A DNA stretch of 50,476 bases from Gammaproteobacteria bacterium. Lineage in GTDB: Bacteria > Pseudomonadota > Gammaproteobacteria > Burkholderiales > Gallionellaceae. Below are positions 1 to 50,476 of the stretch, in pieces. Made by a program: the position numbers and the translations under genes. Position 1 is the first letter of the stretch. Each line of letters opens with the position of its first letter. The stretch is from assembly GCA_018820925.1 (NCBI GenBank), contig JAHJNJ010000001.1, forward strand, positions 1-50,476, given 5' to 3'. The notes under the pieces were generated by a model, which was not told the DNA's origin, did no database searches, and worked only from the letters and a program-made list of their open reading frames with translations.

Positions 1-328
1 ATTGCAGTAGCTCAAGCTACCAAATTGCCTTCGCCAAAGCTGCCGTACGCGAAGGGCCGTTCCTGGCCGGTAGGCGAAATGCAGTCTAGATAGTACGCCG
101 CCCGATAGCTGCCGTTCGCAACAATCTCCTTTTCAACATTGAACAGACACTACTCTTCAGATCAAGTCAGAACTATTGCAACTGAATGCAACGACAACTG
201 AATATGCGACAAATCGCTTCACCAACACTCCATTCCTGAACTATCGCGCCAAAACTGTCCGTTGAAATACGGAGTGCGATAATACTACCCGACACATTCT
301 GAAAAAGTTTATTGGACTCAATCACGTC
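1..328. other. Upstream stretch without a recognised gene
   Basis: I see no convincing coding frame, RNA gene or terminator here. The last 100 bases are AT-richer and presumably hold the promoter of the acetyltransferase that starts at 329, but no clear -35/-10 pair with good spacing stands out. The first 120 bases could be the tail of something whose body lies outside the window. Confidence 0.4.
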
Positions 329-787
329 ATGAAATCAACCACAGATATTCAGTCAGTAGCCCCTGATTCCGCAGACCTGTTCGCCGAGATCAAGCAGCTT
401 CTCTCTACTTGTGACTTACCCACTGCCGATATTTCTCCTTCCGAATCCTTGCTGTTCTTCGCCAGCCGTTCCGATGCCAGACTGGTTGGTGTGATCGGCC
501 TTGAAGTATATGGCCCGGTTGCTCTTTTGCGTTCGCTTGCCGTAGACCCGGCACATCGCGCGCACGGTCTTGGAAAATCGTTGGTGGATTATGCCGAGGC
601 GCATGCAGCATCTCTTGGCGTCAAATCCTTGTATCTGCTCACCACCACTGCCGTTGCTTTCTTCTCCAAACTCGGTTGCTCGCCCGCCTCGCGAGCAGAG
701 GCTCCGTCATCTATCAAGGCCACCTCCCAATTTTCCGGCCTGTGCCCTGCTTCTTCGGTTTTCATGTGCAAGCGGTTGCATCCCTGA
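329..787 (+). CDS. GNAT-family N-acetyltransferase (ArsN2-like)
   Basis: A single-domain acetyltransferase of 152 aa, the usual GNAT length. The core is visible: a beta-strand reading VGVIGLEVYGPVALLRSLAV, then the acetyl-CoA pyrophosphate loop HRAHGLGKSL (the Q/RxxGxG/A signature), then a helix and a strand KSLYLLTTTAVAFFSKLGC, which is typical of motif B. The tone of the sequence (LLRSLAV, LLTTTA, FFSKLGC) is close to the ArsN2 acetyltransferases found in arsenic operons. No arsenic gene lies nearby, so the substrate is open. It stands alone, with 105 bases to the next gene on the same strand. GNAT assignment is firm; the ArsN2 link is inferred from resemblance. Confidence 0.8.
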   Translation: MKSTTDIQSVAPDSADLFAEIKQLLSTCDLPTADISPSESLLFFASRSDARLVGVIGLEVYGPVALLRSLAVDPAHRAHGLGKSLVDYAEAHAASLGVKSLYLLTTTAVAFFSKLGCSPASRAEAPSSIKATSQFSGLCPASSVFMCKRLHP

Positions 788-892
788 CATGTGGCGCCGC
801 CGCATTGGCTTTTGCTGCAGTTTTTCATGAGCAGATAGTCAAACTCCACGGATTCCGGTACATTTAGCAATCAAATCCTCAAGGAGAGAGGC

Positions 893-1237
893 ATGAAACG
901 CACGACCATGAGTCTGATTGTTGTGGCTGCAATGTTGTTCGGCAGTCCGGCTCTCGCTGCCGATGAAACGGAGAGCATGGCGCAACCGGCTGACCAAACG
1001 GAGGCCATGGCACAACCCACCGAAATCGAGACTGAGCCTACCCAATTGGTCGAGCAACCGGCAATGCCTACCGAATCGGAACTTCCGCCTTCTACCGAAA
1101 AACCCAGGCTTGCCCCGTATAACTCCAGCGGCAAACGTGACAAGCCGACAAAATATAATCGTTCAAAAACGCTCGATCTGCGGTATTGCCTGGAACTGGA
1201 AAGCAATGTCGAAATCGCAAAATGCGCCGGTGAGTAA
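893..1237 (+). CDS. Small secreted protein of unknown function
   Basis: A 114-aa protein with a clear Sec signal peptide: MKRTT, a hydrophobic core, and a likely cleavage after ALAA near residue 22. The start is fixed by an AAGGAGAG ribosome site just upstream. The mature part is low-complexity: acidic, proline- and glutamine-rich repeats (ESMAQPADQTEAMAQP and similar) followed by a basic tail with two cysteines (RYCLELESN...AKCAG). The C-terminal pattern, a short segment with two Cys about 14 residues apart, recurs in small periplasmic proteins of betaproteobacteria, but I cannot name a family. Probably periplasmic. Confidence 0.65.
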   Translation: MKRTTMSLIVVAAMLFGSPALAADETESMAQPADQTEAMAQPTEIETEPTQLVEQPAMPTESELPPSTEKPRLAPYNSSGKRDKPTKYNRSKTLDLRYCLELESNVEIAKCAGE

Positions 1238-1447
1238 CGTTAGAGGCTGTCGATCGCGGCAGCCTTGCAGGCAAAGCGCCGTTTAGCACCCAATACACCC
1301 CGCTGTTCAACGTATCAATATCGTCTTGTTGTTTTACTCTTGGGCGAACAACCAGCATCCGGCTCCGGCTTGATGATGCCGGACACCGGATTGCACCGGG
1401 CGATCCGCGTCGCCTGAATCGATCACAAATATACAACCAATATTTTC

Positions 1448-2671
1448 ATGACTGCCACTCTCACCCGCGACAACGACACTGCCGAAACCCCTTTTCTCGG
1501 ACTTGCGCCTTTTCTTCGTTCAAGTATCGCCGGTATCGATTTGCGCCCACTAGGGCAAAAGACGCTGGAACAAGCCGGGCAGCACGCCACCGACTCTGCT
1601 TTGTGGATGAACTTGTCGGTCGTCATGCAATGTTTGGGACAGCACGATTTGGGTTTGTCCATCCAGTCTCTGGCCTTGCAACAACAACGCATCTACCATC
1701 TGGCCGCCTCGGAGCAACCCGCCAAGGTGCGCCTGCTTATGTTGTGCGTCCCGGGGGACATCTCCGCGAATACGCCGCTGGATTGTTTGCTGGAAAGCGG
1801 CGATGTCGATCTGATTTACTACTTCGTTTCGCCGGATAACCCGTTGGCCTTGCCCATTCCGGAACATGATGCCTTGTTTGTCGCCATGAGCGAAGCCGAC
1901 GAAAACCGCGCGATTCTCGCTTCGCTGGAACGCTCATTGGCGCATTGGCCGAAGCCGGTGATCAACCAGCCGCAATACATTCCGCCGACGGGACGCGAGG
2001 CGGCCTGCAGGCTGTTGCAGGATGCGCCAGGCCTACTCATTCCGCCGACACTGCACGCTCCTCGTGCACTATTGCTGGATATCGCTGCCGGCAAAGTCCA
2101 GCTTGCCGAGCAATTTGCGGGGGGCGATGTCCCCTTCATCGTGCGTCCGGTCGGCTCGCATGCCGGGCGTGACCTCGCCAGGATCGGGAGCACGGACGAA
2201 CTCGCCGCTTATCTGGCCAAAGTGAAGAACGAAACATTCTTTTTCTCCCCCTTCATCGACTACAGCGGCAAAGACGGCCTGTTCCGCAAATTCCGTATCG
2301 CTCTGGTCGACGGAAAACCTTTTGCCTGTCACCTGGGCGTTTCGTCGGACTGGATGATCCATTACGTGAATGCGGGCATGTATGAGGATGCGCATAAGCG
2401 GGAAGAAGAAGCTGCCTTCATGGAAGGCTTCGATGACTTTGCCCGGCGCCATCACGCGGCGCTGGACGCGATCTATCGGCGTACCAAACTCGATTATGTG
2501 CTGATCGACTGCGCGGAAACGCAAGACGGCCATCTGTTGATCTTTGAAGTCGATCACACCATGGTCGTGCATGCCATGGATCCGGAAGCGCTGTTCCCGT
2601 ACAAGCAGGTTCATATGCTGAAAGTCAAAAGCGCATTCCGGGATTTGTTGTTTCGCTTGACCCACAAATGA
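1448..2671 (+). CDS. ATP-grasp domain protein, RimK/glutathione-synthase-like
   Basis: A 407-aa protein. Residues about 1-110 are helical and TPR-like. About 95-190 form a Rossmann-like pre-ATP-grasp region. The C-terminal half is an ATP-grasp fold: PFIVRPVGSHAGRDLARI is the nucleotide-binding strand-loop, FFFSPFIDYSGKDGLFRKFR the hinge and central part, and LIFEVDHTMVVHAMDP the metal-binding end, with Glu and Asp/His in place of the usual E-x-N. Such enzymes join a carboxylate to an amine or thiol through an acyl-phosphate. The stop overlaps the start of the next gene (ATGA at 2668-2671), so the two are translationally coupled. The altered metal site (EVDHT) may mark a subfamily with its own chemistry. 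The substrate is unknown. Confidence 0.7.
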   Translation: MTATLTRDNDTAETPFLGLAPFLRSSIAGIDLRPLGQKTLEQAGQHATDSALWMNLSVVMQCLGQHDLGLSIQSLALQQQRIYHLAASEQPAKVRLLMLCVPGDISANTPLDCLLESGDVDLIYYFVSPDNPLALPIPEHDALFVAMSEADENRAILASLERSLAHWPKPVINQPQYIPPTGREAACRLLQDAPGLLIPPTLHAPRALLLDIAAGKVQLAEQFAGGDVPFIVRPVGSHAGRDLARIGSTDELAAYLAKVKNETFFFSPFIDYSGKDGLFRKFRIALVDGKPFACHLGVSSDWMIHYVNAGMYEDAHKREEEAAFMEGFDDFARRHHAALDAIYRRTKLDYVLIDCAETQDGHLLIFEVDHTMVVHAMDPEALFPYKQVHMLKVKSAFRDLLFRLTHK

Positions 2672-3768
2672 ACCTGCTCAACAGCCTCAATTTCTCCGCC
2701 GGTCCCGGCGCATTGCCGGAGAGCGTGTTGCTGCAGGCTCAACAGGCCATTATTGAAGTACCGGACGTGGGCTTGTCCATTCTTGGCATCAGCCACCGTA
2801 CCGACTGGTTCGAGTCTGTCGTCGCCGAACTGGAAAACAATATCCGCACACTGCTGGAATTGGCCGACAACTATCACATACTGTTCCTGCAAGGCGGAAC
2901 GACGCAACAATTCTCGATGATTCCGATGACCTTGTTGCGCGGCAAAACGTCTCCGGCAGAATACCTGCATACCGGTTACTGGAGCGACAAGGCAATCACC
3001 GAAGCAAAACGCGAGGGGCCGGTACGCGAGATATGGAGCGGCAAATCCGGCGGCTACCGCCGGTTGCCCGCCGACGATGAGCTTCGCTTTGCACCGGATG
3101 CCCCCTACCTGCACTACATCTCCAATGAAACGGTGGAAGGACTGCAATTTCACCGGGTGTTGGGGCGCGACGATGTTCCGCGCGTTTGCGACATGTCGTC
3201 GGATTTCTTGTCGCAGCCTTGCGAGGCGAATCGCTTCTCGCTGATCTATGCACATGCCCAGAAGAATATCGGTCCGGCCGGCGTCACGGTTGTGCTGATC
3301 CGCGACGAATTGCTGCAGGGCACACCGACCGATCTTCCCGGTTTCCTGGATTACCGCAATCACGTCCAGGCGCATTCCAATTACAACACGCCGCCCGTAT
3401 TTGCGATCTATGTCGTGTTGCTCATCACGCGCTGGCTGCTCACGGAAATCGGCGGTCTGGCCAATATGGCGGCAATCAACCGCAACAAGGCGGAGCTGAT
3501 GTACCGCCTGCTCGATAACAGCAATGACTTCTATCGCGGCAGAGTCCAACCGCAGGACCGCTCGCTGATGAACGTCACGTTCAACTTGTCCTGCCCGGAA
3601 AAAGAGAATCGCTTCCTTGCAGAAGCACAAGCAGCAGGGTTTTCCGGACTTGCCGGCCACCGCTCAACCGGCGGCGTGCGCGCTTCCCTCTACAACGGGC
3701 TCACGCTCGCTGCGGTAGAACAATTGACCGGCTTCATGGAAGATTTCCAGCGGCGACATCACCAGTAA
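2668..3768 (+). CDS. serC: Phosphoserine aminotransferase-type enzyme
   Basis: A 366-aa PLP-dependent class V aminotransferase matching SerC in length and motifs. It opens with NFSAGPGALPE. SHRTDWF and GHRSTGGVRAS carry the His/Arg residues that hold the substrate phosphate in SerC. The PLP lysine sits in YAHAQKNIGPAG. SerC converts 3-phosphohydroxypyruvate and glutamate to phosphoserine (serine synthesis), and also acts in pyridoxal phosphate synthesis. The start lies inside the ATP-grasp gene (ATGA overlap). In many betaproteobacteria serC sits with pheA/hisC/aroA; that context is absent here, so this may be a second, specialised copy. Aminotransferase identity is firm; its role as the housekeeping SerC is less so. 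Confidence 0.85.
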   Translation: MNLLNSLNFSAGPGALPESVLLQAQQAIIEVPDVGLSILGISHRTDWFESVVAELENNIRTLLELADNYHILFLQGGTTQQFSMIPMTLLRGKTSPAEYLHTGYWSDKAITEAKREGPVREIWSGKSGGYRRLPADDELRFAPDAPYLHYISNETVEGLQFHRVLGRDDVPRVCDMSSDFLSQPCEANRFSLIYAHAQKNIGPAGVTVVLIRDELLQGTPTDLPGFLDYRNHVQAHSNYNTPPVFAIYVVLLITRWLLTEIGGLANMAAINRNKAELMYRLLDNSNDFYRGRVQPQDRSLMNVTFNLSCPEKENRFLAEAQAAGFSGLAGHRSTGGVRASLYNGLTLAAVEQLTGFMEDFQRRHHQ

Positions 3769-3801
3769 GTCGGTTGCATCCCTCCCATCAGTACAATAGT
3801 T

Positions 3802-3851
3802 GTAGGGTGCGCCTGCGCACCAGAGCAGAATGGTGCGCAAGCGCACCCTAC
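3802..3851. repeat. Inverted-pair palindrome with GTAG ends (GTAGGGTGCGC family)
   Basis: GTAGGGTGCGCCTGCGCAC is followed after a short spacer by GTGCGCAAGCGCACCCTAC, so the whole unit can fold into one long hairpin or two small ones. It begins with GTAG and ends with CTAC, the tetranucleotide that heads REP sequences. It follows serC by 33 bases and could act as a 3' mRNA stabiliser. No U-tract follows, so I do not call it a terminator. Confidence 0.75.
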
Positions 3852-4019
3852 TTGAGACTGTAATGGTTTGTTTTAATCGGTGTTAATCTGCGTAATCTGC
3901 GGCCAACTGCTTTTCATGATCCCGAATTATTTCAGCGGACAAATGTATCCAATGGCGTGAACTTTTTTAGAGCCCGGTACTCAGACCGTGCTCTCGTAAA
4001 GCAAATACATTGGATCACC

Positions 4020-4301
4020 ATGAAAAAACTGAGAATATTACCGGGCGCGGCAGGCATTATCGCCCTGACAGCCACCTTGGGTTTTGTTGACGGGCGTTAC
4101 GAAATCGAAACCGACAGTTATTCAAGAAGCAACATTACTTTGGTCAAGGCCATCAATCATATGGCGGCGCCTGATACCGCAGCGGGCAAGCGCCCGGATA
4201 TCAAACCCGACAGCACGGCCTATCTGGTGAAAGTCAGGCACGGTGAAATATTTGCAGAAGTGCTGATCGATGCGGTTACCGGGCGCGTCCTGGTGTCATG
4301 A
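4020..4301 (+). CDS. PepSY-like small exported protein
   Basis: A protein of 93 aa if read from the ATG at 4020 (MKKLRILPG...); an in-frame GTG at 3957 would add 21 residues. The 4020 start gives a lysine-rich start and a hydrophobic stretch (GAAGIIALTATLGFV), which suits a signal peptide or anchor. The end, YLVKVRHGEIFAEVLIDAVTGRVL, has the pattern of a PepSY domain (strand, then a V-x-V-D-A-x-T-G-x-V turn and strand). PepSY domains often inhibit or modulate peptidases or sit in membrane sensors. No strong ribosome site is seen for either start. It converges on the thioredoxin-like gene. Confidence 0.55.
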   Translation: MKKLRILPGAAGIIALTATLGFVDGRYEIETDSYSRSNITLVKAINHMAAPDTAAGKRPDIKPDSTAYLVKVRHGEIFAEVLIDAVTGRVLVS

Positions 4302-4344
4302 GCCGGTATTCCCGGCCGACCCGCAGTGCATTGCGTTGCCGGAA

Positions 4345-4866
4345 TCAAATACCCGCCAGCCAAAGCCGCAGTCTGAGTCCCATCCCCGTGGTGTAGCCCA
4401 CTTCGATAAAACGTATCTGTCCGTCCGGTGCGATGATGAAACTGGCGGGCACGGCATGTACGCCCCATGAATTCGAGATGCTGCCATCCGCGTCGTTCAG
4501 CACGGGAAAAGCGATTTCCTTTTCCTTCATGAAACGCGTGACCTGTTCCGGCTTGCCGCTTTGCATGGCGATCGTGATGACATCCGGATGGTCGCGCGCG
4601 ATAGCGGCGATCGAACCCTGTTCGGCGCTGCAGACCGGGCACCAGGTCGCCCAGAAATGGACCAGCACAGGCCGGTCGGGATGTGCCGGCAACTGGTAAG
4701 GCTGGCCGGCGAGTGTCACACCCTGTAATACCGGTGCCGCACCGCTGACCATGTCGCGTTGCTGCCAGGCGCGAATTCCCACAACCACCACAACGAGCAG
4801 CAGCGCTTCAATGGCAAAGAAGCGCCATTTCGAAGCACGCGGTTTGCTGCCGGTTTCATTCGTCAT
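4345..4866 (-). CDS. Membrane-anchored thioredoxin-like disulfide oxidoreductase (TlpA/ScsD type)
   Basis: A 173-aa protein with one N-terminal membrane helix (about residues 14-32, rich in Val/Leu), then a periplasmic thioredoxin fold. The active site is WATWCPVCSAE (CxxC) near residue 75, and the cis-proline loop is VHAVPASFII. The family moves reducing or oxidising equivalents to periplasmic cysteines, for example for copper tolerance (ScsD) or cytochrome c maturation (TlpA/CcmG). No scs or ccm genes are adjacent, so the client is unknown. It lies 18 bases downstream of hslR on the same strand and may share its transcript. Confidence 0.85.
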   Translation of the reverse strand: MTNETGSKPRASKWRFFAIEALLLVVVVVGIRAWQQRDMVSGAAPVLQGVTLAGQPYQLPAHPDRPVLVHFWATWCPVCSAEQGSIAAIARDHPDVITIAMQSGKPEQVTRFMKEKEIAFPVLNDADGSISNSWGVHAVPASFIIAPDGQIRFIEVGYTTGMGLRLRLWLAGI

Positions 4867-4884
4867 GGGAAACGTAACCTCAGA

Positions 4885-5307
4885 TCATTCAGGGTCGCCC
4901 CAGACACTCTTGCGTCCGGGCCTGGTTGCGGATTCAAAACGCTCGATGTCGCGCCGGTCGCGCTTGGTCGGCCGGCCCTTGAAAGCGGGTTGCGGCAATG
5001 CCTTGAGATTGGCGGCGATCTCGGCGCGCCGCGCCTTGCTTGCGTCGCTCTCGCGATAAAGCTTCTGCGCCTCGGGCGCGGGACCGCGCCGGTTGGAAAG
5101 CGCCAGCACTTCAATTTCAAAATGATATTGCCCGAGGCGGATATCCAGATGGTCGCCCACGCCGATGGCCTTGGCCGGCTTGATGCGGACTTCGTTCATC
5201 GTGACCTTGCCGCTCTCCACGGCGTCGACGGCAAGACTGCGCGTCTTGAAAAAACGCGCCGCCCACAGCCACTTGTCGATGCGCAGTTTATCGTTGTCTT
5301 CACTCAT
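4885..5307 (-). CDS. hslR: Heat-shock protein 15, S4-domain RNA-binding protein
   Basis: A 140-aa protein close to E. coli Hsp15 in size. The S4 domain begins at once: KLRIDKWLWAARFFKTRSLAVDAVESGKV. It is followed by a basic, Arg/Lys-rich tail (FKGRPTKRDRRDIERF). HslR binds free 50S subunits that carry a nascent chain with peptidyl-tRNA after premature dissociation, and helps recycle them. Its start lies 12 bases downstream of the stop of the hydrolase-like gene, suggesting a shared transcript. Confidence 0.9.
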   Translation of the reverse strand: MSEDNDKLRIDKWLWAARFFKTRSLAVDAVESGKVTMNEVRIKPAKAIGVGDHLDIRLGQYHFEIEVLALSNRRGPAPEAQKLYRESDASKARRAEIAANLKALPQPAFKGRPTKRDRRDIERFESATRPGRKSVWGDPE

Positions 5308-5319
5308 GCTCGGGATCGT

Positions 5320-6471
5320 TTAGTGCCGAAGATCGTCTTCCACATGACGCAGGATCGCTTCGAACAGCACTTCGCGCGGAAACGCGTTGTGGTTGCGCAG
5401 CAGCCAGTTCCAGAACGAACGCTTGGAACGGTTGAACGGCAGCGCCACCGCCCAGTGGTCGCTCTTCACATAGCCGAGCAAATTTGCACCCGGCAGCACT
5501 TGGTCGTGGATCAGCATATGGCTGTCGTTGCGCGGTTCCACTTCGGCAAGCTTTGCATAGAGCAGGCGCAGGAACCAGTGCATGCGTTTCGGTTTGGTGA
5601 AAGTCACCAGCGAGTAATAGCGTATGCCTTGCGGCATGCTTGACCAGTATCTTGCCAGCCAGTGCAGGCAGCGGTCGCGCGAAATGCTTTTCAGGAAGTT
5701 CTCGTTGATATGGGAGCAGGCACCGGGTGTCGGCAGCAATCCCAGCATCGTTTTGTAGCGGTTGAGCCAGTCGGCCAGCGGACTGCCGCTGACCACGCCG
5801 GCCACGCTGACCAGCGCGCGCAGGTTGCGCGGCGTATCGTTGCCCATGCGGCGCAAGGCTTCCAGCGTGTCGGGCACGCCCTTGGAGTAGGCAACCACAA
5901 TGACATTGGCGGCATTTTCGTGCTTGCGGATTGCGTCCTCGACAATCTTTGCGTTGTGTTCCGAGGTGGCGATGCCGCGCACATGCACCACGTCGATGGT
6001 TGAATAGCGCGGCAGGAGGTAATCGTATTCGGTGGCGATATCCACCGACTTGCCGCGGCCGAACGGCAGGGCGACATCGGAGACGCATTCCCACAGCACG
6101 CCGGAGACAATGATGATCACGAGATCGGAGGGGGTATCGGGCAATGCGACAGGCGTTACCGAAGAAGGCGTTTCGCCAAGATCGTGCAGGATGCCGTCAA
6201 GCTGACGTTCGTCGGGATACTCGCCATGACGCTGCATGACCACCGCCCCCAGCACGTTGCGGAATTGCGTCCTGGCATCGCGCACCGCAGGCATGCCCAG
6301 CGGGAACAACATCGCGGGTGGCGGTATCTCCTTCTCGCGCAGCATGTAGGTACCGAACAGAAAGCGCCATAGCCACAACAAGGAAAGCGCGCCTACCAGC
6401 CACCACAGGCTGTCGGTCACCGCGAACAGCAGGAGCGCCAGAACCATCAACCCCAATAGTGACAGCTTCAT
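5320..6471 (-). CDS. Membrane-anchored alpha/beta-hydrolase-like protein
   Basis: A 383-aa protein. The first 45 residues form two hydrophobic segments (LLGLMVLALLLFAV and LWWLVGALSLLWLWRFLFG). The rest is soluble and has an alpha/beta-hydrolase pattern: a strand LVIIIVSGVL, then the elbow VVAYSKGVPDTLEAL (a G/A-x-S-x-G nucleophile), VSVAGVVSGSP after it, and HMLIHDQVLPGANLLGYVKSDHWAVAL near the end, where the Asp and His of a triad could lie. This suggests an inner-membrane esterase, lipase or thioesterase. I do not recognise a named family. The gene precedes hslR and is separated by 28 bases from the decarboxylase gene, whose end lies at 6500. Confidence 0.6.
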   Translation of the reverse strand: MKLSLLGLMVLALLLFAVTDSLWWLVGALSLLWLWRFLFGTYMLREKEIPPPAMLFPLGMPAVRDARTQFRNVLGAVVMQRHGEYPDERQLDGILHDLGETPSSVTPVALPDTPSDLVIIIVSGVLWECVSDVALPFGRGKSVDIATEYDYLLPRYSTIDVVHVRGIATSEHNAKIVEDAIRKHENAANVIVVAYSKGVPDTLEALRRMGNDTPRNLRALVSVAGVVSGSPLADWLNRYKTMLGLLPTPGACSHINENFLKSISRDRCLHWLARYWSSMPQGIRYYSLVTFTKPKRMHWFLRLLYAKLAEVEPRNDSHMLIHDQVLPGANLLGYVKSDHWAVALPFNRSKRSFWNWLLRNHNAFPREVLFEAILRHVEDDLRH

Positions 6472-6499
6472 GTCAACCTCCGTGAAGGGAACAAGGTAT

Positions 6500-8749
6500 C
6501 TATGGCTTTACACAGTCCACGTAATACACGCGCTCACCGTTGGTCCTTTCGGAAACGAGTCCGTGGATGTCGGTCTCAAAGCCGGGGAATTTCCGGTTGA
6601 ACTCGCGCGCAAACTTGAGGTATTCCACAATGGTCTTGTTGAAACGCTCGCCCGGAATCAGCAGGGGGATGCCCGGCGGATACGGCGTGAGCAGCACCGC
6701 AGTGACGCGGCCTTCCAGGTCGTCGATGGCGACGCGCTCGATTTCGCCGTGTGCCATCCTGGCAAACGCATCCGACGGCTTCATTGCGGGTTCCATGCTG
6801 GACAAGTACATCTCGGTGGTGAGGCGCGCCACATCCCTGGCCTTGTAGATGCCGTGGATTTGTTCGCACAGATCGCGCAGTCCGACTTTTTCGTAACGCG
6901 GATTTTTCGCGATGAATTCCGGCAGCACGCGCCACAACGGCTGGTTCTGGTCGTAATCGTCCTTGAACTGCTGCAGCTCGGTCACCATGCTGTTCCAGCG
7001 CCCCTTGGTGATGCCGATGGTGAACATGATGAAGAAAGAATACAGGCCGCACTTCTCCACCACCACGCCGTGTTCGGCCAGGTAACGGGTGACGATACTG
7101 GCGGGAATGCCGCTGTCGGCGAAATCGCCGTCCACATCCAGTCCCGGCGTGACCACCGTGGCCTTGATCGGGTCGAGCATGTTGAACCCCTCGGCCAGTT
7201 TGCCGAAACCGTGCCAGCGGTCGTCGCCGCGCAACACCCAGTCGTCGCGCTCGGCCATGCCCTCTTCCGACAGGTAGTCGGGGCCCCACACCTTGAACCA
7301 CCAGTCCGCGCCGAACTCGGCTTCCACCTTGCGCATGGCGCGGCGGAAGTTGAGTGCTTCGGCGATGCTTTCTTCCACCAGCGCAGTGCCGCCGGGCGGC
7401 TCCATCATCGCGGCGGCCACGTCGCACGAGGCGATAATGGCGTACTGCGGCGATGTGGAAGTGTGCATCAGGTAGGCCTCGTTAAAGCAGTCGCGGTCGA
7501 GCTTGCGCGTCTCGCTATCGTGAATCAGGATTTGCGAAGCTTGGCTCAGGCCCGCCAGCAGTTTGTGCGTGGACTGCGTGGAAAAAATCATCGATTCTTT
7601 TGCGCGCGGGCGGCCTTTGCCGATAGCGTGCATATCCCTGTAAAAATCGTGGAAAGCGGCGTGCGGCAACCAGGCTTCATCGAAGTGCAACGCATCGATC
7701 TTGCCGTCCAGCATTTCCTTCAGCATCTCGACGTTGTACATCACGCCGTCATAGGTGCTTTGCGTGATGGTAAGGATGCGCGGCTTCTTGGTTTTGTCCT
7801 TGATGAAGGGATTGGCGTCGATTTTCTTCTGGATGGTCTCGCGCTCGAATTCGGATTTCGGAATGGGGCCGATAATCCCGAAGTTGTTGCGCGTCGGGGT
7901 GAGGAACACCGGCACCGCGCCGGTCATCATGATCGCGTGCAGGATGGACTTGTGACAGTTGCGGTCCACCACCACGATGTCGTCCGGCGCCACCATGGAG
8001 TGCCACACGATCTTGTTCGAGGTCGAGGTACCGTTAGTCACGAAAAACAGGTGGTCGGCATTGAAGATGCGCGCCGCATTGCGTTCGGAGGCCGCCACCG
8101 GTCCGGTGTGGTCCAGCAACTGGCCCAGCTCGTCCACCGCGTTGCACACGTCGGCACGCAGCATGTTCTCGCCGAAGAACTGGTGGAACATGCGTCCCAC
8201 CGGCGATTTCAGGAACGCCACGCCGCCGGAGTGACCCGGACAGTGCCAGGAATACGAACCGTCCTGCGCGTAGCCCACCAGCGCGCGGAAGAACGGCGGC
8301 GCCAGCGAATCCATGTACGACTTCGCTTCGCGGATGATGTGGCGCGCCACAAATTCCGGCGTGTCCTCGTGCATGTGGATGAAGCCGTGCAGCTCGCGCA
8401 GGATGTCGTTCGGGATGTGGCGCGAGGTGCGCGTTTCGCCGTACAGATAAATGGGAATGTCGGCATTCTTGAAGCGGATTTCCTGCACGAACGCGCGCAG
8501 GGTGCGCAGCGCGACTTCCGTTTCCTCCTCGCTGCCGCCGCCGAATTCCTCGTCGTCTATGGACAGCACGAAAGCGGAAGCGCGGCTTTGCTGCTGCGCA
8601 AACGAAGTCAGGTCGCCGTAGCTGGTCATACCGACGACTTCGGTGCCCTCTTTTTCAAGCGCATCGGCCAGCGCGCGGATGCCGTGGCCGCTGGCGTTCT
8701 CCGAACGGTAGTCTTCGTCGATGATGATGATGGGAAACTGGAATTTCAT
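6500..8749 (-). CDS. PLP-dependent Orn/Lys/Arg decarboxylase (long, wing-domain type)
   Basis: A 749-aa fold-type I decarboxylase of the AdiA/LdcC/SpeC class. The N-terminal 140 residues form the response-regulator-like wing domain (FPIIIIDEDYRSENASGHGIRAL...). The PLP core contains DRNCHKSILHA, LHFDEAWLPHAAF and the Schiff-base lysine, Lys396, in STQSTHKLLAG. The C-terminal domain (LTPYPPGIPLLIPGERF) is complete. The enzyme turns arginine, lysine or ornithine into the amine plus CO2 while consuming a proton. I cannot decide the substrate from sequence alone. No amino acid/amine antiporter lies next door, which argues against a simple acid-resistance pair and for polyamine synthesis. A 797-aa frame lies antisense and is a codon-bias shadow. 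Confidence 0.9.
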   Translation of the reverse strand: MKFQFPIIIIDEDYRSENASGHGIRALADALEKEGTEVVGMTSYGDLTSFAQQQSRASAFVLSIDDEEFGGGSEEETEVALRTLRAFVQEIRFKNADIPIYLYGETRTSRHIPNDILRELHGFIHMHEDTPEFVARHIIREAKSYMDSLAPPFFRALVGYAQDGSYSWHCPGHSGGVAFLKSPVGRMFHQFFGENMLRADVCNAVDELGQLLDHTGPVAASERNAARIFNADHLFFVTNGTSTSNKIVWHSMVAPDDIVVVDRNCHKSILHAIMMTGAVPVFLTPTRNNFGIIGPIPKSEFERETIQKKIDANPFIKDKTKKPRILTITQSTYDGVMYNVEMLKEMLDGKIDALHFDEAWLPHAAFHDFYRDMHAIGKGRPRAKESMIFSTQSTHKLLAGLSQASQILIHDSETRKLDRDCFNEAYLMHTSTSPQYAIIASCDVAAAMMEPPGGTALVEESIAEALNFRRAMRKVEAEFGADWWFKVWGPDYLSEEGMAERDDWVLRGDDRWHGFGKLAEGFNMLDPIKATVVTPGLDVDGDFADSGIPASIVTRYLAEHGVVVEKCGLYSFFIMFTIGITKGRWNSMVTELQQFKDDYDQNQPLWRVLPEFIAKNPRYEKVGLRDLCEQIHGIYKARDVARLTTEMYLSSMEPAMKPSDAFARMAHGEIERVAIDDLEGRVTAVLLTPYPPGIPLLIPGERFNKTIVEYLKFAREFNRKFPGFETDIHGLVSERTNGERVYYVDCVKP

Positions 8750-8834
8750 GGGGCACTCCCTACTGGGAAAATCATATTAAAAGTGGCGCGGATTGTCGCA
8801 GGTTTTATCGGCGACGGGGGAATAACAGAAAGCG

Positions 8835-8975
8835 CTATTCGCGTGGCGGATAGGGGTTTTTGAGCTGTGCCACCAGATCGGCCAGCACCATGAGAAACTG
8901 CTGCTCGTCGCAGCCCATCAGGACGGCATCTTCGAGCGCATCCCGGCACACCTGGCGGACAATCCGAGTACGCAT
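8835..8975 (-). CDS. 46-aa ORF translationally coupled to dcd
   Basis: The stop of dcd and the ATG of this ORF share a base (TGATG at 8973-8977), the same coupling used by real operon partners elsewhere in this window. The product, [20 protein letters not shown] then GCDEQQFLMVLADLVAQLKNPYPPRE, is a plausible small helical protein with an amphipathic pattern and a proline-rich tail. It ends 85 bases before the decarboxylase start. I know no family for it; function unknown. Confidence 0.5.
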   Translation of the reverse strand: MRTRIVRQVCRDALEDAVLMGCDEQQFLMVLADLVAQLKNPYPPRE

Positions 8976-9541
8976 CAGGTCTTCGGCAGGGTCACGCCGA
9001 CCTGGCCCTGGTACTTGCCGCCGCGGTCTTTGTACGAGGTTTCGCACACTTCGTCGCTCTCGAAGAACAGCACCTGCGCCACACCTTCGTTGGCGTAGAT
9101 CTTGGCGGGCAACGGCGTGGTATTAGAGAATTCCAGCGTCACATAGCCTTCCCATTCCGGCTCGAACGGGGTCACATTTACAATAATCCCGCAGCGCGCA
9201 TAGGTCGATTTGCCCAGGCAGATGGTCAGCACGTTGCGCGGGATGCGGAAGTATTCGACGGTGCGCGCCAGCGCGAAGGAATTGGGCGGGATCACGCAAT
9301 AGTCAGCTTCCACGTTCACGAACGAATTCGGATCGAAATTCTTGGGATCGACGATGGTGCTGTTGATGTTGGTGAATAGCTTGAATTCGCGCGCACAGCG
9401 GATATCGTAGCCATAGCTGGAGGTGCCGTAAGACACGATCTTCTTGCCGTCCACTTCCTTTATCTGGTTCGGTTCGTACGGCTCGATCATGCCGGTCTGC
9501 TCCGCCATGCGGCGTATCCACTTGTCTGACTTGATGCTCAT
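8975..9541 (-). CDS. dcd: dCTP deaminase
   Basis: A 188-aa protein, the normal Dcd length. It begins [21 protein letters not shown] and carries the trimeric dUTPase-fold motifs [26 protein letters not shown] and [16 protein letters not shown], the last holding the catalytic Glu. The enzyme deaminates dCTP to dUTP, feeding dTMP synthesis. Divergent from metG with a 104-base shared promoter region. A 46-aa ORF is coupled to its stop. Confidence 0.97.
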
Positions 9542-9645
9542 CTATCGTCCTTATTTCCTGAAGGGTTTGTGCGGGCGCGATTTTACCGAATTCCACGGCT
9601 GTGTGCGGGTTTTGCTACAATCGCGGCCTTGTTCAAGGAATCCGT

Positions 9646-11706
9646 ATGACCCGCAAAATTTTAGTCACTTCCGCCCTGCCCTATGCCAACGGCAGCATCC
9701 ACCTGGGGCACCTCGTCGAATACATCCAGACCGATATCTGGGTGCGCTTCCAGAAAATGCGCGGCAATACCTGCCATTACGTCTGCGCCGACGACACCCA
9801 CGGCACGCCCATCATGCTGCGCGCCGAGAAGGAAGGCATCACCCCGGAACAGTTGATAGACCGCGTGTGGCAGGAGCATTTCGACGATTTCGCCGCCTTC
9901 CATGTCCAGTTCGACAACTACGGCTCGACCAACTCGAACGAGACAAAAGAATCCGCCCAAGGCATCTACCGCACCCTCAAGGCCAACGGCCTGATCGAGG
10001 TGCGCTCCATCGAACAGTATTACGACCCGGTCAAGAACATGTTCCTGCCGGACCGCTTCATCAAGGGCGAATGCCCCAAGTGCCACGCCAAGGACCAGTA
10101 CGGCGACAACTGCGAGGTGTGCGGCGCGGCCTATGCCCCGACCGACCTGATCAATCCGTTCTCCGCCGTGTCCGGCGCCAAACCGGAACTGCGCAACTCC
10201 GACCATTATTTCTTCAAGCTCTCCGCCGATACCTGCCAGGCTTTCCTGCGCCAGTGGACGCGTGGCGGCGCGCTGCAAGCCGAAGCCGCCAACAAGATGC
10301 AGGAATGGCTGGGCGCGGAAGGGGAGAACAAACTCACCGACTGGGACATCTCGCGCGATGCACCCTATTTCGGCTTTGAGATCCCCGATGCGCCGGGCAA
10401 GTATTTCTATGTGTGGCTGGATGCGCCGGTCGGCTACATGGGCAGCTTCAGGCAGCTGTGTGCCAAGAACGGCCTCAGCTTCGACGACTACTGGAAACAG
10501 GGCTCCGATACCGAGCTGTACCACTTCATCGGCAAGGACATCCTCTACTTCCACGCGCTGTTCTGGCCCGCCATGTTGCAGCACGCCGGTTTCCGCACGC
10601 CGACCAAGCTGTTCGCCCACGGCTTCCTCACCGTCAACGGCGAGAAGATGAGCAAGTCGCGCGGCACCTTCATCACCGCGCGCAGTTATGTGGATCACAT
10701 CAAGAACACCGAGTACCTGCGTTATTACTACGCGGCCAAGCTGAACGGCACGATGGAAGACATCGACCTGAATCTTGAGGATTTCGTGGCGAAGGTGAAC
10801 AGTGATTTGATCGGGAAGTACATCAATATTGCAAGCCGGTGTGCGGGGTTCCTCGGCAAGTTCTTTGACGGCAAGCTGGCATTTGCTGATTCAAAGTCGC
10901 TGCTCGACAACGCGAAAGCCAGCGGCCTTGCAGTCGCAGCTTCTTTCGAGTCGCGCGATTATGCGCGTGCGCTGCGCGACATCATGGCTCTCGCTGACGG
11001 CATCAATGGCGTGATTGCTGCTGCTGCGCCGTGGACGCTGGCCAAGGATGAAACCAAACGTACCGAACTGCAAGAAGTCAGTTCTTACGCACTGCACGGC
11101 TTCTATGTACTCTCAATTCTGTTGGGCCCGGTACTGCCAGCACTGACCTCGCGCGTCGCGCGCGAACTGTTCGGCATGGATCGCGATTTCGCATGGTCTG
11201 ATCTCGCCGAGCTACCAACCCATATCAATGCCTACCAACACTTGGCGACCCGCCTCGACCCCAAACTGATCGAAGCGATGGTCGCCGCCAACCAGGAAAG
11301 CCTGAAACCCATGACCGACTCCCATTCCGAGACACGCCACGCCGAACACCAGCAGCATGCCATCGCGCCCCTCGCCGAGACCATCGGCATCGACGATTTC
11401 ATGAAGATCGACCTGCGCGTGGCGCATATCGTGAATGCCGAGCATGTGGAAGGCGCGGAGAAGCTGCTGAAGCTGACGCTGGACATCGGCGAAGCACAAC
11501 CGCGCACGGTGTTCGCGGGCATCAAGTCGGCTTACGATCCGGAAAAACTCAAGGGCCGCATGACGGTGATGGTCGCCAACCTGGCGCCGCGCAAGATGAA
11601 GTTCGGCCTGTCCGAAGGCATGGTGCTGGCGGCTTCGGGCGAGACGCCGGGATTGTTCGTGCTGTCGCCGGATGCAGGCGCGCAGCCGGGCATGCGCATA
11701 AAATAA
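9646..11706 (+). CDS. metG: Methionyl-tRNA synthetase
   Basis: 686 aa from the ATG at 9646, chosen because AAGGA lies 6 bases upstream and [23 protein letters not shown] is the standard N-terminus; an upstream in-frame start at 9601 is unlikely. It has the HIGH-type motif (HLGHL), the zinc knuckle [18 protein letters not shown], the KMSKS loop ([11 protein letters not shown]), the anticodon-binding helical domain, and a C-terminal EMAP/Trbp111-type tRNA-binding domain (about residues 580-686) joined by a low-complexity linker. It charges tRNA-Met for initiation and elongation. The stop lies 2 bases before a REP palindrome. Confidence 0.97.
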
Positions 11707-11708
11707 AT

Positions 11709-11825
11709 GTAGGGTGGGCACGTTTTTCGTGCCCACGCTGTTCATCGTTATTTATGTTTCGGCGTTGCGCGAATGGAAAATCCATTCTGACCGCCGCGTG
11801 GGCACCAAAAACGTGCCCACCCTAC
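11709..11825. repeat. Inverted REP pair (GTAGGGTGGGCAC family) between metG and sthA
   Basis: A forward REP at 11709-11739 (GTAGGGTGGGCAC, short loop, GTGCCCACGC) and an inverted REP at 11796-11825 (GCGTGGGCACC, loop, GTGCCCACCCTAC) face each other across about 56 bases, the arrangement of a bacterial interspersed mosaic element. Each half folds into its own hairpin. The spacer also contains a small palindrome (GAATGGAAAATCCATTC). Confidence 0.9.
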
Positions 11826-11851
11826 CACCCCTCACCCACCGGAGCACGACC

Positions 11852-13240
11852 ATGGACTACGACATCCTCATCATCGGTTCCGGCCCCGCCGGACAACATG
11901 CCGCGTGGCAGGCCGCACGCATGGGCAAGCGCGTCGCGATCATCGAGCGCAAGCCGAAGATCGGCGGCGCGGGCTTGCAGACCGGCACCATCCCCAGCAA
12001 GGCGATGCGCGAGGTGGCTTACCAGCTTTCGCGTTCCGGCGGCATGCGTCAGGCATTTTCGCCCGACCAGCGCATCCGTTACGGCCTGCTGGCCGATGCG
12101 GTGCGGCGCAAGGAAGGCGTGATCGCGCAGCAGGAGTCGGTCATTCTGCAGCGCAGCCTGCGCCACGGCGTGGCGCTGATCCCGGGCGAGGCTTCGTTCG
12201 TCGACGCGCACACCCTGCAGGTCGTCAACGCGGACGGCAAGACGCGCAACATCTCGGCCGAGGTGATCATTCTCGCCAGCGGCTCGCGCCCGCGTCGCCC
12301 GGCCAACATCCCCTTCGACAAGAAGACGGTGCTGGATTCCACCTCCATCCTCAACCTGCGCCAAATGCCCAACAGCATGCTGGTGGTGGGCGGCGGCGTG
12401 ATCGCGTGCGAATTCGTCTCCATCTTCGCCGCGCTCGGCACGCAGGTGTGCGTGGTGGACAGCCACGCGCAACTGCTGGAATACCTGAGCGAAGACGTGG
12501 TGGACGTGCTGTGCGACAGCTTCTGCGGCATGGGCGTCACCTTCCACATGCAGGAGCGCGTCAAGGAGATCCGCCGCGAAGACACCGGCAGCGTCACCGT
12601 GCTGGAAAGCGGCAAGGAGATACGCACCGACATCGTGCTGTTCGCGCAGGGACGCGAGCCGAACAGCGAGGGCCTGAAAGTTGAAAACGCGGGCATCGCG
12701 ATGGACGGCAACTGGATCACGGTGGACCAGCATTTCCAGACCAGCGTGCCGCACATCTTCGCCGTGGGCGACCTGATCGGCCGCCCCGCGCTCGCCTCCA
12801 CCGGCATGGAGCAAGGCCGCGCGGCGGTGCTGTACGCCTTCGGCGGCGGCAAGCAGGAGATGGCGGAGAACCTGCCGATGGCGGTCTACACCATCCCGGA
12901 AATTTCCTACGTCGGCAAAACCGAAAAGGAAGTGCAGAAAGAAAACATCCCCTACATCATCGGCCGCGCCTATTTCAAACACAGCGCACGCGGCCAGATC
13001 ATCGGCGACGCACAGGGCATGCTGAAACTGATCGTGGATACGCGCAACGAAAAACTGCTCGGCGTGCACATCGTCGGCGAGCAAGCCAGCGAACTCGTGC
13101 ACATCGGGCAACTGGTGATGAACCTGAACGGCACGGTGCGCGACCTGGTCAGCAACGTGTTCAACTATCCGACGCTGGCCGAGTGTTACAAGCTGGCGGC
13201 GGTGGATTGCACGCACCAGTTGGATCAGAAAAAAATGTAG
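11852..13240 (+). CDS. sthA: Soluble pyridine nucleotide transhydrogenase (Si-specific)
   Basis: 462 aa from the ATG at 11852 with GGAG 8 bases upstream; a longer in-frame start at 11714 would lie inside the REP pair and is rejected. It has an N-terminal FAD Rossmann fold (IIGSGPAGQHAAWQAAR), a second dinucleotide fold (LVVGGGVIACEFVSIFAALG) for NAD(P)H, FAVGDLIG, and the dimerisation domain ending in NYPTLAECYKLAAVD. The site where related disulfide reductases hold their redox cysteines reads GGAGLQTGTIPSKAMRE, with no Cys, as expected for a transhydrogenase rather than a lipoamide dehydrogenase. It balances NADPH and NADH. Its TAG stop lies inside the start of a REP (ATGTAGGGTGGGC). Confidence 0.88.
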   Translation: MDYDILIIGSGPAGQHAAWQAARMGKRVAIIERKPKIGGAGLQTGTIPSKAMREVAYQLSRSGGMRQAFSPDQRIRYGLLADAVRRKEGVIAQQESVILQRSLRHGVALIPGEASFVDAHTLQVVNADGKTRNISAEVIILASGSRPRRPANIPFDKKTVLDSTSILNLRQMPNSMLVVGGGVIACEFVSIFAALGTQVCVVDSHAQLLEYLSEDVVDVLCDSFCGMGVTFHMQERVKEIRREDTGSVTVLESGKEIRTDIVLFAQGREPNSEGLKVENAGIAMDGNWITVDQHFQTSVPHIFAVGDLIGRPALASTGMEQGRAAVLYAFGGGKQEMAENLPMAVYTIPEISYVGKTEKEVQKENIPYIIGRAYFKHSARGQIIGDAQGMLKLIVDTRNEKLLGVHIVGEQASELVHIGQLVMNLNGTVRDLVSNVFNYPTLAECYKLAAVDCTHQLDQKKM

Positions 13241-13323
13241 GGTGGGCACGGTGTTTGTGCCCACGCGGTTCGATATGATTTATTTCGGCTACAGCGTGGG
13301 CACAAGAAACGTGCCCACCCTAC
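13237..13323. repeat. Inverted REP pair overlapping the sthA stop
   Basis: A forward REP at 13237-13268 begins with the GTAG that contains the sthA stop codon. An inverted REP lies at 13294-13323 and ends in CCCTAC. Same family as the pair before sthA, so sthA is bracketed by two mosaic elements. Confidence 0.88.
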
Positions 13324-13326
13324 CTG

Positions 13327-13456
13327 ACTGGTGATGAACCTGAACGGCACGGTGCGCGACCTGGTCAGCAACGTGTTCAACTATCCGACACTGGCAGTGT
13401 GCTACAAACTCGCCGCGGTGGATTGCACGCACCAGCAGGAACAACGAAAAATGTAG
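13327..13456 (+). pseudogene. Diverged duplicate of the last 130 bases of sthA
   Basis: This stretch aligns without gaps to 13111-13240, the end of sthA including the TAG. The first 63 bases are identical; the remaining 67 hold 13 differences. Seven of the altered codons are silent (ACG/ACA, GCC/GCA, TGT/TGC, AAG/AAA, CTG/CTC, GCG/GCC, CAG/CAA), and the frame would read ...NYPTLAVCYKLAAVDCTHQQEQRKM*. So it is the tail of a functional sthA allele from a relative or a former paralogue, not a recent random duplication. It has no start and is dead. It lies between two REPs, upstream of the RAYT. Confidence 0.88.
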
Positions 13457-13485
13457 GGTGGGCACGGTGTTTGTGCCCACGCGGT
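13452..13485 (+). repeat. REP left of the RAYT gene
   Basis: GTAGGGTGGGCAC, loop GGTGTTT, GTGCCCACGCGGT. From the TAG on, this REP is identical over 29 bases to the one at the end of true sthA, so the duplicated unit is sthA tail plus REP. It lies just beyond the 3' end of the transposase gene. Confidence 0.9.
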
Positions 13486-13489
13486 CGCC

Positions 13490-14029
13490 TCAATCATAAC
13501 CCATCACCTCACCATCCAACGCACCAGCCCAATCACTTGCGTACACCCCATCCCGCACATAACGATGAAATGTCGAATACGGCCAATCACCCGCTTGTTG
13601 AACATGCCCGTGTTTAACCGGATTGAAATGAATGTAATCGACATGGCGGGCGAAATCTTCTTCGTCGCGTATTTGATGTTCCCAGAATCGGCGTTGCCAG
13701 ATGGTCGATTCACGATGCTTTATTCTTGATGCAGTCATCAAGCCTTCACGGCGATACTCATTGCCACATGCCAGCGAAACTGCCCGTTTGATTTTCATCC
13801 ATCGCGTGGAAAAATCGGCGTCACCTTCGGGCAAGGTCCATACGCAATGCAGATGGTCGGGCAGCAAGACCCAAGCGTCAATTTTGAAGGGACGCGATGC
13901 GTGCTCCGCTTCAATCGCAGCGCGCAGCGACTTACGAATAATCTCGTCACATAGGATAGGCTGCCGCTGGTAGGCGACCACCGTGAAGAAATAGGTAGAG
14001 CCGGTTCTTGCCCGGCGATAGCGTGACAT
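13490..14029 (-). CDS. REP-associated tyrosine transposase (RAYT, Y1 family)
   Basis: A 179-aa Y1 transposase related to IS200/TnpA. The HUH metal site is His59-Leu-His61 in LLPDHLHCVWTLP. The nucleophilic tyrosine is Tyr132 in HVDYIHFNPVKHG, preceded by the family signature WQRRFWEHQIRDEEDF. RAYTs nick single-stranded DNA at GTAG/GGAG-headed REP hairpins and are thought to spread them. Here the gene is flanked by an inverted pair of the same REP (13452-13485 and 14055-14086), the classic arrangement. The reading frame is complete with all catalytic residues, so the enzyme may be active. Confidence 0.93.
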   Translation of the reverse strand: MSRYRRARTGSTYFFTVVAYQRQPILCDEIIRKSLRAAIEAEHASRPFKIDAWVLLPDHLHCVWTLPEGDADFSTRWMKIKRAVSLACGNEYRREGLMTASRIKHRESTIWQRRFWEHQIRDEEDFARHVDYIHFNPVKHGHVQQAGDWPYSTFHRYVRDGVYASDWAGALDGEVMGYD

Positions 14030-14054
14030 GGCTGGATGCTCAAAAATGTCGCAA

Positions 14055-14086
14055 CCGCGTGGGCACGAGGAACGTGCCCACCCTAC
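14055..14086 (-). repeat. REP right of the RAYT gene (inverted)
   Basis: ACCGCGTGGGCACGAGGAACGTGCCCACCCTAC, read on the plus strand in two halves around a short loop, mirrors the REP at 13452-13485. The pair brackets the transposase and its 25-base upstream region. Confidence 0.9.
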
Positions 14087-14102
14087 ATATCGAATTCAGC
14101 TT

Positions 14103-14501
14103 CTATTTCTTGAGCAAATCGCGTATCTCGGCCAACAGCACTTCCTGGTTGGATGGCGCTTCCGGTGCTGCCGGCGCTTCCTCCGCCTTCTTCTTCAGCG
14201 AATTGATCAGCCTCACCGCCATGAAGATCACGAAGGCGATGATCACGAAATCGATCACGGTCTGGGTGAACTTGCCATAGGCCACCACCACCGCAGGCGC
14301 CCCCTCAGCCGCCTCCTTCACCGTGAAAGCCAGGTCGGAGAAATTCACCCCGCCCAGCAACACCCCGATCGGCGGCATCACCACATCGCTGACGAGCGAC
14401 GACACGATCTTGCCGAACGCCGTGCCCACAATCACGCCGACGGCCATATCGATCACGTTGCCCCTTACTGCAAATTCCTTGAACTCCTGGATAATGCTCA
14501 T
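14103..14501 (-). CDS. mscL: Large-conductance mechanosensitive channel
   Basis: 132 aa from the ATG at 14501 (AGGAAAA upstream); an upstream in-frame start at 14552 would read through a REP and is rejected. [33 protein letters not shown] is the conserved N-terminal helix and first pore helix. The second helix is [18 protein letters not shown]. The C-terminal bundle ends [11 protein letters not shown]. It opens under membrane tension to release osmolytes. The linker [11 protein letters not shown] is typical of the family. Confidence 0.97.
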
Positions 14502-14540
14502 GGCTATTTTCCTTTCTGTTAATGAAATTTGTTTCGGAAA

Positions 14541-14572
14541 CCGCGTGGGCACCAGGAACGTGCCAACCCTGC
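14541..14572 (-). repeat. Degenerate single REP between hyfI and mscL
   Basis: CCGCGTGGGCACCAGGAACGTGCCAACCCTGC has the inverted REP pattern with two changes (CCAAC for CCCAC, CTGC for CTAC). It has no partner nearby, so it is probably an old copy. It lies directly after the hyfI stop, where it could protect the 3' end of the operon transcript. Confidence 0.75.
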
Positions 14573-14573
14573 A

Positions 14574-15086
14574 TTATTTCTTTGCGCTGATGGCGGTGAG
14601 GATGCCTTGCAGGATAGCAACTGGCGTGGGCGGACAACCGCTCACCACCACATCCACCGGAATAACGTTGGCGACTTTGCCGCAGCTGGCATAGCTCTCG
14701 CCGAAGATGCCGCCGTCGCAGGCGCAATCGCCGATGGCGACCACCAGCTTGGGTTCGGGCGTGGCGTCGTAGGTGCGCTTGAGTGCGACCTCCATGTGGC
14801 GCGACACCGGGCCGGTGACCAGCAGCAAGTCGGCATGGCGCGGACTGGCGACGAATTTGATGCCCAAGCCCTCGATGTTGTAATAGGCGTTGTTGACGGC
14901 GTGTATCTCCAGCTCGCAACCGTTGCACGAACCGGCATCGACCTGACGGATGGCGAGCGCGCCGCCGAACACGTCGAGTATCTCCTGTTGCAGGCGTTGT
15001 TCGAGCAGGCGCATGGATTCGTCCGCCTGCGGCGGGGTTTCGGTCTTGATGCCCGTCTTGTATATTTGTTTGAGTATCTGGTACAT
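14574..15086 (-). CDS. hyfI: Ehr/hydrogenase-4-like small subunit (NuoB-type)
   Basis: A 170-aa NuoB/HyfI homologue. Four cysteines able to hold the proximal [4Fe-4S] cluster are present: Cys54 and Cys57 in GSCNGCELE, Cys121 in IGDCACDGG, and Cys151 in SGCPPTP. This subunit pairs with the large subunit HyfG and would pass electrons to or from a site at their interface. Its start shares a base with the hyfG stop (TGATG). It is the last gene of the six-gene operon. Because HyfG lacks nickel ligands, the complex cannot be a [NiFe] hydrogenase, yet the cluster site here is intact. Confidence 0.88.
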   Translation of the reverse strand: MYQILKQIYKTGIKTETPPQADESMRLLEQRLQQEILDVFGGALAIRQVDAGSCNGCELEIHAVNNAYYNIEGLGIKFVASPRHADLLLVTGPVSRHMEVALKRTYDATPEPKLVVAIGDCACDGGIFGESYASCGKVANVIPVDVVVSGCPPTPVAILQGILTAISAKK

Positions 15087-16630
15087 CAGAGATCCTGCCC
15101 CGAATAGCTGAGATTGAACGACTTATTGATCAGCGGGAAATCCGGCACGATGTCGTTGACGACGGCGTGTTCCAGCACCGGCCAGTTCTGCCAGGACGGA
15201 TCATGCGGATGCACGCGTGTGAGGTTGCCCTGCGCATCGGTGTGGATCGCCACCAATACTTCGCCGCGCCAGCCTTCCACCATGCCGATGCCGAAACCGT
15301 TCGGCGGCAGTTTCTCGATCAGCGCCGGCGCTGCGTCCTCATGCACCAGATTGGCCAGAATATCGCGCTGCAGGCGCAACGATTCGAACAGTTCGCCGAA
15401 ACGCACAATGGCACGCGCCGCCACATCGCCGTTGCGATAAGTCGCCATTTGCACATCCAGCTTGTCGTAGGGCGCGCAGGCAAACTGCACGCGCGCATCC
15501 CAGGCCTGGGCGCTGGCGCGTCCGGCCAGCCCGCACAGGCCGAGCTGCGCGGCCAGCTTCGGCTCGACCGTTCCGGTAATGATGAAACGGTCCTGCAACC
15601 CGGCGTGTTCATCGTAGATGCCGCGCAGGATGCGCACCTGCTTTTCCAGCATGTCACATTCCTGCTCGATGATATGCTTGCCGTCGACATTGAGGCTTGC
15701 CGTAACGCCGCCCGGAACGATCTTGTCCATCAGGTAGCGATGACCGAACAGTGTGGCGTTGTTGCGCAGTACCTGTTCCTTGAGTATCCAGAATTGGGCG
15801 AAGCCGAACGCCAGCGCCACGTCGTTGCCCAGATAGCCGAGATCGCCCAGATGGTTGGCGACACGCTCGCGCTCCAGCAGCAGCGCGCGCATCCACAACG
15901 CGCGGCTGGGCGGGGTGACTTTCGCAACACTCTCTGCCGCCATCGCATACGCCCAGGCATAGGCCACGGTACTGTCGCCGCTTACCCGTCCGGCCAGCTT
16001 CGCACCCTGCTGCACAGTCATGCTCTCGAAACGTTTTTCGATACCCTTGTGCACATAGCCCAGGTGTTCTTCCAGACGCAGCACGCGCTCGCCGATGATG
16101 GAGAAACGGAAGTGGCCCGGCTCGATGATGCCCGCATGCACCGGGCCGACCGGAACCTCATGCACGCCCTGCCCTTCCACCTGCACGAAGGGATAGTCTT
16201 CCGGTTCATGCGCGAGACTGGCCGCCGCATCGAAGTCCTTGCGCAAGGGGAAGCTGCCGCTGTGCCAGGCACCGTGGCGCAACCATTTGCGGTGGTCGTG
16301 GCCTTCCTGCGCATAGATGCCGAGCAGGTCGTACGCCGCGCGCTGCATGCGGTTGGCCGCCGGAAATATCCGGCTGAGGTCGGGATACACCGGCTGCTCT
16401 GCGGATAACAGTGCGTTCAAACATACCATTCCGGTTTCGTTGATCAACACAACATGCAGCATGAATCCGCGCGGTCTGGCATCGCTGCCCCACAGCGCGA
16501 CCAGCCGACCGCCACCGTCGCGCACCTGTTGGCAGATTTCATGCAGGTCGGCCGGCGCGATCTCGCCCGTCCACGCGGGAAGCGCGTCGGTCAGTCGGGT
16601 CAGTTTCAGATTGGGATGTTTGATCGGCAT
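15086..16630 (-). CDS. hyfG: Ehr large subunit, NuoC-NuoD fusion without NiFe ligands
   Basis: 514 aa from the ATG at 16630 (MPIKHPNLKL); the frame runs open further upstream but through a repeat. Residues 1 to about 150 are NuoC-like and about 160-514 NuoD/hydrogenase-large-subunit-like (VGPVHAGIIEPGHFRFSI, LGYVHKGIEKR). The first nickel motif, RxCGxC in hydrogenases, reads RVSGDS (215-220). The second, DPCxxC near the C-terminus, is replaced by DFPLINKSFNLSYSGQ. Both CxxC pairs are gone, so no [NiFe] centre can form. This is the mark of energy-converting-hydrogenase-related (Ehr) complexes. What it oxidises or reduces is unknown. Confidence 0.88.
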   Translation of the reverse strand: MPIKHPNLKLTRLTDALPAWTGEIAPADLHEICQQVRDGGGRLVALWGSDARPRGFMLHVVLINETGMVCLNALLSAEQPVYPDLSRIFPAANRMQRAAYDLLGIYAQEGHDHRKWLRHGAWHSGSFPLRKDFDAAASLAHEPEDYPFVQVEGQGVHEVPVGPVHAGIIEPGHFRFSIIGERVLRLEEHLGYVHKGIEKRFESMTVQQGAKLAGRVSGDSTVAYAWAYAMAAESVAKVTPPSRALWMRALLLERERVANHLGDLGYLGNDVALAFGFAQFWILKEQVLRNNATLFGHRYLMDKIVPGGVTASLNVDGKHIIEQECDMLEKQVRILRGIYDEHAGLQDRFIITGTVEPKLAAQLGLCGLAGRASAQAWDARVQFACAPYDKLDVQMATYRNGDVAARAIVRFGELFESLRLQRDILANLVHEDAAPALIEKLPPNGFGIGMVEGWRGEVLVAIHTDAQGNLTRVHPHDPSWQNWPVLEHAVVNDIVPDFPLINKSFNLSYSGQDL

Positions 16631-16645
16631 ATTAGTTATCTTAAC

Positions 16646-16788
16646 AGCAGTAACTAGCCACGGATAAACACGGATAAACACGGATGTGTGAAGCAACCAT
16701 TGTGCAATCTTCCATCGAACTAAACATACCGTATGCAAAAATCGTTTGTCGAGTATCCGAGTTCATCTGTGTTCATCCGTGGCTGTTT
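16646..16788. repeat. CACGGATA-type inverted repeat inside the hyf/ehr operon
   Basis: The 166 bases between hyfF and hyfG hold GCCACGGATAAACACGGATAAACACGGAT on one side and, inverted, CATCTGTGTTCATCCGTGGC near the other end. The arms could pair to a long imperfect hairpin. This is the only sizeable gap in an operon whose other genes touch or overlap, so it looks like a later insertion. Confidence 0.75.
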
Positions 16789-16796
16789 TTCAAGTG

Positions 16797-18254
16797 TTAT
16801 CCCAGTAACGCCGCCGCCTGACGATACCAGTCAGCCAGGTATGGCGGCATGTACAGACCCAGCATCAGCACCAGCAGCAGGTGGACGAACACCGGAATGA
16901 GCGCGGGCGAATGCGGCAAGCGTTTCGCGGTGGTTTCGCCGAATACGACAGGCTGGATCTTGCCGAAGATGGCGGCGAACGCAACACCCAGCGCGATCAG
17001 CAGGAACGGCGTGGTCCACGGATATTCGTGCATGGCGGTGGTGATGATGAGGAACTCGCTGGCGAACACGCCGAACGGCGGCATGCCCAGAATCGCAAAC
17101 GTGCCGATTGCCAACCCCCAGCCAACCGTGGGACTGACTTGCAGCATGCCGCGGATATTCTCCATCACTTGCGTGCCGGACTTTTGCACCGCATGGCCGA
17201 CCGCGAAGAAGATCGCCGATTTGGTCAGCGAGTGCACCGTCATGTGCAGCATGCCCGCGAACGTCGCCACCGGGCCGCCCATGCCGAGCGCGAAAGTAAT
17301 CAAGCCCATGTGCTCGATGGAGGAATACGCAAACATGCGTTTGATGTCTTTTTGCCGGAACAGCGAGAAGGAAGCCACCACCACCGACAGCAGGCCGAAG
17401 CCCATCATCAGATAGCCGGCAAAGTGCGTGCCCAGCGAACCGTCCACCAGCACCTTGCTGCGCACCACCGCGCACAGCGCGACATTCAGCAGCAGACCGG
17501 AGAGCACGGCAGACACCGGCGTCGGACCTTCCGCGTGCGCGTCCGGCAACCAGCTGTGCAAGGGCACCAGACCGACCTTGGTGCCGTAACCCACCAGCAG
17601 GAACACGAAAGCCAGCTTGAGCACGGTCGGTTCCAGTTCGCCTTTGACCTCATTCAGGTGCGTCCACAGCAACGCCGTACCGCCCTCGCCCAGCACGCGC
17701 TCGGCGGCAAAATACAGCAGGATGGTGCCGAACAGCGCCAGCGCGATACCCACGCCGCACAGGATGAAATATTTCCACGCCGCTTCCAGGCTGGCGGGGG
17801 TGCGGTACAACGACACCAGCAGCACCGTGGTCAGCGTGGCCGCCTCCATCGCGACCCACACGATACCCATATTGTTGGTGGTCAGCGCCACCAGCATGGC
17901 GAAGGTGAACATCTGGTACATGCTGTAGTACAGGTGCAGCATGCCGGTGGTGAGTTTGCCGTGGTGCTGCTCGATGCGCATGTACGGGCGCGAGAACAGC
18001 GAGGTGGTGAAAGCGACGAAGGCGGTCAGCGCGACCAGGAACACGTTGAACTGGTCGATGAAGAATTGTTCGTGGAACGCCACTTGCGGCCCGGAGTCGA
18101 TCACGCGCATGGTCAGTATCACCGAAGCGGCGAAAGTGAAAAAACTCATCAGCGAATTGAGCTCCGCCGCCCACTTGCGCGAACCGAATACAGCCAGCAA
18201 CGCACCACCCAACAGAGGCGCGAGCAACAGCGCGAGAAGTTGCAGGTCAATCAT
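16797..18254 (-). CDS. hyfF: Ehr antiporter-like membrane subunit (NuoN/HyfF type)
   Basis: 485 aa from the ATG at 18254, which overlaps the end of hyfE by 8 bases. About 14 membrane helices. It belongs to the Mrp-antiporter-like subunits that move protons: the helix-5 glutamate is in VWVAMEAATLTTVLLV and a conserved lysine in GYGTKVGLVPLHSWLPDAH. A second lysine position, Lys in HyfB (SGVMLKTAIYGILR), is Asn here (SGLLLNVALCAVVR). With HyfB it would give two proton channels. Confidence 0.9.
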   Translation of the reverse strand: MIDLQLLALLLAPLLGGALLAVFGSRKWAAELNSLMSFFTFAASVILTMRVIDSGPQVAFHEQFFIDQFNVFLVALTAFVAFTTSLFSRPYMRIEQHHGKLTTGMLHLYYSMYQMFTFAMLVALTTNNMGIVWVAMEAATLTTVLLVSLYRTPASLEAAWKYFILCGVGIALALFGTILLYFAAERVLGEGGTALLWTHLNEVKGELEPTVLKLAFVFLLVGYGTKVGLVPLHSWLPDAHAEGPTPVSAVLSGLLLNVALCAVVRSKVLVDGSLGTHFAGYLMMGFGLLSVVVASFSLFRQKDIKRMFAYSSIEHMGLITFALGMGGPVATFAGMLHMTVHSLTKSAIFFAVGHAVQKSGTQVMENIRGMLQVSPTVGWGLAIGTFAILGMPPFGVFASEFLIITTAMHEYPWTTPFLLIALGVAFAAIFGKIQPVVFGETTAKRLPHSPALIPVFVHLLLVLMLGLYMPPYLADWYRQAAALLG

Positions 18255-18909
18255 CCTTGAGCTTCTCCATGTGGGCGATGTCCAGGCTGTCGAAAGTCTC
18301 GCGGATCTGGAAGAAGAAAATACCGAAAATGAAGGTGGCCACCAGCACGTCCAGCGCGATGCCCAGCTCCACCACCAGCGGCATGCCCTGCGTGGCACTG
18401 GTGGCGGCGAAGAACAAACCGTTTTCCAGCGACAGGAAAGCGACCACCTGCGACACCGCCTTGCGCCGCGTGAGCATCATCAGCAGCGACAACAGCACGC
18501 TGGCCAGCGCAATGCCGATCAGGCCGCGCGTGAGGCCTTCGGACAATTGTGCGATCGGCGCGGCCAGGTTGAACGAGAAAATCACCAGCGAGATGCCGAC
18601 CAGCATGGTGGTGGGAATATTGATCAGCGTCTCCACATCCCAGCGCACATTCAGTTTGCGTATCAGGCGGTGCAGCAGCCAGGGCAGCAGCAGCACTTTC
18701 AGCAGCAGGGTGAGACCTGCCGAATAATACAAATGGTGCTGACTGGTCGAAAAGGCAACCACGAAAGTGCTGAGAGACAGCACTGCGCCCTGCAAGGCAA
18801 ACAGGTTGATCAACGACAGGATGCGCCGCTGCGTGAGCATGGCGAATGCAATCAGCAGCAGCAGGGCGGCCAGCAGGTTGATGAATTGGAGCAGGAAAGG
18901 GGTCTGCAT
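18247..18909 (-). CDS. hyfE: Ehr membrane subunit (NuoK/HyfE type)
   Basis: A 220-aa, very hydrophobic protein with about six membrane helices, matching HyfE in length (E. coli HyfE is close to 216). The N-terminal part corresponds to a NuoK-like unit (LLIAFAMLTQRRILSLINLFALQGAVL), and VVAFLSLENGLFF holds the buried glutamate typical of NuoK-type subunits. It lies one base after hyfC and overlaps hyfF by 8 bases, so all three are surely co-translated. Confidence 0.9.
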   Translation of the reverse strand: MQTPFLLQFINLLAALLLLIAFAMLTQRRILSLINLFALQGAVLSLSTFVVAFSTSQHHLYYSAGLTLLLKVLLLPWLLHRLIRKLNVRWDVETLINIPTTMLVGISLVIFSFNLAAPIAQLSEGLTRGLIGIALASVLLSLLMMLTRRKAVSQVVAFLSLENGLFFAATSATQGMPLVVELGIALDVLVATFIFGIFFFQIRETFDSLDIAHMEKLKDD

Positions 18910-18910
18910 C

Positions 18911-19870
18911 TCAGGCCCCCAGCAGGAAATGAATCAGCAGGCCCAGCACCGCCAGCAGGAACGCGGTGGCCAGGAATTCCGGCGCGCGGAAAATGCGCAG
19001 CTTGGCGGACACGATCTCGAACACGGCCAGCGCCGCTCCCGCCAGTACCAGCTTGAGCAGCAAGGCCACAATGGCCAGCGGCAGCCCGGCCCAGTTGCCC
19101 ACTTCGGCAATGCCGTGCGGCAGGAACAGGGCGATGCCGATGGTGATGTAAGCGAACAGTTTCAGGCTGCTGGCCCATTCGATCAACGCCAGATGGCGCG
19201 CCGAATATTCCAGGATCATCGCCTCGTGGATCATGGTCAGTTCGAGGTGGGTGCTGGGGTTGTCCACCGGTATGCGCGCATTCTCTGCAAGCAACACCAT
19301 CAAGAATGCCAACGCAGCGAAGGCCAGGCTCGGATACAACACGAACTGGTGATGCGCCAGGGTATCGACGATGACCGGCAACTGGGTGGAATGGCTGATC
19401 ATGGAGGCGGTGAAGAACACCATCAGCAGGGCCGGCTCGGCCAGGAACGACACCAGCATCTCGCGTCTGGCGCCCATCGATCCGAACGCGGTGCCGATGT
19501 CCATCGCCGCAAGCGAGATAAACACGCGCGCCACCGCAAACACACCGACCAGCGCGATCACGTCGGCAGCCATCGAGAACGGCAAGTCCACCGCGATGAT
19601 CGGGATGATGGCGGCCGCCAGCCACATGCAACCGAACACGATGTAAGGCGTGACGCGGAACAATGGCGACGCATTGTGCGCAATCACCGCATCCTTGCTG
19701 AACAGTTTGCGCAGCACGCGATACGGCTGCAGCACGCCCGCGCCGGAGCGGTTCTGCAGCCAGGCCTGGCACTGGTTGACCCAGCCGGTCAGCAGCGGGG
19801 CGAATACCACCACCAGCACCAGTTGTGCCAGTTGAAACAGGACGGCGAAGAGAAGTTGGTATTTTTCCAT
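18911..19870 (-). CDS. hyfC: Ehr membrane subunit (NuoH/HyfC type)
   Basis: 319 aa from the ATG at 19870 (MEKYQLLFAVLF...), which shares a base with the hyfB stop (TGATG). About eight helices. The NuoH signature appears as QPYRVLRKLFSKDAV, FVLYPSLAFAALAFLMVLLAENARIPVDNPSTHLELTM and IHEAMILEYSARHLALIEWAS, with acidic residues in the loops facing the peripheral arm. This subunit joins the redox module (HyfG/I) to the proton-moving modules. Confidence 0.92.
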   Translation of the reverse strand: MEKYQLLFAVLFQLAQLVLVVVFAPLLTGWVNQCQAWLQNRSGAGVLQPYRVLRKLFSKDAVIAHNASPLFRVTPYIVFGCMWLAAAIIPIIAVDLPFSMAADVIALVGVFAVARVFISLAAMDIGTAFGSMGARREMLVSFLAEPALLMVFFTASMISHSTQLPVIVDTLAHHQFVLYPSLAFAALAFLMVLLAENARIPVDNPSTHLELTMIHEAMILEYSARHLALIEWASSLKLFAYITIGIALFLPHGIAEVGNWAGLPLAIVALLLKLVLAGAALAVFEIVSAKLRIFRAPEFLATAFLLAVLGLLIHFLLGA

Positions 19871-21879
19871 CACACAAACACCAGCAACACGATCAGCGTG
19901 ACGAACGTGTAGGTCAGGTACAAATGAATGCGCCCGTGCTGCAGCAGCGAGGCCAGGGACGCGAGTTTCTCGGTAAGGTACTTGATCGGCAGGTACAGGA
20001 TGTACCACAGGCGGTCGTCGCTTTGCCCGTGATAACGGGGATGCGTATCGAACGGGCTCGGCACTTCCCGTTCGATCTTGAAGAACGGTTCGAAGATGCG
20101 CCGGATCGGTTGCCCGAAGCCTTCGGCGGTATCCTGCATGCGCGCATTCTGTGCCGGATAACCGCAATCCCACGGGGCGCTGCGCCGCACCCGGCCGTGG
20201 TACAGGTGCCGCACCAGTATCGAGGTGAGCAGCATCACCGCCAGCACCGCCAGCAGGAAATACAGCGGGCTATAGCTGGCGCGTTCGGTATCCACCGGCG
20301 TCAGGAATACCCAGTTGCCCGCGGCATTGCCCAGGCTGGAGCCGATCAGTGAAAGCGAAACCAGATCGAGCTGATGCACCACGAACACCGGCGCCAAACC
20401 CAGCACAACACAGGCAAGCGCCAGCCAGCCCATCCCGATGCGCTCCCAGGTGCCCGTGTCGTGCGCATGCTCCAGCACTTTCTCGCGCGGTTGGCCGAGG
20501 AAGATCACGCCGTAGAATTTCACCATCACATACGCCGCCAGCGCCGCCGCCAGCGCGATCACTGCGGCGGCCACCGGCACCAGCATGTTGATATAACTGT
20601 TGGGCAAACCCGGCGACAACAGGAACGCCTGCAGCAGCAGCCATTCCGACACGAAACCGTTGAGCGGCGGCAGGCCGGCAATCGCCAGCACGCCGACCAG
20701 CATCAGCATCGCCGCCCACGGCATGCGCCGGATCAGTCCGCCCAGACGCCCCATGTTGCGTTCGCCGGTTGCGTGCAGGATGGCGCCGGTACCGACGAAC
20801 AGCAGACTCTTGAACATGGCGTGGTTGAGGCTGTGATACAGGGTGGCGGTAAGCGCCAATGCGGCCAGCGCATGCTTGCCATAGACATGGAAAATGATGG
20901 TCAGGCCGATGCCTACCAGCAGCAGGCCGATGTTCTCGATCGATGAATAGGCCAGCAGGCGTTTCATGTCGCCCTGCACGGCGGCGAACATCACGCCAAA
21001 TACGGCGGTAAGCAAGCCCAGCCCCAGCGCCAGCACGCCCCACCACCAGAGTTGCGTGCCCAGCAAATCGAAGGTCACGCGCAGGATGCCGTAGATCGCG
21101 GTCTTGAGCATCACGCCGCTCATGAGCGCGGATACCGGCGACGGTGCGGCGGGGTGCGCCTCGGGCAACCACATATGCATCGGCAATACGCCGGCCTTGG
21201 CGCCGAAACCGAACAGGGCCAGCAGGAACGCCGCCGAAGACCAGAATTCGGTCAGTTGCGCGTGACGCATGGCATCGAAAGTGTAAGCGGCGATGCCGTT
21301 GCCGCCCTGCATCACACCAAAACAAAGCAGGATGGAAATGGCACCCACGTGCGCAATCAGCAGATAGAGAAAACCCGCCTTGCGAATATCGGGAATGTTG
21401 TGATCGGTGGTGACCAGGAAATAGGAAGACAGCGCCATGGTTTCCCACGCCACCATGAACATATAGGCATCGTCCGCCAGCAGTACCAGTGTCATACCCG
21501 CCAGGAACAGGTGGTATTCGAGACACAACAGGCCGAGCGTACCGCCCGCCATGGTTTTGAAATAACCGGCGCCGAACAGGGATATCCCCAGGGATGCACC
21601 GCCCAGCAGGATCAGGAAGAAACCGGACAGCGGATCAAGGCGCAGGTGGAAAGGCAAGTCGGGCAAACCGAGCGGCAACACCATGACACCCGGGTCTGCG
21701 CCGAGCGCCCACATACCCGACACCGCCAACAGCAGGGACGTCAAGGCACTGAGCGGGAATATGACGTTGTTGATCAGGCGCGGGGCGCGTTGCAGGACCA
21801 ATCCTGCCACCCCGAGCACGATCCACAACTGGACTAGCCAGCCAACCACTTCCAGCGGCGATACACTCACTGAGTCCAT
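19870..21879 (-). CDS. hyfB: Ehr antiporter-like membrane subunit (NuoL/HyfB type)
   Basis: 669 aa, first gene of the operon. The helix-5 glutamate is in MVAWETMALSSYFLV. The lysines of the proton path are in LFGFGAKAGVLPMHMWLPEAHP and SGVMLKTAIYGILR. The C-terminal part extends beyond the 14-helix core as in HyfB/NuoL. The start has only a weak ribosome site (AGGTATAAG). The operon reads hyfB-C-E-F-G-I, without HyfA, HyfD or the ferredoxin-like HyfH/NuoI. No hydrogenase maturation gene (hypA-F) or formate dehydrogenase is present in the window. Confidence 0.93.
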   Translation of the reverse strand: MDSVSVSPLEVVGWLVQLWIVLGVAGLVLQRAPRLINNVIFPLSALTSLLLAVSGMWALGADPGVMVLPLGLPDLPFHLRLDPLSGFFLILLGGASLGISLFGAGYFKTMAGGTLGLLCLEYHLFLAGMTLVLLADDAYMFMVAWETMALSSYFLVTTDHNIPDIRKAGFLYLLIAHVGAISILLCFGVMQGGNGIAAYTFDAMRHAQLTEFWSSAAFLLALFGFGAKAGVLPMHMWLPEAHPAAPSPVSALMSGVMLKTAIYGILRVTFDLLGTQLWWWGVLALGLGLLTAVFGVMFAAVQGDMKRLLAYSSIENIGLLLVGIGLTIIFHVYGKHALAALALTATLYHSLNHAMFKSLLFVGTGAILHATGERNMGRLGGLIRRMPWAAMLMLVGVLAIAGLPPLNGFVSEWLLLQAFLLSPGLPNSYINMLVPVAAAVIALAAALAAYVMVKFYGVIFLGQPREKVLEHAHDTGTWERIGMGWLALACVVLGLAPVFVVHQLDLVSLSLIGSSLGNAAGNWVFLTPVDTERASYSPLYFLLAVLAVMLLTSILVRHLYHGRVRRSAPWDCGYPAQNARMQDTAEGFGQPIRRIFEPFFKIEREVPSPFDTHPRYHGQSDDRLWYILYLPIKYLTEKLASLASLLQHGRIHLYLTYTFVTLIVLLVFV

Positions 21880-22014
21880 CTGGGGTTACTTATACCTCTT
21901 GATTGAATGCGCTTCCGGCAAACAGGCTGGCGATTCTACTCCCGCGATCAGACGCTGTTCAAGGAACGAATCGCTGTTATGGGCCCAATACCCCAAGAGC
22001 GCAACCCGCAGGGG

Positions 22015-25000
22015 TCACCCCGTCTTGCGTTTTCTTAACCATTCAAGAAAGTCTGCGGCAGGCATCGGATAAGCGATGCCGTAGCCCTGGCCGAAGCCGC
22101 AACCCATATCCGCCAGCGTCTGGATGAGTTTCGGGTCTTCCATGCCCTCGGCCACGGTCTGGCGGTTGAACGTCTTGGCCAGCGCGATCACGCCCTGCAC
22201 GATGGCATGGTCACCTTCGTTGGTGGCCATGTGTTGCACAAAAGACTGGTCGATCTTGAGCGTGTCGGCGCCCAGTTTGCGCAAATACACCAGCGACGAG
22301 TAGCCGGTGCCGAAATCGTCCAGCGCAAAACTCACGCCTAGGTCGCGGCATGCCTTGATGATATCGAACGACTGCCCCATGTCTTCCAGCGCCGCAGTTT
22401 CCAGCACTTCGATCTGCAACCGGCCCTGTGCCAGCTTCGGATATTGCTCCAGCGTGCGTTTCAGTTCGGCCACGAAATCCGGCGACTGCAGATGCCGCGC
22501 GGAAATGTTGACGCTGATTTCCATCGCCACGCCGGCCTGTTCCCAGGCGTGCAGTTGCGCGAGCGCCTCGGCAATCACCCACTTGCCCAGCCTGATCTCC
22601 AGGTCCGAATTTTCGATGACGGGCAGGAAGTCGGCCGGAATCAGCAAACCGCCCTCGGGATGGTTCCAGCGAATCAATGCCTCGACGCCGACGATGGTGT
22701 TTGAAGACAATTCCAGTTTCGGCTGGTAATACAGCTCGAACTCCCCGTTCTCCAAACCCTGCAGGATGCGTCTTCTCGTTTCATGCAGGGAACGCACGCG
22801 CTGGTCATGGATGGCATCGTAGATGTGATAGCGGTTCTTGCCGGTCTGCTTGGCGATATACATCGCCTGATCGGCATGGCGCAACAAAGTGTCGCCATCC
22901 TCGTTGTCCGACGGATAGAAGGTCACCCCGATGCTGGCAGAGACGGCGACCTGCTGACCGGAGAGTCGCATGGGCGCGGCAACGGTCTGCATGATGCGGT
23001 CCAGCACCTGGAAGCATTCGGCCTCCTCCGCCAGATCGTTGAACAGCACCACGAATTCGTCACCGCCCAGACGTGCCAGGGTATCGCCCGCGCGCAGCAC
23101 TTCCTGCAAGCGGCGTGCAACATCCACCAGCAAGATATCTCCGGACTCATGGCCGTACTGGTCGTTCACTTCCTTGAACCCGTCGAGGTCGAGGTAGCAA
23201 ATGGCCAGTTGCTTGCTGCTGCGCTGCGCAAGCGCCACGGCCTGCTTCAGGCGGTCGGCCAGCAGGCGCCGGTTGGGAACCCCGGTGAGCGCATCGTAAT
23301 TGGCAACCATGCTCAACTCGGCCTCATGGTCCTTGAAATAGGTGATGTCGGAAAATACGCCGACATGGCGCTGGACCTTGCCCTGCTCGTCGCAGATGGC
23401 CGAGATCGACAGCAACTCCGCGTACACCTCGCCGTTCTTGCGCCGGTTCCATATCTCACCGCGCCAGACTTTCGCCTCCTGCAACGCCTGCCACATCCCG
23501 GCATAAAACGCCTTGTCCTGGCGGCCCGAACTCAGGAACTTCGGATTCCTGCCCAGCACCTCGTTGCGGCCGTATCCGGTGATGAAGGTGAATGCCGGAT
23601 TGACATCGATGATGATGTTGCCCGCATCGGTGATAACGATGGCCTCCTGGCTGTTGTCGAACACGCTGGCGGTGACGCGCAGTGCTTCCTCGCCTATGCG
23701 GCGCTCGGTGACGTCGTACTGGATGCCGTCCCACAAGAGATCGCCGTTCTCCAGCCGGGTGGGTTGCGATTCGACATGCAACCAGCGTATCTCGCCGTTC
23801 TTCTTCTGTATCCTGCCCTCCCAAAGAAAACGGTTCAGGGTCGTGCCGGCTTCTGCATTGAGGCGGACAAACCCGTCCCTGTCGTCGGGGTGGATGCGTG
23901 ACAGCGGCAGCAGCGGGTCTTCCCTGATTTCCGTTTCCGTCACGTCGAGCAACTCGCACCAGCGCGGACTCACATAGTCGAACACGGCGCTGCCGTCGGG
24001 ATGCATGCGGTATTTGTAGATGCCGACCGGTATCCGCTGCACCAGATCGCTGTATTCATCGATGCTGTGACGCAGCGCTTCTTCGGCGCGTTTCAGATCG
24101 CTGACATCGCGCCCGACGATGACCAGCCCCTTGCGGCTGCCGTCCTCGTTGAACAGTGGCACCTTGATGACATCGAAGGCCAGTCTGCCCACGGCGGGAA
24201 TCTGCATGACTTCTTCCACACGCGAGGTGGTTCCGATTTGCCACGCCTGCTTGTCCGTCTCGCCGCATTGCAGCAATGCCGCCTTGTACTGCGGACCGGC
24301 GACCTCCGCCAATTCCGCATCGGTCCTGCCACGGCTGGTCTGCGCATCGAGGCCGAACGCCAGGCGCGCGGCGGAATTGGATTCCAGCCAGCGCCCCTCG
24401 CCGTCCTTGAACTGGATCGCATCGGGGATCGCCTCGATCAGCGTGCGCAACAGCTCTTCGCTCTGCTGCAATTTGGCGGATTGCTTTTCGACCAGGCGTT
24501 TGAGCTCATCCTTGCCGCGCCGCATGTCGGTGACATCCACCTGCGCACCGATGATCGCCGGACGGCCCTGGTATTCGATCCTGCGCCCGTGCACGTCCAG
24601 GGTGATCTGGGTTCCGTCGCGCTTGAACAGGCTGAAGCAGAGCCTTGTCGTTTCTTCCCGGCCTTCGAGCAGGCTTTGTATTGCCGCTTCCACGCCCGCC
24701 TGTTCTTCCTGCCTGATGAAACGCAAAAATGTAAATTTGTCGACGATGTCGTCCGCCGAATCGAACCCCAGCATGCTGACCAGTCCCGGATTGGCGTAGC
24801 GGAAGAACCCGTCCTGAATGATGAAAATGCCCACCAGCGACTGCTCGACCAGCGCACGGAACTTGGTGGACTCCTCGACGACCAGCCCTTCCAGGCGGCG
24901 GCGGTAATCCTCCAGTTGCGACTGCGTCCGCTTGCGCTCGCTGATGTTGCGCACCAGCGACATGTTGTAGCCGCCCCCCTCATATTCGAAGTAGTTGGCG

Positions 25001-26445
25001 CTGATCTCGACCGGAAAGATGCTGCCATCCCGTGTTCTGTGCCGGGTCTCGAATGTCGCCGTCCCCTGCATCTCGATGTATTCCCGGCGCCTGACCCATT
25101 TTTCCTGCGACCAGTTCGGCACGATGTCTTTTGCCGTCATGCCGCCAAGGAATTCTTCGCGGCTGTAACCCAACTCCCGGCAAACCTCATCGTTCACATA
25201 CAGGAAGCGTCCTTCGCCATCCAGCACATACATCGCTTCCCCGATGCGATCCAGTGCAAAGTTCAATTGGCTCAACTGCCATTCGCGATTCTTGCGTTCG
25301 GTGATATCGCGGGCCACGCCGAGCACCCCGATCAGACGCCCCTGGCTGTCATGCATGGGCGTCTTGATGGTTTCGAACAGCCCCCGGTATCCGTCCGCAA
25401 AGTCCAGCCATTCTTCGTAGACATGAGGCTTGTCCGACTCGATCACCTTGTGGTCGCTTTCGCGGAAGAAATCCGCGAGTTTCTTGCTTACGAAATCGGA
25501 ATCCGTCTTGCCCACGATCTCCGACTTCTGTTTTCCCAGCAGCATTTCGAGACGGTGGTTGCACGCCAGGTACACGCCGTCCTTGTCTTTCAGCCAGACC
25601 AGGTCGGGAATGGTGTCGATGAAGGTGCGCAGGAATATCTCGTCGATCTCGTATTTTTCGTCCAGCAATCCCAAGGCCATGGTCTGGGTCAGGTCGTGCT
25701 CGCTCACCAGTCCGGCCATGCGCCCGCCCGCATCGACCACGGCCAGGTGACGCACTTTCTTCTTGAGCATTTTTTTGGCGGCTTCGTTGATGGTGGCGTC
25801 GCCGGATATCGTCAGCACGGGCGAAGTCATCAATTCGAACAGCGGGACGCTGACCCGTTCGGGTTCGCGCGAATAAAAACGCACCACATCCCGCTCGGTG
25901 ACGATGCCGACCGGCTTCTCGTTCTCGACCACAATCACGCAGGTTTCGCGTTGCGCCTGCATCAGGTTGAGCGCCTGCATCAGGCTGCTGTGTCCGGGCA
26001 GGCTGGTGACGGCATGGCGCGCAACGGATGCAACCTGGCGGCGCCCGGCCAGCGCGGTGAGATGCAAATGCAGGCGAAAATCCGTTTCGCTGACCACGCC
26101 GCTGGCTGCGCCGGCGCCGTCCACCAGCACCAGATGGCGTATCCCTTCGCGCATGCAGATCTGGTAGGCATCCAGGCAGTCGGTCGTGCCCGGCAGGGTA
26201 ATAACGGGGGCCGACATGCAGGCATGCAAAACGGTTTGCGGGGATGAACCGGAGCGCATCGCATGCAGAATGTTGCGTTCGGTGACGATGCCGATCGGGC
26301 GGCGGGCTTCGTCGGTGATCACAATCGAGGAGAAATGGCGCTGCGCCATGATCTGTGCCGCTTCGCTGAGCGTGGCATCCGCGGAAAGGCAAGTGACATC
26401 GCGCGTGGCAATGTCGATCAATTGATATTGTTTGTCATTCATCAT
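22015..26445 (-). CDS. CBS-PAS-GGDEF-EAL c-di-GMP signalling protein
   Basis: A 1476-aa cytoplasmic protein with no membrane helix. Four CBS repeats (about 10-60, 70-125, 137-192, 200-255) form two Bateman modules that may bind adenine nucleotides. About six PAS domains follow (starting near 280, 395, 530, 665, 790 and 920), each opening with the usual LxxxxxxIxDxVxxxDxxGxxLxxN pattern. The GGDEF motif is intact at 1127-1131 (ARLGGDEFVVLF) and EAL at 1255-1257 (GVEALIRW), so both synthesis and breakdown of c-di-GMP are possible. It ends 136 bases upstream of the hyfB start on the same strand. The start MMND has no strong ribosome site. Confidence 0.92.
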   Translation of the reverse strand: MMNDKQYQLIDIATRDVTCLSADATLSEAAQIMAQRHFSSIVITDEARRPIGIVTERNILHAMRSGSSPQTVLHACMSAPVITLPGTTDCLDAYQICMREGIRHLVLVDGAGAASGVVSETDFRLHLHLTALAGRRQVASVARHAVTSLPGHSSLMQALNLMQAQRETCVIVVENEKPVGIVTERDVVRFYSREPERVSVPLFELMTSPVLTISGDATINEAAKKMLKKKVRHLAVVDAGGRMAGLVSEHDLTQTMALGLLDEKYEIDEIFLRTFIDTIPDLVWLKDKDGVYLACNHRLEMLLGKQKSEIVGKTDSDFVSKKLADFFRESDHKVIESDKPHVYEEWLDFADGYRGLFETIKTPMHDSQGRLIGVLGVARDITERKNREWQLSQLNFALDRIGEAMYVLDGEGRFLYVNDEVCRELGYSREEFLGGMTAKDIVPNWSQEKWVRRREYIEMQGTATFETRHRTRDGSIFPVEISANYFEYEGGGYNMSLVRNISERKRTQSQLEDYRRRLEGLVVEESTKFRALVEQSLVGIFIIQDGFFRYANPGLVSMLGFDSADDIVDKFTFLRFIRQEEQAGVEAAIQSLLEGREETTRLCFSLFKRDGTQITLDVHGRRIEYQGRPAIIGAQVDVTDMRRGKDELKRLVEKQSAKLQQSEELLRTLIEAIPDAIQFKDGEGRWLESNSAARLAFGLDAQTSRGRTDAELAEVAGPQYKAALLQCGETDKQAWQIGTTSRVEEVMQIPAVGRLAFDVIKVPLFNEDGSRKGLVIVGRDVSDLKRAEEALRHSIDEYSDLVQRIPVGIYKYRMHPDGSAVFDYVSPRWCELLDVTETEIREDPLLPLSRIHPDDRDGFVRLNAEAGTTLNRFLWEGRIQKKNGEIRWLHVESQPTRLENGDLLWDGIQYDVTERRIGEEALRVTASVFDNSQEAIVITDAGNIIIDVNPAFTFITGYGRNEVLGRNPKFLSSGRQDKAFYAGMWQALQEAKVWRGEIWNRRKNGEVYAELLSISAICDEQGKVQRHVGVFSDITYFKDHEAELSMVANYDALTGVPNRRLLADRLKQAVALAQRSSKQLAICYLDLDGFKEVNDQYGHESGDILLVDVARRLQEVLRAGDTLARLGGDEFVVLFNDLAEEAECFQVLDRIMQTVAAPMRLSGQQVAVSASIGVTFYPSDNEDGDTLLRHADQAMYIAKQTGKNRYHIYDAIHDQRVRSLHETRRRILQGLENGEFELYYQPKLELSSNTIVGVEALIRWNHPEGGLLIPADFLPVIENSDLEIRLGKWVIAEALAQLHAWEQAGVAMEISVNISARHLQSPDFVAELKRTLEQYPKLAQGRLQIEVLETAALEDMGQSFDIIKACRDLGVSFALDDFGTGYSSLVYLRKLGADTLKIDQSFVQHMATNEGDHAIVQGVIALAKTFNRQTVAEGMEDPKLIQTLADMGCGFGQGYGIAYPMPAADFLEWLRKRKTG

Positions 26446-26856
26446 TAACTTTCACGCAACACACCGCCGTATCCTCCGGTCGCGTGAACTTCTCCCTTGC
26501 CACAGCGTGGCAGTCGCAAAATCGGCTTTAAAAAAATGGGGCGTTTATATTTTTATTCCCCGCATTACAACAAAGTCATTTTGCCGCTTCCATGAAGCAT
26601 GGCGGCGCCTGCCCGACCGTTTCCGCCGTAAGGTTATCACATCCGCTGAAAATAATATTTCATTGAAATTCAGGCGCTTTTCGGCAAGCAAAGCAGGCCT
26701 GAAGGCTTGGTCTTACTGTGTCATAAACACGGAACAACATTCCCTCCCCCTTGCAGGGGGAGGGCTAGGGTGGGGGTAGACACTGTGTCAGACCAGAACT
26801 CTACCCCCATCCTAACCTTCCCCCTGCAAGGGGGAAGGGACTGGGTGATTATTTGA
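26446..26856. other. Intergenic region between dnaE and the CBS-PAS-GGDEF-EAL gene
   Basis: No gene seen. The left half must hold the promoter of the c-di-GMP gene. The right half (26740-26840) is taken up by a large palindromic element described separately. Confidence 0.6.
26740..26840. repeat. Large nested palindrome (CCCTCCCCCTTGC family)
   Basis: The left arm 26740-26779 holds TCCCTCCCCCTTGCAGGGGG, itself a hairpin, then AGGGCTAGGGTGGGGGTAG. The right arm 26800-26840 is its near-complement and again a hairpin (CCCCCTGCAAGGGGG). The whole can fold as a cloverleaf. It follows the dnaE stop by 17 bases. A half copy lies at 46022-46060. Confidence 0.85.
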
Positions 26857-29800
26857 CTAGGCGTATACGATTTGCACATTCTGCGTGCCGCATATCCCGC
26901 GCAAGCCATCGAGCAACTCGTCCGGCAGTGTGACCTGCCAATTTTCCCCCAGACGCAGCGGTACGCTACCGATCAGGTTGCTGTAATTGATCTGCACCGG
27001 GCACTTGCCGCCGCAGTAGGGTTTGAGTAACTCCGCCAGTTGCGGCACGCGAATCCTGTCGTCCATGGAGCAGTTGATGTCCAGCCGCTTGGCAAAGGCG
27101 GCACGCGCGGAGGGGAAGTCGTATAGTTCGTCGGCGGTGACGCGCATGCCGCCCGAGTAGGCATCCAGCTCCGCCTTGCCGTTGACCACCAGCAGCTCAT
27201 CGTCGCGTATCCAGGCGCGGTTTGTGTCGAACAGCTCGCTGAACACCACCACTTCCAGCGCGGCGCTGCCGTCGTCCACCGTTACCACCGCCATCTTGCC
27301 GCGCCGCGTCTGCAGGATGCGCACGCCGCTGACCATGCCCGCCAGCACCAGCGATTTGGCGTTGTTGCGCCGCCCGCCGCCGCTGCCGTATGCGCCATTA
27401 TTGCCGCTCGCCGGAGTGACAATATCCGGCGTGATATCGGCCAGTTTGTGTTTCACGAAATGCGACAGCTCTTCCGCGTATTCCTGGTACGGATGCCCGC
27501 TCAGATAGAAACCCAGCGCGGTCTTCTCCTGCGCCAGTTGCTCGCGCATCTTCCAGCGCGGCACATCCGCCATCTGCACCGGCATGGCCTGGCTTTCATC
27601 GTCGCCAAACAGACTGTTCTGGTTGGCGGCACGCGCCTTCTGTTCGGCGCTGCCCAGTGCCGTATCGAGCGTGGCGAGCAACTGATAGCGATGATCGTTG
27701 ATCTTGTCGAACGCGCCTGCACGAATCAGCGCCTCGATGGCGCGGCGGTTCACGACACGCTTATCCACGCGATGGCAGAAATCGAACAAATCCGTGAACG
27801 GCCCCGCCGCGCGCGCCGCCACGATATTTTCGACCGCACCTTCGCCGGTGCCCTTGATCGCCCCCAAGCCGTAGGCGATGGTCTTCTCGTCCACCGGCTC
27901 GAAGCGGAATCCGGACGAGTTGATATCCGGTGGCAGGATCTTCAGCCCCTGCTGCAACGTATCCTGGTAGAAGAAATGCACCTTGTCGGTGTTGACCATT
28001 TCCGAAGTCATGGTCGAGGCCATGAACGCGGCGGGATAGTGGCACTTGAGATACGCGGTCTGGTACGCGACCAGCGAGTAGGCGGCCGCGTGCGACTTGT
28101 TGAAGCCGTAGCCGGCGAACTTCTCCATCGTGTCGAAGATTTCGTTCGCCTTCTTCTCGTCGATGTTGTTCTTCGCCGCGCCGGCCACGAAGATGCTGCG
28201 CTGCTCCGCCATCTCCTCGGCCTTCTTCTTGCCCATTGCACGGCGCAGCATGTCGGCGCCGCCCAGCGTGTAGCCCGCCACCACCTGCGCGGCCTGCATC
28301 ACCTGCTCCTGGTACACCATGATGCCATAGGTCATCCCCACCACTTTTTCCAGGCAGGGATGGGGAATGATGACCTGCTCCTTACCGTGCTTGCGGTTGA
28401 TGTAGTCCGGGATGAAATCCATGGGGCCCGGACGATACAAGGCGTTCAACGCGATCAGGTCTTCCAGGCAATCCGGCCTGGCTTTTACCAGCGTGTCTTT
28501 CATGCCGCGCGATTCGAACTGGAACACCGCAGTCGTATTCGCCGTCTTGAATATCCTGTCGTAGGTCTCCTTGTCGTCGAGCGGGATGTTCTCTATTGAA
28601 AAGGACTGGGTAGGGGTCGGCTGTGGACTCAGTCCTCGGCCCTCAGACCTCAATCCTTTGATGTACCGCACCGCCCAATCGATAATCGTCAGCGTGCGCA
28701 GCCCGAGAAAGTCGAACTTCACCAGGCCGACGGATTCCACGTCGTCCTTGTCGTACTGGCTCACCGTACTCTCGCTGCCCTCGGCGCAATACAGCGGACA
28801 GAAATCGGTGAGTTTGCCCGGCGCGATGAGCACGCCGCCCGCATGCATGCCGACGTTGCGCGTCAGGTCTTCCAGACGCTCGCCCAGCTCCATCAGCTCT
28901 TCCACACCCTCTTCGTTGTTGATGATGGCGTTGAACTCCGGCTCCATCTCGCGCGCCTTCTTCAGCGACACCGGCTTCACGCCTTCCACCGGTACCAGCT
29001 TGGACAGCTTGTCGCACAGGCCGTACGGAAAATCCAGCACGCGCCCGACATCGCGGATCACGCCCTTGGACGCCATGGTGCCGAAGGTGGCGATCTGCGA
29101 CACGTTCTGCTGGCCGTATTTGTGGCGCACGTATTCGATCACGCGTTCGCGCCCGTCCTGGCAGAAGTCCACGTCGAAGTCGGGCATGGAAACGCGTTCG
29201 GGATTCAGGAAACGCTCGAACAGCAGTTCGTAGCGCAAGGGATCGAGATCGGTGATGCCCAGCGAATACGCCACCAGCGAGCCCGCACCGGAACCGCGCC
29301 CCGGCCCCACCGGCACGCCGTTGGGAAATTTGTCGTCGCGGAACGACTTGGCCCAGCGGATAAAGTCGGCCACGATCAGGAAGTAACCGGGAAAGCCCAT
29401 CTTGATGATGGTCTCGGTCTCGAAGGCCAGGCGCGCCTGGTATTCCGGCATCTTCGCCGCGCGCTGCGCCGCATCGGGGAAGAGATGCAGCATGCGCTCC
29501 TGCAGACCGCGTTCGGCCTCGCTGCGCAGGAAGTCGTCCAGCGACTCGCCGCTGGGTGTGGGGAAGTCGGGCAAGTGCGGCTTGCCCAGTTTGAGCGTGA
29601 GATTGCAACGCTTGGCGATCTCCACGCTGTTCTGCAAAGCTTCCGGCAAATCGGCGAACAATGCCGCCATCTCCGCCTGCGTCTTGAAATATTGCTGTGC
29701 GGTAAATGCGCGCTGGCGGCGCTTGTCGTTCAGCACATAGCCTTCGGCAATGCACACGCGCGCCTCGTGCGCCTTGTAGTCGTCAATCGTCAGGAACTGC

Positions 29801-30402
29801 ACCGGATGCGTGGCCACCACCGGCAGTGCCAACTCTGCCGCCAGCTTCACCGTGTCGCGCAGGTGCAATTCCTCACGCGCGGCACCGCAACGCTGCACTT
29901 CCAGGTAGAAACGGCCGGGAAACAACTCCGCATATTCCTGCGCGACATGTTTCGCGCTGTCCGCATTGCCGTTCAGCAGGACGACGCCGGTTTCGCCGAG
30001 GTGTGCACCGGATAAGGCAATCAGTCCGTCCGTTCCATCGCGCAACCAATGTTTGCGAATCTCCGGGCGTCCGCGGTATTGGTTCTCCAGATAGGCACGG
30101 GTGAGCAAATCGCACAAACGCAGGTATCCCGCGTGTGATTGGCATAGCAACAAAAGCCGGAAAGGCTGGTCACGCGCGGCATCGTTGCTGACATACACAT
30201 CGCAACCCACGACGGGCTTGATGCCGGCACTGCGCGCTTCCTTGTAAAACTTCACCAGCCCGAACACGTTGGACAGGTCGGTAAGCGCTAACGCTGGCAT
30301 GTTGTCCGCCTTCGCCACACTGACCGCTTCGCCGATACGCACGATACCGTCGGCGATGGAATACTCGCTGTGCAAACGAAGATGGACGAAGGAGGGTTGC
30401 AT
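26857..30402 (-). CDS. dnaE: DNA polymerase III alpha subunit
   Basis: The 1181-aa replicative polymerase. It has an N-terminal PHP domain (FVHLRLHSEYSIADGIVRI), palm residues in MPDFDVDFCQDGRERVIEYV, fingers, beta-binding and OB domains, and a C-terminal tail. Between the palm and the IPLDDKETYD motif there is an extra segment of about 8 residues compared with E. coli, encoded by a degenerate heptamer repeat (28627-28656). A second Gly/Asn/Ser-rich stretch (ASGNNGAYGSGGGRRNNAK) precedes the OB domain. The gene is complete. Confidence 0.97.
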   Translation of the reverse strand: MQPSFVHLRLHSEYSIADGIVRIGEAVSVAKADNMPALALTDLSNVFGLVKFYKEARSAGIKPVVGCDVYVSNDAARDQPFRLLLLCQSHAGYLRLCDLLTRAYLENQYRGRPEIRKHWLRDGTDGLIALSGAHLGETGVVLLNGNADSAKHVAQEYAELFPGRFYLEVQRCGAAREELHLRDTVKLAAELALPVVATHPVQFLTIDDYKAHEARVCIAEGYVLNDKRRQRAFTAQQYFKTQAEMAALFADLPEALQNSVEIAKRCNLTLKLGKPHLPDFPTPSGESLDDFLRSEAERGLQERMLHLFPDAAQRAAKMPEYQARLAFETETIIKMGFPGYFLIVADFIRWAKSFRDDKFPNGVPVGPGRGSGAGSLVAYSLGITDLDPLRYELLFERFLNPERVSMPDFDVDFCQDGRERVIEYVRHKYGQQNVSQIATFGTMASKGVIRDVGRVLDFPYGLCDKLSKLVPVEGVKPVSLKKAREMEPEFNAIINNEEGVEELMELGERLEDLTRNVGMHAGGVLIAPGKLTDFCPLYCAEGSESTVSQYDKDDVESVGLVKFDFLGLRTLTIIDWAVRYIKGLRSEGRGLSPQPTPTQSFSIENIPLDDKETYDRIFKTANTTAVFQFESRGMKDTLVKARPDCLEDLIALNALYRPGPMDFIPDYINRKHGKEQVIIPHPCLEKVVGMTYGIMVYQEQVMQAAQVVAGYTLGGADMLRRAMGKKKAEEMAEQRSIFVAGAAKNNIDEKKANEIFDTMEKFAGYGFNKSHAAAYSLVAYQTAYLKCHYPAAFMASTMTSEMVNTDKVHFFYQDTLQQGLKILPPDINSSGFRFEPVDEKTIAYGLGAIKGTGEGAVENIVAARAAGPFTDLFDFCHRVDKRVVNRRAIEALIRAGAFDKINDHRYQLLATLDTALGSAEQKARAANQNSLFGDDESQAMPVQMADVPRWKMREQLAQEKTALGFYLSGHPYQEYAEELSHFVKHKLADITPDIVTPASGNNGAYGSGGGRRNNAKSLVLAGMVSGVRILQTRRGKMAVVTVDDGSAALEVVVFSELFDTNRAWIRDDELLVVNGKAELDAYSGGMRVTADELYDFPSARAAFAKRLDINCSMDDRIRVPQLAELLKPYCGGKCPVQINYSNLIGSVPLRLGENWQVTLPDELLDGLRGICGTQNVQIVYA
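28627..28656 (-). repeat. Degenerate heptanucleotide repeat inside dnaE
   Basis: Read on the coding strand: GGATTGA, GGTCTGA, GGGCCGA, GGACTGA, then GT; four 7-base units of consensus GGNCTGA. Because seven is not a multiple of three, successive units are read in different frames, giving GLRSEGRGLS at about residues 583-592. The insertion kept the frame. Confidence 0.75.
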
Positions 30403-30966
30403 GATGCTCGTGATGGAAATCCCGGCAGAATTTTACCACTGCACCCGCCCATGCCCCGGGAGAAATTGCCTCACACAGGTAAGCCATTGATTTCGCCAAG
30501 ATTGGCGTGTTTATTGGCTTCCACGCTGATGCGCAAGCAAAACGCATACGCTGGCGGGAACGTCGGAAGAACGCTGCTTTGTTGCAATAACCGGATCCGC
30601 AAGCATGCGGAACGGTACATGGCTGATTATGAAACGCTTAAAGCTTCAGTCAGGAAATTTCCTGCAAACTGTTTTTCGCAGACCGGCACAGGCTTTACAT
30701 TTCCTTAACGTAATTGCCTGACTATTTTCTCCAAAAGCAGGCCAGTATCGAATAAGATGCCGACTCGCGTGAGTTACCGCAACGTCCTGAATGACGCAGT
30801 CACGAAGTTCGAACCGCTACTTTCTGTCGCAATCATGCAACTCTTCATTTGCCCGACATGCCTGTTGAGATGGTTCCAGCGACATCTCACCACGTCAAGC
30901 GGACACTAAATATTCCGCCGCATGGAAGGCGGTATTTTTAAATCAGTTATGCAAGGAGTCAGAATT
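30403..30966. other. Intergenic region between divergent dnaE and the cytochrome gene
   Basis: No gene I can support. It should hold both promoters. A terminator-like hairpin sits at 30911-30939. The ORFs here have no ribosome site and no recognisable protein features. Confidence 0.5.
30911..30939 (+). promoter_or_regulatory. Terminator-like hairpin in the leader of the dihaem cytochrome gene
   Basis: ATTCCGCC, loop, GGCGGTAT followed by TTTTT: an 8-bp stem with one mismatch and a U-tract, ending 27 bases before the ATG. No plus-strand gene lies upstream that would need terminating, so it may be an attenuator in the leader or insulate from antisense-side transcription. Confidence 0.45.
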
Positions 30967-31383
30967 ATGAAACGGATAATTGGATTATTGCTGGTGTTGG
31001 GGATGAATCTGGCATACGCAGACAACAGCGTTCAGCCTGGCTCCAACATTGCAAAATGGAAAGAAGAATGCGGCAGCTGCCATATCCCTTATCCTCCCCA
31101 ATTGTTGTCGGCAGATAACTGGCAAAGCCTGATGGGCAGCCTGAACAGGCACTTCGGCGCCAATGCCGAACTCGACGCCAAGGACAACAAAAGGATTCTC
31201 GGATTTCTGGAACGCAATGCGGGCAGCGGCAAGTTATATAGCTCGGCAAGCCGGCGCATCAGCGAAACACCCTGGTTCATACGCGAACATGACAGCATAT
31301 CTCCCGGGGAATGGGCCAATCCCGACGTAAGAAGCCACTCGAACTGTTCCGCATGTCACGGCAAAACGGTTCTCGGCGACTGA
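30967..31383 (+). CDS. Periplasmic dihaem cytochrome c (DHC family)
   Basis: 138 aa from the ATG at 30967, with AAGGAG 8 bases before it. It has a Sec signal peptide (residues 1-18, cut after AYA). There are two haem sites: CGSCH (35-39) and CSACH (127-131), the latter next to the C-terminus. The order (haem 1 near the N-terminus in EECGSCHIPYPPQLL, a central W-x-x-L-M segment, haem 2 at the end) matches the DHC family, which exchanges electrons with SHP-type cytochromes and with cytochrome b561-like membrane proteins. Neither partner is in this window. The gene stands alone. Confidence 0.88.
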   Translation: MKRIIGLLLVLGMNLAYADNSVQPGSNIAKWKEECGSCHIPYPPQLLSADNWQSLMGSLNRHFGANAELDAKDNKRILGFLERNAGSGKLYSSASRRISETPWFIREHDSISPGEWANPDVRSHSNCSACHGKTVLGD

Positions 31384-31436
31384 TTCCATTGGGGGGTCAA
31401 AGCTGGGGATCCGCGCGCGGAGAAGAACTGCACAAG

Positions 31437-31712
31437 TTACTGCGGGATCTCTTTCTTGTTTCGTTCAACAAATACGCGCTCTATTGCGACCGACAAAATA
31501 GCGACATCCTGTTGATGTAATTCCGGGAATTTGTCGTGCAGCACGACACGCAGAAAATGCACCGAACCGGTCGTATGGAGGTTCTGTTCCGGATCCAGCA
31601 ACGGACAGGCTACTTCGTAAGCACGCTCGAAAATATCCCGCAGGTACGGACGGGTACGGCGTTCGACTCCCTCGGGTTTGGATGCTGCATCCTTGTCGTT
31701 CGATCCGGTCAT
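31437..31712 (-). CDS. Small conserved-looking protein, unknown
   Basis: A 91-aa soluble, charged protein: a flexible start (MTGSNDKDAASKPEG), then predicted helices (LRDIFERAYEVACPLLD, VHFLRVVLHDKFPELHQQDVAILSVAIERVFVER). There is no signal peptide or metal motif. Codon use is like the neighbours and the pattern of hydrophobics is protein-like, so I take it as real. I recognise no family. It faces the cytochrome gene tail to tail. Confidence 0.5.
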   Translation of the reverse strand: MTGSNDKDAASKPEGVERRTRPYLRDIFERAYEVACPLLDPEQNLHTTGSVHFLRVVLHDKFPELHQQDVAILSVAIERVFVERNKKEIPQ

Positions 31713-31837
31713 TGCGACACCTTAACTACCCTCTCCGGCTTCGTCAATACGCACGTATATCTGATAGACCCGGTTCAGTATCGAATACCGCCTGAAAGGT
31801 GGCGCTCAATTCCACAAGCAGGAGGGATTGTTCAGCT

Positions 31838-31909
31838 TTCGCGTTGCCTCCGCGAACGCCTGGCGGCGCGCTGTGCGAGCAGTGCTCGCTGGTCGAACCC
31901 CCAGGGTTC
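31838..31909. other. Three successive perfect hairpins near tRNA-Ser
   Basis: TTCGCG...CGCGAA (31838-31856), GCGAGCAGTGCTCGC (31875-31889) and GAACCC-CCA-GGGTTC (31895-31909) lie one after another. Short ORFs over this region on both strands lack ribosome sites. It could be a small structured RNA, a repeat, or a remnant of an element that used the tRNA as target. Function unknown. Confidence 0.4.
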
Positions 31910-31924
31910 TCATGCTTTCTTTTA

Positions 31925-32052
<128 letters not shown>

Positions 32053-32130
32053 GGATACTACCCCGCAACACATATTGGTCGGCGTCACGAGGGCGCGCAT
32101 TTTACCAGTAAGATTCAAATTTCGGGCAGA

Positions 32131-33516
32131 ATGTTCGACATGCGAAACCTGTTACCTCTACAACTCGCAGTCGTCTTTGCGTTGTGCGCCTGGCTCTGGG
32201 TCAAGACCACCGCGGTGAATCCCTTGCCGGACTGGCATCAGGGCGAATTGACCATCATTATCCCGCCTGCGGAAATGGAAACCGAGAATGCTTTTGAAAC
32301 CGAGCTGGCCGAATTGTTCGCCCAGCAGTTGCAGGTCAAGGCAAAACTCCTACCGCTGCCGATCGACCAGGCCTTGCCCGCCCTGACCGAGCACAAGGCG
32401 CATCTTGCAACTTCTGCGCGCAGCACCAACGACTACCCGTTGCGCTTCAGTAAAGAATACCAATCGCTGGACGAGCTCGTCATCTGCCACGGCGCCACGC
32501 CCAAGGATATCGACAATCTGGCCGGCCGCGATCTGGTTGTTGCCGCCGGCTCGCCCCAGGAAATCGCCTTGCGCGATGTCCAGCATGATCATGGCAAGCT
32601 GCGCTGGAAATCGCGGCGCGATACTTCTGTCGTCGAACTGCTGGAGGAGGTGGCCGACGGCAAACTCGACTGCACGGTGGCAAATGAAGAACAACTCGCC
32701 AGCGCGCGCAACTTCTATCCCGAACTCGGCACGGCGCTGGATATCAACTCCCCTTCCGACATGTCCTGGGCATTTGCGAACGACGCCGATCCCCGGCTAT
32801 TCGACGAAGCACAACAGTTTTTCACCCGCATCAAACAGGACGGCACCCTGCGCCACCTGACCGACCGTTACTACGGTTACAACGAACGGCTCAATGCAAT
32901 CAATGCCGAGGCTTTCATCACGATGACGCGTACCGTGCTGCCGCATTATCGCCAATGGTTCAAGGAAGCCGGCGACCTCACCGGCATCGACTGGCGCCTG
33001 CTCGCCGCGCTGGCCTACCAGGAATCGCACTGGGATCCCAGTGCAACCTCCTACACCAATGTGCGCGGCATCATGATGCTGACCGAGGAGACTGCCGACC
33101 GCATGAAGGTGGAAAACCGTCTCGATGCGCACAGCAGCATTCTCGCCGGCGCGCGTTACCTGCAGTTACTCAAGGAACAATTGCCGCTGCGCATGAACGA
33201 AGACGACCGGCTGTGGATGGCGCTGGCGGCCTACAACCAGGGCATGGGACATCTGGAGGATGCGCGCATTCTGGCAACCCAGTCGGGTTTGAATCCCGAT
33301 ATATGGTCGGACGTGAAGCGCATGATGCCCTTGCTTGCGCGGCCATCCTTTTACAAACAAACCAGGCGCGGCAAGGCGCGCGGCGGCGAGGCGGTGATCC
33401 TGGTGGAAACGGTGCGCTTGTATTACGACATGCTGAAGCGGATTGAAGCGCAGAACTCGCTGTATCAATTGCCGCCCATCCTGAAAAACAGCTTTATGGG
33501 CAATCTCATCGAGTAG
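32131..33516 (+). CDS. mltF: Membrane-bound lytic murein transglycosylase F
   Basis: 461 aa. An N-terminal signal or anchor (LLPLQLAVVFALCAWLWV) is followed by a periplasmic solute-binding-protein-like domain (about 38-255) and a C-terminal SLT domain. The catalytic glutamate is Glu298 in LAALAYQESHWDP, and MALAAYNQGMGHLEDAR carries the conserved AYNxG motif. It cleaves glycan strands to 1,6-anhydro products. The motif that usually reads GxMQLT is GIMMLT. The start could also be the Met at 32143. Confidence 0.94.
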   Translation: MFDMRNLLPLQLAVVFALCAWLWVKTTAVNPLPDWHQGELTIIIPPAEMETENAFETELAELFAQQLQVKAKLLPLPIDQALPALTEHKAHLATSARSTNDYPLRFSKEYQSLDELVICHGATPKDIDNLAGRDLVVAAGSPQEIALRDVQHDHGKLRWKSRRDTSVVELLEEVADGKLDCTVANEEQLASARNFYPELGTALDINSPSDMSWAFANDADPRLFDEAQQFFTRIKQDGTLRHLTDRYYGYNERLNAINAEAFITMTRTVLPHYRQWFKEAGDLTGIDWRLLAALAYQESHWDPSATSYTNVRGIMMLTEETADRMKVENRLDAHSSILAGARYLQLLKEQLPLRMNEDDRLWMALAAYNQGMGHLEDARILATQSGLNPDIWSDVKRMMPLLARPSFYKQTRRGKARGGEAVILVETVRLYYDMLKRIEAQNSLYQLPPILKNSFMGNLIE

Positions 33517-33583
33517 GATCAGTGCCGTTTGTCGGGCCGGTGATTACTGCGGTCTTTTTGTTCGCGGCGTCACCTCCACCGCA

Positions 33584-34543
33584 CTATTTACGTGCTGAAT
33601 AAGTCTCCTTTGCCCATGCCACCGTCGCCCGCGCCGCCTCGTCCACTGCAACGGGACGCAGATCGAATGCAGCGCGGAAGCGGCTATCGTCCACAATGAA
33701 CGGCTCATCCCACTGGTAAGCCATTTCCTTGATTTCGCGCACCATGGGGACGACCAGTCCCAGCGCGTTGAGCAGCCATCCCGGCATCACGTTGAGAGGA
33801 ATGTCGCGGCCCAGCGCAGGCTCAAAGCGGCGAACCATTTCGCGTGTAGTAACGGCAGGCTGGCAGGGCAGCATCCACAGCGGAGAACCGGCCAGTTTGT
33901 TTTCATCGGCACAGCCCAGCGTCGCCAGGCCCAGCGCCACATCGGGAATGTAGTGATAGGTGTGCGGGGTATCCGGATTCATCGGCGACATGCCCGCCTT
34001 GCCGGCCAGCACCGGCCTCCAGAAATAATCGCCGAAAAAAGTCTGCGTGCCGCCGGGTCCGTAAAAATCTGCAGCGCGTCCGCACACCGCACGCACCTTG
34101 CCCTGCCGCCGCATCTCGAACAGACTCTCGGCGACGCGCGCCCGTATCTCGCCTTTCTTGCTGCACGGGTTGCCCGGCGTGTCTTCGTTCATCGGCTTGC
34201 CGCCGGTGCGCCCCAGCATGTAGAGATTGTCCAGCACCACCAGCCGCGCACCGACACCGCCCGCCGCCGAAATCAGGTTACCCATATAGCGCGGCAACAG
34301 TTCGGTCCACTGGCTGGCGGAATAGGCCGGGTTCATGCAGTGATACACCGCCGCCGCCCCCGCACAGGCCGCATGGCAAAAAGAATCACCCCCCGCACTG
34401 CCTTGCATGAACTCCGCACCCGCAGGGATGCCACCCGCGCTACGCTTGACCACACGCACCCGCTTGCCTGCTGCAAGCAGATGCTGCGCCAGCGGCACGC
34501 CAACCTGTCCCGCACCAAAAACGACATGCAGATCATTTTCCAT
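33584..34543 (-). CDS. NAD-dependent epimerase/dehydratase-like protein (extended SDR)
   Basis: 319 aa. The N-terminal dinucleotide motif is VVFGAGQVGVPLAQHLL (GxGxxG, atypical for SDRs, which use GxxGxxG). It has DNLYMLGRTGGKPMNED and an active-site region where GRAADFYGPGG replaces the usual P-x-x-x-Y-G-P. The YxxxK tyrosine is not obvious, so it may be an atypical member that binds but does not epimerise. Such proteins are often annotated as nucleoside-diphosphate-sugar epimerases without a known substrate. It converges on mltF. Confidence 0.75.
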   Translation of the reverse strand: MENDLHVVFGAGQVGVPLAQHLLAAGKRVRVVKRSAGGIPAGAEFMQGSAGGDSFCHAACAGAAAVYHCMNPAYSASQWTELLPRYMGNLISAAGGVGARLVVLDNLYMLGRTGGKPMNEDTPGNPCSKKGEIRARVAESLFEMRRQGKVRAVCGRAADFYGPGGTQTFFGDYFWRPVLAGKAGMSPMNPDTPHTYHYIPDVALGLATLGCADENKLAGSPLWMLPCQPAVTTREMVRRFEPALGRDIPLNVMPGWLLNALGLVVPMVREIKEMAYQWDEPFIVDDSRFRAAFDLRPVAVDEAARATVAWAKETYSARK

Positions 34544-34739
34544 TCATTGCCCCTTTACATCCAAATTGGCCAGACCAGCCAAACCGGCCACAAATAATCA
34601 CGGCTAAAACGGACAGATTGCTGCGTTCAGGGAAGGATCGCTCAAGGCCACCGTCTCTCTTCCGTGCGTATCCGTGGCTCGATTTGCCTGCCTGGAGAAA
34701 TTGAAGACGAACCAACGGGGAGAATATTGTCCACCAATT

Positions 34740-35480
34740 TTACATTTGCCGGAACAGCTGCGCATAGCTGCGGCTCACCGCGACCTTTTCCGGCCGGTCG
34801 CGCAAGGTGAGGGTGACCTTGCCCAACAGGTCGTGATGCGCCGAGACGATCTGTTTTGCATTGACGATCGTGCCGCGGTGCACCTGCCAGAATTGTTCCG
34901 GATCGAGTTGCGCGATCAAATCCTTGAGCGGCGTGCGCAACAGCAACTCGGCATCGCGCGTGAGCACGGTGGTGTATTTGTCGGCGGACTGGAAGTAGCA
35001 CACCTCCTCCACCGCCACCATGCGCACGCTCTGCCCGACCTGGATGCGCAGCCAGCGCAGGAATTCCGGTTTGTTTTGCGTCGCCAGCAAATGTTGCAGG
35101 CGCGCCAGCAGCGCGTCCGGTGCGGCAATACTGTGCTGTTGCAAACGTTCGACGCAACGCGCGAGGCGTTCGTCCGAAACCGGTTTCAGCAAATAATCCA
35201 CCGCCGCCTGCTCGAAGGCCTGCACCGCATGGTCGTCAAAGGCAGTAACGAACACTACCCGGCAATCGGCCGCCGCCGCGCGCGCCGCATCCAGTCCGCT
35301 TTGCCCCGGCATGCGGATGTCGAGGAAAGCGATGTCGGGCTTGATTTCCTGCAGCGCCTGCGCCGCCGCCATGCCGTCGTGCAGCACGGCAACAATCTGC
35401 AATTCAGGCCACAACTGCGCAAGCCGACGTTGCAGGTCTTCTGCCAGATGCTGTTCGTCATCGGCAATGATGGCCTTCAT
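34740..35480 (-). CDS. LytTR-type response regulator
   Basis: 246 aa from the ATG at 35480, which overlaps the kinase stop (ATGA). The receiver domain has the acidic pair DDE at 7-9, the phospho-acceptor Asp54 in AFLDIRMPG, and Lys in YLLKPV. The C-terminal LytTR DNA-binding domain includes VEEVCYFQSADKYTTVLT and FWQVHRGTIVNAKQI. This is the AlgR/LytR architecture. Last gene of the long operon, it probably controls that operon or surface functions in answer to the adjacent kinase. Confidence 0.93.
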   Translation of the reverse strand: MKAIIADDEQHLAEDLQRRLAQLWPELQIVAVLHDGMAAAQALQEIKPDIAFLDIRMPGQSGLDAARAAAADCRVVFVTAFDDHAVQAFEQAAVDYLLKPVSDERLARCVERLQQHSIAAPDALLARLQHLLATQNKPEFLRWLRIQVGQSVRMVAVEEVCYFQSADKYTTVLTRDAELLLRTPLKDLIAQLDPEQFWQVHRGTIVNAKQIVSAHHDLLGKVTLTLRDRPEKVAVSRSYAQLFRQM

Positions 35481-36451
35481 TTTGGCAACTCCAGCGTTGC
35501 GCACACGCCGCCGCCCACCTTACTTTCCAGCGTCAGTTTTCCCGCCGCGCCGAACAGTGCCGACAGGCGCGCGCGAACGTTGGCCAGTCCCGCCCCGCCT
35601 TCTTCGTCGCCAACCAGCCCAACGCCCGTATCGCACACTTCGATGCACAGGGTCGCAGCATCGATGGTCGCGCGGATGCCGATCTCGCCGCCGCCAATCT
35701 TGGGTTCAATACCGTGACGCACTGCATTTTCCACCAGCGGTTGCAGCAGCATTGGCGGGAAGACCGTCAGGCGGGCAGCTTCGGACACATCGATGCGCCA
35801 GCGCAGGCGGTCGCCGAAACGAATCTTCATGATCTGAAGATAATTCTCCAGCATGTCGAGTTCGTCGCCCAGCGTGGCCTTGTCGCTGCGCGCACGCACC
35901 AGCGCCACACGCAGCCAGTCGTTCAGACGCTCAAGCAATCTCTTTGCCAAAGCCGGATCGCTGTCGACCAGGCTGCTGACATTGGCCAGCGTATTGAAAA
36001 GAAAATGCGGTTCGATCTGGGCCTGCAACATTTTCAGGTTGGCCTCTATTTCGCGCTTTTCGCTTTCACCCCTGATGAGTTCACGCTGCGCTGCTTCCAA
36101 CTCGATACGCTCAAAGAGCAGGAATGTAATCACGCCAATGAGCCCGAAAAACAAACCTATCGCCATTGCCTTCAGGGCATAGCTGTCGCTCCAACTGCCT
36201 CCGGTGATGGTAAAAGCCAGCGTCAAGCCGATTGCCACGCTGCCCGGCAGCGTGATACAGAGTGCCGCTATGCGCCGGATTTTACTTTTCACATAGTGCG
36301 CCAGCCCGACATTGATGATTAAGGACGAAAGGCCAATGCATTGTGAATAGACGAATTGGTGCCAGAACGGGGTTATGAACAGGGTCAACACAAGCGCAAT
36401 AGCAGTGCAGAAGATGAACGTGGCGACAAAAATTAACAGGATTTTTTTCAT
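35477..36451 (-). CDS. LytS/AlgZ-type membrane sensor histidine kinase
   Basis: 324 aa. Four membrane helices fill residues 1-115. The His_kinase motif is QIEPHFLFNTLANV with His149 as the phosphorylation site. The ATPase region includes LQPLVENAVRHGIEP and GVGLVGDEEGGAGLANVRARL. There is no periplasmic sensor domain, so it likely senses something in the membrane. It follows the barrel gene by 21 bases, and its stop overlaps the regulator's start. Confidence 0.92.
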   Translation of the reverse strand: MKKILLIFVATFIFCTAIALVLTLFITPFWHQFVYSQCIGLSSLIINVGLAHYVKSKIRRIAALCITLPGSVAIGLTLAFTITGGSWSDSYALKAMAIGLFFGLIGVITFLLFERIELEAAQRELIRGESEKREIEANLKMLQAQIEPHFLFNTLANVSSLVDSDPALAKRLLERLNDWLRVALVRARSDKATLGDELDMLENYLQIMKIRFGDRLRWRIDVSEAARLTVFPPMLLQPLVENAVRHGIEPKIGGGEIGIRATIDAATLCIEVCDTGVGLVGDEEGGAGLANVRARLSALFGAAGKLTLESKVGGGVCATLELPK

Positions 36452-36472
36452 GGAAACATTATCAGCAGGCGG

Positions 36473-37762
36473 TTACGGCAAGGCAATCTTCACCCCGGCC
36501 GTCACGCTGCGCCTGAACAACGCCGAGAATTCCTGCCGGGCATTGCCGACAGGCTGCACAAGCAGCGCATAGATGCTGAGATGCGGCGTCACTGTCGTTT
36601 CGCCGTAGGCCGCCAGTTCATTGCCGTTATCGGTGAGGTTGCGCGTGTACATCAGTCGCCAGTAGCCGGTCTCGCTCATCATGTTGGCCTGCCACACTGC
36701 ATGGAAGTAATCGCGCCCCAGCAGGCGCGGCATCAAACCCAGCGGCAAACCATATTGAGTGGTCGCGCGCTGGAAATAGGCGCGCTCTTCGTCGCGCGTG
36801 TAACCGTGGCCGTCATGCAAATATTCCGTCATCAGCGACTGGCCGTTCTCGAAGGTATAGGACGCCCCAACCAGGCTGGCATTGCCACGCGGCGCAGGCG
36901 ATTGCACGACATAAGGTTGCGCCGCATCGGACGGCGATTGCAGCACGACCGGCAACACCGAAGAACCGAACTCGCCATACAGCATCAATTCGTCGCTCAG
37001 CGTGTACTGGCCGTGCGCGCCGTAGAACGCGCCGAGTTGCGGCGCCTTGGCGGCAACCAGGCCCCAGGACAGCGCGCTCTCGCGCCGGTCATACTTGGCC
37101 AGCCAACTGTTGCGCCAGGCATCCGGCTCCGCCGCGCCGTAACCGGAACGAACAATGCGCGCCAGCGTGGTGCTGTTTCGCATATCCGGCGTCCACGAGA
37201 CTTTCATCATGTCCATGCCGACCAGTTCGCGCATCGGATCGGTGCGCCCGTTGTCGAAATAGAACGGGCTGGACGGCGAACGGAATTGGCCCGCGCCCCA
37301 GTTCAGCACATCGCGTCCGGCGGCGACGTTCCAGCCTTCTACCGTGCGCACCCGCACCTGCCACAGGCTCGCATAGGCTTCGTTGCGCGACTGCGAACCG
37401 AACCCGTTGCGCATCTCGCGCGTCGAGGCGATGGTCCGCGCCGTCAGGCGCACGATTTCGTTCTCGGCCTTGAAGTTGAGACGCAGTTCCGCGACGTCGC
37501 TGCGCTGCGGCAACCGCGCGATCTGGTTGTACGGATTCAGCACGCTGTCGTCGCGCAGTTTCATGCTGTTGGCATAGCCGTAGAGCGTGCCGTCCCAGGA
37601 GGTTTGCCAGTTGGATTCTTCTGCTGATGCATGCGTTGAAGCAACGACTAATAGTGCAGCCAAAAGCAAATCCCCCCTCCGCCCCCCTTTTTCAAAGTGG
37701 GGAACCAATCTCCCCACTTTAGCAAAGGGGGGCTGGGGGGGATTTGGGCACTTTGCAATCAT
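36473..37762 (-). CDS. Predicted outer-membrane beta-barrel protein with repeat-derived N-terminus
   Basis: 429 aa from the ATG at 37762, coupled by ATGA to the preceding gene. Codons about 6-31 come from a palindromic repeat (PPQPPFAKVGRLVPHFEKGG). Directly after it comes the signal peptide core LLLAALLVVASTHASA with cleavage before EESNW. The mature protein has alternating strand patterns (TLYGYANSMKL, AELRLNFKAENEIVRLTARTI, GWNVAAGRDVLNWGAGQF) like DUF1302-type barrels, and ends in an aromatic-poor strand TAGVKIALP. It sits after the lipoprotein-sorting gene and before the kinase. Confidence 0.7.
   Translation of the reverse strand: MIAKCPNPPQPPFAKVGRLVPHFEKGGRRGDLLLAALLVVASTHASAEESNWQTSWDGTLYGYANSMKLRDDSVLNPYNQIARLPQRSDVAELRLNFKAENEIVRLTARTIASTREMRNGFGSQSRNEAYASLWQVRVRTVEGWNVAAGRDVLNWGAGQFRSPSSPFYFDNGRTDPMRELVGMDMMKVSWTPDMRNSTTLARIVRSGYGAAEPDAWRNSWLAKYDRRESALSWGLVAAKAPQLGAFYGAHGQYTLSDELMLYGEFGSSVLPVVLQSPSDAAQPYVVQSPAPRGNASLVGASYTFENGQSLMTEYLHDGHGYTRDEERAYFQRATTQYGLPLGLMPRLLGRDYFHAVWQANMMSETGYWRLMYTRNLTDNGNELAAYGETTVTPHLSIYALLVQPVGNARQEFSALFRRSVTAGVKIALP
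37668..37746. repeat. Palindromic element in the 5' end of the barrel gene
   Basis: Left arm CAAATCCCCCCTCCGCCCCC..CAAAGTGGGGA, right arm TCCCCACTTTAGCAAAGGGG..GGGGGGATTTG: inverted arms of about 35 bases. It lies wholly inside the coding region and contributes an in-frame, basic N-terminal extension before the signal peptide. Confidence 0.85.
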
Positions 37763-38490
37763 TGCATCTGCCCGAGATCGAATTCCGACGGCCTGATCTT
37801 CTTCACCTTGACCGTGCCGAACTCCATGGTCGTCTCGGCGTCGATCAACGCATCGCGGATGGTCATCTTGCTGATGAAGGGAATGCGCTTGCCTTGATCT
37901 TCGATGGTGTTGCCGTATTTGAAGGTCGCGGTCTTGAGCAGCTTGCCGCTCACGGAAAAGAACTCGGCCTTGAGCCCGACCACGCGCTTGACCGACACCC
38001 AGTAGCGGATCTTGTCGTAGGTGGTGCGCTTGTGTTTCGCGCTGAGGCTCAGCACGTAGCACTCTTCGCCGTCCACCGCTTCGGTACCGCTCAGCTCGGC
38101 ATCGTAATCGCCCGCATAATTGGTCGCCGCGATGTCGCCGTTGGATGCCTGGCCGCTCATGCGCTGGCGCGGCGAAATGGGAATCGGCTTGGACAGGCCG
38201 GGACGCGTCATCCACATGTTGCGTTCCACCTGCAATATTTTCGAACCCTTGAAACGTATCGGCTCCTGCGTCTCAGCCACGCTGGAGTCGTCCACCGCCT
38301 TGACCAGGATGCGCTGCGGCTCGTCGTTGCGCTCACCGTCGCGCGACTGCAATTTGATCTCCCACACGATGCCGGGCAGCCCGCCGCCGCGCGCCTGGTC
38401 GGATTCCTTCAGGATGGTGTGCGCATCGGGGGCGGCCAAACTGGCCATGCTCCACAACGATAAAGCGAGAATCTTCAATAGAGTGTTCAT
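37759..38490 (-). CDS. Outer-membrane lipoprotein-sorting protein (LolA-like fold)
   Basis: 243 aa from the ATG at 38490, chosen because GAGGAAAAAT precedes it. Signal peptide with cleavage after ASLAA. The periplasmic half-barrel has the motifs seen in the PF17131-type family (ILVKAVDDSSVAETQEPIRFKG, MWMTRPGLSKPIPISPRQRM, YVLSLSAKHKRTTYDKIRYWV, KMTIRDALIDAETTMEFG). These proteins resemble LolA/LolB, which carry acyl chains through the periplasm. They are usually encoded near RND/MMPL or FtsX-type exporters, as here. Confidence 0.85.
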   Translation of the reverse strand: MNTLLKILALSLWSMASLAAPDAHTILKESDQARGGGLPGIVWEIKLQSRDGERNDEPQRILVKAVDDSSVAETQEPIRFKGSKILQVERNMWMTRPGLSKPIPISPRQRMSGQASNGDIAATNYAGDYDAELSGTEAVDGEECYVLSLSAKHKRTTYDKIRYWVSVKRVVGLKAEFFSVSGKLLKTATFKYGNTIEDQGKRIPFISKMTIRDALIDAETTMEFGTVKVKKIRPSEFDLGQMQ

Positions 38491-38549
38491 ATTTTTCCTC
38501 AAAATGTATGTCTTCTTCGTAAATGCGAATTCAATCGCATTTGTTTATT

Positions 38550-38578
38550 GGGAGCGCCGACGAGACGTCGGCGCTCCC
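38550..38578. repeat. Perfect GGAG-headed hairpin after the second permease
   Basis: GGGAGCGCCGAC-GAGAC-GTCGGCGCTCCC: 12-bp perfect arms starting one base after the permease stop codon region and 60 bases before the next gene. No U-tract. The GGAG head is one of the two tetranucleotides typical of REP sequences. Confidence 0.85.
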
Positions 38579-38579
38579 A

Positions 38580-39842
38580 TCAAACATGCCCCAGCGCATC
38601 AATAATGTCCTTCTTCGCCGCACGCCGGGCGGGCATGTATGCCGCCACTGTCCCCACCACACCCATCATGATTAAAGCGAAGATGGTGCGAGCGACATCC
38701 ATGTCGACCAGCAACGGCATCGGGCTGACGCTGTTGGGCGGTATGTAGGTGATGTTTGCATTGTTGACGCCCCAGCGCACCAGCAGCGAGAGCGCCAGTC
38801 CGACGACGCAGCCGATCAGGGTCAGCAGCATGGATTCGGTCGTAAACAGGCGCACCACACCACTGCGTTTCAGGCCGATGGCGCGCAGTGTACCGATTTC
38901 ACGCGTGCGTTCCACCACCGTCATGCCCATCGAATTCGCCACGCTCATCACCACCACAGTCAGCACGATGGAAAAGATAAAGCCGAACATCATATTGAAC
39001 ATGCCGTGCACCTGGTTGTAGAAATCGGACAGTTCCTGCCAGGTCTTGATCTCGATATCGAAGCCGGCGGCAGTCATTTTCTTCAGTAACAGGTCGCGCA
39101 TCGCTTCGGTGTTGTTCACATCGTCCAGCAGGATGATCATGCGCTCGGCCCGGCCTTCCGCATCCAGCAGGGTGCGCGCCATAGCCAGCGATACGAATGC
39201 GAACTTGTCGTTACTTTTCGCGTTGCCGGTGTTGAAAGTGTTCCCCAAAGTAACGTCCAGTGCATTAGCCTGACCGCTCAGGGTATTCACCAGTATCTGG
39301 GCCTGGTCGCCCAGACTGAGGCGCAGCATTTCGACCAGACCTTCGCTCAGTCCCACCGCATCGGGATGCGCCGGATCAAGTTTCTGCTTTACCAGGTCGC
39401 CATACCCGGTTTTCATCTCAAAATCGGTCAGCACATTTTTCTGCAAACGTTCCATGGCGGCCGGTTCGATTCCCTCCGCGATGAAAATGGTGCTGACGCG
39501 TCCATTGCTGACCAGCCCGCTCATTGCCAGACGCGGCGAGATCAGTTCGACATGCGGTTCATCTTTCAATAATTTGGTGATCGCTTCGACTTCCGCTGCA
39601 GTCAGCAAATATCGCTCGGGATCGAGTTTGCCTTCCGTGCGCATGCCGCGCTTGTTCAAAGTCAGGTGTCCCAGCATCTCGCCGTGGATGGCCAGGCGCG
39701 AAAGGCCGCTATACACGTTGTGCGTATAGCCCGCGAACAGCACGATAGCCGAGAAGCCGAATGCGATGGAGAGCAGCGTCACCAGCGAACGGCGGCGGTT
39801 GCGCAGCAGGCCGCGCAGGGCCAGTTTGATCATGTTCTTCAT
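38580..39842 (-). CDS. FtsX/MacB-type ABC permease B
   Basis: 420 aa, a paralogue of permease A with the same length and the same last residues (DIIDALGHV). One N-terminal helix (SLVTLLSIAFGFSAIVLFAGY), a large periplasmic MacB-PCD domain (about 45-260) and three C-terminal helices (about 270-405), the LolC/E/MacB topology. By eye roughly two-thirds identical to permease A. Directly in front lies a fossil of an ATPase C-terminus, so this copy has lost its own ATPase and must pair with the single ATPase upstream, perhaps as a heterodimer with permease A. Confidence 0.92.
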   Translation of the reverse strand: MKNMIKLALRGLLRNRRRSLVTLLSIAFGFSAIVLFAGYTHNVYSGLSRLAIHGEMLGHLTLNKRGMRTEGKLDPERYLLTAAEVEAITKLLKDEPHVELISPRLAMSGLVSNGRVSTIFIAEGIEPAAMERLQKNVLTDFEMKTGYGDLVKQKLDPAHPDAVGLSEGLVEMLRLSLGDQAQILVNTLSGQANALDVTLGNTFNTGNAKSNDKFAFVSLAMARTLLDAEGRAERMIILLDDVNNTEAMRDLLLKKMTAAGFDIEIKTWQELSDFYNQVHGMFNMMFGFIFSIVLTVVVMSVANSMGMTVVERTREIGTLRAIGLKRSGVVRLFTTESMLLTLIGCVVGLALSLLVRWGVNNANITYIPPNSVSPMPLLVDMDVARTIFALIMMGVVGTVAAYMPARRAAKKDIIDALGHV

Positions 39843-39913
39843 GCTGTCACCTCATCGTTCATGATGTTGCCGTCCTGAAAAATCACCTTTTGTTCCAAAT
39901 AGCCGAATGGACT
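39839..39913 (-). pseudogene. Remnant of an ABC ATPase C-terminus
   Basis: Read on the minus strand, 25 codons ending in TGA give ...YLEQKVIFQDGNIMNDEVTA*, which aligns with the end of the intact ATPase, HVDRKILLRDGNIVSDEVMA*. Its stop overlaps the permease B start by ATGA exactly as in the intact copy. Just upstream, in frame, is a stop at the edge of a REP. So an ATPase-permease pair was duplicated, and the second ATPase was deleted up to this stub. Confidence 0.85.
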
Positions 39914-39917
39914 CTAA

Positions 39918-39996
39918 GTAGGGTGGGCACGCTTCTGTGCCCACGCGTACTCCATTTACATTTACCGCGTGGGCACAAAAAACGTGCCCACCCTAC
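39918..39996. repeat. Inverted REP pair (GTAGGGTGGGCAC family) at the ATPase scar
   Basis: A forward copy at 39918-39946 and an inverted copy at 39965-39996, the same family that flanks the RAYT. It abuts the truncated end of the ATPase remnant. Confidence 0.9.
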
Positions 39997-40021
39997 ACTT
40001 ACACATTGGGAGCTGAACCAT

Positions 40022-40110
40022 GTAGGTGCGAATTTACCTCGCAGAGGTTGTTGCACCCTGTGGGTGTTCGCACAATAATCGTCCATGTGCGAATGAATTC
40101 GCACCTACCA
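40022..40110. repeat. Inverted pair of a GTAGGTGCGAATT family
   Basis: GTAGGTGCGAATTTACCTCGC at the left and GCGAATGAATTCGCACCTAC at the right, with an internal TTGCACCCTGTGGGTGTTCGCA. GTAG and CTAC mark the ends. Second palindrome family in the same 290-base gap between the two permeases. Confidence 0.8.
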
Positions 40111-40133
40111 CCAATTCCGGGACGCCGGCACTC

Positions 40134-41396
40134 CTACACATGCCCCAGCGCGTCGATGATGTCTTTCTGCGCCGCGCGCTTCGCCGGCATGTAGGCCGCC
40201 AGCGTCCCCACCACTCCCATCAGGATGAAAGTAAAGATGGTGCGCCCGACATCCAGGTCGACGAGCAGCGGCACCGGGCTGACGCTGTTGGGCGGGACAT
40301 AGGAGATGTTTGCCATGTTGACGCCCCAGCGCACCAGAAACGAGATTGCCAGCCCGGTAACGCAGCCGATCAGCGTGAGCAGCATCGACTCCATGGTGAA
40401 CAGTCGTATCACGCCGCTGCGCTTGAGGCCGATGGCACGCAGGGTGCCGATCTCGCGCGTGCGTTCGATCACGGTCATGCCCATGGAGTTGGCCACGCTC
40501 ATCACCACCACGGTCAGCACGATGGAGAAGATGAAACCGAAGATCATGTCGAACATCCCTTGCACCTGATTGTAAAAATCGGACAGGTCCTGCCAGGTGA
40601 GAATCTCGACTTCGAATCCGGCGGCCTTCAGTTTTTCCTGCAGGCGGTCGCGCATCGGCTCGGTCTGGTTCTTGTCGTCGAGCAGGATGGTCAGCCGCTG
40701 CGCCCGTCCTTCCGCATCAAGCAGGGTGCGCGCCAGCGCCAGCGAAACGAAGGCAAACTTGTCGTTGCTGCCCGCATTGCCGGTGTTGAAGGATTTACCC
40801 AGTGTGATGTCTGCGGCATTGGCCTGCCCGGAGAGCGTATTCACCAGCACCTGCGCCTGCTCGCCCTCTTTCAGATGCAGCATCTCGACCAATCCATCGC
40901 TCAGGCTGACCACTTCGGGCCTGTCCTTGTCCAGACGCATGCGCATGTTATCGAACATGCCGCTCTCGCGTTCCTCGTCGGTCAGCGAACCCTCGCGCAG
41001 TTTCACCACCGCCTCCGGCTCGATGCCCTCGGCAATGAAAATGGTACTGGCGCGACCGTTGCTGACCAGCCCGCTCATCGCCAGACGCGGTGCAACCAGT
41101 TTGACGTGATCCTCGGCGCTGACCAGCTTGCTGATGGCGGCAACTTCCTGCGCCGTGAGCAGGTAGCGCTCCGGATCGAGCTTGCCCTCCGTACGCATGC
41201 CCTTTTTGTACAGCGTCAGGTGGCCCAGCATCTCGCCGTGAATGGACTGGCGGCCGAGTCCGTCGTAGACGTTGTGGGTGTAGCCCGCGAACAGCGCGAT
41301 GGCCGAGAAGCCGAAAGCAATGGCGAGCAGCGTCACCATCGAGCGGTGGCGGTTGCGCAGCAGACCGCGCAGGGCCAGTTTGAGCATGTTCTTCAT
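40134..41396 (-). CDS. FtsX/MacB-type ABC permease A
   Basis: 420 aa with the same plan as permease B: a first helix (SMVTLLAIAFGFSAIALFAGY), a periplasmic domain, and three C-terminal helices (GFIFSIVLTVVVMSVANSMGMTV; MESMLLTLIGCVTGLAISFLV; a last one near 385-405). The cytoplasmic coupling helix region ERTREIGTLRAIGLKRSGV is strongly conserved. Its start overlaps the ATPase stop (ATGA). With the ATPase it would extract a lipid, lipoprotein or small molecule from the inner membrane and hand it to the periplasm. Confidence 0.93.
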   Translation of the reverse strand: MKNMLKLALRGLLRNRHRSMVTLLAIAFGFSAIALFAGYTHNVYDGLGRQSIHGEMLGHLTLYKKGMRTEGKLDPERYLLTAQEVAAISKLVSAEDHVKLVAPRLAMSGLVSNGRASTIFIAEGIEPEAVVKLREGSLTDEERESGMFDNMRMRLDKDRPEVVSLSDGLVEMLHLKEGEQAQVLVNTLSGQANAADITLGKSFNTGNAGSNDKFAFVSLALARTLLDAEGRAQRLTILLDDKNQTEPMRDRLQEKLKAAGFEVEILTWQDLSDFYNQVQGMFDMIFGFIFSIVLTVVVMSVANSMGMTVIERTREIGTLRAIGLKRSGVIRLFTMESMLLTLIGCVTGLAISFLVRWGVNMANISYVPPNSVSPVPLLVDLDVGRTIFTFILMGVVGTLAAYMPAKRAAQKDIIDALGHV

Positions 41397-42100
41397 GCCA
41401 TCACCTCATCGCTCACGATGTTGCCGTCGCGCAACAATATCTTCCTGTCCACATGGTCAAGCAAACGCTGGTCATGCGTGGTGAACACAAACGTCACCTT
41501 GCGCGCGCGGTTCATCTCGCGCATCAGCTCCACCACCATGCGGCTGTTCTCCGAATCCAGGTTGGCCGTCGGCTCGTCGGCAATGACCAGCATGGGCTCG
41601 ACCACCAGCGCACGCGCGATGGCCACGCGCTGGCGCTGGCCGCCGGACAATTTGTCGGGCAACGAACCCTTGAATTTCTCCAGCCCCACATCCACCAAAG
41701 CGGCAGCGGCGCGTTCGCGCGCCTCCTGTTCGGCCACGCCCTGAATCTGCAGGGGCAGCATCACATTCTCCAGCGCGGAAAGGACCGGCACCAGGTTGAA
41801 GTTCTGGAACACGAAACCGAGCTTTTTGCTGCGAAACTCGGTGAGCGCATCGTCGTCCAGCACACGCGTATCCTGCTCGTCGAAATGCACCTCGCCTTCG
41901 GTGGGCGCATCAATGAGCCCGATGATGTTCATCAGCGTGGATTTGCCGCTGCCGGACGGCCCCCACACGGCCAGGAACTCGCCCGCATGGATGTCCAGCG
42001 AAATGCTGTTCAGTGCGTCGATGGTGGTCTCGCCCAGCAGGAAACGGCGCTTGATGTTGCGCAGCTTCAGGATGGGCGGGTGACTGGTGGTATCGCTCAT
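41393..42100 (-). CDS. LolD/MacB-type ABC ATPase
   Basis: 235 aa from the ATG at 42100 (TGAGG upstream; a TTG start at 42112 is less likely). Walker A GPSGSGKST (47-55), Q-loop in FVFQNFNLVPVLSALENV, signature LSGGQRQRVAIARAL, Walker B MLVIADEPTANLD and the switch His in TTHDQRLL. NLVPVLSALENVMLPL is typical of the LolD/MacB/FtsE group that drives FtsX-type permeases. It is the only intact ATPase for two permeases. Confidence 0.94.
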   Translation of the reverse strand: MSDTTSHPPILKLRNIKRRFLLGETTIDALNSISLDIHAGEFLAVWGPSGSGKSTLMNIIGLIDAPTEGEVHFDEQDTRVLDDDALTEFRSKKLGFVFQNFNLVPVLSALENVMLPLQIQGVAEQEARERAAAALVDVGLEKFKGSLPDKLSGGQRQRVAIARALVVEPMLVIADEPTANLDSENSRMVVELMREMNRARKVTFVFTTHDQRLLDHVDRKILLRDGNIVSDEVMA

Positions 42101-42108
42101 GTTCGACC

Positions 42109-42528
42109 TCAATGTAAGTGAATGGATTTGGTGGCGGCATTTTCGCCGATATCGAATGCAGCCGCAGCAAAATCGGGGGGCCCGAACATCCCGCGCGCAT
42201 CGTTGGAAAAGCCGTATTTCTCTTTGGGTACACCGAAGAAGTTCTTGTCCTGCCTGCCGTTCCTGTTGTTATCGACATAAACCCCCACGGCATATTTCCC
42301 CGACGGAAGATCGGGAATGAGTACGGTCAGCCGGTCGCCCGCCGCCTCGCTCACGATACCCCGATAGAACTTGTCGTCGGATGGGAACTGTTCCGGCGCA
42401 TTGGCAGAATAAACCGCAACACGTATCGAATTGCCCGCCATGCCTTTCCCCTCGAGTTCCAGCTTCAACTCTCCGGCCTGGGCCGCGAAGACCCATAGCA
42501 ACGTCGAGATAAACATCAAGTACTTCAT
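42109..42528 (-). CDS. DUF2141 secreted protein
   Basis: 139 aa from the ATG at 42528, with GCAGGAGGCAGC before it. Signal peptide MKYLMFISTLLWVFAAQA. The mature part has the DUF2141 pattern: a beta-sandwich with IRVAVYSANAPEQFPSDD, LPSGKYAVGVYVDNNRNG and FGVPKEKYGFSNDARGMFGPPDF. Function of the family is unknown. It heads the operon: 8 bases separate its stop from the ATPase start. Confidence 0.85.
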   Translation of the reverse strand: MKYLMFISTLLWVFAAQAGELKLELEGKGMAGNSIRVAVYSANAPEQFPSDDKFYRGIVSEAAGDRLTVLIPDLPSGKYAVGVYVDNNRNGRQDKNFFGVPKEKYGFSNDARGMFGPPDFAAAAFDIGENAATKSIHLH

Positions 42529-42709
42529 GCTGCCTCCTGCCTTGATCACAGGCTGAACTCTAGACATGCAGGATGGGAATGGGTAGCGCATTGCGACGAA
42601 ATGCGGGAATCGGGGAGTGAATGGAGGGGGAGTGGATAGAGAAACTGGCTTGTGGCGCAATTGGACGTAAGTCTACACTTAACCCATAAGAGCCCACCTA
42701 ATGTAGATC

Positions 42710-42792
42710 GTAGGTTGGGTTGAGCGAAGCGATACCCAACGCATTACAAAAGGTGAACGATGATGGGTATCGCGTCGCTCAACCCATCCTAC
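42710..42792. repeat. Inverted pair of a GTAGGTTGGGTTGAGCG family
   Basis: GTAGGTTGGGTTGAGCGAAG..TACCCAAC at the left and GATGGGTATCGCGTCGCTC..CATCCTAC at the right, separated by 21 bases. GTAG at one end and CTAC at the other. It lies between the DUF2141 operon and the 3' end of the HD-GYP gene. Confidence 0.85.
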
Positions 42793-42821
42793 CGCGCTCC
42801 TTATTGCAGTCAGTCATGGAT

Positions 42822-45050
42822 TCAGCTATTGAATACGAATCGTCCATCGCGGAACAATTTCAGGCATGCGTCAACCACAGCTTCGTCAAAAAGCCGAACT
42901 CGACCTTTTTCAATCTCTTCAAGCGCCGCCTCCGTACCTAACCCCGGTCGATACGGCCGATGCGAGGACATCGCTTCCACTACATCTGCCACTGCGAGTA
43001 TTCGTGCGCCAAACAGGATGGCGCCATTATTCAATCCATGGGGATAGCCCGACCCATCCAGCCTTTCATGGTGTTGTTTCACCATATCCGCGAGCGGCCA
43101 GGGAAATTTGATTCCTTTCAGTATCTCGTAACTGGACACCACATGATTCTTCACCAGCGCGTATTCCATCTCGTTCAGTTTTCCGGGCTTGACCAGTATC
43201 TCTGCGGGCACATTGATCTTCCCGATGTCATGCACGATCGCTGCAAGGTAGATGCCGTGAACTTCATCAGCGCTCATCCCGAGTTCCCTGGCCAAAGCAT
43301 CGGCCAGATCGGCCACGCGGCGCTGGTGTCCCGAGGTATACGGGTCGCGCATTTCGATCGTCAATGAAATGGCGCGCAGCGCATCCTCCAGGCTGTCCCG
43401 CAACATCGACTCGTGATGCTCCTCAAGAAGAGCCAGCCGGTTTCTTTCTCCTTTGGTGCGCAGCATTTCGATACCGAATGAAGTATCTGCTGCCGTTTCC
43501 TTCAGGTATTCGACCTGAACGTCGCCAAACTCGTTTTCGCCATGCGCGCAAAGGATCAGCGCACCAAATGGCGAGCCTTCCAGATGCAGCGGCAGGATGA
43601 TGACCGAGCGGTAGCCAAACTTGGCGGCATGCTCTCCCAGACTTTTGTGCACCGCTTCGTTGCCCGTGTCGTTGATAACCAACACCTTGTTTTCCCGAAC
43701 CGAGGTAATGACCGGATCAAGGCCATTGCCTGCCTTGTTCCAGTCTATCTTGTGCGATTCGTTTTCGGTCCTGGAATACGATGCGGCAGTGCGCAGAAAC
43801 TTATCCTGTTCGGGTCCGGTAAATCCGATCCACGCCGCAAGGTAGCCACCCGCTTCGACAATCTCTCGACATATCCGCTCAAGCAACTCCTGCTCTGTCT
43901 TGGCGAACAGCAGAGACTTGTTTCCCGCCGACAGGACGCGCAATGAACGATTGACCCGGTGCAGCTCTTCATGCGCTGCTTTAATCTCTGCCACATTGGC
44001 TTCCAGCGTTGCCGCCATTTTGTCGAACGATTGCGCCAGGTGACCCAATTCATCCTCACCTGTCAGCGCGACTCTGGCTGTCAAGTCACCACGGCCAAGT
44101 TTTTGGGTGGCCTGAACGATGGCCGACACCTTGCGCAAGAGATATTTGTCAATCCAGTAATAGGCCAGGGACAAAACCAGGCCAAATACCAGGACACTGA
44201 ACAGAAGCATGCTGGTCAGACTGCGATAGGCCGGTTGCAATAAGACATCGTTCGGGGCATCGATGATTACGCGCATATCGCCCGCGCCAGTCTCGAATTG
44301 ATGAGCGACAACGACGCTGGGCATCCCTCCGAAGCCGGAACCGTCGAAGGCAGAATCATGGTCAGCCAGGATCTGCTTGTAGAATGGGGTGCCGGTTAGG
44401 CTTTTATCAATCCAGCCGGCCGCGTTGTGCGAAGCGGCTATGACCGTACCGCCGGCGTCGACCAACAACAAATGGGAACCCTCCGGCAAATTGGACATTT
44501 CGACTTCTTCCTTTGTCCAGGAGAAATCCATCGCCACAAGAATCACGCTTAGAGAACGCCCATCGTTGCGCATTGAGCGTGCCATGATGGAACGATATTG
44601 TCCGCTTTGATTGCCAGCCTGACTGATGAATCCGACATCTGCCAGTTTCATCGCCTCTTTGAAATAGTTTTCATTGGCCACATTGTCCGTCTTGAGCCAG
44701 GGAATCGAATTGCAGGAGAGTTTTCCATCCGGGGCGGCAATGGCGAATTGCCCAAATTCGGGATCGAGGCCCGGCTCCCCGACAACACCATGTTGGCAAA
44801 CTCCCCGAGTCAATCCCTTGCGTATCTGGTTCATTGCCACGAAAGCGACCATCCGCGCCTGAGCCAAGTGGCGGTGCTGCTCGCTCTCTATCCACCTGGC
44901 AGTGGATTGGAATTCGATCTGTCTGTCGTGCTTGATGTTATTGAAATTCAGAATCGCCTTGAAGGTAGCCTGCCCAACAAAAAGAACGAATAGCATTGTC
45001 AGCAGCAGCAAGATTTTTGCGCGCAGGCTATTGGGAAAGAATTGCTTCAT
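42822..45050 (-). CDS. Membrane HD-GYP c-di-GMP phosphodiesterase with Cache-like, HAMP and GAF domains
   Basis: 742 aa. TM1 (about 12-34), a periplasmic Cache-like sensor (about 40-280, with LLLVDAGGTVIAAS), TM2 (about 283-303), HAMP (DKYLLRKVSAIVQATQKLGRGDLTARV), a coiled stretch, a GAF domain (about 385-535) and a C-terminal HD-GYP domain. The catalytic HD is in HDIGKI (607-611) and the GYP in HHERLDGSGYPHGL (668-670). Both are intact, so it should hydrolyse c-di-GMP in response to a periplasmic signal. Not in an operon. Confidence 0.94.
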   Translation of the reverse strand: MKQFFPNSLRAKILLLLTMLFVLFVGQATFKAILNFNNIKHDRQIEFQSTARWIESEQHRHLAQARMVAFVAMNQIRKGLTRGVCQHGVVGEPGLDPEFGQFAIAAPDGKLSCNSIPWLKTDNVANENYFKEAMKLADVGFISQAGNQSGQYRSIMARSMRNDGRSLSVILVAMDFSWTKEEVEMSNLPEGSHLLLVDAGGTVIAASHNAAGWIDKSLTGTPFYKQILADHDSAFDGSGFGGMPSVVVAHQFETGAGDMRVIIDAPNDVLLQPAYRSLTSMLLFSVLVFGLVLSLAYYWIDKYLLRKVSAIVQATQKLGRGDLTARVALTGEDELGHLAQSFDKMAATLEANVAEIKAAHEELHRVNRSLRVLSAGNKSLLFAKTEQELLERICREIVEAGGYLAAWIGFTGPEQDKFLRTAASYSRTENESHKIDWNKAGNGLDPVITSVRENKVLVINDTGNEAVHKSLGEHAAKFGYRSVIILPLHLEGSPFGALILCAHGENEFGDVQVEYLKETAADTSFGIEMLRTKGERNRLALLEEHHESMLRDSLEDALRAISLTIEMRDPYTSGHQRRVADLADALARELGMSADEVHGIYLAAIVHDIGKINVPAEILVKPGKLNEMEYALVKNHVVSSYEILKGIKFPWPLADMVKQHHERLDGSGYPHGLNNGAILFGARILAVADVVEAMSSHRPYRPGLGTEAALEEIEKGRVRLFDEAVVDACLKLFRDGRFVFNS

Positions 45051-45285
45051 TTTGCCCCCGTCCAGAAATCACACCTTTTGTGGAGACGTCCCTTTTTACG
45101 CCAACAAAGCTGACTGAGGTTGCGTCAATTCTCTCTTCGCATGCGGTGTCAGAGCAGTCCCAGCAGATCGCCAGCCACCATTAGACGAGCAAAATGCTGC
45201 GGCATATTCTGCGCGTTACTAATTGAATTTACCAACGTTTTCTTATTCCCCATAGCAGAACGCTCTTGACATGCTACTTGCCCTG

Positions 45286-45855
45286 TCACTCCCGGCAGAA
45301 CTCCCGGGCATCGTCCAGCCACTCCCGGAAATCGCCTGCAAATCCGTCAGCATCCGCAAGAAATTCCTGCTCGCCATGCAGCAGCGGATTCGGCTGCCGG
45401 GCGCGGCGCGACATGCGCGCGAGGACATCGGCAATGCCTTCGATGTGCGCGTAGCTCGTCAGCCAGTCCTGTTGCGCCATCAGCGTCAAAGCGGGATGGG
45501 CGGAATCAGGCAGGTCGTCCAATCGGTCCCGGATCAGGCCATAGACTGTCTGGCAATACGCTTGCAACGGTTGTGGATGGATGTCTGCCCAGTCCCGCGC
45601 CAGCAGGTGGTCGTAAAAAACGTCGACGAGCACGCCGGCATAGCGTCTGCGTTGCGGCGAGACGCGGGAGCGGCTGCGGTTGAAGGCGGGATGCGATTCG
45701 GCAAAGTGGTCGATGGCGCGATGCAGGGCGACGCCCTGCGCCAGATCGTCCGGCAAGGTGCCGGGCAAGGTGCCCTTGATCCAGTCGCCGACAACGCCGC
45801 CCACAATGAGGGCGGGTGTGTCAGCGGCGAGCAGGGCGTGGGCGAGGAAGTTCAA
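45286..45855 (-). CDS. acpH: Acyl-carrier-protein phosphodiesterase
   Basis: 189 aa, the size of E. coli AcpH. MNFLAHALLA and GGVVGDWIKG open the HD-like fold; VALHRAIDHFAESHP and YAGVLVDVFYDHLLARDW hold the metal-binding His/Asp residues. It removes 4'-phosphopantetheine from ACP. Monocistronic. Confidence 0.9.
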   Translation of the reverse strand: MNFLAHALLAADTPALIVGGVVGDWIKGTLPGTLPDDLAQGVALHRAIDHFAESHPAFNRSRSRVSPQRRRYAGVLVDVFYDHLLARDWADIHPQPLQAYCQTVYGLIRDRLDDLPDSAHPALTLMAQQDWLTSYAHIEGIADVLARMSRRARQPNPLLHGEQEFLADADGFAGDFREWLDDAREFCRE

Positions 45856-46240
45856 GGGCGGCGATCAGAGTTAATGTTGCGCGAGAATATTTCAAGGCAA
45901 GGATTTAGGGAAGCGCTGAAATGAACCGTACTTCAGTGAGGTAAACCCCTGGCTTTGCCGGGGGACTCATTAAAGTTCTTCCTTTGCGGCGTTCACAAAA
46001 TGTTGGAGTTCTCTGCGCAATTCCCTCCCCCTTGGAGGGGGAGGGTTAGGGTGGGGGTAGAGTCGTTGCGCCTGCGCCGCGTCGATCTAACGGGTCGGCA
46101 TCGCAATTAAATTTGCCCAGGCAATCTACGTGTCCGCGCACCAACGCCAAATAATTGCGATGCTGAGCCATTGAATCATGCCGGGATTACACGATGGTGG
46201 CTCACTGTTTTGAAAACAACAGGTTTGTCGTCGAGCCGTC
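45856..46240. other. Intergenic region between acpH and the rhomboid gene
   Basis: No gene. It contains a half copy of the CCCTCCCCCTTG palindrome at 46022-46060, related to the full element near dnaE. The rest shows nothing I recognise. Confidence 0.6.
46022..46060. repeat. Half copy of the CCCTCCCCCTTGC palindrome
   Basis: TCCCTCCCCCTTGGAGGGGGAGGGTTAGGGTGGGGGTAG matches the left arm of the element at 26740-26779 with a few changes; the right arm is missing. Confidence 0.8.
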
Positions 46241-46819
46241 TCAGCGACCTCGGCTACGCCAGCGGCGGATGACAATATACCCACCCACCATACCGCCCAG
46301 ATGAGCAAAATGCGCAACCCCCGCCTGCGTCCCCGTTACGCCAAGAGTCAGTTCGAGCCCCGCGTATAAAGTCACAAATAACCATGCCGGAAGAGCAACA
46401 GGCGGAAAAATGAGCATGAGCATCCGATTCGGAAAAAACATTCCATAGGCAAGCAATAAGCCAAATACACCGCCGGACGCTCCTACAGTTGGATAGACAC
46501 CACCAGTCACATTCATGACCAGCAACTGCATAAGTCCCGCTGAAAGAATGCTGGCAAAATATAATTGCAGGAATGTCCGTCGCCCCATGATGTATTCCAA
46601 TTCACGGCCAAACATCCAAAGACCGTACATGTTGAAAGCGAGATGGGTGACGCTGCCGTGCAAAAAGGCATAAGTGACAAGTTGCCACGGCATAAATCCG
46701 TTCTGGAGCGGCCACAGGGCAAATTCGCCTATCGCGGGTTCGCCTGCGCCGATCTCCAACAGGAATCCGGCAATGGTAAGTAATATAAGGGTCCAGACAG
46801 TGGACGGATGACTGCGCAC
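46241..46819 (-). CDS. Rhomboid-family intramembrane serine protease
   Basis: 192 aa from a GTG start at 46819 with GGGAGGT 8 bases upstream. Six membrane helices. The catalytic Ser115 lies in VGASGGVFG and the His173 in FAHLGGMVGG; the structural HxxxN is HLAFN (His59, Asn63). It cleaves transmembrane segments of unknown clients. Compact form without extra domains. Confidence 0.93.
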   Translation of the reverse strand: MRSHPSTVWTLILLTIAGFLLEIGAGEPAIGEFALWPLQNGFMPWQLVTYAFLHGSVTHLAFNMYGLWMFGRELEYIMGRRTFLQLYFASILSAGLMQLLVMNVTGGVYPTVGASGGVFGLLLAYGMFFPNRMLMLIFPPVALPAWLFVTLYAGLELTLGVTGTQAGVAHFAHLGGMVGGYIVIRRWRSRGR

Positions 46820-46822
46820 CGC

Positions 46823-47008
46823 TTACCTCCCTACGACTTGAATAGAATTTTCAACTTGCACGTTTAATGGTGCAGGAACGTTGGCGTGATTTTCCATTAA
46901 AGCCTGGCTAGATCCGGCGTCAATAACCGGAAAATACCCAAGCCGCATAAGATGACCGCAAACAATTCCATTGGCATCCAGAATATCGTGTGCGTCTCTT
47001 TGATGCAC
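46823..47008 (-). CDS. Possible 61-aa ORF before the rhomboid gene
   Basis: MHQRDAHDILDANGIVCGHL then MRLGYFPVIDAGSSQALMENHANVPAPLNVQVENSIQVVGR. It ends 3 bases before the rhomboid start, which would suit coupling, but there is no clear ribosome site and no family resemblance. It could be a remnant of a longer gene. Confidence 0.25.
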   Translation of the reverse strand: MHQRDAHDILDANGIVCGHLMRLGYFPVIDAGSSQALMENHANVPAPLNVQVENSIQVVGR

Positions 47009-47318
47009 ACTCTCGCATTAGTTGCTGGATCAATCAATCCCCCGAGGATTTTTCGAATTTAGGGAAGGTCTGATTAAGTCCTCATTCGTCATTCCGGCCC
47101 TTCGGCGAGCTCAAGACACAATAATAAGGGACGTACCCCGGGGTTTCCCCGCATGAACAACATGGGGACGGAGCCCGGCAAGTTTCAACATTACCGGGAC
47201 TCGGCGTTGCCATTCAGCCAACTGCCACTTGAATTGGATGACAACTAGTGCTATCAATCATTCGCAATTGGCGGGCTTCCGGCTACGTCGTGCGCACATC
47301 TTTCAAGGAGTATTCGCC
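47009..47318. other. Intergenic region upstream of the 459-aa lipoprotein
   Basis: No gene or RNA that I recognise. It must contain the promoter for the lipoprotein gene. A short GC-rich palindrome (CCCCGGGG near 47137) is present. Confidence 0.5.
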
Positions 47319-48698
47319 ATGAAAAGATTCCTTAGTCATTCCCCGCGCAGATTGTTGATCATCGCTTCGTCCTTGCTTGCATTTGCGGGATGCACCACAA
47401 CACACAAAGATTTTCAGACCTATTCACCGGCGCCGCAGAAGCAAGCAGCGACGTCGTTAAAGACAGCCATTGTTCTGCCCGACTCCCTCTGCTCGTTCTA
47501 TTACGATAACGGCAATTTGACCGCCTTTGAACTTGGGCCAACCATCTGCCAGAACGCACGCATCGCGGCAAAAACCGTTTTCCCCCAGGCAACCCTGTAT
47601 AGCGATCTCGCCAAAGCAAAGGAGGCCGAGTATGACCTTATCGGGATCATTCGCCCTCGTGCTGTGCGCACCGGAGGAACCAGGGAAATACCGGCAACGG
47701 TCTACACCAACGTTGATCTGACCTGGGACGCCCGCACCGGCGACGACACCCGCCAATACAGCACGACCCTCTACGGGCGCGGCGCGGATCGCAGAACATA
47801 TGGGCTCGCCGACACCCGTTATGCCGCCTCGATGCAACTGTGCCTGAACGACCTCGCCGCAAACCTGCAACAGGAGATGAGTGAAGCCTACGAAAAAACA
47901 GCTAAAAGCAGGGATGCCACCAACAGTATCCGCGCACGAATTGCAGGATTCAAACCCGGCGTCACAACCTACACCGAATACCGCAATGCAAAAAACAGCA
48001 CATGGCGGCTCTTTGCCCTGGACGAGAAGCTCGATTATCGCGGCCAGCGCTATGCTTACCTCTCCACTCCGGAAACAAGGACACATCAATCATCCATGGG
48101 CCCGTGCACTACCTATTGGGGGAAACAATGGCCGATCCTGGAAGAATTGCGTCCAACACGCTACCTGAACAACAACACAACAGACAAAAATAAACTGAGC
48201 AAGCTTTCCATCAAGGAGTATGTCGGCTCTGTCTACGACAATCATCCACTATGCGAGCTAGTGTTTGAAGGCGACAACACGGACAACGCTGTGCTGACCC
48301 GGCAATCATGCGATAAAGACTATACCAAAGGCGATATCTATACTTCGCGTGATGTTCATCACGAGAATGAACTGTCGGAAACCGCGCAACAGTGGTTGAA
48401 GCTGCGAGTCGGCATGCCAAAAAATGAGATAGAGAAATTGGCCGGAACACCGTCTGTCATTGTATCCACCACGCTCTTCGCCGGCACAACTCAGGAATAT
48501 GGCCACGGACGCATCATTCTCGACGGTGACGAACGGTTGGCGTACTGGCAACTCAGGGAACTACCGTCGGCACTCTCCCCCGCTGCCAAACGGCAGGCTG
48601 CCCTTGCCAGCGGTCCGTCCGTCATAGTCCAGCATGTGGTTGGCGCACCGGGATTGGGGATCGGTCGGCAACCCATTTCCGGTTGTTTGCCATATTGA
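47319..48698 (+). CDS. Lipoprotein with a C-terminal SmpA/BamE-like motif
   Basis: 459 aa from the ATG at 47319 (AAGGAG 8 bases upstream); a longer frame from 47229 is unlikely. Lipobox LAFAGC with Cys25. The next two residues are Thr, so it is probably sorted to the outer membrane. The N-terminal half (about 45-215) is a periplasmic alpha/beta domain (IVLPDSLCSFYYDNG, YDLIGIIRPRAV). Near 390-430 is KLRVGMPKNEIEKLAGTPS, the V-G-M-x-x-x-x-I-x-x-L-x-G-x-P pattern of SmpA/BamE. Whole-protein family unknown. Monocistronic. Confidence 0.65.
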   Translation: MKRFLSHSPRRLLIIASSLLAFAGCTTTHKDFQTYSPAPQKQAATSLKTAIVLPDSLCSFYYDNGNLTAFELGPTICQNARIAAKTVFPQATLYSDLAKAKEAEYDLIGIIRPRAVRTGGTREIPATVYTNVDLTWDARTGDDTRQYSTTLYGRGADRRTYGLADTRYAASMQLCLNDLAANLQQEMSEAYEKTAKSRDATNSIRARIAGFKPGVTTYTEYRNAKNSTWRLFALDEKLDYRGQRYAYLSTPETRTHQSSMGPCTTYWGKQWPILEELRPTRYLNNNTTDKNKLSKLSIKEYVGSVYDNHPLCELVFEGDNTDNAVLTRQSCDKDYTKGDIYTSRDVHHENELSETAQQWLKLRVGMPKNEIEKLAGTPSVIVSTTLFAGTTQEYGHGRIILDGDERLAYWQLRELPSALSPAAKRQAALASGPSVIVQHVVGAPGLGIGRQPISGCLPY

Positions 48699-49072
48699 AC
48701 TATGGTCGCTCCCCAACAGATCAATGGCGCAAGGCCATGTTTATGCCAAAACAGTCAGCATGATCTTTCTGCCCGAATTCCAAACCGGGGCAACCTGAAA
48801 ACTGGCAAATGAAAACAACACAAAAAGAGGACAGATTTGTTTCCACTCCCGGCATCGGTAAATAAATCCGTCCCTTTTTCTCTCTTTTTCTCTTTAGAGG
48901 CTCCCTGAGCACGCCTCGAAAGAATAGGGCGATTAAACGGATGGCATATTGATTATGCGGATATATACCCATAGTATCAGCCCCGCCCTTGAGGGTGCCT
49001 TGCAGCTTGCCTGATCCATACTGGAAGATGAGTTTTTTGGCTGATAATTCAATCACATTGAAGGAAATGATA
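48699..49072. other. Intergenic region with an inverted-repeat copy
   Basis: No gene. A 157-aa minus-strand frame here lacks a ribosome site and any protein pattern. The region holds the left copy of an inverted element (48828-48875). The upstream signals of the next lipoprotein lie at the right end. Confidence 0.5.
48828..48875 (-). repeat. Inverted-element copy, left of the 321-aa lipoprotein gene
   Basis: AGGACAGATTTGTTTCCACT then CCCGGCATCGGTAAATAAATCCGTCCCT. The element is itself partly palindromic (GGACAGATTT ... AAATCCGTCC). Its reverse complement recurs at 50144-50196. Confidence 0.75.
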
Positions 49073-50038
49073 ATGAAAGGTCGTACCGGGAAGAAATCGT
49101 CGTTGCTCATCGTGACAATGCTGGCTGCCGCATCCTTGGCAGGATGTGGAGGTGGTTCCGGGGATGCAGCCAATCCCAATACGGTGGCATTCACCTCGGC
49201 ACTGATGAGCGACGGCGTGTTTTACTTGAGAGGTAGTAGTGGCAGCTATGCAGCGGGGAAGATGACCACCAGCGGCTTGCCAACATTGAACGGTGCGTCA
49301 TATTCGTATACCGCCCCGGATTGGGCTCCTTCGGATCCGCTTGGATATTTCCTCAATAACACCGGGGTCTGGCAGGCATATATCGCAACCTCTTCGTTTG
49401 TCGACAATGGCGACGGATCGTATACGGCGGACGGGATATATAATTTCTCCATCGATAGCGTCACCGACTTGGCGGGCCAGTCGCCGACGTGTATCGATTT
49501 CTTTGGCAATACCACTCCTTGCATTCCCGGTCATACCTATGCAACAGGTGCGAAGCAATATTCAGCATCGGCTACCCTGCTGATGGATTACTACAGTTTG
49601 TTTTATCAGTTGGCGGCATACACCGACTTGAATGGCGATCCAATGACCGCGTTACCGACCACAGGTAGCGCTAGTTATTGTATTCAGATCATTGCAGGCA
49701 GCCAGGCTGATCTCTACACGCCGGCCGCAGGTTCGACATACGATTTGCGCCATCCAACTGACTGTACTCCGGCACACATTGCGTCGCCCGGTGGCGTGAT
49801 CAAAACAGGTATCACCATCACATCCGGCGGACGCAACGGAATGACGGTGGCATTGATCAATTTCCCGGCCGCGGGCGCGGCGGCTGCGTATTCTTATGTG
49901 GTTGGCGAATACGGCGGCAATTACTGGCACGGATCATATATACCGGCGGCAGGCGGCACGCCGGGTTTGAATACCTACTACAACCGTACCGCGTTCGATA
50001 CCCTGACTGCGGCGCATGGACTTCCTGTCTTGCCTTGA
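49073..50038 (+). CDS. Lipoprotein of unknown function, glycine- and tyrosine-rich
   Basis: 321 aa from the ATG at 49073 with AAGGA 7 bases upstream. Lipobox SLAGC with Cys25, followed by a GGGSGD tether, typical of surface or outer-membrane lipoproteins. The mature part is rich in Gly, Ser, Thr and Tyr, with beta-type repeats and two closely spaced Cys (PTCIDFFGNTTPCIPG) that may form a disulfide, plus others (SYCIQ, PTDCTP). No family recognised. Followed by a strong terminator, and flanked on both sides by inverted copies of a short element. Confidence 0.7.
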   Translation: MKGRTGKKSSLLIVTMLAAASLAGCGGGSGDAANPNTVAFTSALMSDGVFYLRGSSGSYAAGKMTTSGLPTLNGASYSYTAPDWAPSDPLGYFLNNTGVWQAYIATSSFVDNGDGSYTADGIYNFSIDSVTDLAGQSPTCIDFFGNTTPCIPGHTYATGAKQYSASATLLMDYYSLFYQLAAYTDLNGDPMTALPTTGSASYCIQIIAGSQADLYTPAAGSTYDLRHPTDCTPAHIASPGGVIKTGITITSGGRNGMTVALINFPAAGAAAAYSYVVGEYGGNYWHGSYIPAAGGTPGLNTYYNRTAFDTLTAAHGLPVLP

Positions 50039-50060
50039 TCGCACCATAGCGAATCAAACA

Positions 50061-50095
50061 GGCCGAAGCGATTGAATGCGCTTCGGCCTTTTTTT
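50061..50095 (+). terminator. Intrinsic terminator after the 321-aa lipoprotein gene
   Basis: GGCCGAAGCG (50061-50070), an 8-base loop, CGCTTCGGCC (50079-50088), then TTTTTTT. Ten perfect base pairs and a U-tract, 22 bases after the stop. Confidence 0.95.
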
Positions 50096-50143
50096 CGGCT
50101 ATTGCTTCGCGATCTTTGGTGCCGATACGACGGACAAAAAAAA

Positions 50144-50196
50144 AGGACGACAATAAATGGGGATATATTTACCGATGTCGGAAGTGGAAATAAATC
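50144..50196 (+). repeat. Inverted-element copy, right of the 321-aa lipoprotein gene
   Basis: The segment ATTTACCGATGTCGGAAGTG then GAAATAAATC (50167-50195) is the reverse complement, with few changes, of the core at 48828-48875. The two copies bracket the lipoprotein gene and its terminator. Confidence 0.7.
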
Positions 50197-50337
50197 GAAA
50201 CAATGATGGGAGGCAGACTTAATTGCCGCCGCCTGCCTGGATCGCAATGATTGGCATGACAGGCGTTTTCATGGCTTCGCCTGCTTGGACGAGAAACAAT
50301 TCTACTTTAGGATTTTGATAATTTTGCTCTTCAATTT

Positions 50338-50476
50338 TGAATCGCCCCCGATTCACTAGACACTTTCCAGTCTCTCGAAATACCGTCTCTCGAACTCTAC
50401 GGGAGACAGGCGGTTATTGTACCCATGACGCCGTTTCGGGTTGTAGAACATCTCGATGTAATCGAACACGTCCGAC
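50338..50476 (-). mobile_element. End of an IS3-family insertion sequence (runs off the window)
   Basis: TGAATCGCCCCCGATTCA at 50338-50355 looks like the terminal repeat of an IS3-type element (TGAA.CGCCCC... start). The transposase C-terminus follows at once. Confidence 0.75.
50356..50476 (-). CDS. IS3-family transposase OrfB, C-terminal part
   Basis: Reading the minus strand from the window edge: SDVFDYIEMFYNPKRRHGYN, then NRLSPVEFERRYFERLESV and stop. This is the standard C-terminus of the IS3-group integrase-like OrfB. The catalytic DDE residues lie upstream, outside the window. Partial by truncation at the window end, so its integrity cannot be judged. Confidence 0.92.
   Translation of the reverse strand, partial: SDVFDYIEMFYNPKRRHGYNNRLSPVEFERRYFERLESV

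Follow-up and report, generated by a model that had tools for sequence, protein, structure and literature searches.

The window, a 50,476-nucleotide stretch of a Gallionellaceae contig (JAHJNJ010000001.1, assembly GCA_018820925.1), carries six open reading frames on the minus strand at 14574-21879, in the order hyfB-C-E-F-G-I. A preliminary description had proposed a six-gene Ehr operon at this position, and all six genes were found there; Ehr denotes energy-converting hydrogenase-related complexes, for which Marreiros 2013 is the work cited. The first gene, hyfB (19870-21879, minus strand), encodes a NuoL/MrpA-like antiporter subunit of 669 aa that scored 926.5 bits against the NCBIfam model for hydrogenase 4 subunit B (cut-off 667). 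It is followed by hyfC (18911-19870, minus strand; 319 aa from the ATG at 19870), encoding a NuoH-like subunit that matches Pfam NADHdh at 1.3e-33, and by hyfE (18247-18909, minus strand), whose 220 aa membrane subunit hit no family in a Pfam search and reached 84.4 bits against the NCBIfam hydrogenase 4 membrane subunit, below the cut-off of 136. The NuoM/N-like antiporter subunit encoded by hyfF (16797-18254, minus strand; 485 aa) passes the NCBIfam model for hydrogenase 4 subunit F (877 bits, cut-off 543), while hyfG (15086-16630, minus strand; 514 aa from the ATG at 16630) encodes a fused NuoC-NuoD, HycE-like large subunit, identified by Pfam and NCBIfam as a fusion of 30 kDa and 49 kDa proteins. 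The last gene, hyfI (14574-15086, minus strand), encodes a NuoB/HycG-like [4Fe-4S] subunit of 170 aa (Pfam Oxidored_q6, 2.5e-31) with MbhJ as its best PDB match (6cfw, 1.5e-36).

By sequence, and by predicted fold (pLDDT 82, pTM 0.87) as ranked among the Foldseek candidates, the best match and closest solved relative of HyfG is HycE of Escherichia coli formate hydrogenlyase (7z0s). That enzyme has an antiporter and NuoH-like set similar to that of the Ehr operon, whereas the Ehr complex lacks the nickel ligands, its HyfG stops three residues past the second nickel motif, and no HycB/HycF-type ferredoxin subunits were found on the same strand within 3 kb at 140 complete loci. MBS/Mbx complexes are group-4 relatives not known to have hydrogenase activity, and their 49 kDa-type and NuoB-type subunits (Pyrococcus furiosus, 6u8y) are among the hits; the ferredoxin-like subunit and small Mrp subunits of MBS are absent from the six Ehr genes. 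Respiratory complex I shares a core of NuoB, C/D, H and L/M type, charged residues included, but the six-gene operon has no NuoE/F/G/I input module (a separate NuoD is encoded in the genome at C8) and the quinone-ligand positions are not conserved: in an alignment with Nqo4, Ile169 and Gly218 of HyfG align with complex-I His38 and Tyr87, which we take to be the quinone ligands of the 49 kDa subunit.

Neither the RxCGxC nor the DPCxxC ligands of group-4 [NiFe] hydrogenases are present in HyfG. The first former nickel motif reads RVSGDS (15971-15988, minus strand; residues 215-220, with a new Asp219), and the second, at the C-terminus, reads DFPLINKSFNLSYSGQDL followed by the stop codon (15089-15142, minus strand; residues 497-514, with new Asn502, Lys503 and Asn506), confirming the earlier claim that both nickel pairs are lost. 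Other loci agree, and a check for a frameshift or hidden CxxC found a single open frame for HyfG with no CxxC at these sites. The 170 loci compared, among them the window, L070 (a 33% relative) and some near-copies such as L080 and L051, apparently from one genome, have an invariant Arg215 (170/170), and Asp219 occurs in 169/170. Position 217 is Ser in 151, Ala in nine, Cys in eight and Val in two loci, and position 220 is Ser in 130, Thr in 34, Ala in three and Asn, Asp or Cys in one each, placing Cys at these positions in 8/170 and 1/170 loci, respectively. In the second motif, Asn502 and Lys503 are each found in 166/167 loci and Asn506 in 165/167; position 508 is Ser (147), Ala (14) or Asn (6), position 511 is Gly (164) or Ala (3), and none of the 167 readable HyfG C-termini has Cys at either. 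The Asp (169/170) and Lys (166/167) stand where HycE has Ile and Gly, and His165, Glu170, Arg215 and Tyr509 are common to HycE. Where nickel was once bound there is now a conserved polar site, with Asp219, Asn502, Lys503 and Asn506 beside His165, Glu170, Arg215 and Tyr509; judged from these alignments, the nickel site is replaced by a new conserved residue set rather than merely lost or decayed.

All six genes are present in 140/170 loci, 25 of the remaining 30 stop within 400 bp of the locus end (the others are L118, L137, L140, L166 and L183), and the order B-C-E-F-G-I holds in 139 of the 140 complete loci. The dN/dS is 0.09-0.13 (about 0.1); on this, the complete loci and the conserved residues, decay was rejected. 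HyfI retains, as previously noted, four Cys residues that are cluster ligands by homology: the CNGC motif (14916-14927, minus strand; Cys54 and Cys57), Cys121 (14724-14726, minus strand) and Cys151 (14634-14636, minus strand), and these are invariant in 162/162 loci (161/161 for Cys151). Among charged and His residues at ≥95% conservation, HyfB keeps E146, K228, H353 and K357 (138/138), HyfC keeps D104, E146, E197, E211 and E217 (144/144), and HyfF keeps K226, H341 and K345 (156/156) along with E137 (155/156). The proton-path Glu and Lys residues described earlier for the membrane subunits are therefore conserved (Glu146/Lys228/Lys357 in HyfB and Glu137/Lys226/Lys345 in HyfF) and, with invariant cluster ligands and key pump residues kept, the redox and pumping halves are both maintained. 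Purifying selection maintains a complete six-subunit complex that belongs to the formate-hydrogenlyase/hydrogenase-4 lineage but lacks [NiFe]-centre ligands.

Ehr complexes are described as group-4 hydrogenase/complex I subunits without CxxC nickel ligands, and with no established reaction (PMC10284858, PMC6349859, PMC10432482, PMC6728331, PMC13194489). The operon shows the same subunit homology to group-4 [NiFe] hydrogenase and complex I and the same absence of nickel Cys pairs; the D219/N502-K503/N506 site was defined on the present loci. Given its hydrogenase-4/formate-hydrogenlyase architecture, the four missing nickel ligands and the kept cluster ligands and pump residues, we are in very little doubt that the preliminary assignment to the Ehr class is correct.

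No obvious electron partner had been seen in the window, and none recurs across the loci when direct neighbours are clustered and read by eye. No credible ferredoxin-type open reading frame lies within 3 kb on the same strand, as far as each locus reaches, at the 140 complete loci; a scan for C-x2-C-x2-C-x3-C returned three within 3 kb, Cys- and Arg-rich frames judged by eye to be spurious. Likewise, no formate dehydrogenase was noticed beside the operon among neighbours that were clustered and read by eye rather than searched by family. A linked electron donor was set aside, with no recurrent candidate among direct neighbours, only part of the neighbours having been searched against family libraries. 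Three Gallionellaceae loci (L047, L053 and L077) feature a nearby three-gene molybdopterin oxidoreductase operon, presumably SoeABC-like: in L047 and L053 the oxidoreductase, a Fer4 subunit and a DmsC/NrfD-type anchor run co-directionally, with small gaps, into a SulP anion permease gene and hyfB, and in L077 genes of the same kind are on the opposite strand. As these are just three loci of 170, this enzyme was not taken as a general partner. The earlier statement that HyfH/NuoI, HyfD and maturation genes are missing stands for the operon. HypD, however, is encoded in another part of the genome (G000:C37), so for maturation genes the statement is true of the window only.

Genome associations were surveyed in a class-level sample of 370 genomes drawn evenly over the group, comprising 47 Ehr carriers and 323 Ehr-free genomes. 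The nitrogenase gene nifH is present in 16/47 carriers versus 20/323 others (OR 7.8, p 4e-7, with no tree correction); the odds ratio is 9.6 at the level of family groups, assuming 174 groups sampled (the highest code seen), and 10.5 (p 1e-4) in a subset of 118 genomes once HypD and genome size, in rounded values, are taken into account. Since 31/47 Ehr genomes have no nifH, nitrogenase cannot be the sole client. Moreover, nifH and Ehr may both be no more than markers of a low-oxygen lifestyle, for which HypD controls only partly. There was no association with RuBisCO (26/47 versus 164/323, OR 1.2) or DabA (14/47 versus 75/323, OR 1.4), and inorganic-carbon uptake was therefore rejected as a general Ehr role. 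The HypD search covered all 47 Ehr carriers and a subset of 71 among the 323 other genomes (62 taken by steps of five and nine more), and likewise gave no association (OR 1.35). Dependence on Hyp maturation did not hold, as HypD is absent from 25/47 Ehr genomes (the window's own genome has it), and these HypD-free carriers are better evidence against nickel than the absence of maturation genes from the operon.

A second sample covered the Gallionellaceae, at mixed completeness levels, with 47 Ehr-positive genomes (a HyfG match at E 1e-190 or better, which excludes NuoD, other group-4 subunits and a 33% relative in G020) and 53 others. Here the nifH link is weak and largely tracks genus (24/47 versus 14/53, p 0.014), and HypD goes with Ehr, being absent from 5/47 Ehr-positive genomes versus 18/53 others (p 0.008). 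Ehr and DabA avoid each other (2/47 versus 17/53, p 3e-4), but this was not counted because 14 of the 19 DabA genomes belong to one genus (g8). The window's own genome (G000) has no DabA, the partner expected of a DAB/DAC inorganic-carbon complex.

From these data we infer, tentatively, that Ehr may be a reversible, ion-translocating electron-transfer complex. As the operon has no HyfH/NuoI-type subunit, a ferredoxin or flavodoxin from another locus, serving as the soluble low-potential carrier, would dock directly on the single HyfI [4Fe-4S] cluster. An electron would then move to or from an acceptor, most likely a quinone or some other small polar compound, seated in the rebuilt HyfG/HyfI pocket. 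As in complex I, that transfer would power the proton path through HyfC-E-B-F; in diazotrophs the complex may run backwards, with proton motive force spent on low-potential electrons. The HycE fold, invariant cluster ligands, kept pump residues, dN/dS, fixed gene order, HypD-free carriers and nifH association all point this way, but the lack of a recurrent linked donor or acceptor, the replaced complex-I quinone ligands, the weak nifH link within the family and an unexplained adjacency to SulP genes (below) keep this mechanism at possible rather than probable. A bolder version, in which Ehr joins Rnf and Fix as a third membrane engine serving nitrogenase, driven in reverse by proton motive force and passing electrons to ferredoxin or flavodoxin via one [4Fe-4S] cluster and the Asp/Lys pocket that replaces the nickel site, is decidedly unlikely.

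The same architecture could instead work in the forward direction only, as an energy-conserving, complex-I-like oxidoreductase between ferredoxin (or another carrier) and quinone; quinone would bind at a new site where the nickel pocket used to be, and nitrogen fixation would play no part. This is rather doubtful, as HyfG does not conserve the counterparts of His38 and Tyr87, and the nifH association would not be predicted.

A recurrent neighbour of the operon is a SulP anion permease gene. Of the 136 loci with enough flank to show one, 17 carry it either upstream (same strand, no further than 3 kb) or immediately downstream, and the partial locus L178 is an additional case. SulP forms the largest gene cluster directly upstream of hyfB (10 loci) and, of the 23 SulP reading frames in 1.66 Mb of flanking sequence (mean <10 kb per locus), all are within 2.8 kb of the operon and 15 within 450 bp. 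On a HyfG tree (135 of the 136 scored loci had a long enough HyfG, and 128 were kept after near-copy removal), SulP adjacency requires at least 11 changes, 10 of them forced by starred branches, and the position is occupied by two SulP subfamilies. Four c6-type SulPs that were tried pass the general sulP model and the Methylococcales type passes none; both types score far below the BicA cut-off, and a 'BicA-like' label for one subfamily was dropped on that account. At L092, SulP and hyfB are separated by a gene for a CcmM-like hexapeptide protein of the gamma-carbonic-anhydrase type, which scores 129 bits against a cut-off of 550; a homologue lies upstream at L086. These observations would fit a module that manages an ion gradient for the transport of an anion, be it bicarbonate, sulfate or sulfite, comparable to DAB and the cyanobacterial NDH-1 CO2-uptake complexes, in which HyfB/C/E/F handle H+ or Na+ for SulP and HyfG-HyfI act as a redox or proton gate. 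We consider such a module unlikely: 119/136 loci, including the window, have no SulP by this scoring, Ehr tracks neither RuBisCO nor DabA in the class (the family-level exclusion of DabA being confounded by one genus), and the conserved cluster ligands would be left without a purpose. SulP substrates are not readable from sequence models, and the molybdopterin oxidoreductase operon adjoining SulP in L047, L053 and L077 would be in keeping with sulfate or sulfite as the substrate.

A redox-silent, Mrp-like cation/proton antiporter, with HyfG and HyfI purely structural, would agree with the kept charged residues of the antiporter subunits and the lack of a recurrent linked electron partner, but is very unlikely given the invariant cluster Cys residues (162/162; 161/161 for one) and a near-invariant rebuilt site, both needless in a scaffold. 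Finally, although all four nickel ligands are missing and the window's own genome has hypD, a degenerate hydrogenase being lost, or a disguised hydrogenase with other ligands, can be dismissed as extremely improbable on the basis of the near-invariant new site, a dN/dS of ∼0.1, six genes in 140/170 loci and the 25/47 Ehr genomes without HypD.

In earlier reports, a Geobacter Ehr complex is called non-functional (PMC13194489), formate coupling is proposed as FDH-Ehr (PMC6349859), and HyfB, C, E, F, G and I of Nitrospira moscoviensis, likened to the present subunits by name alone, are listed as formate hydrogenlyase subunits together with formate dehydrogenase subunits (PMC6131200). Nothing on these genes was found in the accessible parts of PMC7784907 and PMC8788666 (Sideroxydans) or PMC6458275, and a literature search, on partial texts, returned no SulP or nifH link for Ehr complexes. 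The Ehr class itself is already in print; new here are the rebuilt site, the locus-wide survey of gene order and partners, the HypD result, the SulP neighbour and the nifH association. Ehr complexes are widespread and stand between complex I and the hydrogenases, without a known reaction. Three testable handles emerge: the new site (D219, K503), the class-level link to nifH, which holds up under simple controls, and the anion permease that recurs next to the operon. Any one of them could give this enigmatic class an assay.

Alignment of HyfG with HycE, the Escherichia coli formate hydrogenlyase large subunit and its best solved relative, showed that the C-x-x-C of both nickel motifs has been replaced: R-V-C-G-I-C becomes R-V-S-G-D-S (residues 215-220), and S-L-D-P-C-Y-S-C becomes S-F-N-L-S-Y-S-G near the C terminus, where HyfG terminates three residues past the motif whereas HycE continues. 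Across 170 loci, the window included, position 217 is Ser in 151, Ala in 9, Cys in 8 and Val in 2, and position 220 is Ser in 130, Thr in 34, Ala in 3 and Asn, Asp or Cys once each. In the 167 loci readable at the second motif, position 508 is Ser (147), Ala (14) or Asn (6) and position 511 Gly (164) or Ala (3), with Cys at neither. The former ligand positions are therefore variable, and the loss of both nickel-ligand pairs proposed in the preliminary description is borne out. Near them, Asp219 (169/170 loci; Ile in HycE), Asn502 and Lys503 (each 166/167; Ile and Gly) and Asn506 (165/167; Asp) are almost fixed, and the single exceptions at 219, 502 and 503, among them a lone Ile219 and a lone Ala503, fit a distant relative, L070. 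His165, Glu170, His173, Arg215 and Tyr509 are near-invariant and common to HycE and HyfG. The dN/dS of hyfG is 0.09-0.13 (Nei-Gojobori, against six orthologues). Judged from these sequences, the former nickel site is a rebuilt one, under selection as a working site.

The genome is 3.44 Mb in size. On its contig C24, the six closely packed genes run from 21879 down to 14574 on the minus strand, in the order hyfB-C-E-F-G-I. Pfam and NCBIfam assign HyfB and HyfF as hydrogenase-4 B and F subunits, HyfC as NuoH-like, HyfG as a NuoC-NuoD fusion and HyfI as NuoB-like, while HyfE matches an E-type membrane subunit family below its cut-off. The starts of HyfC (19870, 319 aa), HyfF (18254, 485 aa) and HyfG (ATG at 16630, 514 aa) were taken from relatives, as the longest open frames begin too far 5'. 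All six genes are present in 140/170 loci, 139 of which keep the order; 25 of the other 30 finish within 400 bp of the locus end. Directly upstream of hyfB, a 1476-aa CBS-PAS-GGDEF-EAL protein is encoded (22015-26445), whose relatives also precede hyfB in L038, L040 and L088. At the opposite end (11709-14574), seven REP-like palindromes (GTAGGGTGGGCACG..CGTGCCCAC) flank a REP-associated tyrosine transposase gene (13490-14029), and one copy ends at 14574, the hyfI stop.

Within 3 kb of the 140 complete operons, no credible ferredoxin-type ORF was found on the operon strand. A molybdopterin oxidoreductase operon with a Fer4 subunit and a DmsC/NrfD-type anchor leads into SulP and hyfB on the same strand in two loci (L047:2-6211 and L053:1-5958) and lies beside SulP and hyf on the opposite strand in another (L077:8725-15332); among direct neighbours, such genes do not recur beyond these three. 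The hyf operon is thus without a recurrent linked electron partner; the preliminary description had noted no obvious one. Contig C12 of the same genome (L036:7367-18147) also encodes another complex of the complex-I/group-4 type that lacks a nickel site, comprising antiporter and small Mrp-like ORFs (assigned by eye) and NuoH/B/C/D-like subunits, the NuoD-like one reading RICVPEPDF without a C-terminal CxxC. Unlike the window operon, it has a linked electron input gene, for a 664-aa FAD oxidoreductase that contains Fer4 domains. The earlier remark that maturation genes are missing holds for the window and fails for the genome, since HypD is encoded on contig C37. HypD occurs in 77/100 Gallionellaceae genomes, where it goes with Ehr (missing in five of 47 carriers versus 18/53 others). 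Across the class it is absent from 25/47 Ehr genomes and shows no association (22/47 versus 28/71 sampled others, p 0.45). Maturation is not needed by the Ehr complex.

The closest named HyfG relatives are Gallionellaceae, and an orthologue was found in 47/100 genomes of this family, our own counted (E 1e-190 or better), and in 47/370 genomes drawn across the class (E 1e-80). A profile scan returned at least 580 relatives in named genomes; the best 80 were mostly betaproteobacterial and also included Methylobacter and further Methylococcales, as well as Nitrospirae, Desulfobacterales and Mariprofundus. L070:10761-12506 (genome G020) encodes a second Ehr type, 33% identical, with the motifs ERVSGIDS and NEASFGLSVAGVDR. 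Two loci, L071 (G075:C30) and L072 (G095:C88), carry a further group-4 complex with a DPCISC end, joined by ERICSLC in L071, so true group-4 hydrogenases likely coexist with Ehr in the family. Among the 370 genomes, nifH is present in 16/47 Ehr carriers versus 20/323 others (OR 7.8, p 4e-7, without tree correction), and the link holds with genome size and HypD allowed for (OR 10.5, p 1e-4, 118 genomes). Neither RuBisCO (26/47 versus 164/323) nor DabA (14/47 versus 75/323) is associated with Ehr in this sample. Within the family the nifH link is weak and follows genus (24/47 versus 14/53, p 0.014); our own genome carries nifH on contig C15. DabA and Ehr avoid each other among the 100 Gallionellaceae genomes (47 Ehr, 19 DabA, both in 2), mostly through one genus.

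At the sequence level, the complex combines a new site lacking nickel ligands with conserved HyfI cluster ligands and pump residues, the latter two as anticipated. Our tentative proposal, which we rate as somewhat improbable in full, is that a soluble low-potential carrier would meet HyfI directly, that electrons would pass between it and a partner sitting in the rebuilt pocket, and that this exchange would be coupled to ion flow, perhaps in the reverse direction in diazotrophs; nifH is absent from 31/47 class carriers. The same rebuilt site and retained pump could instead belong to a forward quinone reductase, a main rival that seems to us unlikely.

A SulP permease gene forms the largest gene cluster directly upstream of hyfB (10 loci), and PF00916 was detected in all seven SulP proteins scanned. 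SulP adjoins or lies near the operon in 17/136 loci with room to show it, and all 23 SulP ORFs in 1.66 Mb of flanks are no more than 2.8 kb from the operon, with 15 of them no more than 450 bp away. Two subfamilies are represented, one mostly betaproteobacterial and one from Methylococcales; L055 has both, and in L092 a gamma-carbonic-anhydrase-type gene sits between SulP and hyfB. On a HyfG tree of 128 rows, SulP presence must have changed at least 11 times, against a shuffled mean of 16.2, and starred branches force 10 of these changes. No SulP occurs at the window's own locus. An anion-transport module linked to SulP, the other main rival, is the least probable of these readings, and we doubt it. 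In one Sulfuritalea genome (L108:430-4603), SulP and a CitMHS/TrkA-C anion permease both lie upstream of hyfB, and in a partial locus (L178, G266:C40) SulP is directly upstream of hyfF on the same strand, at the expected place of hyfB, C and E.

In earlier papers, Ehr complexes are described as group-4-like, without CxxC motifs and of function not established (PMC10284858, PMC6349859, PMC10432482, PMC6728331, PMC13194489); coupling of FDH to Ehr has been proposed (PMC6349859), the Geobacter complex is termed non-functional (PMC13194489), and for Nitrospira moscoviensis a formate hydrogenlyase with these six subunit names is given (PMC6131200). Neither the SulP nor the nifH link to Ehr was found in searches of open-licence papers. 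The Ehr class is already known; its links to SulP and nifH are new leads on its role.
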